From contig JAHBZB010000002.1 in NCBI GenBank assembly GCA_019635635.1, forward strand, positions 62,001 to 126,000: a DNA stretch of 64,000 nt, given 5' to 3'. Positions 1-64,000 of this stretch are shown piece after piece (positions within the stretch are counted from its first letter, which is position 1; each line of letters opens with the position of its first letter). Below the pieces are notes generated by a model that ran no database searches, was not told the DNA's origin, and worked only from the letters and a program-made list of their open reading frames with translations. The stretch comes from Xanthobacteraceae bacterium. Lineage in GTDB: Bacteria > Pseudomonadota > Alphaproteobacteria > Rhizobiales > Xanthobacteraceae. A program made the position numbers and the translations under genes.

Positions 1-734
1 AAACCGTCGAATCCGATATGGCCGCGGATCACCTCACCGACAACGGTGGGCGAAATCGTGGCCGGAAGCGCGGGATCGACGGCCTCGTAGATCACGTGCG
101 CGGTCATCGCGAGCGGCAGGTCGTTCAGCGCACGGAACGGCACAAAATCCGTTCGCTCGAGTTCCACGCGGGAGACTGTCACCTTGGGGAGTTCGAGATG
201 GCTGTCGGCCATGGCGCGGCCGTGGCCGGGGATGTGCTTGACCACCGGCAGCACGCCGCCCGCCATCAGCCCCTCGGCAGCCGCCCGCGCGAGCGTCGCC
301 ACTGCCGCCGGATCGCTGCCGTAAGCGCGATCGCCAATGACGTCGTGCGCGCCGGGAAAGCGAAGGTCGGCGACCGGCACACAGTCCACGTTGATGCCCA
401 GCCGGAGCAGTTCGTTTGCGATCAGCCGGGCGCCGAGCGAGACAGATTCCCGGCTCGTGGAGGCGGTTGCGAGCTTCTCTGCCGCAGGGAAATCGGGCCA
501 GTGCGGCGGACCCAGCCGCTGCACCCGGCCGCCCTCCTGATCGATCAGCACAGGTGCATCATCGCGGCCAACGATTTCCCGGTAACTTGCTATCAGTTCA
601 GCAACCTGCGCCGGGTCTTCAATGTTTCGCTTGAATAGAATCAAGCCCCACGGGCAAGCTTCTGAGAAGAAACGCTTTTCTTCTTCGGAGAGCGTGGTGG
701 AGCCGCAGCCGGAAATGAAGGCGCGAACAGTCAT
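1..734 (-). CDS. nagZ: Beta-N-acetylhexosaminidase NagZ, 3' end beyond window
   Basis: The first 244 codons of a glycoside hydrolase family 3 enzyme are visible. The protein reads MTVRAFISGCGS at its start, has DQEGGRVQR at residues 65-73 and KHIPGHG at 166-172 followed by a DSH triad, all NagZ signatures. NagZ removes N-acetylglucosamine from anhydro-muropeptides in cytoplasmic peptidoglycan recycling. The usual nucleophile aspartate (SDD-type motif) would come just after the last visible residues (GFDG) and so lies outside the window. It is the last visible gene of a minus-strand block behind the SPOR-domain gene, 55 bases downstream of that gene's stop. The start is the first ATG in frame; no strong ribosome binding site is seen. 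Confidence 0.9.
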   Translation of the reverse strand, partial: MTVRAFISGCGSTTLSEEEKRFFSEACPWGLILFKRNIEDPAQVAELIASYREIVGRDDAPVLIDQEGGRVQRLGPPHWPDFPAAEKLATASTSRESVSLGARLIANELLRLGINVDCVPVADLRFPGAHDVIGDRAYGSDPAAVATLARAAAEGLMAGGVLPVVKHIPGHGRAMADSHLELPKVTVSRVELERTDFVPFRALNDLPLAMTAHVIYEAVDPALPATISPTVVGEVIRGHIGFDG

Positions 735-789
735 GCGCGGGCGTAAGCGGCCCGGCTCCGGCGGTCAAGAACGGCGGGAAAACTAGCTG

Positions 790-2499
790 TTAGTTGCGGG
801 TCTGGACGATGCAGCCCGCGCCCTGGGTCTTCAGGTTCTGGCAGAGCGCGTTCGCCTGATCCCGGTTCATCGGGCCCACCATGGCGCGATAGAACGTGCC
901 GCGATCGCCGAGATCGACCTTGCGGATATCGGCGTTCCGCGCACCGAAGATCGAGCCGTATTGCGACTTCAGCTGTTGCCAGGCGGCCTGCGCCTCTTGC
1001 GGTGTCTTGTGGGATGCAACCTGCACGACATAGTTGCCACTCGTCGTTGCCGGAGGCGTCGTCGGATTGAGCGACGCGACGTTGCGGTGCTGCGGCGGCA
1101 GGTTCGATTGCGGGCGCTGGGGCGCGGCTGCGGGCGGCTCCTGCTGTTGCACCGGCGGATTTGCTTGCAGTGGCAGCGGTGCATTGCTCTGCGGCGCCGT
1201 GGTGCCGTCGGAGCGCACGGTGATGGTCTTCACCTTGCGCGGGCCGGTATCAACCGGCTGTTGCTGCTGCGGAGCGGCTGCCGGGAAGTTGTTTTGCGGC
1301 GCCTGCTGTTGCTGCGGCGGGCTGAACTGCGTCGGCCGTTGCGTCGTCAGATCGATCGGCTGCTCTTCGCGCTTCAGCGTCTGGGTCTCGGCGGCACCCG
1401 CGATACGGTCCTGAATCGCCTTGTTTGGCGCGACCGCGTTCGTCTGCGCAGGCTGCTGCTCCACCTTGGTGGGAGCGTTCGACTTGGTAATAACCGCCGC
1501 GCGCTGTGGCGTATTGAAAACCGTGCGGTACGCAAAGACGCCGAGGAACGCGACCGCGATCAGGCTCGCGACGACAATGCCGGAGACGATCCAGAATCCG
1601 ATGCCGCGCCCCGAGCGGCGCACGTCGTCGTAAACGTCGTCGGCGTGGTCCGAAAGGTAGGCGTCGTCCGCGTATTCCGGATCGAAGTCGTCCTCGTATG
1701 TGTCGTACTTCGGCTCGCGATAGGCCGCCGGCTGCGGCCGCATGCGGCTGTGGCGCAGCGCCTCTTCCGGCACATAACGGTCACGCTCATTCGGCGTGCG
1801 GGCTTCACGCACAGGCTGTCGGCCCGGGCGTGCCCGTTCGGTTTCGCTGAAATCTTCCCGCCGGTAATTCTGCTCGGCGTAGCGGGCGTTCGCGTCGTGG
1901 CCGTTCTGCCGCGAAGGCTGCGCCGGACGCGGCGCATCGCGATAAGCCGCAGGCTCCGCGGTATTGCTCCGGAACTGCGGACGCTGGGGTTGAGGCTGCG
2001 GCGCCTGCTGCGGCTGCATCGGCCGTGCCGGACGAGGCGCTTGCTGGAGCGGAGCAGCACGCTCGCTCGCGATGCTCGGCGCCGGCGTGCGGGCCGGTAC
2101 GGGCGCCGCCTGAATACGTGCTGCTGCGTGCTGACGAGGCGGAACTTGTGGCGTACGAACCTGCGCTGTCGGTAGCGGCCGACCCTGCCCGTTCGCGTGG
2201 ACAGCACCGTTTCCGTTGGCACCGCTAGCCGCACGCGGCTCGGGCGTTGCCGGACGCGAAATTACATTGGCCTTGGGCGCGACGCGGCGCGGCTGCTGCC
2301 CGTTGAATTCTGCAAAGGGGTCTTCCTGGCCGATCAGGCGCGCGAGTTCGGCCAGCGGGTCTTCCCCGCGGCGTACTCGATACTGGTCCGCACCCGGCTG
2401 GGATTGCGTCTGAAGCTGTCCCGGTCCCCGCGAGGGCCGGTACATGGGGTGTTCGCCCATTTTCTCCCGATCGTTCCTCAACGTCCGCGCCAACGGCAT
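790..2499 (-). CDS. SPOR-domain cell-envelope protein
   Basis: A 569-residue protein with a long cytoplasmic N-terminal half rich in Pro, Gln and Arg, one transmembrane helix at about residues 299-321 (GFWIVSGIVVASL), a Pro/Gln-rich periplasmic linker and a C-terminal SPOR domain at about 488-567. SPOR domains bind denuded glycan strands at division sites, so the protein is probably a bitopic divisome or septal protein of the FtsN/DedD kind. The start at 2499 has a GGAG seven bases upstream; ATGs at 2460 and 2445 are alternatives. It lies between argS and nagZ, an order I know from other Rhizobiales. The low-complexity linkers make identity beyond the SPOR domain uncertain. Confidence 0.8.
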   Translation of the reverse strand: MPLARTLRNDREKMGEHPMYRPSRGPGQLQTQSQPGADQYRVRRGEDPLAELARLIGQEDPFAEFNGQQPRRVAPKANVISRPATPEPRAASGANGNGAVHANGQGRPLPTAQVRTPQVPPRQHAAARIQAAPVPARTPAPSIASERAAPLQQAPRPARPMQPQQAPQPQPQRPQFRSNTAEPAAYRDAPRPAQPSRQNGHDANARYAEQNYRREDFSETERARPGRQPVREARTPNERDRYVPEEALRHSRMRPQPAAYREPKYDTYEDDFDPEYADDAYLSDHADDVYDDVRRSGRGIGFWIVSGIVVASLIAVAFLGVFAYRTVFNTPQRAAVITKSNAPTKVEQQPAQTNAVAPNKAIQDRIAGAAETQTLKREEQPIDLTTQRPTQFSPPQQQQAPQNNFPAAAPQQQQPVDTGPRKVKTITVRSDGTTAPQSNAPLPLQANPPVQQQEPPAAAPQRPQSNLPPQHRNVASLNPTTPPATTSGNYVVQVASHKTPQEAQAAWQQLKSQYGSIFGARNADIRKVDLGDRGTFYRAMVGPMNRDQANALCQNLKTQGAGCIVQTRN

Positions 2500-2523
2500 A
2501 GTAACACTCCGCGCGGAGGGCCG

Positions 2524-4281
2524 TTAACGCATTTCTTCGGCCGCTCTGACACCTAAAATGGCCAATCCTGAGGCCAAAACGCCCACCAAGCCGCTGACGA
2601 GACTCAAGCGGGCCATGGTGAATTTAGGGTTATCTTCTATAATGAAGCGTAAATGAGGCGCGTCTTTTCCCTTGTTCCATAGGGAATGGAAGGTGCTGGC
2701 GAGGTCGTAGAGATAGAACGCGACCCGGTGCGGCTCATGAAACTCGGCCGCCGCCTCCACCAGCCGCGGCCACTGGGCAAGCTTCTTCACCAACGCGAGT
2801 TCTGCTTCATCCGACAGCACCGTCAGGTCGGCGCCCGCGAGCGCCGCGGCGTCCGTGGACAGCTCCGGCATCGCTTCCTTCGCGTTCCGGAACACCGAGC
2901 GGCCGCGCGCATGCGCGTACTGCACGTAAAACACCGGATTGTCGCGCGACTGCTCGATCACCTTGGCCAGATCGAAGTCGAGTTGTGCGTCATTCTTCCG
3001 GAACAGCATCATGAAGCGCACCGGATCGACGCCGACTTCGTCGACCACTTCGCGCAAGGTGATGAACTCGCCTGCCCGCTTCGACATTTTCACCGGCTCA
3101 CCGGCGCGCATCAGGCGCACGAGTTGGCACAGTTTCACATCGAGCGCGACCTTGCCGGCGCCGAGCGCGCCGACGGCGGCATTCATGCGCTTCACGTAAC
3201 CGCCGTGATCCGCGCCCCAGATATCGATCAGCGTCTTGAAGCCGCGTTCGATCTTGTCGCGGTGATAGGCCATGTCCGCGGCGAAGTAAGTGTAGCTGCC
3301 GTCCGACTTCATCAGCGGGCGGTCGACGTCGTCGCCGAAGGCGGTGGCGCGAAACAGCGTCTGCTCGCGGTCTTCCCAGTCTTCAACCGGCGCGCCTTTC
3401 GGCGGCGGCAGGCGGCCTTCGTAAATGTGACCCGCCCTGCGCAGAAATTCGATGGTTTCCGCAACCTTGTCTTCGCCGACGGTAAGCGAGTGCTCCGAGA
3501 AAAACACCTCATGGCGGATTTCGAGCGCGGCCAGATCCTCGCGGATCATGTCCATCATCATGTCGATTGCGGTCTGGCGCACGATCGGCAGCCAATCGCT
3601 ATCGGACTTCTGCAATAGCGCGCGGCCATGCTGCTCCGCGAGCGCCTTGCCGACCGGAACGAGGTAGTCGCCGGGATAAAGTCCCTCGGGGATTTCGCCG
3701 ATGTCGTCGCCGAGCGCCTCGCGGTAGCGCAGGAATGCCGATCGCGCGAGCACATCGACCTGCGCGCCCGCGTCATTGATGTAATATTCGCGCGTGACTG
3801 CGTAGGCCGCGAACGACAGCAGGTTTGCGAGTGCGTCGCCGAACACCGCGCCGCGGCCATGACCGACATGCATCGGACCGGTCGGGTTTGCGGAAACATA
3901 TTCGACGTTGACCTTCTCGCCCTTGCCCAGTCCCGAGCGGCCGAAATTCTTACCCGCGCCGATCGCGGCACGCAGCACTTCCAGCCAGAAGCCGTTTTCC
4001 AGGGAAAGATTGATGAAGCCGGGACCGGCGACATCGGCCTTCGCGACATGCGGCGCGCTCTTGAGCTTCGCCGCGAGCTTTTCTGCGATATCGCGGGGTT
4101 TCTGCTTTGCTTCCTTTGCCAGCACCATCGCCGCATTGGTCGCAAGATCGCCGTGGCTCTCGTCCTTCGGCGGTTCGACGACCACCCGCGAAAAGTCGAG
4201 GCCGGCGGGAATGGCGCCTTCCTTGACGAGCGCATTCAGCGCGTCATGCACATGGCCGAGATAGATCGAAAAGAGGTTCAT
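2524..4281 (-). CDS. argS: Arginyl-tRNA synthetase
   Basis: Class I aminoacyl-tRNA synthetase of 585 residues that charges tRNA-Arg with arginine using ATP. The HIGH box appears as HVGH at residues 138-141 and the second signature as KMSKR at 398-402. The N-terminal Add-1 domain is at about 1-90 and the DALR anticodon-binding domain occupies the C-terminal 110 or so residues. The open frame extends upstream to 4356, but the extra 25 residues are not family-like, and MNLFSIYLG matches the usual N-terminus, so 4281 is chosen. It lies 28 bases downstream of dgt and 24 bases upstream of the SPOR gene, so they are probably co-transcribed. Confidence 0.96.
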
Positions 4282-4309
4282 TTGCTTCTGTTTGGCGAAG
4301 GCGCGGGAG

Positions 4310-5506
4310 CTAACGCAGATCGGGAGTCGAGTCAAAATAGCGCCGGTGCGCTTCAATCGCGAAGCGGTCGGTCATGCCGGCGATGAAATCCGCGATCTGG
4401 CGCACGAGTGCCGCCTCGTCGCTGGCCAGCCGCTCCGCTTCCATGTCTTTCGGATAGGCCAGAAAATGCGCGAAGAGGTCGCGCACGATGGTTTCGGCGT
4501 CGGTCATGATCCGCATGACGCGTTCCTCGCGGTACATGCGCGGCGTCAGGAACGCCTTGATCTGCCGGTCGGCGTCTTCGCCGGCGTGAGAAAACGCGAT
4601 TACCGGATCACGTGCGTGGCGAACGTCATCCGCGTTATGCGGAGCCAGTGCCCCCGCGCGCCGGATGCTTTCGGTCAACGCGTCATCGATCAGCGCCGCG
4701 ATCAGACGGCGGATCACTTCGCCGGCAAGACGCTGCGGCGGCGCGGCCGGATAGAGCTTCTTCACGTCGCGGAGAATGTCGCCCGCAAGCGAAAGCGGCT
4801 TCAGGTCCATGATGTTGAACAGTCCCGCCCGCATCGCGTCGTCGAGATCATGCGCGTCATAGGCGATGTCGTCGGAGATCGCCGCGATCTGCGCCTCTGC
4901 CGAGGCGAAGGTCCAGTATTCGAGATCCCATTCGTCGCGCTGCTCGGCGAAGGCCAGCGGCAGGCCGTAGTCCTCGTAACGACCGATGGCCGAGCCGTGC
5001 TCGTCGGTCAGCGGGCCGTTATGCTTTGCGACGCCTTCTAGCGTTTCCCAAGTCAGATTCAGTCCGTCAAAGGCTGCGTAACGATGCTCGAGCTTGGTGA
5101 CGATACGCAGACTTTGCGCGTTGTGGTCGAAGCCGCCGTAATCCTTCATGCAGAAGTCCAGTGCGCGCTCGCCGGCATGACCGAACGGCGGGTGGCCGAG
5201 ATCGTGGGAGAGCGCGAGTGCTTCGGCGAGGTCTTCGTCCAGACCCAGCGACCGGGCAAGCGCGCGCGCGATCTGGCTCACCTCCAGCGTATGCGTCAGC
5301 CGCGTGCGGAAATGATCGCCCTCATGCGAGACGAAAACCTGGGTCTTGTGCTTGAGCCTGCGAAATGCGGTCGAATGGATAATGCGGTCGCAGTCGCGGC
5401 GGAAATCGCTGCGGGACGGACTCGCAGGCTCGGCCAAACGGCGGCCGCGAGAGCGCGCGGGGTCCGAAGCCCAAGCTGCCCTCGGCGTAAATACCGATAC
5501 CGCCAC
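4310..5506 (-). CDS. dgt: Deoxyguanosinetriphosphate triphosphohydrolase-like protein
   Basis: HD-domain nucleotide hydrolase of 398 residues that splits dNTPs to the nucleoside and triphosphate. Metal ligands are visible as H72 ([10 protein letters not shown]) and HD at 101-102 ([15 protein letters not shown]), with a further D in [11 protein letters not shown] near residue 205. Length and the N-terminal [14 protein letters not shown] match the short, type-2 bacterial dGTPase-like group. The start codon is GTG at 5506, preceded by an AGGGG about nine bases upstream. The gene is divergent from erpA across 85 bases and heads the dgt-argS-SPOR-nagZ block. Substrate range cannot be told from sequence. 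Confidence 0.9.
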
Positions 5507-5591
5507 GAGAATTTGCCCCTGAATTGACTTCGCCGCCCGCGCGCTTACCTATAGACCGTAACGCTTTGGTTTGGCTAAGGGAAAGCGCCTC

Positions 5592-5924
5592 ATGGACGCC
5601 AATACCGTCACCGTCACCGAAAGTGCGATCCGGAAGATCGCGGCGATACTCGGCTCCGAGAAGGAGCCGGCGGTGCTGCGCGTCAGCGTCGAAGGTGGCG
5701 GTTGCTCGGGCTTTCAATACAAGTTCGACATCCAGCGCGCGGCCGAAACCGAAGACACCGTGATCGCGCGCGATGGTGCGACGGTCGTGATCGACCCGGT
5801 CTCGCTGCAATATCTGGCCGGCTCGCAAATCGACTATGCGGACGAACTGATCGGCGCCGCGTTCAAGATCGACAATCCGAACGCGACCGCGTCTTGCGGC
5901 TGCGGCACCAGCTTCTCGCTCTAA
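5592..5924 (+). CDS. erpA: A-type iron-sulfur cluster insertion protein
   Basis: A 110-residue HesB/IscA/ErpA family carrier that delivers Fe-S clusters to apo-proteins. The three conserved cysteines are C38 (GGCSGFQY) and C102/C104 (SCGCGTSF). The frame is open from 5571, but ATG at 5592 gives the family N-terminus and has AAGGGA about ten bases upstream. ErpA, IscA and SufA cannot be separated reliably by eye; ErpA is chosen because the dgt/erpA/xthA arrangement is common in alphaproteobacteria and no isc or suf genes lie nearby. xthA follows after 14 bases and is probably in the same transcript. Confidence 0.88.
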   Translation: MDANTVTVTESAIRKIAAILGSEKEPAVLRVSVEGGGCSGFQYKFDIQRAAETEDTVIARDGATVVIDPVSLQYLAGSQIDYADELIGAAFKIDNPNATASCGCGTSFSL

Positions 5925-5938
5925 ATCAGGCAATCGCA

Positions 5939-6730
5939 ATGCGTATCGCGACGTGGAACGTCAATTCCGTCCGCTCGCGAATTGACCATCTGCTTGCATG
6001 GCTCAAGGATAAACAGCCCGACGTCCTGTGCTTGCAGGAACTAAAATGCCAGGACGAGCAGTTTCCGCGTAGCCAGGTCGAGGACCTCGGCTACAACGTC
6101 GCCGTGCACGGCCAGAAAAGCTACAACGGCGTTGCGGTTCTCTCGAAACATCCGATCGACGAAGCGACGCCTCGCCTTCCCGGCGACGAGGACGATGTCC
6201 ACTCGCGCTACCTCGAAGCCGTTATCTCGACCAAAGACGGCGCGCTACGCATCGCATCGATTTATCTGCCGAACGGCAACCCGATCGGCACCGACAAGTT
6301 CAAATACAAACTCGCGTGGATGGATCGGCTGGAGAAGCACGCCGGAAAATTGCTGGCGCTCGAGGAGCCGCTGGTGCTCGCGGGAGATTTCAATGTGATC
6401 CCAACGCCGCTCGACGCCGAATTTCCGGAACGATGGACGAAGGACGCGCTGTTCCAGCCGGAAACGCGTGCCAAATTCCGCGAACTTCTCGCGCTAGGTT
6501 TCACCGACGCCTTGCGCGCGACCCATGACGGCAAGGGCCTCTATACGTTCTGGGATTACTTTGCCGGCAACTTCGAGAAGAACAACGGCATCCGCATCGA
6601 TCATCTACTGTTGTCGCCGCGCGCCGCCGACCGCCTGGAAAGTGTCGCCATAGATAAGAAGGTCCGCGCGGCGGAAAAGCCGTCGGATCACGTTCCCATT
6701 TATGCCGATTTGAGATTTGCGACGCGCTAG
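5939..6730 (+). CDS. xthA: Exodeoxyribonuclease III
   Basis: A 263-residue AP endonuclease/3'-5' exonuclease of the endonuclease-exonuclease-phosphatase fold, acting in base-excision repair. It starts MRIATWNVNSVR. Metal-binding E34 is in CLQELKC, the GDFN motif is at 149-152, and the catalytic SDH is at 249-251 (KPSDHVP). The frame is open upstream to 5702 through erpA in another reading frame, but that extension is a shadow and the ATG at 5939 matches the family start. It is convergent with the ExoR-like gene, leaving only 15 bases between stops. Confidence 0.95.
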   Translation: MRIATWNVNSVRSRIDHLLAWLKDKQPDVLCLQELKCQDEQFPRSQVEDLGYNVAVHGQKSYNGVAVLSKHPIDEATPRLPGDEDDVHSRYLEAVISTKDGALRIASIYLPNGNPIGTDKFKYKLAWMDRLEKHAGKLLALEEPLVLAGDFNVIPTPLDAEFPERWTKDALFQPETRAKFRELLALGFTDALRATHDGKGLYTFWDYFAGNFEKNNGIRIDHLLLSPRAADRLESVAIDKKVRAAEKPSDHVPIYADLRFATR

Positions 6731-6745
6731 CGTCTTTTCACCGCG

Positions 6746-7573
6746 TTAGCGGTTTGCTGCGCGCAGATGCTGTTCGAGGTAAGCGCGCGCAATGATGCGG
6801 TCGTCTTCGGTCGTTTCGCTGACCGCGTCGTCATAAGCCTTCTGAATCCAGTCGTCGCCCTGTCCGCGCACCGCGTCGAGCGCGAGTGTGAGCCACATCA
6901 GACCGCGCGCCGCCTGCCGCGGCACGCCCTCGCCGTGAATCATCATCTGGCCAAGCAAGGCCTGCGCCTGATACTGGCCCTTGTTGGCCGCCGAATAGAG
7001 CCAGCGCGCAGCAGTGCGCGGATCTTTCGGAATGCCCTTACCGTCGCGATAAAGCCGCGCCAGACAATACTGCGCGTCTGCGTCGCCGAAATACGTCGCG
7101 GCATAACGGAAGAGCTGCGCGGCACGGCGCGGATCGGACTTGATCTCGGTATTCGGAATACCGTCGAGGTGATAGTTGCCGAGCGCGACGAAGGCGTTCG
7201 CTACATAGCGCGACTGCGGCAGGAACGGTGACGTGTCGGCGTTCTGTGCTGCGACCTGACTGAAATAGTGGAAAGCCTTGTAGGGATCGGCCTTCACGCC
7301 ATCGCCATCGGCATAGATGCGGCCGAGCTTCCACTGCGCGCCGGCGTGGCCGTTTTCGGCGGCATACTGCAACGCGCTGATCGCCTTCACACGATCGCCG
7401 GCGATGAAAGCCTGCGTGCCGGATTTGAAGGCGTCGAGGATCGCCATCGGCTTCGCCGGCAAAGCCGCCGCTTCCGGCGTGTGCTTCTCCGGGTCGAGCG
7501 CAATGGCGCTGCCGGCGCAGGTCAGGACCAGCGCGGCAGCAACCGATATGCGTATGGTGTCAGATATCCGCAT
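6746..7573 (-). CDS. exoR: ExoR-like Sel1-repeat periplasmic protein
   Basis: A 275-residue protein with a signal peptide (residues 1-26, ending at ALDPEK) followed by Sel1-type TPR repeats at about 72-107, 161-196 and 197-232, recognisable from [29 protein letters not shown] and [14 protein letters not shown]. Size, export signal and repeat layout resemble rhizobial ExoR, the periplasmic inhibitor of the ExoS-ChvI two-component system that controls exopolysaccharide and motility. No exoS or chvI is in the window, so the role is inferred from similarity only. Its start lies 14 bases inside the end of ilvD on the same strand, which suggests coupled translation. Confidence 0.7.
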
Positions 7574-9290
7574 AAGTTTTTTCTTCAGCGGCTCCGCCGG
7601 GATGCGTCACCGCACCCATCCGCGCATCGCCGACCTGTTGCGCGTATTTCCAGAGGTAACCGGACTTCGCGTCGTTATCGCGCGGCTTCCAGGCTTTTTT
7701 CCGTTCGGCGAGTTCCGCGTCGCTCAATTTTACGTTGAGCGCACCGGTTTCAGCGTTGAGCTCGATCATATCGCCATCTTTCAGAAGGCCGATCGGACCG
7801 CCAACCGCCGCTTCCGGGCCGACGTGACCCACGCAGAAGCCGCGGGTTGCACCGGAGAAACGGCCGTCGGTAATGAGCGCCACTTTTCCGCCCATGCCTT
7901 GACCATAGAGCGCCGCAGTCGTGGCAAGCATTTCGCGCATGCCAGGTCCGCCGCGCGGTCCTTCATAGCGAATGACGAGCACGTCGCCTTCGTTGTACTT
8001 GCGATTCTTCACCGCATCGAAGCACGCTTCTTCGCCATCGAAGCAACGCGCGGGACCGGTAAATTTCAGCATGGATTTTTCCATGCCCGCGATCTTCACG
8101 ATCGCGCCTTCCGGCGCGAGATTGCCTTTAAGGCCGACGACGCCACCGGTGACGGTGATCGGCTTGTTCGCCGGATAGACCACATCCTGATCGGCGTTCC
8201 ACTTCACGTTCTTCATGTTTTCCGCGATCGTGCGGCCGGTGACGGTCATGCAGTCGCCGTGCAGATAGCCGTGATCGAGCAACGTCTTCATGATCAGCGG
8301 AATGCCGCCGACTTCGAAAACGTCCTTCGCGACATATTTTCCGCCCGGCTTCAGGTCGGCGATATAGGGCGTCTTTTTCATGATCTCGGCGACGTCGAAG
8401 AGATCGAACTTGATGCCGCACTCATGCGCGATCGCCGGAAGATGCAGCGCGCCATTGGTCGAGCCGCCGGTCGCGGCAACCACGGCCGCCGCGTTTTCGA
8501 GCGCCTTGCGGGTGACGATGTCGCGCGGGCGGATACGGCGCTGCAAAAGCTCCATGATCTTCTCGCCCGCAGCGGTGCAGAACTTGTCGCGGATTTCGTA
8601 AGGCGCAGGCGCGCCGGCCGAATACGGCAGCGCGAGACCGATCGCTTCGGAGACGGTTGCCATCGTGTTCGCGGTGAACTGCGCTCCGCAAGCGCCAGCG
8701 GACGGACACGCGACCTGCTCGATTTCGTCGAGGTCCTCGTCCGACATTTCGCCGACCGAATGCTTGCCGACGGCTTCGAACATGTCCTGCACGGTCACGG
8801 TCTGGCCACGGAATTTTCCGGGCAGGATGGAGCCGCCATAGATGAAGACCGACGGCACGTTCAGACGGCACATCGCCATCATCATGCCGGGCAGCGACTT
8901 GTCGCAGCCTGCGATTCCGATCAGCGCGTCATAGGCGTGACCGCGCATGGTCAGTTCGACCGTGTCGGCAATCGCCTCGCGCGAGGGAAGCGACGCGCGC
9001 ATGCCGGCGTGGCCCATGGCGATGCCGTCGGTTACAGTGATGGTACAGAATTCGCGCGGCGTACCACCGGCGGCGGCGACGCCCTTCTTGGCGGCCTGGG
9101 CCTGGCGCATCAGCGCGATGTTGCAGGGCGCGGCTTCATTCCAGCAGGAAGCGACGCCGACGAACGGCTGATGGATCTGCTCTTTGGTCAGACCCATGGC
9201 GTAATAGTACGAGCGGTGCGGCGCGCGCTCCGGTCCTTCCGTAACGTGACGGCTCGGCAGTTTCGATTTGTCGAAAGTCTTGGCGTCCAT
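7560..9290 (-). CDS. ilvD: Dihydroxy-acid dehydratase
   Basis: A 576-residue IlvD/Edd family enzyme that dehydrates 2,3-dihydroxy-isovalerate and the homologous methylvalerate in valine and isoleucine synthesis. Cluster and metal-site motifs are CWNEAAPCN (C49, C56), GCDKSLPG (C129, K131) and [17 protein letters not shown] (195-210). The open frame extends to 9344, but ATG at 9290 gives the family N-terminus [19 protein letters not shown]. It overlaps the ExoR-like gene by 14 bases. A second family member sits at 56290-58101; that one carries sugar-acid dehydratase signatures, so this copy is the biosynthetic one. Confidence 0.95.
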
Positions 9291-9486
9291 TGTTCTTTTG
9301 CCTCGACCGCACCACCGCACAGGCAGACTCGCCTGCGCCCCCACAGCACGGCTCTTGAATTATTCGAAATCGGCGCCGTTTATGGCGCCTTCGCGGCGCG
9401 GAAAGCGTAGCGTGTCGATCAGGCAACGGGTGTGACTAAACAGCCACATGGCCCTTAACCAAGAATGCAGCGCACAACGCCAGAAG

Positions 9487-10071
9487 ATGCCGAAACCCAA
9501 GCAATTGAAGGCGAACTTCTTCGCCCGCAGCGTTCACCATGTCGCACCCGAGCTGATCGGCGCGACGCTACTGGTCGATGGCGTGGGCGGAAGGATCGTC
9601 GAGGTCGAAGCGTACCACCATACCGATCCGGCGGCGCATTCCTTCGGCGGCCGAACCGAGCGCAACGCAGTGATGTTCGGCCCGCCGGGGCACGCCTATG
9701 TCTATCGCTCCTACGGCATCCACTGGTGCCTGAATTTCATCTGCGAGCCGGAAGGCTCCGCGAGCGGAATTTTGATCCGCGCTATCGAACCGACGGCGGG
9801 GTTGCCTGCAATGCGGCGCAGACGCGGACTAAAGGACGAGCGCCTGCTCTGCTCCGGCCCCGGCCGGCTCGGCGAAGCGCTCGGCATTGCGCGCGCGAAG
9901 CACAATGGTGCAAGGCTCGATCACGCGCCATTCGCGGTATTCGCTCCTGAAGCGCGGCCAGAAATCATCGCTGGACCGCGGATCGGGATTTCCAAGGCAA
10001 CCGAATTACCCTGGCGATACGGGTTGAAAGGCTCGAAGTTCGTGAGCAAACGCTTTCCGGAAGCCGGCTAG
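9487..10071 (+). CDS. DNA-3-methyladenine glycosylase, AAG/MPG family
   Basis: A 194-residue alkylpurine DNA glycosylase of the AAG/MPG fold that flips out and excises alkylated or deaminated purines. The signature VEVEAYHH is at about 39-45, where E41 corresponds to the catalytic glutamate and Y43 to an active-site tyrosine, followed by [10 protein letters not shown] and [15 protein letters not shown], and FCSGPG-like [12 protein letters not shown] further on. The ATG at 9448 is in frame and would add 13 residues; 9487 matches the usual start better, though neither has a good ribosome binding site. Its TAG stop shares the bases CTAG with the stop of the convergent membrane methyltransferase. 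Confidence 0.88.
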
Positions 10072-10826
10072 CGCCCTTTCACTTTGAGCCAGTTCGTCCG
10101 CTTCTTGATTGTCATCACGGTCAGGTAAGTAACGGCACTCAACGCAAAAACTGCGGGCCAGATCGGCTCGTCATAAAACCATTCCATGAAGGTCTGGTTT
10201 TCGAGCAGCATAGCTTCCAGCAACTCGACCACCGTGAAAGCTGCTGAAATCAAGAAGAAGGTATGAAATTCACGAAGCAATGCCGTTCGCCACGAGAACG
10301 GCAGCGCGGGTTTCTCGAAGTCATGAAGTCGCGGAAGAAATGCCGGCGTCTTCGCCGCCCACTCGCGATAAATCTCTCCGTACTTGCCTTCGAGGAATTT
10401 CTCCTCCGCCATCATGATCCGCTCGTAATAGAGGAAGTAAGCGAGCCCCATCACGAGCGCGAGCAGAAAACTTTTGAACAGGAGAATGAAGGCTGCAAAA
10501 ATGATAAAATTTGCAAAGTAAAGCGGATGCCGAACCACCGAATACATTCCGGTAGTGTTTAGAGCATTAGCATTTTGCTTCACTGCATTTCGGCCTGAAG
10601 TGCCCGCAGGCACGAAGCCGACGATGGACACGCGCAGCGCGAGACCGGCAAGTGCCAGACCGTAGCAGACGATGTCCCACCCTTCCTCGAAGCTGTTGCC
10701 AAATGCATCGTTGAACCACGTCGAGTTGCGAAACGACGTAATCGCGAGCGGCAGGATCAGAAACGGCAGATAGGATCGCCAGCGGAATAGCCAGTTGCCC
10801 TGGCGAATAAGTTCTTGCTGTAGCAT
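10068..10826 (-). CDS. Isoprenylcysteine carboxylmethyltransferase-like membrane protein
   Basis: A 252-residue integral membrane protein with about five hydrophobic segments. [11 protein letters not shown] at residues 97-107 and the downstream [17 protein letters not shown] are the hallmark of the ICMT/PEMT-type SAM-dependent methyltransferase family, whose bacterial members methylate lipid-like or small hydrophobic substrates mostly unknown. An extra C-terminal pair of hydrophobic stretches ([17 protein letters not shown] and [16 protein letters not shown]) follows the catalytic region. The substrate cannot be inferred from neighbours, which are a DNA repair enzyme and an NTF2-like protein. 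Confidence 0.75.
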
Positions 10827-10887
10827 AGGTCAGCCCCCGGCATTCGGATATCCTGCCTTCGGCCCGGATTAAGGCATCCGTTTGGCG

Positions 10888-11307
10888 CTAATTCTGCAGT
10901 GCGTCCCGCATGGCGGCCGTGTCGAAATACTCAAAGAACGAGACAATTTTGCCTTGGGAGAAGCGAAAGGCGTCGGCTTTTGGCGACCACACTGTTTTCC
11001 CGGACTTGCGCGCGCGCCAACTGCACCGGCCAAGCATGACCACGCGCTCGCCCTGCGCAACGAAATGTTCGGGCCGAAATTCGATCATTTCCCAATCGCG
11101 TGTGATGCCTTCGAAATAGCCGCGCAGCGTCACCTTGTTTTCGTGCATCGTCATGTAAGGCGTGGACTGCACAGATTGCGCGATCGATCCGAATTCGAAT
11201 GCGTCTGCGAACAGCGCCATCCAATGATCGACGCTCTTGCCTTTGGTGTCGTGCCAAAGACGATAGGCTTCCTTCAAAACGGCAACGTTTTGCGCCTCGC
11301 CGGACAT
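10888..11307 (-). CDS. NTF2-like/SnoaL-type protein
   Basis: A 139-residue protein with the pattern of the SnoaL/ketosteroid-isomerase-like NTF2 fold: an N-terminal helical AVLKEAYRLWHDTKG, then strand-rich segments ending RFSQGKIVSFFEYFDT. Members include small isomerases, hydrolases and domains with no known activity, so no reaction is assigned. An excellent GGAGG lies seven bases upstream of the ATG, supporting the start. It stands alone between the membrane methyltransferase and valS, on the same strand as both, with 61 and 90 bases either side. Confidence 0.7.
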   Translation of the reverse strand: MSGEAQNVAVLKEAYRLWHDTKGKSVDHWMALFADAFEFGSIAQSVQSTPYMTMHENKVTLRGYFEGITRDWEMIEFRPEHFVAQGERVVMLGRCSWRARKSGKTVWSPKADAFRFSQGKIVSFFEYFDTAAMRDALQN

Positions 11308-11397
11308 CGCCCAACCTCCGACTCGTGATGGAGGATAACAGATGCAACGGTAAGGAACTACGCCTAGGTCGGGCTTACGACATAACTTTTGCGGGAT

Positions 11398-14103
11398 TCA
11401 CGCGGCACCTTTGAGGCGCTCGAGTGCCTCAAGGATTTTCCCTTTACGCTCTTCCGCATCGCGGCGGCGTTCCTTCTCAAGCTCAAGGATTTCCTCCGGC
11501 GCGCGCGCGACGAAATCCTTGTTCTCGAGCTTCTTGTCGACGCGCTGAATGTCGGCGTCGCATTTCGCGATTTCCTTCTCGAGCCGGGAGCGTTCCGCGT
11601 CGAGATCGACGACGCCAGCGAGCGGAAGTGCCGCCACCTCGCCGCGCACAAGCAATTGCACCGAGCCTTTCGGGGGCGTTTCAGCGAAAGTGATTTCCGA
11701 AAGGCGCGCAAGCCGCTTGAGCGCTTCCATCCACCGCTCTGCGCGGGCTTTCGTTTCCCCGCCAGCAATAAGCTGTAACGGTATCTGTGTGCCGCCGGCG
11801 ATGTTCATTTCCATGCGCACCGAACGGACAGCGGTAATCAGGTCCACCACCCAGCCGATTTCGCTTTCCGCGTTTGCGTTTTCCAGTCCGGAAAGTTTCG
11901 GCCATTGCGCAAGCGCCAGCATCGAACCGCGCGGCGCTCCCTCCTCGCCTTTCACCTGCCAGAGTTCTTCGGTGATGAAGGGCATGAAGGGATGCAGAAG
12001 CTTGATGATCTCATCCAACACGAAGGCGGCGGTCGCCTGTGTCTCGGCCTTCGCGGCACCATTGGCGCCGGTCAGCAACGGCTTCGATAGCTCGACGTAC
12101 CAGTCGCAGAAGATCGACCAGACGAAGCGATAGGCAGCACCGGCCGCCTCGTTGAACTTATAGGCTTCGATCGCTTCGGTGACTTCGCGGATCGCTTTCT
12201 CGGCTTCGCTGAGAATCCATTTGTTCAGCGTTTCCTTCGCCGACTTCGGATCGAAACCGGCAACGCGCTTCGCACCGTTCATTTCGGCGAAGCGCGCGGC
12301 ATTCCAGATCTTGGTCGCGAAGTTGCGGTAGCCTTCGACGCGCGAGGTAGCCAACTTGATGTCGCGACCCTGCGCGGCCATGGCGGCAAGGGTAAAGCGC
12401 AGCGCATCCGCGCCGTACTGATCGATCAGTTCGAGGGGGTCCATGACGTTCCCCTTCGACTTCGACATTTTCGCGCCCTTCTCGTCGCGGACGAGCGCGT
12501 GGATATAGACGTCCTTGAACGGCACTTCCTTCATGAAGTGCAGTCCCATCATCATCATGCGGGCGACCCAGAAGAAGATGATATCGAAGCCGGTGACGAG
12601 CACCGTCGTGGGATAGAAGCGCTTCAACTCCGGTGTCTCGTCCGGCCAGCCGAGCGTCGAGAACGGCCACAGTGCCGACGAGAACCAAGTGTCGAGCACG
12701 TCTTCGTCGCGCGTCAGCGGTTCGTCCTTGCCGTAGTGCTTGTTCGCTTCGGCCTTGGCTTCGCTCTCGCTCAGCGCAACGAAGACTTCTCCGTCCGGCC
12801 CGTACCATGCCGGAATCTGGTGGCCCCACCAGAGCTGGCGCGAGATACACCACGGCTGAATGTTCTCCAGCCAGTCGAAATAAGTCTTCTCCCAATTCTT
12901 CGGGATGAAGGTGGTGCGCCCGTCGCGCACGGCGCGTAGCGGCTCCCGCGCCATGGTCTTCGCGTCGACGTACCACTGGTCGGTGAGATACGGCTCGATC
13001 ACGACGTTGGAGCGGTCGCCGTGCGGGACCATGTGCACGTTGGGCTCGATCTTCACCATCAGCTCGCGCGCTTCCAGCATCTCGATGATGGCCTTGCGCG
13101 CCTTGAAACGATCCGCGCCGTCGAGCGCGAGCACTTCTTCCAGATCGGCGCCACCGGCGCCTTTCATAAAGTCCTCGTTGTTCTTCAGCGAAAGTTTCGC
13201 CTCGATCGTGAAGATATTGATGAGGGGCAAGTCGTGACGCTTGCCAACCTCGAAGTCGTTGAAGTCGTGCGCCGGCGTAATTTTGACCGCCCCCGAGCCT
13301 TTCTCGGGATCGGAATATTCGTCGGCGACGATCGGAATCCTTCGGCCGACCAGCGGCAGGATGACGTTCTTGCCAACGAGGCCCTTGTAGCGCTCGTCAT
13401 CGGGATGAACGGCCACCGCGGTGTCGCCAAGCATCGTCTCGGGCCGCGTGGTCGCGACCACGATGAATTCGTCCGAGCCTTCGATCGGATATTTGATGTG
13501 CCAGAGGTTGCCTTTGACCTCGATCTGCTGGACTTCGAGATCCGAGATCGCGGTCAGGAGTTTCGGATCCCAGTTCACAAGACGCTTGTCCTTGTAGATC
13601 AGCCCGGCGCGATAAAGCTCCACGAAAACTTTAAGAACCGCGCGCGAAAGCCCCTCGTCCATCGTGAAGCGTTCGCGCCGCCAGTCGCAGCTCGCTCCAA
13701 GACGCTTCAACTGGTTGACGATGGTGCCGCCCGACTCCGCTTTCCATTCCCAGACGCGCTCAAGAAATTTCTCGCGGCCCATTTCGCGACGGCCCGGCTG
13801 CTGGCGCTCCATCAGTTGCCGCTCGACCACCATCTGGGTCGCGATGCCCGCGTGATCGGTGCCCGGCTGCCAGAGCACGTCACGCCCACGCATGCGCTCG
13901 AAGCGCGCGAGAATGTCCTGCAATGTGTTGTTGAGCGCGTGGCCCATGTGCAAGGAGCCGGTCACGTTCGGGGGCGGAATCACGATCGAATAAGGTGCGG
14001 CGCTCGCGCGCTCCGGCCGGCCGCAATCGAACGCGCCGGTTTCCTCCCATGCGCGATAGATACGGCTTTCGATTTCAGCAGGCTGATAGGTTTTCTCGAG
14101 CAT
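11398..14103 (-). CDS. valS: Valyl-tRNA synthetase
   Basis: Class I synthetase of 901 residues. PPNVTGSLHMGHALN gives the HIGH box at 52-55, and KMSKSKGNVMDP is at about 543-554. The CP1 editing domain lies between them. The C-terminal 65 or so residues form the Arm coiled coil (RSRLEKEIAKCDADIQRVDK) typical of ValRS. The frame is open to 14154, but MLEKTYQPAEIE at 14103 is the family start. It follows popZ on the same strand after 111 bases; the popZ-valS pairing is conserved in Caulobacter and relatives. Confidence 0.96.
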   Translation of the reverse strand: MLEKTYQPAEIESRIYRAWEETGAFDCGRPERASAAPYSIVIPPPNVTGSLHMGHALNNTLQDILARFERMRGRDVLWQPGTDHAGIATQMVVERQLMERQQPGRREMGREKFLERVWEWKAESGGTIVNQLKRLGASCDWRRERFTMDEGLSRAVLKVFVELYRAGLIYKDKRLVNWDPKLLTAISDLEVQQIEVKGNLWHIKYPIEGSDEFIVVATTRPETMLGDTAVAVHPDDERYKGLVGKNVILPLVGRRIPIVADEYSDPEKGSGAVKITPAHDFNDFEVGKRHDLPLINIFTIEAKLSLKNNEDFMKGAGGADLEEVLALDGADRFKARKAIIEMLEARELMVKIEPNVHMVPHGDRSNVVIEPYLTDQWYVDAKTMAREPLRAVRDGRTTFIPKNWEKTYFDWLENIQPWCISRQLWWGHQIPAWYGPDGEVFVALSESEAKAEANKHYGKDEPLTRDEDVLDTWFSSALWPFSTLGWPDETPELKRFYPTTVLVTGFDIIFFWVARMMMMGLHFMKEVPFKDVYIHALVRDEKGAKMSKSKGNVMDPLELIDQYGADALRFTLAAMAAQGRDIKLATSRVEGYRNFATKIWNAARFAEMNGAKRVAGFDPKSAKETLNKWILSEAEKAIREVTEAIEAYKFNEAAGAAYRFVWSIFCDWYVELSKPLLTGANGAAKAETQATAAFVLDEIIKLLHPFMPFITEELWQVKGEEGAPRGSMLALAQWPKLSGLENANAESEIGWVVDLITAVRSVRMEMNIAGGTQIPLQLIAGGETKARAERWMEALKRLARLSEITFAETPPKGSVQLLVRGEVAALPLAGVVDLDAERSRLEKEIAKCDADIQRVDKKLENKDFVARAPEEILELEKERRRDAEERKGKILEALERLKGAA

Positions 14104-14214
14104 AGGGATTCCGGCGCCACCGATCGTGGGCGTATGATTGGCCAAGCCGTGCAAACCCGGCTTGGCTCGCGCCTAAAAGCCAAAGCAGCGCCGACAAGTC
14201 AACAAAAGCAGGAT

Positions 14215-14826
14215 TTAGCGGCCGCCGCGGGAAACCCGCTCGATCTCCGCGCGTACCATGCGCTCGACGAGGCCCGGCAGGTTGTCGTCGAGCCAAGCCT
14301 TGAGCATGGGCCGAAGCATTTCCCGCACCAAGTCCTCGATCGTACGCGAGTTCTCGGAAAGGATGGTCGTCGCCAGCGAGCCGAAAGCGGCCGTTACCGC
14401 CGCGTTCGTTTCCGCCGACAGAAGCCGTTCAGCGGAAACGGCCGCCGGCGGCGCATAGGCCTGCGGCTGCGGCTCCATCGGCGCTTCTTCCCGAGGCAGG
14501 TCCTCGCGGAACACTACGTCACCGGCAGGAACCTGCTTGAAACTCTGTTCGCCGTTCGGCGCATCGACCGGATCGCTCAATTCCAGAATATCCGTATCGT
14601 CGGCGGCCTGATCGGCCAGCATCGCGTCGATATCGTCCTGGCTCATCGCCGTGGCGGGCTGACTGGCTGGAGGCGCAGGTGGCGGCGGCGTTGGCGCCGG
14701 TTGTTGCCGCGGCGGCGCGGCCCCCTGGGCTTTCACAGCGTCAGGATTGTCGTCCGCAATAATGCGCCGGATGGAGGCGAGGATTTCCTCCATCGAAGGT
14801 TCCTGTGCACGCGCACTCTGAGACAT
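14215..14826 (-). CDS. popZ: Polar organizing protein PopZ
   Basis: A 203-residue protein with the PopZ (DUF2497) layout: a short N-terminal amphipathic helix (PSMEEILASIRRIIAD, about 11-26), a long Pro- and acid-rich disordered linker (about 27-125), and a C-terminal helical oligomerisation region (about 130-203, with LVREMLRPMLKAWLDDNLP). PopZ forms a polar matrix that anchors the chromosome origin through ParB and recruits polarity factors. The neighbours pcm, tolC and valS match the order I know from alphaproteobacteria. The start is the only ATG consistent with the N-terminal helix. Confidence 0.92.
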   Translation of the reverse strand: MSQSARAQEPSMEEILASIRRIIADDNPDAVKAQGAAPPRQQPAPTPPPPAPPASQPATAMSQDDIDAMLADQAADDTDILELSDPVDAPNGEQSFKQVPAGDVVFREDLPREEAPMEPQPQAYAPPAAVSAERLLSAETNAAVTAAFGSLATTILSENSRTIEDLVREMLRPMLKAWLDDNLPGLVERMVRAEIERVSRGGR

Positions 14827-14966
14827 GATACCGCCGCCTGCCGCAATCCTTTGGCGGCGCAGGGAGAATCACTCTGCGCGCCATGGGGCACTATGGCATC
14901 GCGACTCCGCATGGCAAATGCCGAGGCGTGATTAGACCCAGCTATTTGGGATGCGGCAAAGCGACT

Positions 14967-16355
14967 CTATTTGCCGTCCGGTGTGCGCAAACCGAACCAG
15001 CTGTCCCGAACCTGGTCGTAATGGGTCTCGGGCTGATAGGTCTGCGCGACCTGCGCGAGCTTCAACTGGACCAGCGAGAGTTTGCCGAGCGCGGCCAGCA
15101 GCGAATAGGACGCGACCACGCGGTCGCGCTGCGCGGTGATCAGTGCCGAGCGCGCGGTGACGAGTTCGGCCTGCGCATTCAGAACGTCGAGCGTAGTGCG
15201 CTGCCCGACGCGGTATTCCTCGCGCACGCCGTTCAGCGCGATTTCGGCGGCGGCAACCTGCGCGACCGCCGCTTCCACCTGAAACTTCGACGCAGCAACC
15301 AGTCCCCACGACTGGATGACGGCCGCGCGCACCTGATCGCGCGCGATGTCGCTCTCAAGCTGGCGCTGGCCGGTCAACTCTTTCGCTTGCCGAATGCGCG
15401 AATATTCCGCGCCGCCCCGGTAGATCGGCACGGTCAGGCGGAGCGCCGCGGTCATGTCGAAGGTGTTGTTTACGTTCGTGCTCGGATCGGAGAAGCGCTG
15501 GGCGCTCGCTTCCAGATTGAGCGTCGGAAGCAGCGAGCCTTCCGCGACCTTGACCTGCAACTGTGCGGTATCCACCCCGTGGCGCGTCGCCATGATCGCC
15601 GGATGCAGGCCGAAGGCTTCGGCAATCGCGGCGTCGAGCGTGTTCAAATTGATGCGGTCATAGGGGCGCGCCGGCTTCAACGCGCCGGGATCGCTGCCGA
15701 TGTCGCGGCGGAAAATCGCGCGCGACGCGTTCAGATTCGCCTGCGCCGCGCTCAGCGCCGATTCGGCAGCGCGTAGCCGCGCCTGCGCCTGCGCAACGTC
15801 GGTGCGCGTCAGCTCGCCGACCTGAAAGCGGTCGTTGGTCGCCCGCAACTGCTCGTTCAGCGCCTGCACGTTCTGCTGCTGCAACTGCACGATCGCGGTA
15901 TCGCGGATCACGTTCATGTAGGCGACGACGGCGTCAAGCAGCACGTTCTGCTCGGTGTTGCGCAGCGTCTCGCGCGCGGCGAGCACCTGGCTTTCGGCGG
16001 AGCGGACGAGATTGCCGGTCTGGAAGCCGTTGAAGATGTTCTGCTGCGCGGTGACGCCATAGCCGCGCGGATAGACCTTCGAATTCAACACGCCGACATT
16101 CGGCACATTGGTCCGGGTCTTATCCCAGCCGGCCTCGGCATTGCCGAATACCTGCGGGCGGTAGCCGGCCAGCGCCTGCGGAACCAGTTCGTCGGTCACG
16201 CGGACGGCGGCGCGCTGTGCGTTGATGGTCGGGTTGGCAAAGTAGGCCTTCACCAGCGCCTGCTCGAGCGTCTGGGCCGCCGGTGCGACCGTCGAGGCGG
16301 CCAATATGGAGGCGGCGCCAAGAAAGCGGACGGCGCGCGAGTATTTTGATTTCAT
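14967..16355 (-). CDS. tolC: TolC-family outer membrane efflux protein
   Basis: A 462-residue outer membrane channel protein. A signal peptide at 1-27 (RFLGAASILAASTVAPAAQ) is followed by two OEP repeats, recognisable from TLEQALVKAYFANPTINAQRA near the start, FQVGELTRTDVAQAQARL mid-protein and YRVGQRTTLDVLNAQAEL near residue 385. It would trimerise as the outer membrane exit duct for type I secretion and RND efflux. No cognate inner membrane pump or adaptor is adjacent, so its partners are encoded elsewhere. It sits between pcm and popZ. Confidence 0.93.
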   Translation of the reverse strand: MKSKYSRAVRFLGAASILAASTVAPAAQTLEQALVKAYFANPTINAQRAAVRVTDELVPQALAGYRPQVFGNAEAGWDKTRTNVPNVGVLNSKVYPRGYGVTAQQNIFNGFQTGNLVRSAESQVLAARETLRNTEQNVLLDAVVAYMNVIRDTAIVQLQQQNVQALNEQLRATNDRFQVGELTRTDVAQAQARLRAAESALSAAQANLNASRAIFRRDIGSDPGALKPARPYDRINLNTLDAAIAEAFGLHPAIMATRHGVDTAQLQVKVAEGSLLPTLNLEASAQRFSDPSTNVNNTFDMTAALRLTVPIYRGGAEYSRIRQAKELTGQRQLESDIARDQVRAAVIQSWGLVAASKFQVEAAVAQVAAAEIALNGVREEYRVGQRTTLDVLNAQAELVTARSALITAQRDRVVASYSLLAALGKLSLVQLKLAQVAQTYQPETHYDQVRDSWFGLRTPDGK

Positions 16356-16496
16356 CGACGACTTACAAAACCCGCGCCACCGTCTCTCGCGGCGGTCGGA
16401 GGTTCCCCTGATCTGAATCGGACAATAGTGGACGGGCCGCCCTTGGCAAACCGCCGAAGAGCCGCAATCCGGCCTTTCCTCGGCTGGTGCAGCCTC

Positions 16497-16540
16497 CCCG
16501 CCACACCATCGGGTGGGCGGGCCATTCCGCTACGGAATAA
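16497..16540 (-). other. Two hairpins in the pcm-tolC intergenic region
   Basis: Just after the pcm stop (minus direction) ATTCCG and CGGAAT are separated by three bases (16526-16540 region), a perfect six-pair stem. A second inverted repeat follows, CCCGCC with GGCGGG, within about 16500-16522. No U-run follows either, so they are not classical intrinsic terminators; they could be an RNA-processing or attenuation site that sets tolC levels relative to pcm. The remainder of the 188-base gap shows nothing else I recognise. Confidence 0.35.
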
Positions 16541-16543
16541 GCC

Positions 16544-17206
16544 CTAAAAGACGAAAGTTTCCGGTGCCTCGAAACCGGGAAGCGGCGGAATGGCGGCGTC
16601 AAACAGCCGCCGTGCACTGATATGCCCGGCGCTCCGCACGTAGAGCATGGCTCGGGCGGCGGTGCCGTTGCGAATCACGGCGGCGAGCCGCCCGCCTTCC
16701 CGAAGCTGATCCGTCAAAGCTTCCGGAATTTCCTCGACCGCACCACCGACCAGAATCGCGTCATAGGGCGCGGCGGCGGGCCAGCCAGCATTCGGCTTGG
16801 CGGCAACGAGCTCGACGTTCTGCCCGCGCAGCAATTTTTTGGCCGTTGCGGCGAGGCCGCCATCTTCCTCGATCGCGACCACGCGTCCGGCGATACGGCT
16901 CAATACGGCGGACGAATAGCCGCTGGCGCAGCCGACATCGAGGACCACCGACGACGGCGCGATTTCCAGCGCCTGCAACAGGCGCGCGAGCACCATCGGC
17001 TCCATCAGGTAGCGCGCGGGCTTGCCGCCAGAGGCTTCCAGCACGCAGAGATCTTCGTCGATGTAGGCGAGCGCTGCGCGCGCTTCCGGAACGAACTTTT
17101 CGCGCGGCACGTCGAGCATGGCGCCGATCAGCGCGGCATCCGTCACGTCGTTCACGCGGACCTGGCCATCGACCATGGCCCGTCGCGCTTGCGTAAAATC
17201 GATCAT
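16544..17206 (-). CDS. pcm: Protein-L-isoaspartate O-methyltransferase family protein
   Basis: A 220-residue SAM-dependent methyltransferase of the PCMT family, which repairs isoaspartyl residues in damaged proteins. The N-terminus MIDFTQARRAMVDGQVRVND is typical of the alphaproteobacterial members, and the SAM-binding loop is VLDVGCASGYSSA at 88-100. The frame stays open to 17251, but the ATG at 17206 gives the family start. Catalytic residues of true Pcm enzymes are not all obvious by eye, so it may be a Pcm-like protein. It is first in the pcm-tolC-popZ-valS run. Confidence 0.85.
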   Translation of the reverse strand: MIDFTQARRAMVDGQVRVNDVTDAALIGAMLDVPREKFVPEARAALAYIDEDLCVLEASGGKPARYLMEPMVLARLLQALEIAPSSVVLDVGCASGYSSAVLSRIAGRVVAIEEDGGLAATAKKLLRGQNVELVAAKPNAGWPAAAPYDAILVGGAVEEIPEALTDQLREGGRLAAVIRNGTAARAMLYVRSAGHISARRLFDAAIPPLPGFEAPETFVF

Positions 17207-17303
17207 CGGAAGGTACTTCTTGGAACCGGCTTCCGGGCAGGATTGGTCCAACAGGCCGGAAAAGGCAAGCGCGGCAGATTCTCCATTCCCTTCATCTCGT
17301 CAA

Positions 17304-17331
17304 TTGCCCGGTAACGACCCCTTTGCTACAC
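17304..17331 (+). promoter_or_regulatory. Possible promoter of tRNA-Cys
   Basis: TTGCCC at 17304-17309 and CTACAC at 17326-17331 are separated by 16 bases and would start transcription about 30 bases upstream of the tRNA. Both boxes are only partial matches to the housekeeping consensus. The transcribed leader would contain nested inverted repeats (17331-17336 with 17360-17365, and 17343-17347 with 17356-17360). Confidence 0.3.
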
Positions 17332-17367
17332 CCCACGCCAATCCGCGGGCCTGTTCGCGGTGGGGAT

Positions 17368-17441
17368 GGCCACGTGGCGGAGTGGTTACGCAGCGGACTG
17401 CAAATCCGTGTACGCCGGTTCGATTCCGGCCGTGGCCTCCA
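17368..17441 (+). tRNA. tRNA-Cys (anticodon GCA)
   Basis: A 74-base cloverleaf. The acceptor GGCCACG pairs with CGTGGCC, the anticodon stem-loop CGGA-CTGCAAA-TCCG gives anticodon GCA, the T arm CCGGTTCGATTCCGG is canonical, and CCA is encoded. A run of six T (17447-17452) follows within ten bases and may end the transcript. The downstream thioesterase start lies only 25 bases away. Confidence 0.97.
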
Positions 17442-17465
17442 TTCCCTTTTTTGCGGATCATCTTT

Positions 17466-17885
17466 GTGACCGAAGTCCCGGCAGGATTTTATCCGTTCGA
17501 CCGGAAAAGTCCGGTGACGGAGCCGTGGGAGCCGATCTACTGCAAGCGGACACCGGAGGCGGTAATTCTCGCCGTCCGGCTTGCCAAAGCGCACACCAAT
17601 GCACGCGGTTTCGCGCACGGGGGTTTCATCTCCGCGCTTGCCGATAACGCGATGGGCAATTCGCTGGTGGTGTCGAAGTTGGACACCGAGCGACAGAGTG
17701 CCGTGACGGTGAATCTTTCCGTGGACTTTCTGGGCTCCGCGCAGATCGGCCAATGGGTCGAGTTCACCACCGCCTTCATCAAGGCCGGCTCGACGCTGTG
17801 CTTTACCCAGTGCTTCGTGACTGCCGACGGCGTTCCCGTAGCCCGTGCGAACGCGACCTTTCGGGTAGTCGATCGGACAGGCTGA
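17466..17885 (+). CDS. PaaI-type hotdog-fold thioesterase
   Basis: A 139-residue single hotdog-domain protein. HGGFISALADNAMG is the PaaI/YbgC-like motif, with an HGG followed by the catalytic acid nine residues on, and the strand VTVNLSVDFLGSAQIGQWVEF is characteristic. Such enzymes hydrolyse small or aromatic acyl-CoA thioesters; the substrate is unknown here. The frame has no ATG after the tRNA, and the GTG at 17466 gives VTEVPAGFYPF, a sensible start, though no ribosome binding site is obvious. It is boxed in by tRNA-Cys and tRNA-Asn on the same strand. Confidence 0.8.
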   Translation: MTEVPAGFYPFDRKSPVTEPWEPIYCKRTPEAVILAVRLAKAHTNARGFAHGGFISALADNAMGNSLVVSKLDTERQSAVTVNLSVDFLGSAQIGQWVEFTTAFIKAGSTLCFTQCFVTADGVPVARANATFRVVDRTG

Positions 17886-17895
17886 AGAAGGCCGC

Positions 17896-17925
17896 TTGGC
17901 AAGCCCGGCCGAAGCTGTTTATAGG
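17896..17925 (+). promoter_or_regulatory. Likely promoter of tRNA-Asn
   Basis: TTGGCA at 17896-17901 and TATAGG at 17920-17925 are 18 bases apart, good matches to the housekeeping -35 and -10. The predicted start near 17932 gives a tRNA leader of about 20 bases. Confidence 0.5.
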
Positions 17926-17952
17926 TGCCCCCGCGCGGCTGATCCGCGCTGT

Positions 17953-18027
17953 TCCGCGGTAGCTCAGTGGTAGAGCAATCGACTGTTAATCGATCGGTCG
18001 TAGGTTCGAATCCTACCCGCGGAGCCA
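17953..18027 (+). tRNA. tRNA-Asn (anticodon GTT)
   Basis: A 75-base cloverleaf. The acceptor TCCGCGG pairs with CCGCGGA, the D arm is GCTCAGTGGTAGAGC, the anticodon stem-loop ATCGACTGTTAATCGAT carries GTT, the T arm is GTAGGTTCGAATCCTAC, the discriminator is G, and CCA is encoded. It lies 43 bases before the photolyase gene. Confidence 0.97.
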
Positions 18028-18070
18028 TTTTCCGGCATCCATTCCATGAGATAGCGCGTTATCCTTGCGA

Positions 18071-19486
18071 ATGACCGCAAGTCCAGCGCTCGTCTGGTTC
18101 CGCAACGATCTTCGGATCGAGGATAATCCTGCGCTGCATGCCGCCGCGGCAAGCCGAGCGCCTTTCATCGCACTCTATGTTCTCGAGGAAGCCAAGGAGT
18201 TACGCGCGAAAGGCGCGGCATGGCGCTGGTGGCTGGCGGGATCTTTGCGCAATCTCTCCGCCAATCTCGCGAAGCGTGGCGTTCCACTCACGCTTCGCCG
18301 CGGCGATCCGCGGAAGATCGTCGCCGGAATTGTGCAGGAAACCGGCATCTCCACGGCGTACTGGAATCGCAGATACGTCGCGGCCGAAGCAAAACTCGAT
18401 CTCGAGATCGAACAGCATTTGCTTGCGCGGGATTGCGCGGTCGAAACCTTCAACGCTTCGCTCCTCCACGAACCGTGGGAAATCAAAAGCAAGGCCGGCG
18501 GACCGATCCGCGTCTTCACGCCCTACTTCCGCGCAAGCGAAGAACGCGGCAGTCCGCGCAAAGCAATCGGCGGCATCGGAAGGGTTCAAGCGGCGAACGC
18601 ACCCCGAAGCGAAAAACTCGAAGATTGGAAGCTCGAGCCATCGCGTCCCGACTGGTCGAAAGACATGGATGTTTCATGGACGCGCGGCGAGAACGGCGCA
18701 AAGCAGCGGCTCGAAAACTTTCTCAACGACGCGCTGAAAAACTACGCTGAGCGTCGCGACCGTCCCGACATCGACGGCACCTCGCGGCTCTCGCCTTATC
18801 TTGCACACGGCGAGATCAGCCCGCATCAGATCGCAGCCGTGTTGCCATCACGCGGGCGCGACGCGGAAAAATATCGCGCAGAACTTGGCTGGCGCGAATT
18901 TTCATATCATCTGCTGCACTATTTTCCGGCGCTCGCACGCGAGAATTTCCAGCGCCGCTTCGACGCCTTTCCATGGCGCGACGATGCTGCGAGCTTGAAG
19001 CGCTGGCAGCGCGGCCTCACCGGCTACCCGATCGTCGATGCCGGCATGCGCCAACTCTGGCACACAGGCTGGATGCACAACCGCGTGCGCATGATCTGCG
19101 CGTCGTTTCTCATCAAGCACCTGCTGATCGACTGGCGTCTCGGCGAAGAATGGTTCTGGGACACGCTCGTCGATGCCGATCCCGCGAACAACGCTGCAAG
19201 CTGGCAGTGGGTCGCGGGCTCCGGCGCGGACGCGGCTCCCTATTTCCGCATTTTCAATCCGGTATTGCAGGGCGAGAAATTCGATCCCGAAGGCGCGTAT
19301 GTCCGGAACTGGATTCCCGAGATTGCCGAACTTCCCGATCAATTCGTTCATAAGCCATGGGAGGCGTCACCACTCGAACTTGCCGCGGCCAAAGTAACGC
19401 TCGGCAAGACCTATCCCGCGCCGATCGTCGATCACCGCGAAGCGCGGGAGCGTGCGCTCAGCGCATTCCAGCGTCTGAAAAGCTAG
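18071..19486 (+). CDS. phrB: Deoxyribodipyrimidine (CPD) photolyase
   Basis: A 471-residue photolyase/cryptochrome family protein that uses blue light to split cyclobutane pyrimidine dimers. It has an N-terminal photolyase domain (LVWFRNDLRIEDNPALH) for the antenna cofactor and a C-terminal FAD-binding domain with GLTGYPIVDAGMRQL, GWMHNRVRMICASF and ASWQWVAGSGADAAPYFRIF, the class I signatures. The conserved tryptophan-rich WQW segment suits electron transfer to FAD. The frame opens at a TTG at 18065; the ATG two codons later is the better start. It stands as a single gene after tRNA-Asn. Confidence 0.94.
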   Translation: MTASPALVWFRNDLRIEDNPALHAAAASRAPFIALYVLEEAKELRAKGAAWRWWLAGSLRNLSANLAKRGVPLTLRRGDPRKIVAGIVQETGISTAYWNRRYVAAEAKLDLEIEQHLLARDCAVETFNASLLHEPWEIKSKAGGPIRVFTPYFRASEERGSPRKAIGGIGRVQAANAPRSEKLEDWKLEPSRPDWSKDMDVSWTRGENGAKQRLENFLNDALKNYAERRDRPDIDGTSRLSPYLAHGEISPHQIAAVLPSRGRDAEKYRAELGWREFSYHLLHYFPALARENFQRRFDAFPWRDDAASLKRWQRGLTGYPIVDAGMRQLWHTGWMHNRVRMICASFLIKHLLIDWRLGEEWFWDTLVDADPANNAASWQWVAGSGADAAPYFRIFNPVLQGEKFDPEGAYVRNWIPEIAELPDQFVHKPWEASPLELAAAKVTLGKTYPAPIVDHREARERALSAFQRLKS

Positions 19487-19558
19487 CGTTGCTTCGCTCC
19501 TCCAGTGCGGCTACGTTAAATTCAACCTATCCCGCAAATCACCTGTAAATTCCCCGTC

Positions 19559-20602
19559 ATGGATTACCGCAAAGACATCGTCGATGCCGTCGGCAACACC
19601 CCGCTGATCCAGCTCTGGCGCGCGAGCCAGGCGACCGGCTGCAACATTCTCGGCAAGGCCGAATTCATGAATCCGGGCCAATCGGTGAAAGACCGGCCCG
19701 CGAAGCAGATGATTCTGGAGGCCGAGAAGCGCGGCGAACTCAAACCCGGCGGCGTGGTGGTCGAATCCACCGCGGGCAATACCGGCATCGGTCTCGCGCT
19801 GGTTGCAAACTCGCGCGGCTATCGCACCATCATCGTGATCCCGAATACGCAGAGTCAGGAGAAGAAGGACATGCTCCGGCTTTGCGGCGCGGAGCTCGTC
19901 GAAGTGCCGGCGCTGCCCTACTCGAACCCGAACAATTACCAGCATGTCGGCAAGCGTCTCGCGGACGAGTTGCGCAAGACCGAGCCGAACGGCGTATTAT
20001 TCGCCGACCAGTGGAACAATCTCGACAACCGCAAGGCACATTATCTTTCGACCGGTCCGGAAATCTGGGATCAGACCGAGGGCAAGGTCGATGCCTTTAT
20101 CTGTTCGGTTGGCACCGGCGGCACACTCGCGGGCACTTCGCTGTTTCTCAAAGAGAAGAACCCGAACATTCTCGTCGGCTGTGCCGATCCGCACGGTGCT
20201 GCGATGTACAACTATTTCAAGACTGGCAAAGCCGAAGCGACCAAAGGCGACAGCGTCACCGAAGGTATCGGCCTGGGGCGCGAGACGGCGATGATCAAGG
20301 ACATCAAGGTCGACCGGCCTTATTCGATTCCGGACGAAGAAGCGCTGCCTTGCGTGTTCGATCTGCTCGAACACGAGGGCCTCGTGCTCGGCGGCTCGTC
20401 GGGCATCAATATCGCAGGTGCGATCCGTCTCGCGAAAGAGATGGGCCCGGGCCACACCATCGTAACCGTGCTGTGCGACTATGGCACGCGCTACCAGACG
20501 AAGCTGTTCAACCCCGCGTTTCTGCGCGCGAAGAAGCTGCCGGTTCCGGAGTTCCTGGAGCGCAAGATTCCCGTCCCCGGCCCAGACAAGCTGTTTGTCT
20601 GA
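19559..20602 (+). CDS. cysK: Cysteine synthase A
   Basis: A 347-residue PLP-dependent O-acetylserine sulfhydrylase that makes cysteine from O-acetylserine and sulfide. The PLP lysine is K44 in NPGQSVKDRPAKQ, the phosphate and substrate loop is STAGNTGIG (70-78), and GGSSGIN binds PLP near the C-terminal part. At about 30 residues more than the E. coli enzyme it fits the longer alphaproteobacterial group. Its neighbour is hutX, 104 bases downstream. A cystathionine beta-synthase-like role is less likely because no regulatory CBS domain is present. Confidence 0.92.
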   Translation: MDYRKDIVDAVGNTPLIQLWRASQATGCNILGKAEFMNPGQSVKDRPAKQMILEAEKRGELKPGGVVVESTAGNTGIGLALVANSRGYRTIIVIPNTQSQEKKDMLRLCGAELVEVPALPYSNPNNYQHVGKRLADELRKTEPNGVLFADQWNNLDNRKAHYLSTGPEIWDQTEGKVDAFICSVGTGGTLAGTSLFLKEKNPNILVGCADPHGAAMYNYFKTGKAEATKGDSVTEGIGLGRETAMIKDIKVDRPYSIPDEEALPCVFDLLEHEGLVLGGSSGINIAGAIRLAKEMGPGHTIVTVLCDYGTRYQTKLFNPAFLRAKKLPVPEFLERKIPVPGPDKLFV

Positions 20603-20706
20603 ACCGGCGCCGTTGACGCCCCTGCCGACATATTCTTAGGTGACGCCGCGAGCGGGCGGCAGCATTTCGCGCCCTCGCCTTTCGCCGCAGGAATTTGAGG
20701 CACACC

Positions 20707-21213
20707 ATGCTCGACACCGCCAAGCTCACCGAACTCAAGCGCAAGATCGCGGAAAACCCCGGCGTCGTAATCGAGTTTGCGGCGAAGGAGCATGGCGTCA
20801 CGTGCCAGACCATCCTCGAAGCGCTGCCAGATGAAATGCGGAAATTCGCGCCCGGCGACAAGTTCATCGAAACGATGGACGACATCGCAACCTGGGGCGA
20901 CCTCACCACGATTATCAATACCGACGACGGCATTTTCGAAATCGGCGGCGCGATGCCGAAAGGCACGCTTGGCCACGGGTATTTCAACCTCGGCGGTTCG
21001 GCCGGTCTTCACGGCCACCTCAAACATGACCGTTGCGGCGCGGTCGCTTTCGTCGAGCGCACGTTCAACAACAAGAAATCCGTATTCGTCGCGTTCGTGA
21101 ACGTCGACGGCGGCATCATGTTCAAAGTTTTCGTCGGCCGCGACGAGAAGCGCGAGCTCAAGGAAGATCAGCTCGCGAAATTCCGCGTGCTGCGCGACAA
21201 GCTCGCGAAGTAA
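20707..21213 (+). CDS. hutX: Cytosolic heme-utilization carrier HutX/ChuX family
   Basis: A 168-residue protein matching the HutX/ChuX/HugX family, dimeric heme-binding proteins that help move heme from uptake systems to degradation enzymes. Family-like segments are TILEALPDEMR, LHGHLKHDRCGAVAFVERTF and MFKVFVGRDEKRELK. ATG at 20707 is chosen over an upstream in-frame TTG at 20695; GAGG precedes it by six bases. No heme receptor, ABC importer or hutW is in the window, so it is separated from the usual uptake locus. The small exported gene follows after seven bases. Confidence 0.85.
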   Translation: MLDTAKLTELKRKIAENPGVVIEFAAKEHGVTCQTILEALPDEMRKFAPGDKFIETMDDIATWGDLTTIINTDDGIFEIGGAMPKGTLGHGYFNLGGSAGLHGHLKHDRCGAVAFVERTFNNKKSVFVAFVNVDGGIMFKVFVGRDEKRELKEDQLAKFRVLRDKLAK

Positions 21214-21220
21214 CCCGGCA

Positions 21221-21550
21221 ATGAAGCCGGCAGTCGTTGCAGCCGCGCTCGTGTTCGCGGCGAGCGCCGCGTTTGCACAGCAAAGCGCGCTCCCGAAGAT
21301 CGCGAAAGACACGGGATATCCCGCCGCCCGCAAGACGCTGCTCGCGCAGGGCTACGAGCCTGTACGTCTGCCGGATGCGTCTGCCTGCGAGAAAGACGAT
21401 CCGCGCTGCTTTACGGAAGCGTTCGCCTGCGCAGGCACGGGCCTTGCCGCCTGCGTCTATACCTGGCGGCGCGGAAATTCCGTGATTGAAGTCCGCACCA
21501 TCGGTGAGCAACCCATCGTCGACAGCATCCGCTGCCGCAGCGGCTGCTAG
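21221..21550 (+). CDS. Small exported Cys-rich protein, unknown function
   Basis: A 109-residue protein with a clear signal peptide (KPAVVAAALVFAASAAFAQQ, cleaved around residue 19-20). The mature part has six cysteines (ACEK, RCF, FACAG, AACVY, IRCRSGC), which fits a disulfide-linked periplasmic protein. I do not recognise a domain. It starts seven bases after the hutX stop, so it is probably translated from the same message. Nothing indicates whether it is heme-related. Confidence 0.65.
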   Translation: MKPAVVAAALVFAASAAFAQQSALPKIAKDTGYPAARKTLLAQGYEPVRLPDASACEKDDPRCFTEAFACAGTGLAACVYTWRRGNSVIEVRTIGEQPIVDSIRCRSGC

Positions 21551-21627
21551 AGCGCGGCAACGCGCCCGAGTTGCGAAGTTCCGGCGATTGCAACAAAGTG
21601 GCACGGAAAGAAAGCCGGTACTCCTCA

Positions 21628-22482
21628 ATGTCGTCGAATAATTTCGTCAGTTGCGAGTGGCTCGAAGCCGAGCGCAAGAAGCCCGATCTCGTGATCGTCG
21701 ATGCCTCCTGGTATCTGCCCGCGATGAAGCGCGACGGCCGCGCCGAGTATCATGCCGCGCACATTCCCGGCGCGGTCTATTTCGACATCGACGAAGTCAA
21801 GGACATCAATTCGACGCTGCCGCATATGCTGCCACCGCCGGAAGTATTCGCGCTCCACATGGCGCGGCTCGGCATTTCCGACGGGCAGCGCATCGTGGTC
21901 TATGACGGCGCCGGTCTTTTTTCCGCGCCGCGTGTCTGGTTCACGTTCAAGATTTTCGGCGTCAAGGAAGTTTATGTGCTCGAAGGCGGCCTACCCGCAT
22001 GGAAGGCGAAGACCCTTCCTCTGGAAAGCGGGAGCGTCGTACGCGAGCCCGGAAACTTTACGCCGAAATTCTCGGCGGAAGCGGTCGCCAATCTCGATCG
22101 CGTCGGTCAATCATTGAAAGACGGCTCGGCGCAGGTGATCGACGCGCGGCCCGCGGGACGCTTTCGCGGCGAGGAACCCGAACCGCGCGCGGGCGTGGCG
22201 TCCGGTCATATTCCCGGCAGCATCAACGTGCCCTCGGGCAGCGTGGTGAAGGACGGTAGGCTCGCCCCGGCTGGCGAGATCGAGAAAATATTCGACGATG
22301 CGGGCTACGACCCGAACAAGCCGGTTATCGCTAGTTGCGGCTCGGGCGTTTCGGCCGCGATCCTCTGGATGGCACTCGAGGAAATCGGCAAAGCGCCGGC
22401 AGCGATCTATGACGGATCCTGGTCGGAATGGGGCACCAACCCGGACATGCCGGTCGCGACCGGCCCCGCGAAGAAGCGCTGA
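21628..22482 (+). CDS. sseA: 3-mercaptopyruvate sulfurtransferase (tandem rhodanese)
   Basis: A 284-residue two-domain rhodanese. The N-terminal inactive domain (about 8-130, with AHIPGAVYFDIDEV) is followed by the C-terminal catalytic domain (about 160-280) with C237 in the loop CGSGVSA. The CGSG(V/T)xA loop favours mercaptopyruvate over thiosulfate as donor. The product is a protein persulfide plus pyruvate. The frame extends up to 21571, but the ATG at 21628 gives the family start. The MBL-fold gene follows after seven bases, almost certainly co-transcribed. Confidence 0.9.
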   Translation: MSSNNFVSCEWLEAERKKPDLVIVDASWYLPAMKRDGRAEYHAAHIPGAVYFDIDEVKDINSTLPHMLPPPEVFALHMARLGISDGQRIVVYDGAGLFSAPRVWFTFKIFGVKEVYVLEGGLPAWKAKTLPLESGSVVREPGNFTPKFSAEAVANLDRVGQSLKDGSAQVIDARPAGRFRGEEPEPRAGVASGHIPGSINVPSGSVVKDGRLAPAGEIEKIFDDAGYDPNKPVIASCGSGVSAAILWMALEEIGKAPAAIYDGSWSEWGTNPDMPVATGPAKKR

Positions 22483-22489
22483 CAGTACG

Positions 22490-23353
22490 ATGCCCGGCAA
22501 TCCCGTCGTTTCCGGATTCTTTCACGAGCCCACGTTCTCCATCGTCTATCTGGTCGAAGATCCGGTAACGAAGCGTGCCGCGATCATCGATCCGGTGCTC
22601 GACTATGACGAAAAGTCCGGCCACCTTTCCCACGAAAGCGCCGACGCGCTGCTGAAGGAGGTTGAGAAACGCGGACTCACGGTGGAATGGATTCTCGACA
22701 CGCATCCGCACGCCGATCACTTCTCGGCCGCCGTCTATCTGAAAGAGAAACTAGGCGCGCCGGCTGCGATCGGCGAGCGCGTGGTCGAAGTGCAGAAGCT
22801 GTGGAAGGAAATCTACAACCTGCCCGCCTTCCCGGCCGACGGCTCGCAATGGGACAAGCTTTTTAAGGACGGCGAGACGTTCAAGATCGGCGCGCTCGAC
22901 GCGCGCGTGATGCTTTCACCCGGACACACGCTGTGCTCGATCACCTATGTCGTGGGCGATGCCGCGTTCGTACACGACACGCTGTTCCAGCCCGATTACG
23001 GCAGCGCGCGCTGCGATTTTCCGGGCGGAAGCTCTTCGCGGCTTTATGATTCGATCCATCAGATTTTGACGCTGCCGGACAACACGCGGCTCTTTACCGG
23101 TCACGACTATATGCCCGGCGGCAGACCGGTAGAGTGGGAATCGACCGTCGCCCAGCAGAAGAAATCGAACAAACACTTTGCTGGCAATCCGACGCGCGAG
23201 GAATTTGTGAAGACCCGCGATGCGCGCGACCGCACGCTGCCGATGCCGAAACTGATCCTGCATGCGCTGCAAGTGAACATGCGCGGCGGGCGTCTGCCCG
23301 AACCGGAAGACAACGGCCGTGTCTATCTGAAAATTCCGATCGGCGCGCTTTAA
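22490..23353 (+). CDS. MBL-fold hydrolase, persulfide-dioxygenase-like
   Basis: A 287-residue metallo-beta-lactamase-fold protein. The metal motif is THPHADH at 71-77, with later ligands in SPGHTLCS and HDTLF. The sequence and the pairing with a sulfurtransferase resemble ETHE1-type persulfide dioxygenases and the Blh proteins of sulfide detoxification, which oxidise glutathione persulfide to sulfite. A glyoxalase II role is less likely because the second metal-site spacing differs. The start ATG follows the sseA stop by seven bases. No rhodanese domain is fused to it. Confidence 0.75.
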   Translation: MPGNPVVSGFFHEPTFSIVYLVEDPVTKRAAIIDPVLDYDEKSGHLSHESADALLKEVEKRGLTVEWILDTHPHADHFSAAVYLKEKLGAPAAIGERVVEVQKLWKEIYNLPAFPADGSQWDKLFKDGETFKIGALDARVMLSPGHTLCSITYVVGDAAFVHDTLFQPDYGSARCDFPGGSSSRLYDSIHQILTLPDNTRLFTGHDYMPGGRPVEWESTVAQQKKSNKHFAGNPTREEFVKTRDARDRTLPMPKLILHALQVNMRGGRLPEPEDNGRVYLKIPIGAL

Positions 23354-23357
23354 GCGA

Positions 23358-24116
23358 TCAATCGAGAATCTGCGACAGGAAGCGCTTGGTCCGTTCGTGC
23401 TTCGGATGCGCGAAAAATTCTTCCGGCCGATTGATCTCGATGATCTGCCCTTCGTCCATGAAGATGATGCGATCGGCGACCTGACGCGCAAACGACATTT
23501 CGTGCGTCACGATCAGCATGGTCATGCCGTCCTCGGCGAGACCCCGGATCGTATCCAGCACCTCCTTGATCATCTCGGGGTCGAGAGCAGAGGTCGGCTC
23601 GTCGAACAGCATGATCTTCGGATTCATGCATAGCGCCCGCGCGATTGCGACGCGCTGCTGCTGGCCGCCGGAAAGCTGCGCCGGATACTTGTTCGCCTGC
23701 TCCGGAATGCGAACGCGGGTCAGGTACTTCATCGCGATTTCTTCGGCTTCGGCCTTCGGCCGCCGCCGCACCCAGATTTGCGCGAGCGTGCAGTTCTCCA
23801 GAATCGTCAGATGCGGAAACAGGTTGAACTGCTGGAACACCATGCCGACATCGGCGCGGATCGCGTCGATGCTGCGCAGATCCGACGTCAGCTCGACGCC
23901 ATCAACGACGATACGACCCTGCTGGTGTTCCTCGAGCCTATTGATGCAACGGATCAGCGTCGATTTGCCGGAGCCGGACGGCCCGCAAATCACGATGCGC
24001 TCCCCGCGCTTCACGGTGAGGTCGATCTCGCGCAACACGTGGAACGAGCCGAACCACTTGTTCACGCCACTCATTTCGACGGCGGCCGCGCCCTGCACGC
24101 TTGCAAGATCGCTCAT
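23358..24116 (-). CDS. aapP: General L-amino acid ABC transporter, ATPase AapP
   Basis: A 252-residue ABC ATPase of the polar amino acid family. The Walker A is GPSGSGKST at 45-53, the signature is LSGGQQQR, and the Walker B is [13 protein letters not shown]. It is the last gene of aapJQMP and its ATG overlaps the aapM stop (24113-24116, ATGA), so it is translationally coupled. The system is a broad-specificity L-amino acid importer best known from Rhizobium. Confidence 0.93.
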
Positions 24117-25489
24117 GTGCGGTTTGCCTCCATACGCAACTGACTTGCGCCGGCGCGGCGCTCGAGGAACAGCGAATAGCGCGACATCGCAAAACAGAAC
24201 GCGAAGTAGATCGCGCCCGCGAAAGCGAAGCCGGTGTAAAGCGTCGTCGGCGACGCCCAGTTCGGATCGGAAAACGCCGAGCGGATTTGCCCGAGCAGAT
24301 CGAGAATCGCGACAATCTGCACGAGTGTCGTGTCCTTGAATAAGCCGATGAAATTATTGACGATTCCGGGAATTACATTGGTCAGCGCCTGTGGCAGCAC
24401 GATGAGAAGCATCGTCTGCCAGTAGCCGAGACCGAGCGCCGCCGCGCTTTCGTATTGACCCTTCGGCACCGCTGCGAGACCGCCGCGCACGACTTCCGCC
24501 ATATAGGCGCCGGAGAATAGCGCGACGCCGATCAACGCACGCACCAGACGCTCGATGTTCGCGCCGCCCGGCAGAAACAGCGGCAACATGTAGGTCGCAA
24601 AAAACAGCACCGTGATCAGCGGTACGCCGCGCCAGAATTCGATGAAGGCGACGCTCGCCCAGCGCACGAGCGGCATTTCCGAACGGCGGCCGAGCGCGAG
24701 CAGAATGCCGATCGGCAGTGCGGCAACAATGCCGGTTACCGCGACGACGAGCGTCACGAGCAGTCCGCCCCATTCGCGGGTCTCGACCCAGGAAAGACCG
24801 AAGTCCGCGTCGGCCGGCGCGATCACGAGCGCGAGCAGGGCGAAAAGACCAACCATTACTTTCAACGAGGTCGAAAGCGGTGTCCCGAAAAGCCACCCGA
24901 TCAGCGCGACCGCGAGACTTAAGACCAGCGAGGAGAATGCATAATCGAGCCAGAACGCCGCGCGCATTCCGTGCCAGACGAGATCGACATGATCCTCGAT
25001 CCGGATGAAGTAGCCGAGGATGAAATGCTCCGCGTCCAAGTTGCCGCCGGTAAGCAGCACGAAAGACGCGACCGGATAGACGACGAGGAACAGAAACGCA
25101 TTCAGCCGTTTCCAAGGCGCGGACGGGACCGCAAGCGGCACGAGCAGGATCGCGCCCAGCGCGAATACAATATTCGGCCGCCAGAGCTGGTCGGCCGGAT
25201 AGAAGCCATAGATAAACTGATTGAACTTGGCGGCGACGAACGGCCAGCAAGCGCCGGTGAGAACATGAGCGCAAGCGTCGCGGTTCTCGCCCTGCCAGAC
25301 CGCGTCGAGGAACAGAAACCGGATCAGCGGCATCGCGAGCAGCACGAAGGCGGCGAAGCCGATCATCGTCATCGCGATGTCGCGTGGCGTAGCAAACAGT
25401 CGCTGCCCGACCCATGCTTTCACACCCGTCGCGGCAAAGGGCGCCGGCCGCGGCGCAAGCGTTTGTTCGCGAACGAAGGCAGCGGACAT
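24113..25489 (-). CDS. aapM: General L-amino acid ABC transporter, permease AapM
   Basis: A 458-residue inner membrane permease. The long N-terminal part with several membrane helices ([19 protein letters not shown] and others) before the canonical HisM-type domain is typical of AapM. The EAA loop is in [25 protein letters not shown]. It is paired with AapQ as the heteromeric channel. Its start lies one base from the aapQ stop. Confidence 0.9.
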
Positions 25490-25490
25490 C

Positions 25491-26678
25491 TCAGCGCTCC
25501 TTCAGCGCGATGCGCCGGTTGTAAATATTCATCGCGAACGAGATCACGAGCGAAATGCAGAGATAGACCAGCATCGTGATGCCGAGAATCTCGATCGCCT
25601 GACCGGTGTTATTGAGCGTCGTACCTGCGAACACACTCACGAGGTCGGGATAGCCGATACTGACTGCAAGCGAGGAATTCTTGATCAGGTTCAGATATTG
25701 GCTCGTGAGCGGCGGCACGATCACACGCAGCGCCTGCGGGACTACAACGAGGCGAAGCACCTTGCTGCGCCTGAGCCCCAGCGCGCTTGCAGCTTCCGTT
25801 TGCCCGCGCGGCACGGCAAGAATACCCGCGCGCACGATTTCCGCGATAAAGGCCGCGGTATAGGTTGCAAGCGCGATCAAGAGCGCGAGAAACTCCGGAA
25901 TAATCCGCAAACCGCCGACGAAGTTGAAACCCTTGAGAACCGGCTGGTCGATCGAAACGCTCACGCCGAAGTAGAGGAAGCAGGCCAGCGGCAAACCGAC
26001 CACCAGCGCGAGATTGAGCGGCCACACCCGAAGCGGCTTTCCGGTCGCGACAGTGCGGCGGCGCGCAAGCCACGAAACAACGAAGGCGAGCAATATACCG
26101 ATCGCAGCTGCGCCGAACACAAAGCCGCCGCCCTCGCCGAACACGAATTTCGGGACGGTGATGCCGCGGTTGTTGACGAAGATTTCGTCGAAAATCGAAA
26201 TGCTCTGCCGCGGCACCGGCAGCGCGGTGAGCACCGCGAGATACCAGAACAGAATCTGGAACAGGAGCGGAAGATTACGGATTATTTCGACATAAGCGCC
26301 GCATAGCCGGGAAATGATCCAGTTCTGCGAAAGCCTGCCGATGCCGACCAGAAATCCGATCACGGTCGCGAGCACAACGCCGAGCGCCGATACGAACAGC
26401 GTGTTCAGCAGGCCGACGAGAAACGCGCGCGCGTAGGTGTTGTTCTCACTGAATGGGATGAGCGTCTGGCTGATGGAGAAGCCGGATTCGACCCAGAAGA
26501 AATCGAATCCGGTTACCAGCCGTTGCGCCGCGATATTCTGCCGGGTGGTCTGGAAGATATACCAGCCGGCCAGCCCGATCAGCGCAACCAGCAAAATCTG
26601 GATGATCGCCGACCGCACGCGCGGCCGGAAAATCCAGCCTGCTCGCGCACGCGCCCGCCGAACCGGAACATCGGTCAT
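25491..26678 (-). CDS. aapQ: General L-amino acid ABC transporter, permease AapQ
   Basis: A 395-residue permease of the HisM/GlnP family with about eight membrane segments. The EAA loop is in ALGLRRSKVLRLVVVPQALRVIVPP and the C-terminal half carries the BPD-transporter fold. It lies 44 bases downstream of aapJ and upstream of aapM in one minus-strand operon. The Arg-rich cytoplasmic N-terminus (RRARARAGWIFRPRVR) fits the positive-inside rule. Confidence 0.9.
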   Translation of the reverse strand: MTDVPVRRARARAGWIFRPRVRSAIIQILLVALIGLAGWYIFQTTRQNIAAQRLVTGFDFFWVESGFSISQTLIPFSENNTYARAFLVGLLNTLFVSALGVVLATVIGFLVGIGRLSQNWIISRLCGAYVEIIRNLPLLFQILFWYLAVLTALPVPRQSISIFDEIFVNNRGITVPKFVFGEGGGFVFGAAAIGILLAFVVSWLARRRTVATGKPLRVWPLNLALVVGLPLACFLYFGVSVSIDQPVLKGFNFVGGLRIIPEFLALLIALATYTAAFIAEIVRAGILAVPRGQTEAASALGLRRSKVLRLVVVPQALRVIVPPLTSQYLNLIKNSSLAVSIGYPDLVSVFAGTTLNNTGQAIEILGITMLVYLCISLVISFAMNIYNRRIALKER

Positions 26679-26722
26679 CCGACGATCCTCCGGTTCACGG
26701 GGTTTCCTCGTCTAGCGCTTTG

Positions 26723-27736
26723 TCAGCGAACCGGAGGCGCGTATTGAATACCGCCCTTGCTCCAGAGCTTGTTCAGACCGCGTTCGATCTTCAGACGCGA
26801 ATTTGCGCCGACATTGCGGTCGAAGATTTCGCCGTAGTTTCCGACATGGCGAATGACGCGGACGACCCAGTCGTTGGTGAGGCCGAGCTGCTCGCCATAA
26901 TTACCCTCGATGCCGAGCAGGCGCTTCACGTCGGGACGATCGGACTTCAAGCGCTGGTCGATCGTCTTCTGGCTGACGTCATATTCCTCGGCGTTGATCA
27001 TCGCGAACAGCACCCACTTCACGATGTCGAACCACTGATCGTCGCCATGACGCACGACCGGACCGAGCGGCTCCTTCGAGATTAGCTCGGGCAGGATCAT
27101 GTGATCGTCGGGCTTGGAAAGTTTCAGGCGCTCAGCATAAATCTGCGAGACGTCAGTCGTGAACACGTCGCAGCGGCCGCTTTCGTATGCCTTGATCACC
27201 TCATCCGCGGTGTTGAAGACCACCGCTTCATATTTCATGTTGTTCGAGCGGAAATAGTCGCCGAGGTTGAGTTGCGTGGTGGTGCCGCTCTGCACGCAGA
27301 CCGTGGTGTTGGAAAGCTCCAGCGCCGACGATACCTTGGCCGCCTTGCGCACCATGAAGCCCTGCGCGTCGTAATAAACCACGCCGGCGAAGTTCAGGCC
27401 GAGCGATGTATCGCGCGAACTGGTCCATGTCGTGTTACGCGACAGCACATCGATCTCGCGCGACTGGAGCGCGGTGAAGCGGTCCTTCGCCGTGAGCGGC
27501 AGGAACTTTACTTTCGTCGGATCATTGAAGACCGCCGCCGCGATCGCACGGCAGAAATCTACGTCGATACCGGTCCAGTTGCCCTTGTCGTCCGGCTGCG
27601 AGAAGCCGGCAAGACCACCGCTGACGCCGCAAAGTATCGAGCCGCGCGCCTTAACGTCATCGAGCGTACCCGCCTGCGCTACGCCAGCGAACGCTACCGA
27701 CATGGCAAGCGGAAAAAGGAACGACAAACGTTTCAT
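26723..27736 (-). CDS. aapJ: General L-amino acid ABC transporter, binding protein AapJ
   Basis: A 337-residue periplasmic solute-binding protein of family 3. The signal peptide is about residues 1-22 (KRLSFLFPLAMSVAFAGVAQAG), followed by the binding domain with GNWTGIDVDFCRAIAAAVF. The frame is open to 27841, but the ATG at 27736 is followed at once by the signal peptide, so the longer form is rejected. It heads the aap operon; the 185-base gap to metC holds the promoters of both divergent genes, with no box I can place confidently. Confidence 0.93.
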   Translation of the reverse strand: MKRLSFLFPLAMSVAFAGVAQAGTLDDVKARGSILCGVSGGLAGFSQPDDKGNWTGIDVDFCRAIAAAVFNDPTKVKFLPLTAKDRFTALQSREIDVLSRNTTWTSSRDTSLGLNFAGVVYYDAQGFMVRKAAKVSSALELSNTTVCVQSGTTTQLNLGDYFRSNNMKYEAVVFNTADEVIKAYESGRCDVFTTDVSQIYAERLKLSKPDDHMILPELISKEPLGPVVRHGDDQWFDIVKWVLFAMINAEEYDVSQKTIDQRLKSDRPDVKRLLGIEGNYGEQLGLTNDWVVRVIRHVGNYGEIFDRNVGANSRLKIERGLNKLWSKGGIQYAPPVR

Positions 27737-27921
27737 CAGATACTCCCGCCGACGGTCGCGGCTCTTGTTTTTGCTCTCGAACCCCGGCGAGTATGACAGA
27801 CATTCAACAGGCGCGCGCGGGGTTTTCCCGGGCGCGATCACAAGCTAAAACGCAATACAGGTCAAGTATTTAGGGCCGCAAATGCCGGAAAATACCACCG
27901 GCCCAGGAGCCGGAACACGAG

Positions 27922-29100
27922 ATGGCAAAGAAAAAATCCGATAACCGTGCAGCGTACCGCCCCGCAACCGCGCTCGTGCTCGCGGGACGTTCGCCGTTTG
28001 AATTCGAGGGCTTCGTCAATACGCCGATCTACCGCGGTTCTACGGTGCTCTATGAGACCTACGACGATCTCGCGCATCATCGCAGCCGCTATGTCTATGG
28101 CCGCCGCGGCACGCCGACGACGGACGCGCTCGGAAGTGCGCTCGCGGCGATTGAAAAGAGCGAAGGCGTACTGCTGACACCGTCGGGGCTTTCCGCGATC
28201 AGTACCGCGCTATTGTCGGTCGTGAAGGCAGGCGACCATATTCTGGTGATGGACACCGTCTATCGCCCCACGCGTATCGTCTGCGACGGCGTGTTGAAGC
28301 GGCTCGGCGTCGAAACCACCTATTTCGATCCTCTGATCGGCGACGGGATCAAGAAGTTGCTTCGCGAAAACACAAGCGCGGTCTTTCTGGAAGCGCCGGG
28401 ATCGCAGAGCTTCGAAATGCCGGACGTGCCCGCGATTGCGAAAGCTGCAAAGACGCATGGCGCGGTCAGCCTGATCGACAACACATGGGCGACGCCGCTT
28501 TATTTCCGCCCACACGAACATGGCATCGACATTTCGATTCAGGCCGGGACGAAGTATCTCGGCGGCCACTCCGACATCAATCTCGGTACAATTTCCGCGA
28601 GCGGAGCCGCGCTTAGCCGCGTGCAGCAGACGCATGGCGACCTCGGCATCAACCCCGGACCGGAAGACGTGTTTCTTGCGCTCCGCGGATTGCGCACGAT
28701 GGGGGTTCGGCTTGAAAAGCACATGCAGAACGGAATTCGCGTTGCCGAATGGCTGCAATCGCAGCCGCAGGTTTTGCGCGTGATGCATCCAGCGCTCGAA
28801 AGCGATCCGGGTCATGCGCTCTGGAAGCGCGACTTCGACGGCGCCTGCGGGCTCTTCTCTCTTATTCTGAAGCCGCAATGCGAAGCGAACATCGGCGCGT
28901 TCTTCGATACGCTCAACCTGTTCGGCATGGGCTATAGCTGGGGCGGGTTCGAAAGCCTCGCCATCCAGTTCGATTGTGCGCCCTACCGCACGGCGACGAA
29001 GTGGGCGCCGGGCGGTCCCGGCATCCGGCTGCACATCGGCCTTGAGGATCCCGACGACCTGATCGAAGACCTCGCCGCCGGATTGAAAGCGCTCGGCTAG
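27922..29100 (+). CDS. metC: Cystathionine beta-lyase
   Basis: A 392-residue PLP enzyme of the Cys/Met metabolism fold that converts cystathionine to homocysteine, ammonia and pyruvate in methionine synthesis. The PLP lysine is K211 in QAGTKYLGGHSD. The tetramer-forming N-terminal GRRGTPTTDALGSALAAIE and YSWGGFESLAIQ near the end match MetC rather than MetB or MetZ. It is divergent from aapJ. No SAM-II or SAM/SAH element is evident upstream. Confidence 0.88.
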   Translation: MAKKKSDNRAAYRPATALVLAGRSPFEFEGFVNTPIYRGSTVLYETYDDLAHHRSRYVYGRRGTPTTDALGSALAAIEKSEGVLLTPSGLSAISTALLSVVKAGDHILVMDTVYRPTRIVCDGVLKRLGVETTYFDPLIGDGIKKLLRENTSAVFLEAPGSQSFEMPDVPAIAKAAKTHGAVSLIDNTWATPLYFRPHEHGIDISIQAGTKYLGGHSDINLGTISASGAALSRVQQTHGDLGINPGPEDVFLALRGLRTMGVRLEKHMQNGIRVAEWLQSQPQVLRVMHPALESDPGHALWKRDFDGACGLFSLILKPQCEANIGAFFDTLNLFGMGYSWGGFESLAIQFDCAPYRTATKWAPGGPGIRLHIGLEDPDDLIEDLAAGLKALG

Positions 29101-29103
29101 ACG

Positions 29104-29901
29104 TCAGACGCGCAGCCTGCCAACGAAGGGATGCGTGCTCGAGAGCCCGCCGTCCACCGGGAAGGCCTGTCCGTTGACGTACGATGCGTCGTCGCTCGCG
29201 AGAAACAAGGCCATCGCGGCGATCTCTTCCGGTTCGCCGTGGCGTTGCATCGGGTTGATCTGGCCGAGCTTGTGCGTCGTGCCCCGGTCCTTAGCGTAGT
29301 CGAAGATCGGCTTCGTCATGCCGGTCTCGATCAGGCCCGGACAGATCGCGTTGATGCGAACGCCGGTGCCGGAGAGCGAACTTGCCGTCGTCTGCACTAG
29401 GCTGATTACACCGGCCTTGCTTGCCGAGTAAGGATGCCCGCCCGCGTTCGCGCGCAAACCCGCGACCGACGCGGTGCAGACGATGGAGCCGTTGCCCTGC
29501 TTCACCATCAGCGGCGCGACGTTCTGGATCGCGAGGAACGGCCCGATCAGATTGATGCGGAGAATTTCCTTCCACATATCAACAGTCTGCTCCCACAAAG
29601 GCACGAGACCGCCGCTGATGCCGGCATTGGCGTAGATCGCATCGATAGCGCCGAATTCCGAGACGGCCTTCGCGACGTAGGCTTTAACGTCCGCTTCGTC
29701 GCCCGCATCGGCGGACATTGCAATCGCCCTGCCGCCGTCCTTCTTGATGAGCGCAGCGGTTTCCTCAACCGCATCTTTCGCACGATCGACGGCAAGCACC
29801 GACGCGCCCTCGGCGGCGAACAGACGTGCCGACGCGCGGCCAATGCCGCTGCCGGCACCCGTTACGATCGCGCGTTTGCCTTCCAGTCTTGCCTTGCCCA
29901 T
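29104..29901 (-). CDS. SDR-family oxidoreductase
   Basis: A 265-residue classical short-chain dehydrogenase. The cofactor loop is TGAGSGIG at 14-21, an acidic residue after strand 2 (LAVDRAKD) suggests NAD(H), NAG is present, and the catalytic YSASK lies near residue 160. The frame stays open to 30003, but the ATG at 29901 gives the family start. It lies 31 bases downstream of the HpcH/HpaI aldolase and is probably co-transcribed, so it may reduce or oxidise a product or substrate of that aldolase. It is convergent with metC. Confidence 0.82.
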   Translation of the reverse strand: MGKARLEGKRAIVTGAGSGIGRASARLFAAEGASVLAVDRAKDAVEETAALIKKDGGRAIAMSADAGDEADVKAYVAKAVSEFGAIDAIYANAGISGGLVPLWEQTVDMWKEILRINLIGPFLAIQNVAPLMVKQGNGSIVCTASVAGLRANAGGHPYSASKAGVISLVQTTASSLSGTGVRINAICPGLIETGMTKPIFDYAKDRGTTHKLGQINPMQRHGEPEEIAAMALFLASDDASYVNGQAFPVDGGLSSTHPFVGRLRV

Positions 29902-29932
29902 AGAATGCTCCGGGTAAAATGCGCGGTTCGGT

Positions 29933-30697
29933 TTATTTCTTGAACTTCGCGGCGAGCGTGTCGGCGCCTTTCGCGAGCAGCCCGAGATCGGAGCCGAGCG
30001 CAACGAAGGTGTAACCCCATTCGATATAGCGTCGCGCTTCTTCCTCCACCGGAGCCAGGATGCCCGCGGGCTTGCCGATCTTCTTCAAACGCTTCGCGAC
30101 ATCCTCGATTGCTTTCTGCACTTCGGGATGCTGCGGGTTTCCGATCTGACCGAACGATGCCGAAAGGTCGGCGGGTCCGACAAAAATGCCATCGACGCCG
30201 TCGACGTTTGCGATCGCTTCGAGATTGTCGAGCGCCTCGCGCGTCTCGGCCTGCACCAGCACGCAAATTTCAGCGTTCGCGTTCTTCACGTAATCCTTGA
30301 TCCGGCCATAGCGCGCCGCGCGGCCGCTAGTCGTAATGCCGCGCACGCCTTCGGGGGGATAGCGTGTCGCGGCCACGGCGCGTTTCGCTTCCTCCGCGTT
30401 CTGCACGAACGGCACGAGGATCGACTGTGCACCGATGTCGAGAATGCGCTTGATGAGGACAGTATCGTTCCAGGCGGGGCGTACGATCGGGGTCGCAGTG
30501 CCGCGCTGCACGGATTGCAGTTGCGACATTACCGCCGGCAGTTCGTTCGGCGAATGCTCGGTGTCGAGCAGCAACCAGTCGAAGCCGCTATAGGCGACGA
30601 TTTCGGTCACGATGTTGGAGCAGAGACTGTTCCAGAGGCCGATCTGCAACTTGCCCGACGCAATCGCGTGTTTGAATTCGTTACGCTGCAATTCCAT
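29933..30697 (-). CDS. HpcH/HpaI-family aldolase
   Basis: A 254-residue class II aldolase of the HpcH/HpaI (TIM-barrel) family, cleaving 2-keto-3-deoxy acids to pyruvate and an aldehyde. Motifs are DWLLLDTEHSPN, the active-site arginine in IVRPAWND, GAQSILVPFVQNAEEAKRAV, VQAETREAL and GIFVGPADLSASFG, which carry the metal ligands. Family members act on 4-hydroxy-2-oxoheptanedioate, 2-keto-3-deoxyglucarate or 2-keto-3-deoxy-L-rhamnonate; the substrate cannot be settled. It is paired with the downstream SDR. Confidence 0.83.
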   Translation of the reverse strand: MELQRNEFKHAIASGKLQIGLWNSLCSNIVTEIVAYSGFDWLLLDTEHSPNELPAVMSQLQSVQRGTATPIVRPAWNDTVLIKRILDIGAQSILVPFVQNAEEAKRAVAATRYPPEGVRGITTSGRAARYGRIKDYVKNANAEICVLVQAETREALDNLEAIANVDGVDGIFVGPADLSASFGQIGNPQHPEVQKAIEDVAKRLKKIGKPAGILAPVEEEARRYIEWGYTFVALGSDLGLLAKGADTLAAKFKK

Positions 30698-30785
30698 TTG
30701 ACTTGAACGCTCCCTGCCCCGCGCCGCCCGCTTTGGTGCGAACTGACGGACGCCATTTCATACGGTCCGCCGGATTTCGCAAGGT

Positions 30786-32288
30786 TCACCCGCTGCCGAG
30801 CAGGCTATGCACCGACTTTTTCCAGCCTGCGAGCTTACGCTGCCGCATTGCGGTATCCATGCCCGGCGTAAAGCGGCGCTCCAGCCGCCACGAGTCCCCG
30901 AACTGATCCGGCGGCGGCAGGAGACCTGCGGCAAGCCCCGCAAGGTAGGCAGCGCCCATCGCCGTCGTTTCCTTCACAGTCGGACGATCCACGGGTGCCG
31001 CGAGCAGGTCGGCGAGCCGTTGCATCGTCCAGTCGGACGCGACCATGCCGCCATCGACGCGAAGCACGGTGGAAGCGCCTTTCGCCTGCGGCCAATCGGC
31101 CTGCATCGCCTCGAGCAGATCGGCGGTCTGGTAACAGACGCTTTCGAGCGCCGCGCGCGCAAATTCCTTTGGCCCGCTGTTTCGCGTCAGTCCGAACAGC
31201 GCACCGCGGACTTCCGAATTCCAGTATGGGGCGCCGAGACCGACGAATGCCGGGACCAGATAAACGTCTTGGGTCGGATCGGCTTCTTCCGCGAGCGGCC
31301 CGGTCTCGGACGCGTGCTTCACGATGCCGAGGCCGTCGCGGAGCCACTGTACCGCCGCGCCGGCGACGAAGATCGACCCTTCCAGCGCATAGGTGCGCTT
31401 GCCGTTCAACTGATAGGCGATAGTCGTGAGCAGCCGGTTCTTCGAGGCGACCGGTGTCGCGCCCGTATTCAGAAGCGCAAAACAGCCGGTGCCGTAAGTC
31501 GATTTCATCATGCCGGGATTGAAGCAGGCCTGCCCGACCGTCGCGGCCTGCTGGTCACCGGCAATGCCGCGCACCGCGATTGCGCCGCCAAATAGTTCAG
31601 GCGTCGTGGCACCGAAATCTCCCGCGCAATCGCGCACATCCGGCAGCACCGCGCGCGGCACGTTCAGCAGCTTCAGCAATTCATCGTCCCACGCTCCGCG
31701 ATGAATATCGAACAGGAGCGTGCGCGAGGCATTGGTCGCATCGGTCGCGTGGACTTTGCCGCCGGTAAGGTGCCACAGCAAAAAACAATCGACGGTGCCG
31801 AAGGCAAGTTCGCCGCGCTCCGCACGAGCGCGCGCGCCTGGAACATGATCGAGGATCCAAGCGAGCTTGGTACCGGAGAAATATGGATCGAGCAGCAGGC
31901 CGGTCTTCGCCGCAACCTGCTGTTCGTGTCCTTCCTTCTTCAATTGTTCGCAGCGGTCCGCGGTGCGGCGATCCTGCCAGACGATCGCACGATGGATCGA
32001 CTTGCCGGTAGCGCGATCCCAAACAACGGTGGTCTCGCGCTGATTGGTGATTCCGATCGCGGCGACATCCTTGGCCGCCGCCTTGCCTTTCTCCAGTGCC
32101 TCCCGGCAAACCGAAAGCGTCGTACGCAGGAGATCGTCGGGTTCATGCTCGACCCAACCGGAAGCGGGAAAGTGCTGTGCGAATTCCTGCTGACCGACGG
32201 CTGCGACCGTCATGTCCTCACGGAACAGAATAGCGCGCGACGAAGTCGTGCCCTGATCGATGGCAAGCAGGAATTTCGGCAAGTGCAT
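30786..32288 (-). CDS. glpK: Glycerol kinase
   Basis: A 500-residue FGGY kinase that phosphorylates glycerol. It starts [20 protein letters not shown] and contains [15 protein letters not shown] and [12 protein letters not shown]. Full length, with FGGY_N and FGGY_C halves. No glpF or glpD is adjacent, so its usual partners are encoded elsewhere. It is divergent from the sensor kinase gene, with a 59-base intergenic region. Confidence 0.94.
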
Positions 32289-32347
32289 CTCCCTAGTGCA
32301 GTATTACGCCAGTGTTTCCCCGGCTTGGCCGTGATATTAGCCAATTC

Positions 32348-34015
32348 ATGGTTGCGCGCGAAATCCCGGATAGCGCGGTTTCACACCCCGCCAGCCGTTT
32401 CCGGCAGGCGGCGGTCGCGCTCGCCTTTCTCGGGGCCTATGCCGGGCTCGAATGGCTGAGCTTCATCCACGAATATAAAGGTGTGCCGATCACGCCCTGG
32501 AACCCGGGGCTTGGCCTGCTGTTCGCGCTGATGATCCTCGGCGGGCCGGTCTATGCGCTGGTGCTGTTTGCGGGCGTAGTCATCTCCGAAACGCTGGTGC
32601 TGAAGACCAACCTGCAATGGGCGATCATTCTTGGCATCGCGGCGATCATCGCGGCGGTTTACGGCGCGGCGGCATGGCTTGCGCGGGTCCGCTTCGCGCT
32701 CGATGTCAGCTTGCGGAAACTCCGCGACGTCGGCGTGCTGCTTGGCGCAGGCCTGGCGGGGGCGCTGTTCACCACACTGCTCCTTTCGCTCCTTCTGGTA
32801 TTGGAGCCGAATTTAAGCTGGGGCGACGTCGTCATTGCGCTCGTGCCGCTCCTCGTTGGCGACACGATCGGGATTGCCGTCGTCACCCCGCTCGTCATGC
32901 GCGCGATGCATCCGCACCGGCTGCCGATGCTATCCGCACCGCTCATTACCGAAATCATTCTTTACGCGGCGCTGATCGCAGGTTCACTCTGGATCATCGG
33001 CGCCGCCGGTGCCATGAACGGTGTGAAGCTCTTTTATCTTCTGTTCGTGCCGGTCGTGCTTTCGGCGCTGCGTTTCGGCCTAGATGGCGCCTGCGTCGCG
33101 CTCGCGCTCGCGCAACTCGGTCTCGTGATCGTGCTCCGTTTCTTTGCGGCCGACGCGCAAACCTTCACGGAGTTCCAGATTCTGATGCTGGTGCTGACCG
33201 CGACCGGGCTGATCGTGGGCGCGGTTGTAACCGAACGGGAACGCTCCGAAGAACATGCGCGCGATGCCGAGCGCCGCTTCAAGGAAAAGGAAGCGGAAGC
33301 GGTGCATGCCGCGCGCTTCACGCTGGTCAGCGGCATGGCTTCGGCGCTCGCGCACGAAATCAATCAGCCGATGACGGCGGCGCGCTCGCTCGCTCGTTCC
33401 GCGCAGGAGCTGATCCGTAAGCCGGAAGCCGATCTCGCCCGCGCCGATACAAATCTCACGAACATGATCACGCAGGTCGATCTCGCCGGTGCGATCGTCC
33501 GGCGCATGCGGGAATTTCTCCGGCGCGGGCATCCGCGCGTCAGCACGGTCGATGCTGCGAACGTGCTCGACGATGCCTTGATGCTCGCCCGCTCCGAAGC
33601 GGCGGCAAAAGATATCCGGCTTGTGCTGAAATGCGAGAACGGCCTTCCGCCGCTTTATGGCGACCGGGTGCAGTTGCAGCAGGTGGTCCTTAACCTGGTT
33701 CGCAACAGCATAGACTCCATCGCAAGCGCGAAACGCGGCGGCGAAGTCGTCATCGCTGCGCGGCATCTTTTCACACCCGGCCGCGTCGAATTTAGCGTAT
33801 GGGATAACGGACCCGGTATCAGCGAGGATATCGCGGAGCGGCTGTTCGAGCCTCTGATGACTTCAAAGCATGAAGGTCTCGGTCTCGGGCTTCCGATCTG
33901 CACCTCCATCGTCGAGGCGCATGGCGGCAAGATATGGCTCCATTCGCGCGAGCCGGGGACTACCGAATTTCGCTTCACCATACCGACCGGGGATAAACGG
34001 AACGACCAAAGATGA
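32348..34015 (+). CDS. MASE1-domain sensor histidine kinase
   Basis: A 555-residue sensor kinase. About eight membrane helices in the first 290 residues form a MASE1-type sensor (TPWNPGLGLLFALM is characteristic), followed by a short coiled linker and a HisKA/HATPase core. H336 lies in ALAHEINQPMTAARS, the N box is NLVRNSIDSI, and the G boxes are DNGPGI and GLGLGLPIC. No PAS domain separates sensor and kinase. The start is uncertain: an in-frame GTG at 32312 would add 12 residues. The stop overlaps the regulator start as ATGA, so the two are a cognate pair. Confidence 0.85.
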   Translation: MVAREIPDSAVSHPASRFRQAAVALAFLGAYAGLEWLSFIHEYKGVPITPWNPGLGLLFALMILGGPVYALVLFAGVVISETLVLKTNLQWAIILGIAAIIAAVYGAAAWLARVRFALDVSLRKLRDVGVLLGAGLAGALFTTLLLSLLLVLEPNLSWGDVVIALVPLLVGDTIGIAVVTPLVMRAMHPHRLPMLSAPLITEIILYAALIAGSLWIIGAAGAMNGVKLFYLLFVPVVLSALRFGLDGACVALALAQLGLVIVLRFFAADAQTFTEFQILMLVLTATGLIVGAVVTERERSEEHARDAERRFKEKEAEAVHAARFTLVSGMASALAHEINQPMTAARSLARSAQELIRKPEADLARADTNLTNMITQVDLAGAIVRRMREFLRRGHPRVSTVDAANVLDDALMLARSEAAAKDIRLVLKCENGLPPLYGDRVQLQQVVLNLVRNSIDSIASAKRGGEVVIAARHLFTPGRVEFSVWDNGPGISEDIAERLFEPLMTSKHEGLGLGLPICTSIVEAHGGKIWLHSREPGTTEFRFTIPTGDKRNDQR

Positions 34016-34626
34016 CGGGACCGACGATCTACATTGTCGACGATCAGGAATCGGTGCGGAACGCGCTCGGCGAGATGCTGAGCGTCTTCGGCTTCCAGAC
34101 CGAGGGCTTCGAGTCCGCGGACCGCTTCCTCGAAAAGCTCGATTCTTCCCGCCCTGCCTGCATCGTCGCGGATGTGCGGATGCCCGGAACGGACGGCATC
34201 GAACTCGTCCGGCAGCTAGGAAAACGCGGCAGTTCGCTGCCCGTCGTGCTGATTTCGGGCCATGCCGACATTCCGATGGCGGTCGCCGCGATCAAGGCAG
34301 GCGCCGAGGAATTCATTGAGAAGCCGGTCGATGACACCCAGCTTGTTGCCGCCATCAATCGTGGCCTCGCACGGCTTCACGATAACCTCGGCGCTTCGCG
34401 CTCCGGCGAGGAACTGCGCGAGCGTTTCGCGCGGCTGACCCCGCGGCAGACCGAGATTTTCGATCTGGTCGCCGAGGGCTTCACCAGCCAGAACGTCGCC
34501 GACAAGCTCGGGATCAGCGTCCGCACGGTCGAGAGTTATCGCGCTGAAATCATGGAAAAGATGCAGGCGCAGAGCGTCGCCGTGCTGGTGCGACAGGCCG
34601 TGAAGCTCGGCCGGGTTATTCCGTAG
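34012..34626 (+). CDS. FixJ/NarL-family response regulator
   Basis: A 204-residue regulator with an N-terminal receiver (phospho-acceptor D54 in VADVRMPG, K104 in EKPVDD) and a C-terminal LuxR-type helix-turn-helix (LTPRQTEIFDLVAEGFTS to ISVRTVESYRAEIMEKM). FixJ is the closest named relative, but the sensor lacks the FixL heme-PAS domain, so nitrogen fixation control should not be assumed. It is translationally coupled to the kinase through ATGA. Confidence 0.88.
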   Translation: MTGPTIYIVDDQESVRNALGEMLSVFGFQTEGFESADRFLEKLDSSRPACIVADVRMPGTDGIELVRQLGKRGSSLPVVLISGHADIPMAVAAIKAGAEEFIEKPVDDTQLVAAINRGLARLHDNLGASRSGEELRERFARLTPRQTEIFDLVAEGFTSQNVADKLGISVRTVESYRAEIMEKMQAQSVAVLVRQAVKLGRVIP

Positions 34627-34717
34627 AACTACGGGCGGAATGCTACGAATATTCACCTCGCAGCCGTGTGACTAGTTTCGATTCCTGACGCCGCGCGCTT
34701 CGCGCGGCCCCGTAGTT
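34627..34717 (+). other. Nested inverted repeats after the response regulator
   Basis: AACTACGGG at 34627-34635 pairs perfectly with CCCGTAGTT at 34709-34717. Inside lies an eight-pair GC hairpin, GCCGCGCG (34690-34697) with CGCGCGGC (34701-34708) and a three-base loop. There is no U-run, so it is either a Rho-assisted terminator of the kinase-regulator operon or a structured leader of the next gene, whose SD (CAGGAG) begins three bases after the outer arm. Confidence 0.5.
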
Positions 34718-34731
34718 ATCAGGAGCGGAGC

Positions 34732-35076
34732 ATGGCGCTCTCAGGCTACAAGCCTGAACGGCGACAGACCTTTTCAGCAGAACTGCGCGATCCGCGGACG
34801 CGCCTGAAAGTTCTTTTCATAGTCGGCGCGATTCCCGCGGCCGCGGTTGCCTTGTTCGCGCCGTCTACAATCTCGCTGCCGCTCGCCAGCCTCGTATCGC
34901 TCCTTCTGGCAGGCGTTTTCGGCTTGTATGCCTGGCACCGGCGCACGGATCATCGCGCACAGGGCCTCACCTTTCGCGACCTCGCGGGAATGCTCGCGCT
35001 GATCGGCTTCAGCGCGGGTTCGATGTCCGAACCCACCGCCGCCCTCGAATTATTCGGGATGGCCGCAACGAGATAA
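34732..35076 (+). CDS. Small membrane protein, unknown function
   Basis: A 114-residue protein with a basic, polar N-terminus of about 27 residues, two hydrophobic segments at about 28-45 (LFIVGAIPAAAVALFAP) and 50-68 (LASLVSLLLAGVFGLYAW), and a C-terminal hydrophobic stretch (LAGMLALIGFSAGSM). The start has AGGAGCGGAGC directly upstream. I do not recognise a family. It lies between the two-component pair and terC, behind a structured leader of its own. Confidence 0.6.
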   Translation: MALSGYKPERRQTFSAELRDPRTRLKVLFIVGAIPAAAVALFAPSTISLPLASLVSLLLAGVFGLYAWHRRTDHRAQGLTFRDLAGMLALIGFSAGSMSEPTAALELFGMAATR

Positions 35077-35156
35077 CCGACATCATCAACCGAGACCGGG
35101 CCCCTCTGGCAGTTCCTCACGGACTGCGATGTCGGTCTTCACCAAGGAGAGGGTCC
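35077..35156 (+). promoter_or_regulatory. Structured RNA leader upstream of the terC leader ORF
   Basis: Two pairings exclude each other. Stem A: bases 35076-35084 with 35128-35136 (ACCGACATC with GATGTCGGT, nine perfect pairs). Stem B: 35099-35107 with 35148-35156 (GGCCCCTCT with AGAGGGTCC, eight of nine pairs). A five-pair hairpin, 35109-35113 with 35123-35127, fits inside either. Stem B covers the end of the SD (AAGGAG, 35144-35149) and the bases up to the GTG of the leader ORF, so it would reduce its translation, while stem A would leave it free. The ligand or signal is unknown; the known Mn riboswitch consensus of terC leaders was not seen. Confidence 0.45.
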
Positions 35157-35252
35157 GTGGACCTATTGTATCGAAAAACTGTTCGAACGCGTCCGGCTAT
35201 GTCAGCCGATGATGCACTTGCGCGCCTTCAGGCTCATGGGGGTGCCGCATGA
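35157..35252 (+). CDS. 31-residue leader ORF coupled to terC
   Basis: A GTG-started reading frame of 31 codons plus stop. AAGGAG (35144-35149) lies seven bases before the GTG. The peptide begins VDLLYRKTVRTRPAM, continues with SADDALARLQ and ends HGGAA. It is basic in its first half and has no hydrophobic segment. Its TGA stop (35250-35252) overlaps the terC ATG (35249-35251) as ATGA, a typical coupling junction. This is a strong architectural case but no homologue is known to me, so expression remains to be shown. Confidence 0.5.
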   Translation: MDLLYRKTVRTRPAMSADDALARLQAHGGAA

Positions 35253-35929
35253 ACACGATCATGACGATCATGCCCGCCGACGCATGGGTCGCGCTGTTTC
35301 AGGTCATCATGATCGACCTCGTGCTCGCGGCCGACAACGCCATCGTGATCGGACTTGCCGCCGCGGGATTGCCGCGCGAGCAACGCGCGCGAGCAATTCT
35401 GATCGGTATTATCGCCGCGACCGTGCTTCGCATCGGCTTCGCCGCCATGACGACGCAACTGCTGCAAGTGGTTGGGCTTCTGTTTGCCGGCGGCATTTTG
35501 CTTCTTTGGGTATGCTGGAAGATGTGGCGCGAACTGCGCACCAGCGCACATGAAGAGCACGACGCCGTCGAGGCCGTTACCGGCGAGGACATCAACAGGG
35601 ACGGCACCGTCGCCGCTTCCGCGCCGCGCAAAACTTTCGCGGCGGCCGCATGGCAGATCGTGATCGCCGACGTTTCGATGTCGCTCGACAACGTGCTCGC
35701 GGTCGCGGGCGCGGCCCGCGAACACCCTTGGGTTCTCGTATTCGGGCTTGCACTCTCGATCGCGCTGATGGGCATTGCCGCCTCGTTCATCGCCCGCATA
35801 CTCCAGAAATACCGCTGGATCGCCTATATCGGCCTTGCGGTCATCCTCTATGTGGCCTTCGAGATGATCTTCCGGGGCGGGCTCGAACTGAAACCGTTTG
35901 CGACCAGTCTCGCCGCACGGTTCTTCTGA
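35249..35929 (+). CDS. TerC-family integral membrane protein
   Basis: A 226-residue TerC/Alx-type membrane protein with about seven helices. The two family-defining acidic motifs are IDLVLAADNAIVI (D23, D29, N30) and ADVSMSLDNVLAV (D141, D147, N148), placed in symmetrical halves, with a charged cytoplasmic loop (about 93-130) between. TerC proteins are linked to manganese export, metal loading of exported proteins and tellurite resistance. The ATG overlapping the leader ORF stop is preferred over the internal ATGs at residues 5 and 8. Confidence 0.85.
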   Translation: MNTIMTIMPADAWVALFQVIMIDLVLAADNAIVIGLAAAGLPREQRARAILIGIIAATVLRIGFAAMTTQLLQVVGLLFAGGILLLWVCWKMWRELRTSAHEEHDAVEAVTGEDINRDGTVAASAPRKTFAAAAWQIVIADVSMSLDNVLAVAGAAREHPWVLVFGLALSIALMGIAASFIARILQKYRWIAYIGLAVILYVAFEMIFRGGLELKPFATSLAARFF

Positions 35930-36021
35930 CGCACGCAATTGCGGGCGCGGTCCTCTCGTCGGGGCTGCGCCCGTTTGCGTTTCCGCACCCGGCACACCTA
36001 TTCTCCGCGCCGGAGAATGTC

Positions 36022-36249
36022 ATGACCGAGCGTGTCGTCGATCTGCGCGGGCTGAAATGCCCGTTGCCTGTGCTGAAAGCGAAGAAGCTGATGCCGACGC
36101 TCGCAGTTGGCGAACGCCTCACGCTCAAATGCACCGACCCGATGACCATCATCGATCTTCCGAATTACGCCCGCGAAGCCGGACACCGGCTCGAACGCCA
36201 GGAGCAACGCGACGGCGTCTATATCTTCACCATAGCCAAGGTGGGCTAA
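36022..36249 (+). CDS. tusA: Sulfur carrier protein TusA family
   Basis: A 75-residue TusA/SirA protein that carries persulfide sulfur for tRNA thiolation and cofactor synthesis. The sulfur-accepting C13 is in the CPLP box (LRGLKCPLPVLKAKK). The fold is complete. The upstream open frame to 35650 is a shadow of terC. The ATG at 36022 matches the family start. The exported hydrolase follows after two bases. Confidence 0.9.
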   Translation: MTERVVDLRGLKCPLPVLKAKKLMPTLAVGERLTLKCTDPMTIIDLPNYAREAGHRLERQEQRDGVYIFTIAKVG

Positions 36250-36251
36250 TT

Positions 36252-37106
36252 TTGCGTCCGCTATGCTCCCTTGCGCTCTTTAGTATCCTGCTTTTCAGCA
36301 TGACCGGTTCAACCACCGCACAACCGAAGTGGGACATGCTCCCGCCAACCCCGCAACTACCCGCGCCTGTCAATTCCGGCTACGTGAACCTGAAGGACGC
36401 ACGCATCTGGTTCGCGACCTTCGGCGACGACAGGCGCGAGACGGTGCTGCTCCTGCATGGCGGAGGCGGCAATGCCGACTACTGGGGTCATCTGGTGCGC
36501 GATCTTTCCCGCGACCATCGCGTCCTTGTCATCGATTGCCGTGGACAGGGCCGTAGCACGAACGAAGCGAAAGCGATCAGCTACGAGCAGATGGCGACCG
36601 ATGCACTTGCAGTCCTCGATCATTTGAAGATCAACACTGCTTCGGTCGTCGGATGGAGCGACGGCGCCAATATCGGCTTCTATCTTGCGCTACGCTATCC
36701 GGAACGAACCACGTCGCTCATCGCATTTGCCGGCAACGCGACGACGGCCGGCTATCAGCCGCTTACTCATCGCGCCGCGTTCGCCGCCTATAGTGCGAGA
36801 ACCAAGGAAGAATATAAAAGGCTCTCACCTAATCCTGAGCGCCATGAACAGATTCATGCGCTGCTTTCGGTCATGTGGAAAACGCAACCGACGCTGACGA
36901 GCGCAGACCTTGCCTCGATCATGGTCCGTACGGTGATCTTCCACGCGGATCACGACGAAGCGATCCGACGTTCGCACGCGGAAGAAATTGCACGACAAGT
37001 ACCGGGCGCTACTTTTGTCCTGTTAAACGAAGCAGGACATTTCGCGCCTCTGCAAGATCCGGCCGCGTTCAACGCAGCCGTCCGAGCGTTTCTCCTTCAG
37101 AGATAA
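36252..37106 (+). CDS. Exported alpha/beta-fold hydrolase
   Basis: A 284-residue alpha/beta hydrolase. From the TTG at 36252 the N-terminus is a good signal peptide (RPLCSLALFSILLFSMTGS, cut after TTAQ). Starting at the next in-frame ATG (36300) would remove it, so TTG is preferred. The oxyanion HGGGGN is at 69-74, the nucleophile S136 is in GWSDGAN, and the later acid and base sit in HADHDEA and AGHFAPL. The substrate is unknown. It directly follows tusA, but the functional link is unclear. Confidence 0.75.
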   Translation: MRPLCSLALFSILLFSMTGSTTAQPKWDMLPPTPQLPAPVNSGYVNLKDARIWFATFGDDRRETVLLLHGGGGNADYWGHLVRDLSRDHRVLVIDCRGQGRSTNEAKAISYEQMATDALAVLDHLKINTASVVGWSDGANIGFYLALRYPERTTSLIAFAGNATTAGYQPLTHRAAFAAYSARTKEEYKRLSPNPERHEQIHALLSVMWKTQPTLTSADLASIMVRTVIFHADHDEAIRRSHAEEIARQVPGATFVLLNEAGHFAPLQDPAAFNAAVRAFLLQR

Positions 37107-37113
37107 CGCAAAT

Positions 37114-38019
37114 TTATGTCTTGAAGCGCGGATCGAGATAGTCGCGCAGGCTGTCGCCGAACAGGTTGAAGGCGAAGACCGCGAGACTGATCGCGACGCC
37201 GGGGAAAATCACCATCCACGGCGCTTCGCGATAGAAGTCGGCGGCATTGCCTGAGAGCATCAAACCCCAAGCCGCCGTCGGCTCGGTGACGCCGAGGCCA
37301 AGGAATGAAAGTGACGCCTCGAGCAGGATCGCTTGCGCGATAAAGGCGGTGAACATGATCAGAAACGGTGCCACGACGTTCGGTGCCATGTGACGGAAGA
37401 TAATGCGCGTATCCGAATACCCGGCCGCCCTCGCCGCATCGATATAGGGCATTACGCTGACCGAGAGCGCGGCGGCCCGCACCACGCGCGCGACACGCGG
37501 GATGATCGGAATCGCGATCGCTATAATCAGGTTCACGTCGACGCCGTAGATTACTGTCTTGCGGATCGCGGCAACCACGACGAGCGCCAACACGATGATT
37601 GGGAATGCCAGCAGGATATCAACGAAACGCTGAATCCAGGTATCGACCCGGCCGCCGAAATAGGCCGACGCAATGCCGAGGACCGCACCGATGCTTGAGC
37701 CGACCAGCGACGACGAGAAACCGATCACAAGCGCCGTGCGCGAGCCATAGATGATGCGAGAGAAAATATCCCGGCCGTAGGCGTCGGTGCCGAACCAGTG
37801 ATCCAACGAAGGTGCGGCGAGAATCTGCGCGAAGTCGATGCCGAGCGGATCGTAGGGCGCGACGAGTTGCGGAAAGAGACCCGCAAACATCATGACAAAG
37901 ATCACGACGAAGCTCGCCGCCCCCATCGGCTGCTGGCGCACGAACGTCAGAACCGGATTCGGGCGCTTCGGCAGCGTCGCCGCGGGAGTCGCCGGAATTG
38001 CCGTCGCTACATTTGCCAT
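37114..38019 (-). CDS. Peptide/nickel-type ABC transporter permease (DppC-like)
   Basis: A 301-residue permease with an OppC/DppC N-terminal domain and a BPD-transporter core. The EAA loop is in AARAAGYSDTRIIFRHMAPNV. It overlaps the DppB-like gene by one base (TAATG) and is the last gene of the operon. Family 5 systems carry oligopeptides, nickel, opines or glutathione; nothing here decides among them. Confidence 0.9.
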   Translation of the reverse strand: MANVATAIPATPAATLPKRPNPVLTFVRQQPMGAASFVVIFVMMFAGLFPQLVAPYDPLGIDFAQILAAPSLDHWFGTDAYGRDIFSRIIYGSRTALVIGFSSSLVGSSIGAVLGIASAYFGGRVDTWIQRFVDILLAFPIIVLALVVVAAIRKTVIYGVDVNLIIAIAIPIIPRVARVVRAAALSVSVMPYIDAARAAGYSDTRIIFRHMAPNVVAPFLIMFTAFIAQAILLEASLSFLGLGVTEPTAAWGLMLSGNAADFYREAPWMVIFPGVAISLAVFAFNLFGDSLRDYLDPRFKT

Positions 38020-38975
38020 TAGCCGCCGTACCGGATGCGCGGGTCGAACACCGCGTAAAGCAGATCGACCACGAGATTGATGATGACGTAGAAGCCCGCA
38101 ATCATGATGACCATGCCCTGAATGAGCATGAAGTCGTTGCGGGACACGCTCTGCACAAAAAGCTGGCCGATGCCGTTCAGGTTGAAGACCTGCTCGGTGA
38201 CGACGAGACCGCCGATCAGGAAGGCGAACTCCAGACCCATAACGGTGATCGCGGGAAGCAGCGCGTTCCTGAGCGCGTGGCGCGAGACCACGAGCTTCTC
38301 GTAAACGCCCTTCGCGCGCGCAGTGCGGATATAGTCTTCGGCCAGCACTTCCAGCAGCGACGAGCGGATCATGCGCGCGGTCACCGCGCAGTAGCGATAG
38401 CCGACCGCAAGCGCTGGCCAGATCAACTGCGAGAGGTTCGCGACCGGATCCTCATAGATCGGCGTAAAGGTGATCGGCGGCAGCCAGTTGAACAGCGAAA
38501 GCAGGCTGAGACTGATAATCATGCCGAACCAGAACGACGGAATTGATAGTCCGCCGATGGTCAGGACGCGAACCACGTAATCGATCCAGGTATTGCGGAA
38601 CAACGCAGCCGCTGTTCCGAGCGGTATCGATATGAGTGTCGCAAATATTGTCGCGAGGATCGCGACCTCGAGCGACAACTCGAGCCGGATCATGATCTCC
38701 TCGATCACCGGACGCTCGGTCCACATCGAGATGCCGAGATCGAATCTCGCAAGGCCCCACATGTAATCGGCGAACTGCACATAAAGCGGCCGGTTCAGGC
38801 CGAGACGCTCGCGCTCCTGCTGCATTACCTCTTCGGTGACGTTGCCGCCGTCGGCACGCAGCTTCACCTCGACGATATCGCCGGGGACGATACGCAGCAT
38901 GAAAAAGACAAGGACCGCGACGCCGATCAGCGTCGGAATCGTGAGCAGCAGTCGCTTCAAGGTGTAAAGCAGCAT
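38019..38975 (-). CDS. Peptide/nickel-type ABC transporter permease (DppB-like)
   Basis: A 318-residue permease of the DppB type with LLLTIPTLIGVAVLVFFMLRIVPGD at the N-terminus and the EAA loop in RAKGVYEKLVVSRHALRNALLP. The frame is open to 38999, but the ATG at 38975 gives the family start (MLLYTLKRLLL). It lies 51 bases downstream of the binding-protein gene and forms the heteromeric channel with the DppC-like subunit. Confidence 0.9.
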   Translation of the reverse strand: MLLYTLKRLLLTIPTLIGVAVLVFFMLRIVPGDIVEVKLRADGGNVTEEVMQQERERLGLNRPLYVQFADYMWGLARFDLGISMWTERPVIEEIMIRLELSLEVAILATIFATLISIPLGTAAALFRNTWIDYVVRVLTIGGLSIPSFWFGMIISLSLLSLFNWLPPITFTPIYEDPVANLSQLIWPALAVGYRYCAVTARMIRSSLLEVLAEDYIRTARAKGVYEKLVVSRHALRNALLPAITVMGLEFAFLIGGLVVTEQVFNLNGIGQLFVQSVSRNDFMLIQGMVIMIAGFYVIINLVVDLLYAVFDPRIRYGG

Positions 38976-39026
38976 CGGTAAACTCCTGCGGCCCGGCATT
39001 CGCGCCGGGCCGCAAGCTTTCGTTGA

Positions 39027-40610
39027 TTACTCGTTGAGCCAGACTTCGGCCAGATCCTGACCGAGGTTGTGGCTCGGCGACATTTTCCAGCCCATGACCT
39101 TCTTGTTGGTCAGCACGATGCGGTGCCACCACAACAACGGCTGCTGGTAGCCCTGCTCGAACAACCGCTTCTCAAGCGCCTGGATGTATTGCTTGCGCTT
39201 GGTGATGTCGCCCTCGCGAAGCTGGAGCTCGTAATACTTGTCGATCTCCTCGTCGTTGTAGCGCGCGAGGTTCAGCGGGTTGTTCTTCGCGGACAGGAAC
39301 TTCGTCAGCGACAGGGTCGGATCGTCGTTGAAGAGGTTCGAGAAGTCGATGGCGACTTCATAATTGCCGCTGCGCATCGCCGCGATATAGGGCGCGGTAT
39401 CGGACTGCTTGTGTTCGACCTGCACGCCGATCTGCCGCCACTGGTCGACGAGGAAGACGCCCGCCGGCGTGTAGGGCATCGCGAGGTTGCGATTCCAGAG
39501 CGTGAACTTCAGGTTCTCCTGCCCTGCTTCCTTCAGGAGACGGCGCGCTTCGGCGCGGGCCGCCTTGATGTCCTTGGAGAAGCCCGGGAGTTTCACGAGT
39601 TGAGCTTCCGGGGTTGCGAGCGGAGAGCCCGGACGCACGACACCGCCGACCGCACGAAGCGTGGAGATTTTCGAGAGACCGACACTTCCGCCCCAGCGAT
39701 CGATCGCCATGAGCAACGCCCTGCGGACACGCACATCGTTGAACGGCGGCTTCTCGTTGTTGAACAGCACGAGCAGGTTCAGCGTCCAGCTCGACTCCTC
39801 GACCCGGAGGTTCTTGCCCATCGCCGCGACCATGCGGTCACGTTCGGCGGGAGACACACCGCGGAATTCCGCGAGCACCTGTCCGCCCTGGAGGGCGTTC
39901 AGCATCGCCGCCGCCTGCAAGGTGAAGATGCCGCGGTAGCTGTCGAGATAGGGCAAGCCCTTCTTGAAATAGTTCGGGTTGCGCTTGCCTTCGACGTGGC
40001 TGCCCTTTACGTGCTCGACAAAAATGAACGGACCGGTGCCGTTGATCTTCGTGCGCGGGAAGTTCGGATCGGTTTCCAGATCCTTAGCCGCGTAGACGCA
40101 ATTCCACGGGCTCGCGAAGTGGTCGAGCATCGAGGAGTTCACGGCCTTGAGCTTGAAGATGACCGTGGTCGGATTCGGGGTTTCGATGCTCTCGATATCC
40201 GCGAAGGTTGCCTTGCGGTTCGAAACGACACCCTTCGCCGGGTTGCGAAGGCGATCATAGGTCGCCTTGATGTCCGCGGAGCTGAACGGCGTTCCGTCGT
40301 GGAACTTCACTCCGTCATGCAGCGTGAAGGTGTAGGTCAGCTTGTCGGGCGAAACCGTCCAGGACTTCGCGAGATCGCCTTCCACTTCGGGAAACTTGCT
40401 GAGGTTATAACGCAGCAGCGTCGAATAAAACGGCGACGAAAAATGCAGCGTCGCGTAGGTGTCGCTGCCGTGGCAGTCGTAATGCGGGGTTTCCGCGCTG
40501 ATTGCGAAGTTGAGGTTGCCGCCGCGTTTCGGCGTTTGTGCTTCGGCCTTCGGTCCTGCCGCGAGCACGAATGCCGCGACACCCAAGAGGCCCAGAAGTA
40601 GCCTTTTCAT
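39027..40610 (-). CDS. Family 5 ABC transporter substrate-binding protein
   Basis: A 527-residue periplasmic binding protein of the DppA/OppA family. A Sec signal peptide is at about 1-24 (KRLLLGLLGVAAFVLAAGPKAEAQ). Family features are ETPHYDCHGSD, LAKSWTVSPDKLTYTFTLHDGVKFHDG and the lobe II strands. GGGAGG precedes the ATG by six bases. It sits between the fused ATPase and the permeases on the same strand, as in dpp operons. Confidence 0.9.
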   Translation of the reverse strand: MKRLLLGLLGVAAFVLAAGPKAEAQTPKRGGNLNFAISAETPHYDCHGSDTYATLHFSSPFYSTLLRYNLSKFPEVEGDLAKSWTVSPDKLTYTFTLHDGVKFHDGTPFSSADIKATYDRLRNPAKGVVSNRKATFADIESIETPNPTTVIFKLKAVNSSMLDHFASPWNCVYAAKDLETDPNFPRTKINGTGPFIFVEHVKGSHVEGKRNPNYFKKGLPYLDSYRGIFTLQAAAMLNALQGGQVLAEFRGVSPAERDRMVAAMGKNLRVEESSWTLNLLVLFNNEKPPFNDVRVRRALLMAIDRWGGSVGLSKISTLRAVGGVVRPGSPLATPEAQLVKLPGFSKDIKAARAEARRLLKEAGQENLKFTLWNRNLAMPYTPAGVFLVDQWRQIGVQVEHKQSDTAPYIAAMRSGNYEVAIDFSNLFNDDPTLSLTKFLSAKNNPLNLARYNDEEIDKYYELQLREGDITKRKQYIQALEKRLFEQGYQQPLLWWHRIVLTNKKVMGWKMSPSHNLGQDLAEVWLNE

Positions 40611-40670
40611 TTTATTCCTCCCATTAGCCCGTATCGTTTTTGCGTAGCCGTTTTTTAAGAGGCGCCTTTT

Positions 40671-42758
<2,088 letters not shown>

Positions 42759-42920
42759 CCCGAGACTCGATTGTTATTTCGTTGTTCTTGTCCCCGGTCA
42801 TTTATACCAAGGCTTTGTAGTATTTCCAGAATTCATCGAGGGCGCCAGATTGCCGCGCGCGATATTGCGCTGCGAAATCGAATGACTTCACAAAATTTTT
42901 CGATGGGCCGTGGTTGCGCG

Positions 42921-44126
42921 TTATGCGCGGTGAATTGCCCCGGAACTAGCCATGTTGTCGATTTCCTCGTCAGTGAAGCCGTGTTCCCGCAGCACTTCGG
43001 CGGTGTGCTGCCCGAAAATTGGTGCGCTGCGATGAACGCCGCCGGGCGTTTCGGAAAATTTTATCGGCATACCCAGCGTTCTTACCGGCCCGAGGGTCGC
43101 ATGATTGACTTCCACGACCATGTTCCGCGCGCGCGTCTGCGGATCGGCATGCATCTCGATCACGTTTAGCACTGGGCCCGCAGGCACCTTGGCGCGGTCG
43201 AATGCCTCCAGCCATTCGGCGCTGGTGCGCTTCATGAATTCAGGCGCGAGCGTTTCGGCAAGAGCGACGCGGTTCACGAGCCTGCCGGACGCGTCCTTGA
43301 AGCGCGGATCTACCGCAAGCTCGGTGCGATCGAGCAGCTTTACCGCGCGAAGCCAAGTCGCCTGGTTTGCCGCACCTAGATTGATCCATCCGTCTTTCGT
43401 AGCAAAGGCTTCATAAGGCGCGTTCAACGGATGCGCCGAACCCATCGGGCCCGGCGCAACACCGGTCGCGAGCCCGATCGCCGACTGCCAGAAGGTGTGC
43501 ACGATGCCCGCCTCGAACAGCGAGGTATCGACCATCTGGCCCTTACCGGTTTCGCTGCGCGCGTGAAGTGCTGCAAGGATTCCCATCGCCCCGAGTATGC
43601 CGGCGGTAATGTCCGTCACCGGCGCACCGACTTTCACCGGCGGGCGGCCCGGCCCTTCGCCGGTAATCGACATCAGGCCGCTCATCCCTTGCGCGATCAG
43701 GTCGAAGCCGCCGCGGTCGGCATAAGGCCCGCTTCTGCCGAAGCCCGAGATCGCGCAATAGATCAGGCGCGGGTGCGTCGCTTTCAGCGTCTCGTAGCCG
43801 AAGCCCATGCGTTCCATGACGCCGCGGCTGAAGTTCTCTGTCAGCACGTCGGCGGTTTTGAGAAGACGGCGAAGGATTTCCTTGCCCTGCTCCGTCTTCA
43901 GATCGACCGCGATGCCGCGCTTGTTGCGGTTCATCATCATGAAGGTGGCGGCCTCGTCGCCGATCAGCGGCGGCACCGTGCGGCGCGTGTCGTCGCCGTT
44001 CGGCATCTTTTCGACCTTGATGACTTCCGCGCCCATGTCCGCGAGCATCAGCCCGCAGACAGGCCCGGCCATGACATGGCAAAGTTCGATTACCTTGACG
44101 CCCTCGAGCGGCCCCCGGCTTTTCAT
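42921..44126 (-). CDS. CaiB/BaiF family (class III) CoA-transferase
   Basis: A 401-residue CoA-transferase that moves CoA between carboxylic acids through a covalent aspartyl intermediate. Features are LEGVKVIELCHVMAGP, GAEVIKVEKM, NRNKRGIAVDLK and the probable catalytic aspartate in PVTDITAGILGAMG. The frame stays open to 44204, but the ATG at 44126 gives the family start and overlaps the upstream hydratase stop as ATGA. Specificity (formyl, succinyl or aromatic acid) cannot be read from the sequence. Confidence 0.88.
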   Translation of the reverse strand: MKSRGPLEGVKVIELCHVMAGPVCGLMLADMGAEVIKVEKMPNGDDTRRTVPPLIGDEAATFMMMNRNKRGIAVDLKTEQGKEILRRLLKTADVLTENFSRGVMERMGFGYETLKATHPRLIYCAISGFGRSGPYADRGGFDLIAQGMSGLMSITGEGPGRPPVKVGAPVTDITAGILGAMGILAALHARSETGKGQMVDTSLFEAGIVHTFWQSAIGLATGVAPGPMGSAHPLNAPYEAFATKDGWINLGAANQATWLRAVKLLDRTELAVDPRFKDASGRLVNRVALAETLAPEFMKRTSAEWLEAFDRAKVPAGPVLNVIEMHADPQTRARNMVVEVNHATLGPVRTLGMPIKFSETPGGVHRSAPIFGQHTAEVLREHGFTDEEIDNMASSGAIHRA

Positions 44127-44905
44127 CAATGGCCTTTGAATTGCGGCTTCTTCTTTTCGAGAAAGGCACGATAGCCGATGCGAAAATCCTCGGTACCGAA
44201 GCAATCGAAACTTTCGTCGAGCTCGTCCTCACGCAGGGGCTTCGGCTCCAGCAGACGGCGGACGAACTTCTTGTGCCAGCGCGCAGCAAGCGGCGCGCCA
44301 TCGGCGATGCGCTTTGCGGTTCCATAAGCTTCTTTTTCGAGCTCGGAATCCGGCACTGCACGATTGACGAGGCCTATGCGTAACGCGTCGGCCGCGCCGT
44401 ATATCCGCCCCTCGAGCAGCATCTCCATCGCGAAGGACGGCCCGACGATATCGAGCAGTGCCTTGAGTTCCGCATAGGCGACAACCAGACCGAGGCGGTT
44501 GACCGGGATGCCGAAGCGCGCGCTCTCGTCGCAGATGCGAATATCGGTACGTCCCGCGATCTCGAGGCCGCCGCCGACGCAGGGGCCATGAATCATCGAG
44601 ATCACCGGATGCGGGCATTCGGAAATCGCGATCAGCGCGGGATGGATCGCCTTGCCATAGGCGCGCGCCGTGGGCACGTCGTAGCGCTCGTTCTCGAATT
44701 CGGCGATATCCGCGCCCGACGCAAACGCGTCTCCGGCGCCGCGCAATACGATGCAGCGCACTCCGTCGCGGTCATGGCCGAGTTCCTCGAATGCCGCACG
44801 CAGTTGCCGCCACATCGGCAGCGATAGCGCATTCAGCCGGCCTTCGTTTTCGATCACAACCGTCGCGATCGCGCCTTCTTTCGTGAAAGTGACATTTCCG
44901 CTCAT
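44126..44905 (-). CDS. Enoyl-CoA hydratase/isomerase family protein
   Basis: A 259-residue crotonase-fold protein. The oxyanion-hole strands are ASGADIAEF (about 63-71) and HGPCVGGGLEIAG, where the usual catalytic glutamate position is partly conserved as E in GGGLEIA. The C-terminus KKKPQFKGH resembles hydratases of acyl-CoA catabolism. It overlaps the CoA-transferase start, so the pair probably converts one substrate in series. The actual reaction (hydration, isomerisation, hydrolysis) is not certain. Confidence 0.82.
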   Translation of the reverse strand: MSGNVTFTKEGAIATVVIENEGRLNALSLPMWRQLRAAFEELGHDRDGVRCIVLRGAGDAFASGADIAEFENERYDVPTARAYGKAIHPALIAISECPHPVISMIHGPCVGGGLEIAGRTDIRICDESARFGIPVNRLGLVVAYAELKALLDIVGPSFAMEMLLEGRIYGAADALRIGLVNRAVPDSELEKEAYGTAKRIADGAPLAARWHKKFVRRLLEPKPLREDELDESFDCFGTEDFRIGYRAFLEKKKPQFKGH

Positions 44906-44931
44906 GCATGCGCTCCTTTTGCTGGATCGCC

Positions 44932-45363
44932 CTACCCCGCATCCGCGACGAAACCTGCTGCTTGAATACCCGCAATCCCGGCCGCCTCGTCGTTGTCCGA
45001 CGTATCGCCGGAAACGCCGACCGCCCCGATGATCGCGCCGCTTGCGTTCTTCACCAGCACGCCGCCGGGCACGGGAATAAAGTCGCCGCCGAACACATGC
45101 GCGAGTGCCGCGCCGAAATGCGGCCGCTCGCGCACGCGCGCATCGACCGAACGGCCGCCGATTCCCATGCCGAGACAGCCATGCGCCTTGCCATGCGCGA
45201 TCTCGAAACGGCGGAGCGCGGAATTATCCTCGATCGCGCAGGCGACCATCGCGCCGCGCGCATCGAGCACAACGATACCCAGCGGCTTCAACTTGGCGTC
45301 GTGCGCGTGCTTCAATCCCGCGCTGATGATGCTTTGCGCCTTCTCGAGCGTCAGTTCCGGCAT
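44932..45363 (-). CDS. GlcG/HbpS family protein (DUF336)
   Basis: A 143-residue member of the GlcG/HbpS (haem-degrading) fold. Motifs are LTLEKAQSIISAGLKHA, ARGAMVACAIEDN, PVPGGVLVKN and GAIIGAVGVSGDTSDNDE. GlcG genes accompany glycolate oxidase clusters, and here an FAD/Fe-S oxidase lies 40 bases upstream on the same strand. The biochemical role of GlcG is poorly known; it may stabilise flavin or haem partners. Confidence 0.82.
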   Translation of the reverse strand: MPELTLEKAQSIISAGLKHAHDAKLKPLGIVVLDARGAMVACAIEDNSALRRFEIAHGKAHGCLGMGIGGRSVDARVRERPHFGAALAHVFGGDFIPVPGGVLVKNASGAIIGAVGVSGDTSDNDEAAGIAGIQAAGFVADAG

Positions 45364-45403
45364 CCGTTATCTCCCAAGGCGAAGTGTTCTCTATATATGT
45401 TGG

Positions 45404-48334
45404 TTACAAGGATTCGGCATTCAGGCTGCGCGCGAGCACGCGCGCGACATGAACCGCCTCACGCCCCGTGCCGTGCCCGATCTGCTCGCGGCATGACGTG
45501 CCATCGGCGACGATGATCGTATTATCATCGGCCTTGCGCACCGCCGGTAGCAAGCTCAATTCTCCCATCGCGAGCGAAATTCCGATCGTATCCTTGCCGT
45601 AACCAAAGCTGCCGGCCATCCCGCAGCAACTCGACTCCACCGTTTCGACGGCCAGACCCGGTACAAGCTTCAGCGTCTGCTGCACCGGTGTCAGCGCACC
45701 GAACGCCTTCTGATGACAATGGCCATGCAGAAGCGCTTTCCCGCCGATCGGATTCAGGTCGAGCTTCAAATTGCCCGCCGCCGCTTCGGCCGCGACGAAT
45801 TCCTCGAACAGCATCGCATTCGCAGCAAGCGCCTTCGCATCTGCACTATTCTTGAGGAGCGCGGGAATCTCGTCGCGAAAGCCGAAGATACAGCTCGGCT
45901 CAAGACCGACCACACGCACGCCCCGCTCGACGAAAGGCCTCAATGCCGCAATCGTGCGCTGGGCTTCCGCTTTCGCTTCGTCAATCGCGCCAACGGAAAG
46001 AAACGTCCGGCCGCAACAGAGCGGACGCTTGCCAGCCTTCGCGAAATGCACGCGGTATCCCGCCTGCTCCAGCACCTCGACCGCGGCGTCGAGATTCTCG
46101 TGATCGAAATAGCGGTTGAAGGTGTCGGCAAAGAGCACGACTTCTTTCATGCCGGTTCCCCGCGCGTCCGCGCGGTCGTCGAAGGTGTCGTAGCGCCATT
46201 TCGGCAGTTTCCGGTTAGCGCTGAATCCGGTGATCCACTCCGAAATCCTGGCGGCACCAGGGATGACGTCGCGCAGATTCAGCAGCCACCCAAAACGCCT
46301 TGCCAGTGGTGCATAGCGCGGCAACCAGCCGACCAGACGATCGCGCAGCGAATAGCCGTATTTCGCGGCACGCGCGGCGAGCACTTCGATCTTCATTCGC
46401 GCCATGTCGACGCCGGTTGGGCATTCGCGGCGGCAGCCCTTGCACGAGACGCAAAGTTTCAGCGTCTCCATCATTTCGTCGGACGTCAGCGCGTCTTTTC
46501 CGAGTTGACCGGAGATCGCGAGCCGCAACGTATTTGCGCGACCGCGCGTGACGTCGCGCTCGTTTCGCGTCACGCGATAACTCGGGCACATCACGCTGCC
46601 GGCGCTGTTGCGGCAGGCCCCGTTGTTGTTGCACATCTCGACGGCGCCCTGAAAACCGTCCGCGCCGCCAGTATATTCCGACCAGTCGAGCGCCGGGCGG
46701 AAATCATCGAGACCGTAATGCGGGCCGTAGCGGAAGTTCTCGCGATCATCGAACTTCGGCGCGCGCACGATCTTGCCGGGATTGAAGAGCGGCTTCGGAT
46801 CGAAGCGGTCCTTCACTTCCTCGAAGGCGCGTACCAGCTTCGAGCCGAACATCGGCTCGTGAAATTCGGACCGCACCAGCCCGTCGCCATGCTCGCCGGA
46901 ATGCGAGCCTTTATATTCGCGCACCATCGCAAAGGCTTCCTCCGCGATCGCGCGCATCGCCTTTACGTCCTTGTCCTGACGCAGATTGAGTACGGGACGG
47001 ACATGAAGACAGCCGACGGAAGCATGCGCGTACCAGGTGCCGCGCGTGCCGTGTTTGTGAAAGATTTCCGTTAGCCGCGCGGTATAATCCGCAAGATGCT
47101 CGAGCGGCACCGCGCAATCCTCGACGAAGGAGATCGGCTTGCCCTGTTCCTTCATCGACATCATGACGTTGAGGCCCGACGCGCGGAGCTCGGCAATCGC
47201 AGTCTGCAATGCGGGATCGGTAACATCGACGACGCCGCCCCATTTGGCGCCCTGCTTCTCCCAGCCGAAGCCGAGATCGTTCATCACATCGTGAAGATGC
47301 GCTAGACGCCTCCTGTTTTCGTCCTCGCCGGAGTCGAATTCGACCAGCAGAATTGCGTCCGGTCCGCCGCGCACGAACTTCTCGAGCGTCGGCCGGAACA
47401 TCGCGATCTGCCGCGCAAGTTCGATCATGGTGCGATCGACCAGTTCGACTGCGATCGGCCCGGTCTTCACCAGATGCTGGGCCGCGTTCATTGCCTCGTA
47501 GAAGCTGCCGAAGTGACAGGCGGCGACGATGCGCTTGCCGAGTATGGGCCAGAGTTTCAGCTCTACCTTCGTCGTAAAGGCGAGCGTACCCTCGGAACCT
47601 ATTAGTATGTGCGCGAGGTTGAGATCGTTTTTGCCCGGCGTGAGCGCATCGAGATTGTAGCCGCCGACGCGACGCTGCACTTTCGGAAAGCGGGCTTCCA
47701 CTTCCGCAGCCTCGCGGGCGCCAAGCGCAAGCAAGTCTTTCGCGAGCGGCTTCAGCGGCGACGATTCCGGAATGTCGGACAGGTCGCGGTTCGCGCGGCC
47801 GAAATGCACGGACGAACCGTCGGCCAGCACCGCATCCATTGAAATCACATTGTCACGCATCGTGCCGTAGCGCAGCGAACGGCCACCGCAGGAATTGTTG
47901 CCGGCCATGCCGCCGATGGTCGCGCGCGAGGCGGTCGAAACATCGACCGGATACCAGAGTCCGTGCTTCCTAAGCTGGCGGTTCAGATCGTCCAGCACGA
48001 TGCCGGGCTCGACGACGCAGCGGTTGTTTTCGACGTCCAGTTCGAGCACGCGGTTCAGGTGCTTTGAGCAGTCGACGACCAACGAATGATTGATGGTCTG
48101 GCCGCATTGCGAAGTGCCGCCGCCGCGCGCCAGCACCGTCACGCCTTCCTGATTGGCCAAATCAATCGACGCCTTCGCGTCTTCTATGGTGCGAGGCACA
48201 ACGACGCCGACCGGCATCATCTGGTAGTGCGAGGCATCCGTAGCGTAACGGCCGCGGCTGAATGCATCGAACAAAACTTCGCCCGCGACTTCATTGCGTA
48301 GTCTGCGTTCCAGCACCGGCATCAAAATGTTCAT
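45404..48334 (-). CDS. FAD-linked oxidase with Fe-S/CCG domains (YdiJ/GlcD-type)
   Basis: A 976-residue fusion. The N-terminal FAD-binding PCMH domain has TVLARGGGTSQCGQ, followed by an FAD-oxidase C domain. A ferredoxin-type domain holds CNNNGACRN and CVSCKGCRRECPTGVD. Two CCG cysteine-rich domains contain CCGRTF and SSCCGMAGSFGYG. This layout is that of D-2-hydroxyacid dehydrogenases such as YdiJ, or a GlcD-GlcF fusion, passing electrons to the quinone pool. The frame is open to 48397, but the ATG at 48334 is chosen. The substrate is probably a 2-hydroxy acid; glycolate, lactate and 2-hydroxyglutarate are all possible. Confidence 0.87.
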   Translation of the reverse strand: MNILMPVLERRLRNEVAGEVLFDAFSRGRYATDASHYQMMPVGVVVPRTIEDAKASIDLANQEGVTVLARGGGTSQCGQTINHSLVVDCSKHLNRVLELDVENNRCVVEPGIVLDDLNRQLRKHGLWYPVDVSTASRATIGGMAGNNSCGGRSLRYGTMRDNVISMDAVLADGSSVHFGRANRDLSDIPESSPLKPLAKDLLALGAREAAEVEARFPKVQRRVGGYNLDALTPGKNDLNLAHILIGSEGTLAFTTKVELKLWPILGKRIVAACHFGSFYEAMNAAQHLVKTGPIAVELVDRTMIELARQIAMFRPTLEKFVRGGPDAILLVEFDSGEDENRRRLAHLHDVMNDLGFGWEKQGAKWGGVVDVTDPALQTAIAELRASGLNVMMSMKEQGKPISFVEDCAVPLEHLADYTARLTEIFHKHGTRGTWYAHASVGCLHVRPVLNLRQDKDVKAMRAIAEEAFAMVREYKGSHSGEHGDGLVRSEFHEPMFGSKLVRAFEEVKDRFDPKPLFNPGKIVRAPKFDDRENFRYGPHYGLDDFRPALDWSEYTGGADGFQGAVEMCNNNGACRNSAGSVMCPSYRVTRNERDVTRGRANTLRLAISGQLGKDALTSDEMMETLKLCVSCKGCRRECPTGVDMARMKIEVLAARAAKYGYSLRDRLVGWLPRYAPLARRFGWLLNLRDVIPGAARISEWITGFSANRKLPKWRYDTFDDRADARGTGMKEVVLFADTFNRYFDHENLDAAVEVLEQAGYRVHFAKAGKRPLCCGRTFLSVGAIDEAKAEAQRTIAALRPFVERGVRVVGLEPSCIFGFRDEIPALLKNSADAKALAANAMLFEEFVAAEAAAGNLKLDLNPIGGKALLHGHCHQKAFGALTPVQQTLKLVPGLAVETVESSCCGMAGSFGYGKDTIGISLAMGELSLLPAVRKADDNTIIVADGTSCREQIGHGTGREAVHVARVLARSLNAESL

Positions 48335-48469
48335 GGGGCACTTCCCTGCGGCATTGCATAAGGGATGCGTCCGGAACGCTGCTTGACCGGGATGCAAGGA
48401 TAATTCACAGGACTGGCCGACTCTTCACTCGATGCATTGAAGCGCATCAAAGATTACCGGGGGACACCA

Positions 48470-49666
48470 GTGGCGTCTAATCGTTCGCGCACAGCAGGCA
48501 GACATTTTCTCCAGATCCCCGGCCCATCGCCGATTCCGGACCGCGTTTTGCGGGCGATGGACATGCCGATTATCGATCATCGTGGACCGGCATTCGGCAA
48601 GCTCGCCCGCCGCGTACTCGACGGCGTAAAGACGATTTTCAAGACCACGAACCCGGTCATTATCTTTCCGTCGTCCGGCACCGGCGCGTGGGAAGCGGCT
48701 CTCGTCAACACGCTCTCGCCCGGCGACCAGGTGCTGATGTTCGAGACCGGCCAGTTCGGCACGCTCTGGAAAAAGATGGCCGAGAAGCTCGGCATCGTTC
48801 CGGTCTTCATCCAGAGCGACTGGCGCACCGGCGCCGACCCGAAGGCAATCGAAGCGAAGCTCCGTGAGGACAAAGAGAAGAAGATCAAGGCGGTCGCCGT
48901 TCTTCATAACGAGACATCGACGGGCTGCGTTTCGCCGGTCGCCGAAGTCCGCAAGGCGATCGACGCCGCCGGACATCCCGCGCTCCTGCTCGTCGATACG
49001 ATTTCCTCGCTTGCCTCGATCGACTATCGCCATGACGAATGGGGCGTCGATGTCACGGTCGGCGGCTCGCAGAAGGGTTTGATGCTGCCTCCCGGCATTT
49101 CGTTCAACGCGGTCAGCGACAAGGCGCTCGCGGCGTCGAAGACCTCGAAGCTTCCGAAGTCGTTCTTCGGCTGGGAAGAGATGCTCGCGATGAACAAAAC
49201 CGATTTCTTCCCCTATACACCGGCAACGAACGTTCTCTTCGGCCTCGCCGAGGCGATCGATATGCTGCACGAGGAAGGCCTTGAGAACGTATTCGCGCGG
49301 CATGATCGTCTTGCCGAAGCGACCCGTCGCGCGGTGCGCACATGGGGCCTCGAGATTTTCTGCAAAGAGCCGAAGCACTACTCCTCGACGATCACCGCCA
49401 TCTTCCTCCCGGAAAGCCACAACGCCGACCAGTTCCGCGCGACCGCGCTGGATAACTTCGACATCTCCTACGGCGCGAGTTTCGGCCCCTATGCCGGCAA
49501 GTATTTCCGCATTGGCCACCTCGGCGACATCAACGACGGCACCCTCCTCGGCGCGCTTGCGTTGACCGAAATGGCACTCGGTGTCGCCGGCGTTCCGCAT
49601 AAGAAGGGCGGAACGCAGGCGGCGATGGACTATCTCGCGGAAGACGCCAAGAAGCGCGGAAACTGA
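48470..49666 (+). CDS. Serine--glyoxylate aminotransferase family protein
   Basis: A 398-residue class V PLP aminotransferase. GRHFLQIPGPSPIPDRVLRAM is the N-terminal signature of serine-glyoxylate/alanine-glyoxylate aminotransferases, and the PLP lysine is K202 in GGSQKGLMLPPG. The reaction transfers the amino group of serine to glyoxylate, giving glycine and hydroxypyruvate. The frame opens at a TTG at 48437; the GTG at 48470, with a GGGGGA upstream, is preferred. It is convergent with the DenD-like gene, four bases apart. Confidence 0.85.
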   Translation: MASNRSRTAGRHFLQIPGPSPIPDRVLRAMDMPIIDHRGPAFGKLARRVLDGVKTIFKTTNPVIIFPSSGTGAWEAALVNTLSPGDQVLMFETGQFGTLWKKMAEKLGIVPVFIQSDWRTGADPKAIEAKLREDKEKKIKAVAVLHNETSTGCVSPVAEVRKAIDAAGHPALLLVDTISSLASIDYRHDEWGVDVTVGGSQKGLMLPPGISFNAVSDKALAASKTSKLPKSFFGWEEMLAMNKTDFFPYTPATNVLFGLAEAIDMLHEEGLENVFARHDRLAEATRRAVRTWGLEIFCKEPKHYSSTITAIFLPESHNADQFRATALDNFDISYGASFGPYAGKYFRIGHLGDINDGTLLGALALTEMALGVAGVPHKKGGTQAAMDYLAEDAKKRGN

Positions 49667-49670
49667 CGGG

Positions 49671-50657
49671 TTACGCGACGTAGTTGCCCTGCAACTCGTC
49701 CTCGATATGCAGCTTCACGATATCGTCGAAAGTCTTTTCGGCGGTCGTGAAGCCGAGCGACTTCGCGCGTGACGTATCGAAGTTACGCGGCCAGCCCGAC
49801 ACAATCCGCATGATGGCCTGATCCGGTTCGCGGCGGATGCGCTTGATGACGTTTTTGCCCGCGACGCGCTCGAGGCCTGCGATCTGCTCGCCGACCGTCA
49901 CAGACAAGCCCGGCATCGATAGATTGACGCGGTTACTCAGCTTCGCGATGTCGATGGTCGCCGCGTGCATCAGGAATCCGATCGCCGAACGCGGCGAGGC
50001 ATGCCAGTGCCGCACCTCTTCGGAAACCGGCAGCACCGCCTCCACGCCGTTCAGCGGTTCGCGGATGATGTTGGAGAAGAAGCCGGACGCCGCCTTGTTC
50101 GGCTTCCCCGGGCGGACGCAGATCGTCGGCAGGCGGATGCCGACGCCTTCGAGAATGCCGCGGCGCGCGTAGTCCGCCAGCATTAATTCGCCCATGGCCT
50201 TCTGCGTGCCGTAGCTCGTGAGCGGAGTTTCGAAAAATTCGTCGCCGATGGCGTCGGGAAACGGCGCGCCAAAAACCGCGATGGAGGAAGTGAAGATGAC
50301 ACGCGGCTTGTAGCCGCCGCCGACCCTTTTGATTGCGTCCAGAAGAAAGCGCGTGCCATCCAGATTGATGCGATAGCCTTTGTCCAGATCGGCTTCCGCC
50401 TCGCCGGACACAATCGCCGCTAGATGGAAGATCATGTCAGGCTTCGCCGCGACCAGCTTTTCCACTTCTCCCGGCATGGAAAAGTCCGATGCTGACGCGC
50501 TGACCGGAAACGAAGCATTCTCAGGCAGAGCCGGCATGACGACGTCATGCAAGGTCAAGCTGGAAATCTCGCGCGAGCCGATGCGTTGCTCCTTCAGCAA
50601 ACGCTCGGTGAGCTTGCGGCCGATCATGCCGGCCGCGCCTAAGATCAATACATGCAT
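49671..50657 (-). CDS. denD: D-erythronate dehydrogenase-like NAD-dependent epimerase/dehydratase
   Basis: A 328-residue extended SDR. The NAD loop is GAAGMIGRK at 7-15, the catalytic YGTQK is near residue 150, and HLAAIVSGEAEADLDKGY matches the D-erythronate dehydrogenase group (DenD), which oxidises D-erythronate at C2. The gene symbol is by similarity only. It starts three bases after the second permease stop and so belongs to the transport operon. The downstream OtnC, OtnI and kinase genes of erythronate catabolism are absent. Confidence 0.7.
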   Translation of the reverse strand: MHVLILGAAGMIGRKLTERLLKEQRIGSREISSLTLHDVVMPALPENASFPVSASASDFSMPGEVEKLVAAKPDMIFHLAAIVSGEAEADLDKGYRINLDGTRFLLDAIKRVGGGYKPRVIFTSSIAVFGAPFPDAIGDEFFETPLTSYGTQKAMGELMLADYARRGILEGVGIRLPTICVRPGKPNKAASGFFSNIIREPLNGVEAVLPVSEEVRHWHASPRSAIGFLMHAATIDIAKLSNRVNLSMPGLSVTVGEQIAGLERVAGKNVIKRIRREPDQAIMRIVSGWPRNFDTSRAKSLGFTTAEKTFDDIVKLHIEDELQGNYVA

Positions 50658-50660
50658 GGC

Positions 50661-51575
50661 TTATTCCTTGACCGCGCCCGTCATCGCCGAAACGTAATGT
50701 TCGACGAAGAATGCATACAGTATGACGAGCGGCAGCGATCCGACCAGCGCACCCGCCATCAGCGAGCCCCAGCGATAAACGTCGCCGTCCACGAGTTCGC
50801 TCACGATCGCGACCGGCACGGTCTTGTTCTGCACCGAGGTCGTCAACGTCAAGGCGTAGATGAACTCGTTCCAGCAAAGCGTGAAGGAGAAGATGAAGGC
50901 CGATATCAGGCCCGGCACCGCGAGCGGCAGGATGATCTTCGTCAGGATTTGCCAGCGGCTTGCGCCATCGATCAGCGCGCATTCCTCAAGCTCGAACGGG
51001 ATGGTCTTGAAGTATCCCATGAGCAACCAGGTCGAGAACGGAATCAGGATCGTCGGATATACGAGGATCAGCGCGAGCGGCGAGTCGAACAGGCCGTAGA
51101 AGTGTATGACCGACGCGAGCGGAATGAACAGGATCGACGGCGGCACGAGGTACGCCATGAAGATCGTGGCGCCGACAATCTGCGAGCCTCGAAACTTGAG
51201 CCGCGCAATCGCGTAGGCCGCAAGCACGCTCGCGAAGATTGAGAGGAACGTGGCGCCGGTCGCGACGTACATCGTATTCCAGAGCCAGCGTGGATATTGC
51301 GTGCCGAACAGGAGCTTCTTGATGTGATCGAGCGTCGGCTCGACAACCCAGAACGGGTTGTAGGTATCCATGTCGATCAGTTGTGCGTTCGGTTTCACGG
51401 AGGTCAGCGCCATCCAGTAAAACGGAAACAGCAGGATCAGCATGATGAGTCCGAGCGGCAGCCAAAGCGTTACGATCCGGCGCGGAATGGACTCCAGATA
51501 GGTCATGCCCTCCTGCGTGTCGGAGGTCAGCACCTGCGTCGCCGTTACCGGCTTTTCGGCGGCGGCGTCAGTCAT
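50661..51575 (-). CDS. Sugar ABC transporter permease (MalG/UgpE-like)
   Basis: A 304-residue permease of the carbohydrate uptake family with about six helices (LWLPLGLIMLILLFPFYWMAL is the first) and the EAA loop in ECALIDGASRWQILTKIILPLAVP. ATG at 51575 overlaps the upstream permease gene by eight bases; ATG at 51587 would overlap by 20. It pairs with the MalF-like subunit. Confidence 0.87.
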   Translation of the reverse strand: MTDAAAEKPVTATQVLTSDTQEGMTYLESIPRRIVTLWLPLGLIMLILLFPFYWMALTSVKPNAQLIDMDTYNPFWVVEPTLDHIKKLLFGTQYPRWLWNTMYVATGATFLSIFASVLAAYAIARLKFRGSQIVGATIFMAYLVPPSILFIPLASVIHFYGLFDSPLALILVYPTILIPFSTWLLMGYFKTIPFELEECALIDGASRWQILTKIILPLAVPGLISAFIFSFTLCWNEFIYALTLTTSVQNKTVPVAIVSELVDGDVYRWGSLMAGALVGSLPLVILYAFFVEHYVSAMTGAVKE

Positions 51576-52521
51576 TGCCTTCACCATGCTGCCATTTGCG
51601 CCGTTGCAGGCCGAACCACGAAATCATGATCGCGGCCAGCAGGAACGGGATCATCGCGGTAGCGATCGCAGCGCCCTCGCCCAGCCGCCCGCTCAGGATG
51701 CCGCGCTGATATGAAAGCGTCGCCATCAAATGCGTCGCATTCACAGGTCCGCCGCGCGTCATCGCCCAGATCAGCTGGAAGTCCGTGAAGGTGAAAAGCA
51801 CCGAGAACGTCATCACCACCGCGATGATCGGAGTCAGCAACGGATAGGTCACATAGCGGAAGCGCTGCCACGCGGATGCGCCATCCAGTGTCGCCGCCTC
51901 ATAGAGCGACGGCGAGACCGTCTGAAGACCGGCGAGCAGCGTAATTGCGACGAATGGAACGCCGCGCCAGATATTCGCGAAGATCAGGCTGCCGCGCGCC
52001 CAGTTGCCGTCGCCGAGGAAGTTGATGTTCTCCTGGATCAAGCCCATCTGCCGCAGCGACCAGGAAATGATCGAGAACTGCGCGTCGTAGATCCACCAGA
52101 AGGCAATCGCGGATAGCACCGTCGGCACGATAAACGGAATCAACACCACCGAGCGAATGATCGCCTTGAACGGCATGTGCCGGTTCAGGAGCAACGCAAG
52201 GTAAAGCCCGACCGCGAACTTGATGGCGCTCGCGACGATTGTGTAGAGCAGCGTATTGAAGACCGAGAGCCAGAAAATGCTGTCGTCCCAGAGCCACTCG
52301 TAATTCTCGAAGCCAACAAACTGTCCCGGCCGCGCGAGTCGCGCGTCGGTAAAGGAAAGCCAGATGCCGAGGATCAGTGGCCACGCGAGAAAGAGGATCA
52401 GGAAAATCGCCGCCGGCAGCATGAACCAGATCGCAAGCCAGTTGCGATTGGTCTTCAGCCGCGACCACAGCGACGGCTCGCCGCTTCGCGAAACTTCAGC
52501 CGTTTCCTCGACCGTGCTCAT
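51568..52521 (-). CDS. Sugar ABC transporter permease (MalF/UgpA-like)
   Basis: A 317-residue permease with six helices and the EAA loop in YEAATLDGASAWQRFRYVTYPLLTP. The frame is open to 52536, but the ATG at 52521 gives MSTVEETAEV, more family-like. It lies 64 bases downstream of the binding-protein gene. Confidence 0.87.
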   Translation of the reverse strand: MSTVEETAEVSRSGEPSLWSRLKTNRNWLAIWFMLPAAIFLILFLAWPLILGIWLSFTDARLARPGQFVGFENYEWLWDDSIFWLSVFNTLLYTIVASAIKFAVGLYLALLLNRHMPFKAIIRSVVLIPFIVPTVLSAIAFWWIYDAQFSIISWSLRQMGLIQENINFLGDGNWARGSLIFANIWRGVPFVAITLLAGLQTVSPSLYEAATLDGASAWQRFRYVTYPLLTPIIAVVMTFSVLFTFTDFQLIWAMTRGGPVNATHLMATLSYQRGILSGRLGEGAAIATAMIPFLLAAIMISWFGLQRRKWQHGEGND

Positions 52522-52585
52522 ACGTGCGGCTTCCAATCCGAAGAAATGAAGGCGGCGCGGATTTCCCGCGCCGCCGTTGCTTGTT

Positions 52586-53908
52586 CTAGCGATAGATACG
52601 CTGCGCCTGACGCTCGGCGATCTTGATCGCGCCCTTCACGTCCTCGCGGCCCGTGCAGTAGTTCGCGAACATATCGACGACGATGAAGTCGGCGATCGCG
52701 GCCGCCGCCTTCTCGCCGAGCGAGCCCTGGCCCGCGGGCGTGAGTGTGCGCTTGGCTACATCGCGATAGACCGTGTTCTTCGGATCCGCGGTCCAGATCG
52801 GATTGTTGTCGTAAGCGGCAAGGAAGTGCGAGAGATAACCCTGCGCCGCCGAAATCCACGGATTGAAGTTCTCCGCTTCCTGCATGAAGGCCGCGAAGGC
52901 TTTGCAAGCCTGCGGCGCCTTCGTGAAGTTGAAGGTCAGGATCGGGAACGCGAGATGCAGTTCCGTCGGCTTGCCGACCGGCCCGATCGGCAGATAGGCG
53001 TGGTTCATGTCTTCCGCGATCTGCGGCGCGCTCTTCTTCGCGGTGACGTAGATCGAGATGCCGTTCAGCGTCAGGTACAGATCGCCTGCGACGAAGGCCT
53101 TGTTGTTCGACGAGTCGTTCCACGACGCGGTGCCGGGAATGAAGTTATCGTAGAGCTGCTTGACGTATTCGAGCGAGGCTGCGGTTTCGGGCGAGTTGAT
53201 GACCACCTTGTCGTTCTTGTCGACAAGGTTGCCGCCGAAGGTCCACAGCGCCCAGTGCAGCCAGGTGTTCGCGTCACCCGAAGCATGGCCGAGCGCCATG
53301 CCGGCCGGCGTGTTGTTCTTCTTCAGCGCCTTCACGAGTTCGAGGAAGCCAGCGGTGTCCTTCGGGAATTCCTTGAAGCCGGCCTTTTCCATCGCGCTGA
53401 TGCGATAGTTCATCAGGCCGCCGGTGGTCGCCACCGGAATACCGATCCACTTGCCCTTGGACTTGCCGTAGGCCTCAGCCGCTGGGAACCAGCCGCCGTA
53501 CTTCTTGCCGAGATAATTGGCGACGTCGGTGACGTCGAGGCACTTCTCCGGGAAGAGATGCGGCAGCGAATAGAGACCCCATACCATGTCGAGGCCCTGG
53601 CCGGTGTTCGCGGCGACCGACGCCTTCGGCTGAATGTCGTCGAAAGACTCGTTCGAGATATTGACGGTAACGCCAGTCGCCTTCTGGAACGCTTCCACCA
53701 TCTTCATAAAGGCAGCGTCTTCCGCCTCGACGAAACGGCGCCAGCGCAACACATTGATCTTGGCGCCCTTCTCCGGCTTCCACGGCGCGGCCTGCGCCCA
53801 GGCGGTCGCGTAGTTCAACAATTGATCGGCACCTACGGTCGCAATGGTGGCCGCCGCGGCTGAACCCTTCAGCAACGAACGGCGGTTCATTTCAAACTTT
53901 TTGTCCAT
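52586..53908 (-). CDS. Sugar ABC transporter substrate-binding protein, Tat-exported
   Basis: A 440-residue family 1 solute-binding protein. The N-terminus has a twin-arginine signal, NRRSLLKGSAAAATIATVG at residues 8-26, so it is probably exported folded by the Tat system. The mature protein contains MVEAFQKATGVTVNISNESF and WTFGGNLVDKNDKVV, typical of extracellular sugar-binding proteins. GGAGG sits five bases before the start. It is the second gene of the operon, 40 bases after the ATPase. Confidence 0.88.
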   Translation of the reverse strand: MDKKFEMNRRSLLKGSAAAATIATVGADQLLNYATAWAQAAPWKPEKGAKINVLRWRRFVEAEDAAFMKMVEAFQKATGVTVNISNESFDDIQPKASVAANTGQGLDMVWGLYSLPHLFPEKCLDVTDVANYLGKKYGGWFPAAEAYGKSKGKWIGIPVATTGGLMNYRISAMEKAGFKEFPKDTAGFLELVKALKKNNTPAGMALGHASGDANTWLHWALWTFGGNLVDKNDKVVINSPETAASLEYVKQLYDNFIPGTASWNDSSNNKAFVAGDLYLTLNGISIYVTAKKSAPQIAEDMNHAYLPIGPVGKPTELHLAFPILTFNFTKAPQACKAFAAFMQEAENFNPWISAAQGYLSHFLAAYDNNPIWTADPKNTVYRDVAKRTLTPAGQGSLGEKAAAAIADFIVVDMFANYCTGREDVKGAIKIAERQAQRIYR

Positions 53909-53948
53909 GATTTCCTCCCGTGGACGGTCTTTTCTTCAAAAGGCTTCG

Positions 53949-55010
53949 CTAGATTCTTTTTCCGGTATCCTTGGCGAAGAGGTGAGCCGCGTCCGCGCGC
54001 GGGCGCAGCGAAATCTTGTCGCCAGGCTTTACGCTCTGGCGTTCGCGGAAAACGGCAATGACTTCCTGATTGCCGATCCGCGCGACAATCTGGGTTTCCG
54101 ATCCAGTCGGTTCGACGACGACGACTTCCGCCGGCAAGCCGCCTTCGCCCATCTCGAAATGCTCCGGGCGAATTCCGTAGACGACATCACGGCCGCCCTC
54201 GCCTTGCGGCATTGTCTTCAGCGGCAGCTTCTGGCCTTGCGCGGTCTCGACATAAGCCGAGCCATTCGCCTGCAACTTGCCGTCGAGAAAATTCATCGCC
54301 GGCGATCCGATGAAGCCCGCGACGAACTGATTGGCCGGACGGTCGTACAGATCGAGCGGCGCGCCCATCTGTTCGATGATGCCGTCGTGCATGACAACGA
54401 TCTTGTCGGCCATGGTCATGGCTTCGATCTGGTCGTGCGTGACATAGACGGTGGTGGTCTTGAGGCGCTGATGTAGTTCCTTGATTTCGGTGCGCATGGC
54501 AACGCGCAGCTTGGCGTCGAGATTCGAAAGCGGTTCGTCGAACAGGAACACCTGCGGATCGCGCACGATGGCGCGGCCCATAGCGACGCGCTGGCGCTGG
54601 CCGCCGGAAAGCTGGCGTGGATAGCGCTCAAGCAGCGGCGTCAGGCCGAGAATATTCGCGGCTTTGTTTACGCGTTCGCCGATCTCGCTTTTGCTTGCGC
54701 CGCGCAGCATGAGCGAGAAGCCCATGTTCTTCGCGACCGTCATGTGCGGATAGAGCGCGTAGTTCTGAAACACCATCGCAATGTCGCGCTCTTTGGGATG
54801 AACCTTGTTCACCACGCGCCCGCCGATGGAAATCGTGCCGGAGGTTATGTTTTCGAGCCCCGCGAGCATGCGCAGCAAGGTCGATTTTCCGCAGCCCGAT
54901 GGTCCCACGAGTACGACGAATTGTCCGTCCTCGATCGGAACGGAAACGCCGTGCAGAATTTCAACGTCGCCAAACGATTTGCGAACGTCCCGTATTTGCA
55001 CGGACGCCAT
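53949..55010 (-). CDS. Sugar ABC transporter ATPase (UgpC/MalK-like)
   Basis: A 353-residue ABC ATPase with Walker A GPSGCGKST at 36-44, [15 protein letters not shown], Walker B FLFDEPLSNLDAKLR and a C-terminal TOBE domain (about 235-350), the MalK/UgpC/MsmX layout. The frame extends to 55160, but the ATG at 55010 gives the family start. It heads the transport operon, divergent from the LacI-family gene, with two operator-like sites between them. Confidence 0.9.
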   Translation of the reverse strand: MASVQIRDVRKSFGDVEILHGVSVPIEDGQFVVLVGPSGCGKSTLLRMLAGLENITSGTISIGGRVVNKVHPKERDIAMVFQNYALYPHMTVAKNMGFSLMLRGASKSEIGERVNKAANILGLTPLLERYPRQLSGGQRQRVAMGRAIVRDPQVFLFDEPLSNLDAKLRVAMRTEIKELHQRLKTTTVYVTHDQIEAMTMADKIVVMHDGIIEQMGAPLDLYDRPANQFVAGFIGSPAMNFLDGKLQANGSAYVETAQGQKLPLKTMPQGEGGRDVVYGIRPEHFEMGEGGLPAEVVVVEPTGSETQIVARIGNQEVIAVFRERQSVKPGDKISLRPRADAAHLFAKDTGKRI

Positions 55011-55096
55011 TGCGGTCTCTCCCTGACGTGCGAGCAGTCGCCGCGTGTTCGCGGTCGCCGCTTTCTTGTTCGCTTTCCAAAGAGTTTGGCCGCTCG

Positions 55097-55125
55097 TGGT
55101 AGCGCTGTCAATCGGTGCTCTACCG
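55097..55125 (+). promoter_or_regulatory. Candidate LacI-family operators between the transport operon and regulator
   Basis: TGGTAGCGCTGTCA (55097-55110) is a partial palindrome with the CG centre usual for LacI-family operators, five of seven pairs symmetrical. Three bases on, 55113-55125 reads CGGTGCTCTACCG, whose reverse complement shares GGTAG-GC with the first. The sites are 87 bases from the ATPase start and 36-64 bases from the lacI-type start, placed to control both. Confidence 0.55.
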
Positions 55126-55160
55126 TGATATTCAACATCAATCGCGATATAAGGCTGCAA

Positions 55161-56192
55161 ATGGCAAGAAAGCGGTCAAAGGCGGGGGCGATCCGGCTCA
55201 CGGAAGTCGCAAAACTTGCGGGGGTCAGCCCGATCACCGCGTCGCGCTTCTTCCGTAATCCGGAAGCGCTCTCCGTTAGCAAGCGCGAAAGAGTTGAAAG
55301 CGCCGCAAAGGAGCTCGGCTATGTGCCGAACTTGGCCGCGCGGGCGCTCGCCTCGCAGCGCACCGAAGTCATCGGCGTCCTGATTCCGTCGCTCACGAAC
55401 AACGTCTTCAACGACGTATTGCGCGGCATTTACGACGCCTCCGAAGGCAGCCGCTACTCCATCCAGTTCGTGAACACGCGCTACAGCATCCTGCAAGAGG
55501 AGAAGCTGTTGCGGCTGTTCCAGGCACAGAAGCCTTCCGGATTGATCGTCACCGGCATCAACCAGACCGAAGCCTCCATCGACATCATGAAGGCGATGAA
55601 CTGCCCGATCGTGCAGATCATGGAAATCGGGCCGGAGCCGGTCGATATGATGGTGGGATTTTCTCATTATGACGCGGCGTTCGCGGCAGTTTCTCATCTG
55701 ATTTCTCAAGGGCGCCGCAGGATCGGGATTATCGGCGCGCGGATGGACCCCCGCGTGCAGCGCCGTCTCGAGGGCTATCGCGATGCCATGAAACAGGCGG
55801 GCCTCGCGGACCCCGCGCTGATCCTGACGACGCCTACGCCCACCGGAATGACACTCGGGGGCACCCTGCTCGCCGATCTGCTCGCGCAGGTGCCGGACCT
55901 CGACGCGGTGTTCTGTATCAATGACGACCTCGCGCTCGGCGCGCTGTTTGAGTGCCAGCGCCGGCAAATTCCGGTGCCGGAGAAGCTCGCAATCGTCGGC
56001 TTCAACGACATGGAATTCATGGCCTCCGCCTTTCCGTCGCTCTCCAGCGTGCGGACCAACCGCTACGAGATGGGCCGCGACGCCGTGACCATGCTGATCG
56101 ACGCGATTGAAGGCCGCCGCCCCGAAAAGCCGGTTGTCGATCTCGGCTTTGAACTGATGGTGCGCGGAAGCTCCGCGCGGCCCCGCGCCTAA
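55161..56192 (+). CDS. LacI-family transcriptional regulator
   Basis: A 343-residue regulator with an N-terminal helix-turn-helix (IRLTEVAKLAGVSPITASRFF, about 11-31) and a periplasmic-binding-protein-like effector domain with VIGVLIPSLTNNVFNDVL. It resembles GntR-type (gluconate) and related LacI members. AAGG lies six bases before the ATG; the much longer open frame is discarded. Its position between the transport and catabolic operons, and shared operator-like sites, point to control of both, with a sugar or sugar acid as likely inducer. Confidence 0.92.
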   Translation: MARKRSKAGAIRLTEVAKLAGVSPITASRFFRNPEALSVSKRERVESAAKELGYVPNLAARALASQRTEVIGVLIPSLTNNVFNDVLRGIYDASEGSRYSIQFVNTRYSILQEEKLLRLFQAQKPSGLIVTGINQTEASIDIMKAMNCPIVQIMEIGPEPVDMMVGFSHYDAAFAAVSHLISQGRRRIGIIGARMDPRVQRRLEGYRDAMKQAGLADPALILTTPTPTGMTLGGTLLADLLAQVPDLDAVFCINDDLALGALFECQRRQIPVPEKLAIVGFNDMEFMASAFPSLSSVRTNRYEMGRDAVTMLIDAIEGRRPEKPVVDLGFELMVRGSSARPRA

Positions 56193-56220
56193 GCGCCACA
56201 CCGCTATCTTTCAAAGAAAA

Positions 56221-56234
56221 TGGTAGCGCTGTCT
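56221..56234 (+). promoter_or_regulatory. Candidate LacI-family operator upstream of the dehydratase operon
   Basis: TGGTAGCGCTGTC here is identical over 13 bases to the site at 55097. It lies in the 97-base gap between the regulator stop and the dehydratase start, 56 bases before that start, where a repressor could block a promoter. Confidence 0.55.
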
Positions 56235-56289
56235 TTTGGCCGGGATTAGTGTATTTCCCTCGCCTTCGCGTCCGCTGCGGGAGAAATTT

Positions 56290-58101
56290 ATGTCCAAATC
56301 CGGAAACGGCTCCGACAAGAAGCCGAAATTGCGCTCCCGCCTGTGGTTCGACGATTCCGCCGACCCTGCGATGACCGCGCTCTATCTTGAGCGCTACCTG
56401 AATTACGGCCTCACCCGCCAGGAACTGCAATCCGGCAAGCCGATCATCGGCATTGCACAGACCGGGAGTGATCTTTCGCCCTGTAACCGGCATCATCTCG
56501 AGCTCGCGCATCGCGTGCGCGAGGGTATCCGCGAGGCCGGCGGCGTCGCGATGGAATTTCCCTGCCACCCGATTCAGGAAACCGGGAAACGGCCGACCGC
56601 GGCGCTCGACCGCAACCTCGCCTATCTCTCGCTGGTCGAAGTGCTGTTCGGCTACCCGCTCGACGGCGTCGTGCTGACGACCGGCTGCGACAAGACCACG
56701 CCGGCCTGCCTTATGGCGGCGGCGACCGTGAACATTCCGGCGATCGTGCTCTCCGGCGGACCGATGCTGAACGGCTGGTTCAACGGCGAGCGCACCGGCT
56801 CCGGCACCGTGGTCTGGAAATCGCGCGAGCGCCTTGCCGCGGGCGAAATCGACTACGAAGAATTCATGGACATTGTCGCTTCGTCCGCGCCGTCGGTCGG
56901 CCATTGCAACACCATGGGCACCGCTTCGACGATGAATTCGCTTGCCGAAGCGCTCGGCATGTCGCTGCCGGGTTGCGCCGCGATCCCCGCCCCTTATCGC
57001 GAGCGCGGGCAGATTTCCTACCTCACCGGGAAGCGCATCGTTGAAATGGTGTGGGAAGACCTGAAGCCTTCCGATATCCTGACCAAGAAAGCGTTCGAGA
57101 ACGCGATCGTCGTCAATTCCGCGATCGGCGGCTCGACCAATGCCCCGATTCATTTGAACGCGCTCGCGCGTCATGTCGGCGTCGAACTGTCGGTGCAGGA
57201 CTGGCAGCGCGTCGGCCACAAAATTCCGTTGCTCGTGAACCTGCAACCGGCGGGCGCCTATCTCGGCGAGGAATATCACCGCGCAGGCGGCGTGCCCGCC
57301 GTGGTGCGCGAATTGATGACGAAGAAGAAAATCCACGAAGACGCGCTCACCGTGAACGGCAAGACCATGGGCGAGAACTGCAAGAGCGCGGCCCTGCCCG
57401 ATAAAGATGTGATCTGGTCCTACGACAAGCCGCTGGTCGCCGACGCCGGCTTCCTCGTGCTGTCCGGAAACCTCTTCGACAGCGCGATCATGAAGACGAG
57501 CGTGATCTCGAAGGAATTTCGCGACCGCTATCTCTCCAATCCGAAAGACCCGGATGCCTTCGAAGGCCGCGCCATCGTGTTCGACAGCCCGGAAGAATAT
57601 CATTCGCGTATCGACGATCCTTCGCTCAACATCGACGAGCACTGCATCCTGTTCATTCGCGGTACCGGGCCGATCGGCTATCCGGGCGGCGCGGAAGTCG
57701 TGAACATGCAGCCGCCCGCGGCGCTCATCAAACGCGGCATCAAATCCCTGCCCTGCATCGGCGACGGCCGGCAGTCCGGCACATCGGGCTCGCCTTCGAT
57801 CCTGAATGCGTCGCCGGAAGCGGCGGCCGGCGGCGGTCTCGCGATCCTGAAAACCGGTGACAGGGTTCGCATCGACCTGAGGAAAGGCGAAGCGAATATC
57901 CTGATTTCCGCCGACGAACTCGCGAAGCGACAGGCAGACCTGAAAGCCCAAGGCGGCTTCCATTATCCCGAGCATCACACGCCCTGGCAGGAGCTTTACC
58001 GCAACACGGTCGGCCAGCATGCGACCGGCGCGTGCCTAGAACTCGCCACGCGCTATCAAGACATCGCGGCAAAGTTCGGCACGCCGCGCCATTCTCACTA
58101 A
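56290..58101 (+). CDS. IlvD/Edd family sugar-acid dehydratase (D-xylonate/L-arabinonate type)
   Basis: A 603-residue [2Fe-2S] dehydratase converting an aldonate to the 2-keto-3-deoxy acid. Cluster cysteines are C65 ([10 protein letters not shown]), C133 ([11 protein letters not shown]) and C206 ([13 protein letters not shown]). The N-terminal DMTALYLER-like [17 protein letters not shown] and many later blocks closely follow Caulobacter XylD as I remember it. Substrates in the family include D-xylonate, L-arabinonate, D-fuconate and gluconate. The ATG at 56290 has GGGAG seven bases upstream; the longer frame is discarded. Two SDR genes follow. Confidence 0.88.
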
Positions 58102-58113
58102 GGTTCGGATCTC

Positions 58114-58848
58114 ATGACCGGAAGATTACAGGGCAAACGCGCCTTCGTGACCGCCGCGGGTGCCGGCATCGGCAAGGCCTGCGCTATCGCATTTGCGCGC
58201 GAAGGCGCGCAAGTCTTTGCAAGCGACATCGACGACAAGGCCTTCGCTGCGTTGAAGACCGCTGGCGTCGGCGACGTCTTCAAGCTCGACGTGCTGAACA
58301 CCGATGCCGTCAACGACGCGGCGAAGCGGATCGGCAACATCAATGTACTTCTGAACGCAGCGGGCTACGTGCATCACGGCACGGTGCTCGAATGCGACGA
58401 CAAGGCTTGGGATTTCTCGTTCGATCTGAACGTCAAATCCATGCACCGCACGATCAAGGCGTTCCTGCCGGGGATGCTTGCGGGCGGCGGCGGTTCGATC
58501 GTGAACATCGCCTCGGCCGCGGGCGTGCTGAAAGCAGCACCCAACCGCTACGTCTATGGCGCGACCAAAGCCGCGGTCGCGGCGCTGACGCGCGCGGTCG
58601 CCGCCGATTTCATTTCCAAAGGCATCCGCTGCAACTGCATCTGCCCCGGCACGATCGAGACGCCCTCCATGCTCGGGCGCGCCGCCGCGCAAGGCCCGGA
58701 AGGCATGAAGAACTTCGTCGCGCGCCAGCCGCTCGGACGTCTCGGCACGGCGGAAGAAATCGCGCTGCTTGCCGTTTATCTCGCGAGCGACGAAAGCTCA
58801 TTCACCACCGGCGGCGCGCATGTCGCGGACGGCGGCTGGACTTTATAG
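58114..58848 (+). CDS. SDR-family dehydrogenase, BDH2/2-keto-3-deoxy-L-fuconate type
   Basis: A 244-residue classical SDR. The cofactor loop is TAAGAGIG (13-20), FASDIDD suggests NAD(H), and the catalytic pair is in YGATK. TGRLQGKRAFVTAAGAGIGK and GRLGTAEEIALLAVYLASDE resemble the 2-keto-3-deoxy-L-fuconate dehydrogenase/BDH2 branch, which oxidises 2-keto-3-deoxy sugar acids. It starts 12 bases after the dehydratase, so oxidation of the dehydratase product is a fair guess. Confidence 0.8.
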   Translation: MTGRLQGKRAFVTAAGAGIGKACAIAFAREGAQVFASDIDDKAFAALKTAGVGDVFKLDVLNTDAVNDAAKRIGNINVLLNAAGYVHHGTVLECDDKAWDFSFDLNVKSMHRTIKAFLPGMLAGGGGSIVNIASAAGVLKAAPNRYVYGATKAAVAALTRAVAADFISKGIRCNCICPGTIETPSMLGRAAAQGPEGMKNFVARQPLGRLGTAEEIALLAVYLASDESSFTTGGAHVADGGWTL

Positions 58849-58857
58849 GGAAACGCC

Positions 58858-59604
58858 ATGAACAAGATCGATCTCTCCGGCCGCATCGCCGTTGTCACCG
58901 GCGGCGCTCAAGGCTTCGGGCGCGCGATTGCGGAACGCTTCATCGCATCGGGTGCGAAGGTCGCGATCTGGGACCTGGATGCGAAGCTCGCCGAAAAGAC
59001 CGCCACCGAAGTCGGCAACGGCACAAAAGTCTATTCGCTCGATGTTTCGGATTTTGCAGCCGTCGAAAAGGCGCGCGACGCCACCATCAAGGATTTCGGC
59101 AAGATCGATATTCTCGTGAATAACGCGGGCGTCGCGGGTGCCAATGCGACCGTGTGGGACACGACCGTCGATGAATGGCGGCGTGTCATGCGCATCAATC
59201 TCGACGGACCCTTTGTCTGCTCGAAGGCTGTCGTGCCGCACATGATCGCGCAAAAATACGGCCGCATCGTCAATATAGCCTCCATCGCCGGCAAGGACGG
59301 CAACCCGAACGCCGCACACTATTCCGCATCGAAGGCCGGCGTTATTGCGCTCACGAAGTCGCTCGGCAAGGAACTCGCTTCCTACGATATCGCTGTCAAC
59401 GCCGTGACGCCCGCGGCGGCAAAGACCGCGATCTTCGACCAACTCACGCAGCAGCATATCGATTTCATGCTGTCTAAAATTCCGCGCGCACGCTTCGTGC
59501 TGGTTGAGGAACTCGCCTCGCTCGTGGCATGGATGGCATCGGACGAGAATTCGTTCACGACCGGCGCGGTATTCGATATTTCGGGCGGCCGGGCGACTTA
59601 CTGA
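58858..59604 (+). CDS. SDR-family oxidoreductase
   Basis: A 248-residue classical SDR with TGGAQGFG (15-22), NNAG (about 88-91) and YSASK (about 156-160). IWDLDAK after strand 2 suggests NAD(H). It is nine bases downstream of the previous SDR and last in the operon. It could be the sugar dehydrogenase that starts the pathway or act on a side product; nothing in the sequence decides. Confidence 0.83.
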   Translation: MNKIDLSGRIAVVTGGAQGFGRAIAERFIASGAKVAIWDLDAKLAEKTATEVGNGTKVYSLDVSDFAAVEKARDATIKDFGKIDILVNNAGVAGANATVWDTTVDEWRRVMRINLDGPFVCSKAVVPHMIAQKYGRIVNIASIAGKDGNPNAAHYSASKAGVIALTKSLGKELASYDIAVNAVTPAAAKTAIFDQLTQQHIDFMLSKIPRARFVLVEELASLVAWMASDENSFTTGAVFDISGGRATY

Positions 59605-59623
59605 CCGGCCTTCGCGCAGCGCG

Positions 59624-60562
59624 CTATCGAACTTGCTTCCGGTATTCGCGCGCGCTCACGCCGACGCGCTGCTGGAACGCTCTGGAAAAGTGTACGGCGC
59701 TCGTAAAGCCGGCTCGGGCGGCAATCGCTTGAATCGGTAAATCGCCATCGGCGAGCAATGTCTTGGCAAGCTCAAGACGCCGGCGCAGCACGTACTGGTG
59801 CGGCGTGGTCCCGACCGTATTCTTGAATATCCGGAGAAAATGAAACCGGCTGAGCCCGGCCAGCGCGGCCAGGTCCGAAAGCGAGATATCTTCGGCAATC
59901 CGCACTTCGATGTATTCCAGCAAACGATGGAGCTGTGTCTGCGCAAGATTTGCGGGAGCCCTGCCTGCCGCCTGCACGCCGCGCAGAGAGCGGCCCAGTT
60001 CCATCTGGAGCTGCTGTACCAATGTTTCGACGTAGATGGCGCTGCCAGGCGCCTCGCCGCGCGCGATCATTCCCAGTTTCATTATCGTGTTCTGCGCGAC
60101 CGCGTCGGCGAAATAAATACTCGGCGCCACGTTCGCCAGCGCCGTTTGTTCGCCTTCCGGCCCGCAGTCGAAATGGACCGCGGTGAAGCTGTTTTCGCCG
60201 TCCATTTCAGCCCAGCCGCGCGAGCCGATGCCCGCCGGGAGAAAGCTCAACGTATCCGTGAGATCGCGCCGGTTTACGTCGCCGACAATGTCGAAGTTCG
60301 CTTCGCCGTCGGACAACGTCATATCGTGGCAAGCAACGTAGTTCGATGGACTTTCGAGCTTGAAATCGTATCCCTGATGGCCGACGAAGCGAAAAAATTC
60401 CACCGTCACACCCTGCCATTCACGGCGAACGTGAAGGTTGCGGCCTCGCGGCGCGTAGCCGTCCGAAACGGTAATTTCGAGCTCTTTCACCGGTCTTTGC
60501 TCCCGTATCGGCGTGCGCATGCGGTGTCCCGGCTGCGCCGCGATTCCCCGTCTCGTGACCAT
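59624..60562 (-). CDS. AraC-family transcriptional regulator
   Basis: A 312-residue regulator. The C-terminal 100 residues hold the double helix-turn-helix of AraC/XylS proteins (LSDLAALAGLSRFHFLRIF, then IQAIAARAGFTSAVHFSRAF). The N-terminal part (about 20-190) is a probable effector or interaction domain I cannot place. ATG at 60520 is an alternative start. It is convergent with the SDR operon, 19 bases away, and divergent from the HerA-like gene, so its target is unclear. Confidence 0.88.
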   Translation of the reverse strand: MVTRRGIAAQPGHRMRTPIREQRPVKELEITVSDGYAPRGRNLHVRREWQGVTVEFFRFVGHQGYDFKLESPSNYVACHDMTLSDGEANFDIVGDVNRRDLTDTLSFLPAGIGSRGWAEMDGENSFTAVHFDCGPEGEQTALANVAPSIYFADAVAQNTIMKLGMIARGEAPGSAIYVETLVQQLQMELGRSLRGVQAAGRAPANLAQTQLHRLLEYIEVRIAEDISLSDLAALAGLSRFHFLRIFKNTVGTTPHQYVLRRRLELAKTLLADGDLPIQAIAARAGFTSAVHFSRAFQQRVGVSAREYRKQVR

Positions 60563-60665
60563 AGTAAACGATTTCTTGTCATGCGCGCCAAGTTCGTTCC
60601 CCGACGTTAATCGGATTTAGATTACTTGTGCTTAGTCTCCCTGCAAAGATTATGGGGAGACTCTC

Positions 60666-62498
60666 GTGCTCGGTTCTACGGTGGTGCCTGCCGCAACGAT
60701 TGCCGCTGCACCGGGAACGCCTACGGAAGTGCTCGGGCATGTTCATTCGGTCAGCGGCTCGCAGGCGACTGTCGGCCTGCTGAACACCGCCCTTTCCGGT
60801 CCGAACCGCTCGGTCATCACCGTCGGCCGCTTCCTCAAAATCCAGACCGCGAAGTCGCAACTGGTCGGGGTCATCACCGAGGTGTCGATCCAGAATGCGC
60901 TCGCCAGCGAATATTGCGCGATCGCGCGCGTCGATCTCATGGGAGAATTCATTTCGGGCGCAGTCGTGGGATTCCGCCGCGGCGTTTCGGGCTATCCGAC
61001 CATCCGCGACACCGCGCTCCCGCTATCGAACAAGGAACTGCGCATCATTTTCGATGAAGCCGGCTCCTCGATGCTTTCGATCGGAAGCCTTCAGCAGGAT
61101 ACAACCGTCAACGCCCGCATCGATGTTGACGAAATGCTCAACAAGCATTTCGCCGTGCTCGGCTCGACGGGCGTCGGCAAATCGACCGGCGTCGCTCATA
61201 TCCTCGCACAGACGATGAAGCTGCGTCCGAATCTGCGCATTTTTCTGCTCGACGCCCACAATGAATATCATCGCTCGTTCGGTTCGAAGGCCGAAGTGAT
61301 GAATCCGGGTAACCTGCGGTTGCCGTTCTGGCTGTTCAACTTCGAGGAAATCGTCGATGTCTTCTTCGCGGGCCGGCCAGGCTTGCAGGAAGAGGCCGAC
61401 ATTCTCGCCGAGATCATTCCAATCGCCAAGGCGAACTACAGCCAGTATCGCGGCAACGAGAGCAACCGCGCTTCGGCCGCCGCGATCAAGCGTACCGACG
61501 CCAGGACCATCGGCTATACGGTCGATACGCCGGTGCCCTACCGGCTCGCGGACCTGCTCGCCTTGATCGACGACCGCATGGGCAAGCTCGAGAACCGTTC
61601 CTCGCGCATGATCTACCAGCGCCTGATTACGCGGATCGAAACGGTCAGCAATGATCCGCGCTACGCCTTCATGTTCGAACGCGCCAATGTCGGCGGCGAC
61701 ACCATGGCGGAGTCGATCAGCCAGCTTTTCCGTCTCCAGCAAAGCGGCGCCACGATGACGATCATGCAGCTCGCCGGCTTCCCTTCGGAAGTTGTCGAGC
61801 CGGTCGTATCGGTGCTCACGCGGCTCGCCTACGACTTCGGCCTCTGGAGCAACGGCGCGGTGCCGCTGCTGTTCGTATGCGAGGAAGCCCACAAATATGC
61901 TTCCGCCGACAAGAACGCCGGTTTTGCGCCAACGCGCCGGGCGCTCGCGCGGATCGCGAAGGAAGGCCGCAAGCACGGCGTCTATCTCGGCCTCGTGACG
62001 CAGCGTCCCGCCGAACTCGACCCGACTATCATCTCCCAGTGCGGCACATTGTTCGCGATGCGCATGTCGAACGATCGCGACCAGTCGCTGCTACGCTCGG
62101 CGGTCGCGGACCACGGCGCGGACCTGTTCGCCTTCGTGCCGTCGCTCGGTACGCGCGAAGCAATTGCATTTGGCGCGGGCGTGCCGCTGCCCACGCGGCT
62201 TACTTTCCCGGAGATTCCGAGCGCTGCCATTCCGAAGAGCGAGTCCTTCGCCGGCAATCATGGTGTCAATGTCGATACGAGCGAACTCGACTTCATCAGT
62301 GCGGTCGTCGACCGCTGGCGGCGTGCGACCATGAGCCAGCAGAACGCGAATGAGGAGCCGCTGCGCGCTTCGACGCAACCCGTGGTTCCCGAAAGCGTTC
62401 CGCTTCAGCCTGCGGCTCCCGTGGCCGCCCCGATCGAAGCGAACCGGCTCAGCCTGCTCAAGAAGCCGCTGACTGCGAACGAAGATTTCCGGCGCTAG
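60666..62498 (+). CDS. HerA-like (DUF87) ATPase
   Basis: A 610-residue FtsK/HerA-superfamily ATPase. An N-terminal HAS-barrel-like domain (about 18-110, EVLGHVHSVSGSQATVG) precedes the motor core: Walker A GSTGVGKST at 166-174, Walker B LLFVCEEAH at about 401-409, and the LVTQRPAELDPTIISQC segment. The last 70 residues are Ala/Pro-rich and probably disordered. GTG is the start, with GGGGAGA seven bases upstream. HerA usually works with a NurA nuclease or SIR2/DUF4297 effectors; none is adjacent, so its role is unknown. Confidence 0.82.
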   Translation: MLGSTVVPAATIAAAPGTPTEVLGHVHSVSGSQATVGLLNTALSGPNRSVITVGRFLKIQTAKSQLVGVITEVSIQNALASEYCAIARVDLMGEFISGAVVGFRRGVSGYPTIRDTALPLSNKELRIIFDEAGSSMLSIGSLQQDTTVNARIDVDEMLNKHFAVLGSTGVGKSTGVAHILAQTMKLRPNLRIFLLDAHNEYHRSFGSKAEVMNPGNLRLPFWLFNFEEIVDVFFAGRPGLQEEADILAEIIPIAKANYSQYRGNESNRASAAAIKRTDARTIGYTVDTPVPYRLADLLALIDDRMGKLENRSSRMIYQRLITRIETVSNDPRYAFMFERANVGGDTMAESISQLFRLQQSGATMTIMQLAGFPSEVVEPVVSVLTRLAYDFGLWSNGAVPLLFVCEEAHKYASADKNAGFAPTRRALARIAKEGRKHGVYLGLVTQRPAELDPTIISQCGTLFAMRMSNDRDQSLLRSAVADHGADLFAFVPSLGTREAIAFGAGVPLPTRLTFPEIPSAAIPKSESFAGNHGVNVDTSELDFISAVVDRWRRATMSQQNANEEPLRASTQPVVPESVPLQPAAPVAAPIEANRLSLLKKPLTANEDFRR

Positions 62499-62525
62499 CT
62501 TGCGCTATCCGGCAACTGCCCGTGC

Positions 62526-64000
62526 CTAGCGCGAGCGCGCGGCTGCCGGGGCGCGAAGACGGCCGCTGATGCGATCCTGAATCGCCGAGCTGCGCACTTC
62601 CGACGTTCTCCCGCCGACTATCGTGCCTGACCGCATGTCGTCGAGATAAACCGGCTTCGAGAAATAGAAGCCCTGGGCGAACCGAATGCGCGTCGCAGTC
62701 TGCAAATAAATCAGTTCCTCGGCGCTTTCGACGCCTTCGGCGACCATATCCATGCCGAGCGTGTGGCCGAGTGACTCGATCGCCTTCAGTACGCTCTGGC
62801 TTCGCGGCCGCTCGTGAATGCGTGTGATGAACGAGCGGTCGATTTTCAGTTCGTCCGCGGTTATGTCCGCGAGCGCGCTCAGCGAAGAATAGCCGGTGCC
62901 GAAATCGTCGATCGATATTTTCACGCCGATCTTGCGCAGGAACGGAAGGATCTCCGACTGAAACACGCCCTGTTCGATGATCGCATCTTCCGTCAGTTCG
63001 AGCACCAGACGATCCGCGTGGCCGCTCGACTTGATCGTTTCGATCACCGTATGCATGAACGCTAGATCGCCGGTCTGCTTGGCGCCGATGTTGATACTAA
63101 CGCTTTTACCCGGCCCGAACGCCGCATCGAGCCGGTCGATCGAGGCCAGCGTCTCGTTCAGCACGAAGTTCGTGATCGGATTGATGAGCCCGAGTTCTAC
63201 CGCGAGGCTGATGAACTGCCCCGGCATGTGGATTTCGCCGTCGCTGTCGCGCCAGCGCACCAGAGTCTCGAACCCGACGACATCGTGACTGTGGATGTCG
63301 ACCTTCGGTTGGAACGCGCAGACGAAGCGGCGATCCCGGATCGCGAGGCGCAGGCGCTGTTCCGCTTCCATCCGGGCGGCAATCCTCTTTCCGAGCCCGT
63401 CGTCGAAGTACATCGCTTGGCCCTTCGCCCGACCCTTGGCGCCATACATCGCGCCGTCAGCGTTACGCCGCAGCGTTTCGTAATTATCGCCGTGTGCCGG
63501 ATAGAACGACACGCCGATCGAGCAGGAACTGAAGATTTCGAACCCTTCGATGTAGAATGGCTGTTTCAGATCGGACAGCACCTGCGCAATCAACGGTTCC
63601 GCGGCTTCCCGACCGTCGATGCCATGCAGCAGCAGCACGAATTCGTCGCCGCTGATGCGCGCGAGCATGTCGCCGGGCCGGAGCTTCGCTGCGACCCGCT
63701 CGCCGATCTTGATAAGCACCGCGTCACCGATCGCGTGGCTGTAATAGTCGTTGACGTGCTTGAAATTGTCGAGATCGATGAATGCGATCGCGAACGGGGC
63801 ACGCTCGTTGCGGATGATCTGTTCCGCGTGCTCCTGAATGCGGAGGCGATCCGGCAGGCCCGTCAGCTTGTCGATATGCGCGCGTTCCGAAAGACGGCGC
63901 TCGATTTCGCGATGCTCGGTGATGTCGACCGAACTCGAGATCAAAAGATTATTGCTGGTGATGAACACCGGCGTGTGCGACGTGAGCAGAACGCGCCGGC
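62526..64000 (-). CDS. GGDEF/EAL domain protein, 5' end beyond window
   Basis: The C-terminal part of a cyclic-di-GMP signalling protein; the frame stays open to the window edge, and the visible upstream residues (LLTSHTPVFITSN, then DITEHREIERRL) look like the end of a PAS domain. The GGDEF domain has SGDEF in ARISGDEFVLLL. The EAL domain has ETL in VGFETLVRWR and a complete DDFGTGYSSL loop. The GDEF core and the EAL metal residues appear largely intact, so synthesis, hydrolysis or both remain possible. The C-terminal tail is short and basic. Confidence 0.85.
   Translation of the reverse strand, partial: RRVLLTSHTPVFITSNNLLISSSVDITEHREIERRLSERAHIDKLTGLPDRLRIQEHAEQIIRNERAPFAIAFIDLDNFKHVNDYYSHAIGDAVLIKIGERVAAKLRPGDMLARISGDEFVLLLHGIDGREAAEPLIAQVLSDLKQPFYIEGFEIFSSCSIGVSFYPAHGDNYETLRRNADGAMYGAKGRAKGQAMYFDDGLGKRIAARMEAEQRLRLAIRDRRFVCAFQPKVDIHSHDVVGFETLVRWRDSDGEIHMPGQFISLAVELGLINPITNFVLNETLASIDRLDAAFGPGKSVSINIGAKQTGDLAFMHTVIETIKSSGHADRLVLELTEDAIIEQGVFQSEILPFLRKIGVKISIDDFGTGYSSLSALADITADELKIDRSFITRIHERPRSQSVLKAIESLGHTLGMDMVAEGVESAEELIYLQTATRIRFAQGFYFSKPVYLDDMRSGTIVGGRTSEVRSSAIQDRISGRLRAPAAARSR

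Follow-up and report, generated by a model that had tools for sequence, protein, structure and literature searches.

What would a reading frame of only 31 codons be doing between a cis-regulatory RNA and the gene that this RNA precedes? The question is raised by a stretch of 64,000 nucleotides (hereafter, the window) from the 3.37 Mb genome of a Xanthobacteraceae bacterium, in which a GTG-initiated frame runs up to, and just into, a gene for a membrane protein of the TerC family. The best account we can offer, and one towards which we lean with modest confidence, is a two-step translational relay: the RNA would act on the short leader, and the leader in turn on terC.

Layout of the locus

Working through the locus from its 5′ side (all features lie on the forward strand), we see that the cis-regulatory terC RNA of Rfam (RF03067), an element absent from the preliminary description of this DNA, occupies positions 35088–35144. 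The match covers the full model (1–59) and scores 57.2 bits in cmscan against a gathering threshold of 39.9 (E = 2.7e-07 for the window). It is built from two helices, P1 (35093–35099/35132–35138) and P2 (35109–35115/35121–35127), with an internal loop, GCCCCUCUG, at 35100–35108. The last base of the RNA is also the first base of a strong and well-spaced Shine-Dalgarno (SD) sequence, AAGGAG (‘SD1’, 35144–35149), itself followed by a seven-nucleotide spacer, AGGGTCC, and by the GTG codon (35157–35159) that opens the leader ORF (35157–35252; 31 codons, start included: VDLLYRKTVRTRPAMSADDALARLQAHGGAA). The TGA of the leader (35250–35252) overlaps the ATG of the TerC frame (35249–35251) as ATGA; the SD, spacer, start, length and overlapping stop had all been described beforehand, and each proved exact when we re-read the sequence. 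Because the RNA ends on SD1, the start site that adjoins it is that of the leader and not that of terC, which begins 104 nt 3′ of the RNA.

The terC gene (35249–35929) encodes a YjbE-type TerC membrane protein of 226 amino acids (Pfam TerC, E = 7.9e-46; TIGR03717, the YjbE subfamily, 223.2 bits against a cut-off of 134.8). Its own SD (‘SD2’, 35238–35243) sits inside the last codons of the leader and is weak in the window, reading GGGGGU; four relatives have GGAGG. In type, in score and in its position upstream of a terC gene the RNA is that of the Rfam entry, the model of which stops at the SD, its structure line showing no SD pairing and no leader ORF.

On an alignment of 46 sequences (our own selection from the 74 listed), P2 is paired in 95.2% of cells, with six of its seven pairs changed on both sides (covariation), and P1 in 86.3%, with one of seven so changed; at one P1 position (columns 4/48) 41 of the 46 lack a pair that the window has. 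Surveyed at E ≤ 0.001 with stricter filters, RF03067 was found in 125 of 198 genomes of the family, 147 of 397 of the order and 52 of 385 of the class, these samples overlapping. Of the 80 loci retrieved solely through similarity of the TerC protein, 58 have the core of the RNA no more than 700 nt upstream of TerC, as located by a regular expression that misses divergent copies; two of the remaining 22 (L212 and L219) have less than 250 nt of upstream sequence.

The arrangement had earlier been likened to the leaders of alx and mntP. The yybP-ykoY manganese riboswitches of alx, mntP and ykoY are RNA leaders that regulate TerC-family or manganese-export genes, and to this extent, an RNA leader on a TerC-family gene, the likeness holds; the RNA here belongs to a different family, however, with no match to yybP-ykoY at the gathering threshold in the window, where only RF03067 and two tRNAs reach it. 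A scan of 34600–35300 for a sigma-70 promoter or an intrinsic terminator found none, and among the matches listed in the literature that we searched, the original motif description apart, we found no ligand or mechanism for the terC RNA. TerC proteins are tied to manganese export and to the metalation of secreted enzymes in the available text of PMC10550928, which also mentions a manganese riboswitch of meeY/ykoY; given this link, a metal-related input to the terC RNA is plausible.

A candidate pairing between the RNA loop and SD1

The internal loop contains CCCUCU (35102–35107), which we propose as an anti-SD strand. Its candidate partner, at 35148–35153, falls within a segment (‘segment 2’, AGAGGGUCC, 35148–35156) that overlaps SD1 and is complementary to the loop. 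Elsewhere too, an SD-carrying segment found mostly 12–16 nt after the RNA core complements the loop, often as GGAGUGGCCC and in this genus as AGAGGGUCC. Averaged across 87 clusters (drawn from 105 distinct loci, of which L131 and L138 are only 32–33% identical to the TerC of the window), the best score reaches 16.8. The 300 permuted probes average 12.2 (sd 1.05), not one of them equalling the real loop, and shuffled sequence gives 10.5 (sd 0.39); in the two 31-nt stretches that follow, the score is 8.2 and 10.1. On the 46-sequence alignment 81.4% of cells pair, compared with 34–61% when the register is slid. Because the loop reads the same in all 46, no covariation is seen for the pairing among them.

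In the unconstrained centroid fold of the window the loop does pair with SD1, although the register is slightly displaced and P1 gives way, and the same pairing is the minimum-energy structure when 35088–35170 is folded alone; it is missing from the minimum-energy fold of the window, in which SD1 pairs with UCUUC. As a property of all terC RNAs the pairing does not stand, since no excess is seen in 82 clusters from outside the YjbE set (12.00 against 12.14, sd 0.58). A looser regular expression, applied to all copies, brought many chance matches into its 208 clusters, and there four of 300 permutations reached the observed mean. The invariance of the loop must therefore have another cause as well, and our hypothesis of a loop–SD1 pairing is confined to the YjbE class. 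For alphaproteobacteria with a YjbE-type copy this would suggest a concrete expression platform, in which the loop pairs with the SD segment just downstream.

At two YjbE-type loci with long spacers (L094 and L092), the segment GGAGUGGCCC also complements, by eye, a stretch immediately before the terC SD (GGCCACUCCCC in L094, a weaker complement in L092) that can in turn pair with that SD; where the leader frame is absent or marginal, as at these loci, a four-segment switch is possible.

Conservation of the leader frame within the genus

Eight genomes of the genus were searched; six have a close terC orthologue together with the terC RNA, and the other two (72% and 86% complete) have neither. 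The 19-base block of SD and start, GGAGAGGGTCCGTGGACCT, recurs without mismatch in five of the 391 family genomes searched, all five belonging to the genus, and at SD1 AGGAGAGGGTCC is identical in the five. Their leaders are of 31, 31, 25, 25 and 24 codons, lengths that differ by 3, 18 or 21 nt, and every frame terminates precisely at the start of terC, in ATGA or GTGA; the AUGA/NUGA overlap of uORF and gene known from ppe2 (see Discussion) is present in the window and its four congeners alike. Frameshifts and stops, which the preliminary description had proposed seeking in close relatives, occur in none of the five leader-bearing genomes; in the sixth congener, L009, which has diverged furthest (TerC 77%), the leader is missing altogether and the terC RNA directly adjoins terC.

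The third positions of terC (66 codons) differ by 32–55% in all pairs of the five leader genomes, and by 38% between the window and L005. In our judgement the leader frame is very probably a real and conserved feature of the clade; that only these five genomes, which share ancestry, have it counts against the relay. Seven further matches to the block, with one or two mismatches (L259, L260 and L266–L270), were considered as distant leaders and set aside, there being no RNA core in the 80 nt upstream of them. The closest named relative in the collection is L179, a Xanthobacteraceae metagenome assembly with a TerC identity of 96%.

The stop–start overlap and the expectation from chance

A frame of this size could also be an incidental spacer, a product of chance or a relic, with the terC RNA acting on SD2 alone by RNA–RNA rearrangement. 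To be weighed here are 110 loci with both RNA and terC, from which two were left out for their low TerC identity and 17 as redundant, so that 91 remain; the terC start at each was picked by a score of SD, start codon and distance that is blind to the leader. At 18 of the 91 there is no start codon by the segment, at 11 the start found there is that of terC itself and one locus is too short, leaving 61 eligible; 39 of the eligible frames stop before terC, 12 overlap it by exactly 4 nt, five stop at −2 to +12 and five run further. Thus, at 57 of the 91 loci (the 18 and the 39) no frame from the segment reaches terC; this favours a spacer, as do the hairpins that several of the 57 show, by eye, at the terC SD, the long spacers of many other YjbE-type loci and the weak amino-acid constraint on the leader described below.

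The chance of an overlap at any one locus, at about 0.10–0.14 (composition and frame shuffles), points the same way; a single case is therefore weak, and it is the repeated case that carries weight. The ATGA/GTGA overlap is found at 12 of the 61 eligible loci, where shuffles of composition and frame would lead one to expect 3.75 (P about 5e-5 in a simulation that treats loci as independent). It is present at all four of the non-redundant loci of the genus and, outside the genus, at 8 of 57 against 3.3 expected (P about 0.013). As an internal control outside the genus, start codons further downstream give the overlap at 3 of 54 and 5 of 58 loci (the latter set lying 45–75 nt after the segment), and a stop within −2 to +12 at 4 of 54 and 14 of 58, the figure for the segment itself being 13 of 57; with so modest an excess, and with these controls, the signal outside the genus is only suggestive. 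Within the genus, the retention of frame and overlap at four of four non-redundant loci, the invariance of the 19-base block in five genomes and the strength and spacing of SD1 all argue against an incidental spacer, which we consider rather unlikely.

Elsewhere the segment appears to be a translation start site in its own right, as terC’s own start lies beside it and is served by it directly at those 11 of the 91 non-redundant loci (L009, L145, L142, L134, L103, L224 and L128 among them). Four loci (L038, L058, L060 and L100) have a frame of 117–119 amino acids between RNA and terC, with an 8-nt overlap with the latter, whilst a coupled short frame is found in this genus and in some others (for example L136, with 40 codons). 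Two frames that run from the segment past the terC start, in L122 and in L248 (Rhodoplanes tepidamans), resemble each other in their SFG, RRGE, KPGAP and SSRR stretches and are possibly a second kind of leader.

Predicted masking of the terC SD

At the 3′ end of the leader, folding predicts a hairpin (35219–35249) that covers SD2 and the A of the terC ATG. All five leader genomes have an SD in the last leader codons (GGAGG in four, GGGGG in the window) and inside a predicted hairpin, with a mean unpaired probability of 0.20–0.28 in five of five; by comparison, the average is 0.52 over those 23 genes of the window whose SD could be recognised (out of about 51 long ORFs), two of the 23 lying at or below 0.28. 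The hairpins are partly different in sequence (local z −0.41, −1.92, −2.10, −0.99 and −2.54), and the leader, taken whole, folds no more stably than shuffled versions of it (z −0.66). At the eight overlap loci outside the genus, the SD is 0.19–0.33 unpaired in L094, L136, L187 and L202, and not masked in L047, L178, L199 and L222 (0.40–0.78 unpaired). That the leader is placed to set the translation of terC, as first suggested from the junction, is thus borne out by the frame and stop–start overlap in five of five leader-bearing genomes and by an SD2 that lies inside the leader end and is predicted to be masked there.

Leader translation might instead serve mainly to keep Rho from terminating the transcript. 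Coupled leaders in general could work in this way, and the idea has been raised for ppe2; in the available text on that system, Rho is concluded not to account for the effect (PMC11260477), and at the present locus the predicted masking of the terC SD argues for SD opening, so that we think a main role for Rho improbable.

Divergence of the leader peptide

The preliminary description had also suggested that the peptide itself might be the sensor, its Arg/Lys-rich nascent chain stalling the ribosome. The window and L005 do share YRKTVRTR, their first 45 leader bases (35157–35201) being identical, synonymous sites included, and L006 has the related YRKRCLFKR; L007, however, lacks any such stretch and has YNRDYLSDSASLVA. 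In general the leader peptides open with VDL and close with GG(A/E)A, with little shared between. Three synonymous and five non-synonymous changes separate the leaders of the window and L005 (pS 0.12, pN 0.07), and five and ten those of L006 and L008 (pS 0.27, pN 0.18), so that pN/pS is about 0.6 in the first pair (8 changes) and 0.67 in the second (15 changes); for terC, compared between the window and L005, it is about 0.05 (pS 0.42, pN 0.02). The stretch is therefore not conserved, and sensing by a stalled peptide appears highly improbable; with the peptide diverging in this way, the act of translation probably matters more than its product. The 45 identical bases, set against terC third positions that differ by some 38–40%, suggest either constraint at the level of the RNA or local exchange or recombination.

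Another conceivable origin of the leader is as the remnant of a first gene once longer, like the 117–119 amino acid frame noted above; a relative of that gene lies upstream of the terC RNA at this very locus. This relative, a small membrane-protein-like ORF of 114 amino acids (34732–35076), ends 11 nt before the RNA, gives no Pfam family over the cut-off and resembles the frames of L038, L058, L060, L100 and L121 (phmmer). Searching with the L060 frame (E ≤ 0.01) retrieves relatives in 35 of 80 family genomes (loci L030 and L271–L300); 18 are within about 110 nt upstream of the terC RNA (coordinates read off) and three, in G021, G040 and G075, lie between RNA and terC. It is possible that this protein of about 115 amino acids is a partner of YjbE-type TerC.

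Discussion

In the relay that we favour, which is drawn from sequence and predicted folds, the terC RNA would control initiation at the adjacent SD1, its loop CCCUCU pairing with an AGAGGG that overlaps SD1. When SD1 is free, ribosomes would translate the 31-codon leader from the GTG at 35157, melt the hairpin that hides SD2, stop at the leader UGA and reinitiate at the overlapping AUG of terC; translation of the leader, its coupling to terC, which way the switch works and an input signal that is a metal or something related are all parts that we infer. The peptide would probably be disposable, with the frame, its length modulo three and its end point being what counts. L009, which manages without a leader, is a point against the relay and, at the same time, a ready comparison for the leader-bearing loci. 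Counting against the relay, too, are the weak SD2 of the window, the unmasked SD at four overlap loci outside the genus, the modest overlap excess there, the unremarkable stability of the whole leader and a loop–SD1 pairing that shows no covariation and is missing from the minimum-energy fold of the window.

The closest precedent is the ppe2 B12 riboswitch of Mycobacterium tuberculosis, which, as described in the available text of PMC11260477, needs its uORF and the AUGA overlap and works mainly by termination–reinitiation; RNA elements that act through a coupled leader are thus already known, and the present locus would add a probable natural case. Common to both are a cis-regulatory RNA and a short uORF, translated in the case of ppe2, with a stop/start AUGA. 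The two differ in RNA class and in gene, and PPE2 is reported there to have no SD, whereas terC has SD2 in the leader end; the relay of the window, moreover, is a prediction. According to the accessible part of PMC8092293, the mgtQ uORF of Salmonella, a short ORF in the mgtC–mgtB intergenic region, promotes translation of mgtB; it resembles our leader in preceding a metal transporter gene and in being overlapped by stem-loops, and differs in acting through ribosome-destabilising acidic residues, the leader here having no conserved codon identity.

More tentatively, and as a conjecture that we would place a little short of an even chance, the orphan terC RNA before YjbE-type terC genes may be a translational switch with its invariant loop as anti-SD, into the switched start of which lineages have plugged first frames of different kinds. 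In some this would be terC itself and in others the frame of a small membrane partner; in the present genus it would be a dispensable leader, which would relay the signal by the passage of ribosomes. A reporter fusion at the terC start alone would be unsuitable in the genus, because the start beside the RNA is there that of the short leader.

Elsewhere in the window, on the upstream side of the terC cluster, the ORF at 32312–34626 has on inspection the look of a sensor histidine kinase, and the gene after it encodes a FixJ-like response regulator (NF006900 at 208.3 bits, short of the cut-off of 255); downstream of terC lies a TusA-type sulfurtransferase (36022–36249; Pfam TusA).
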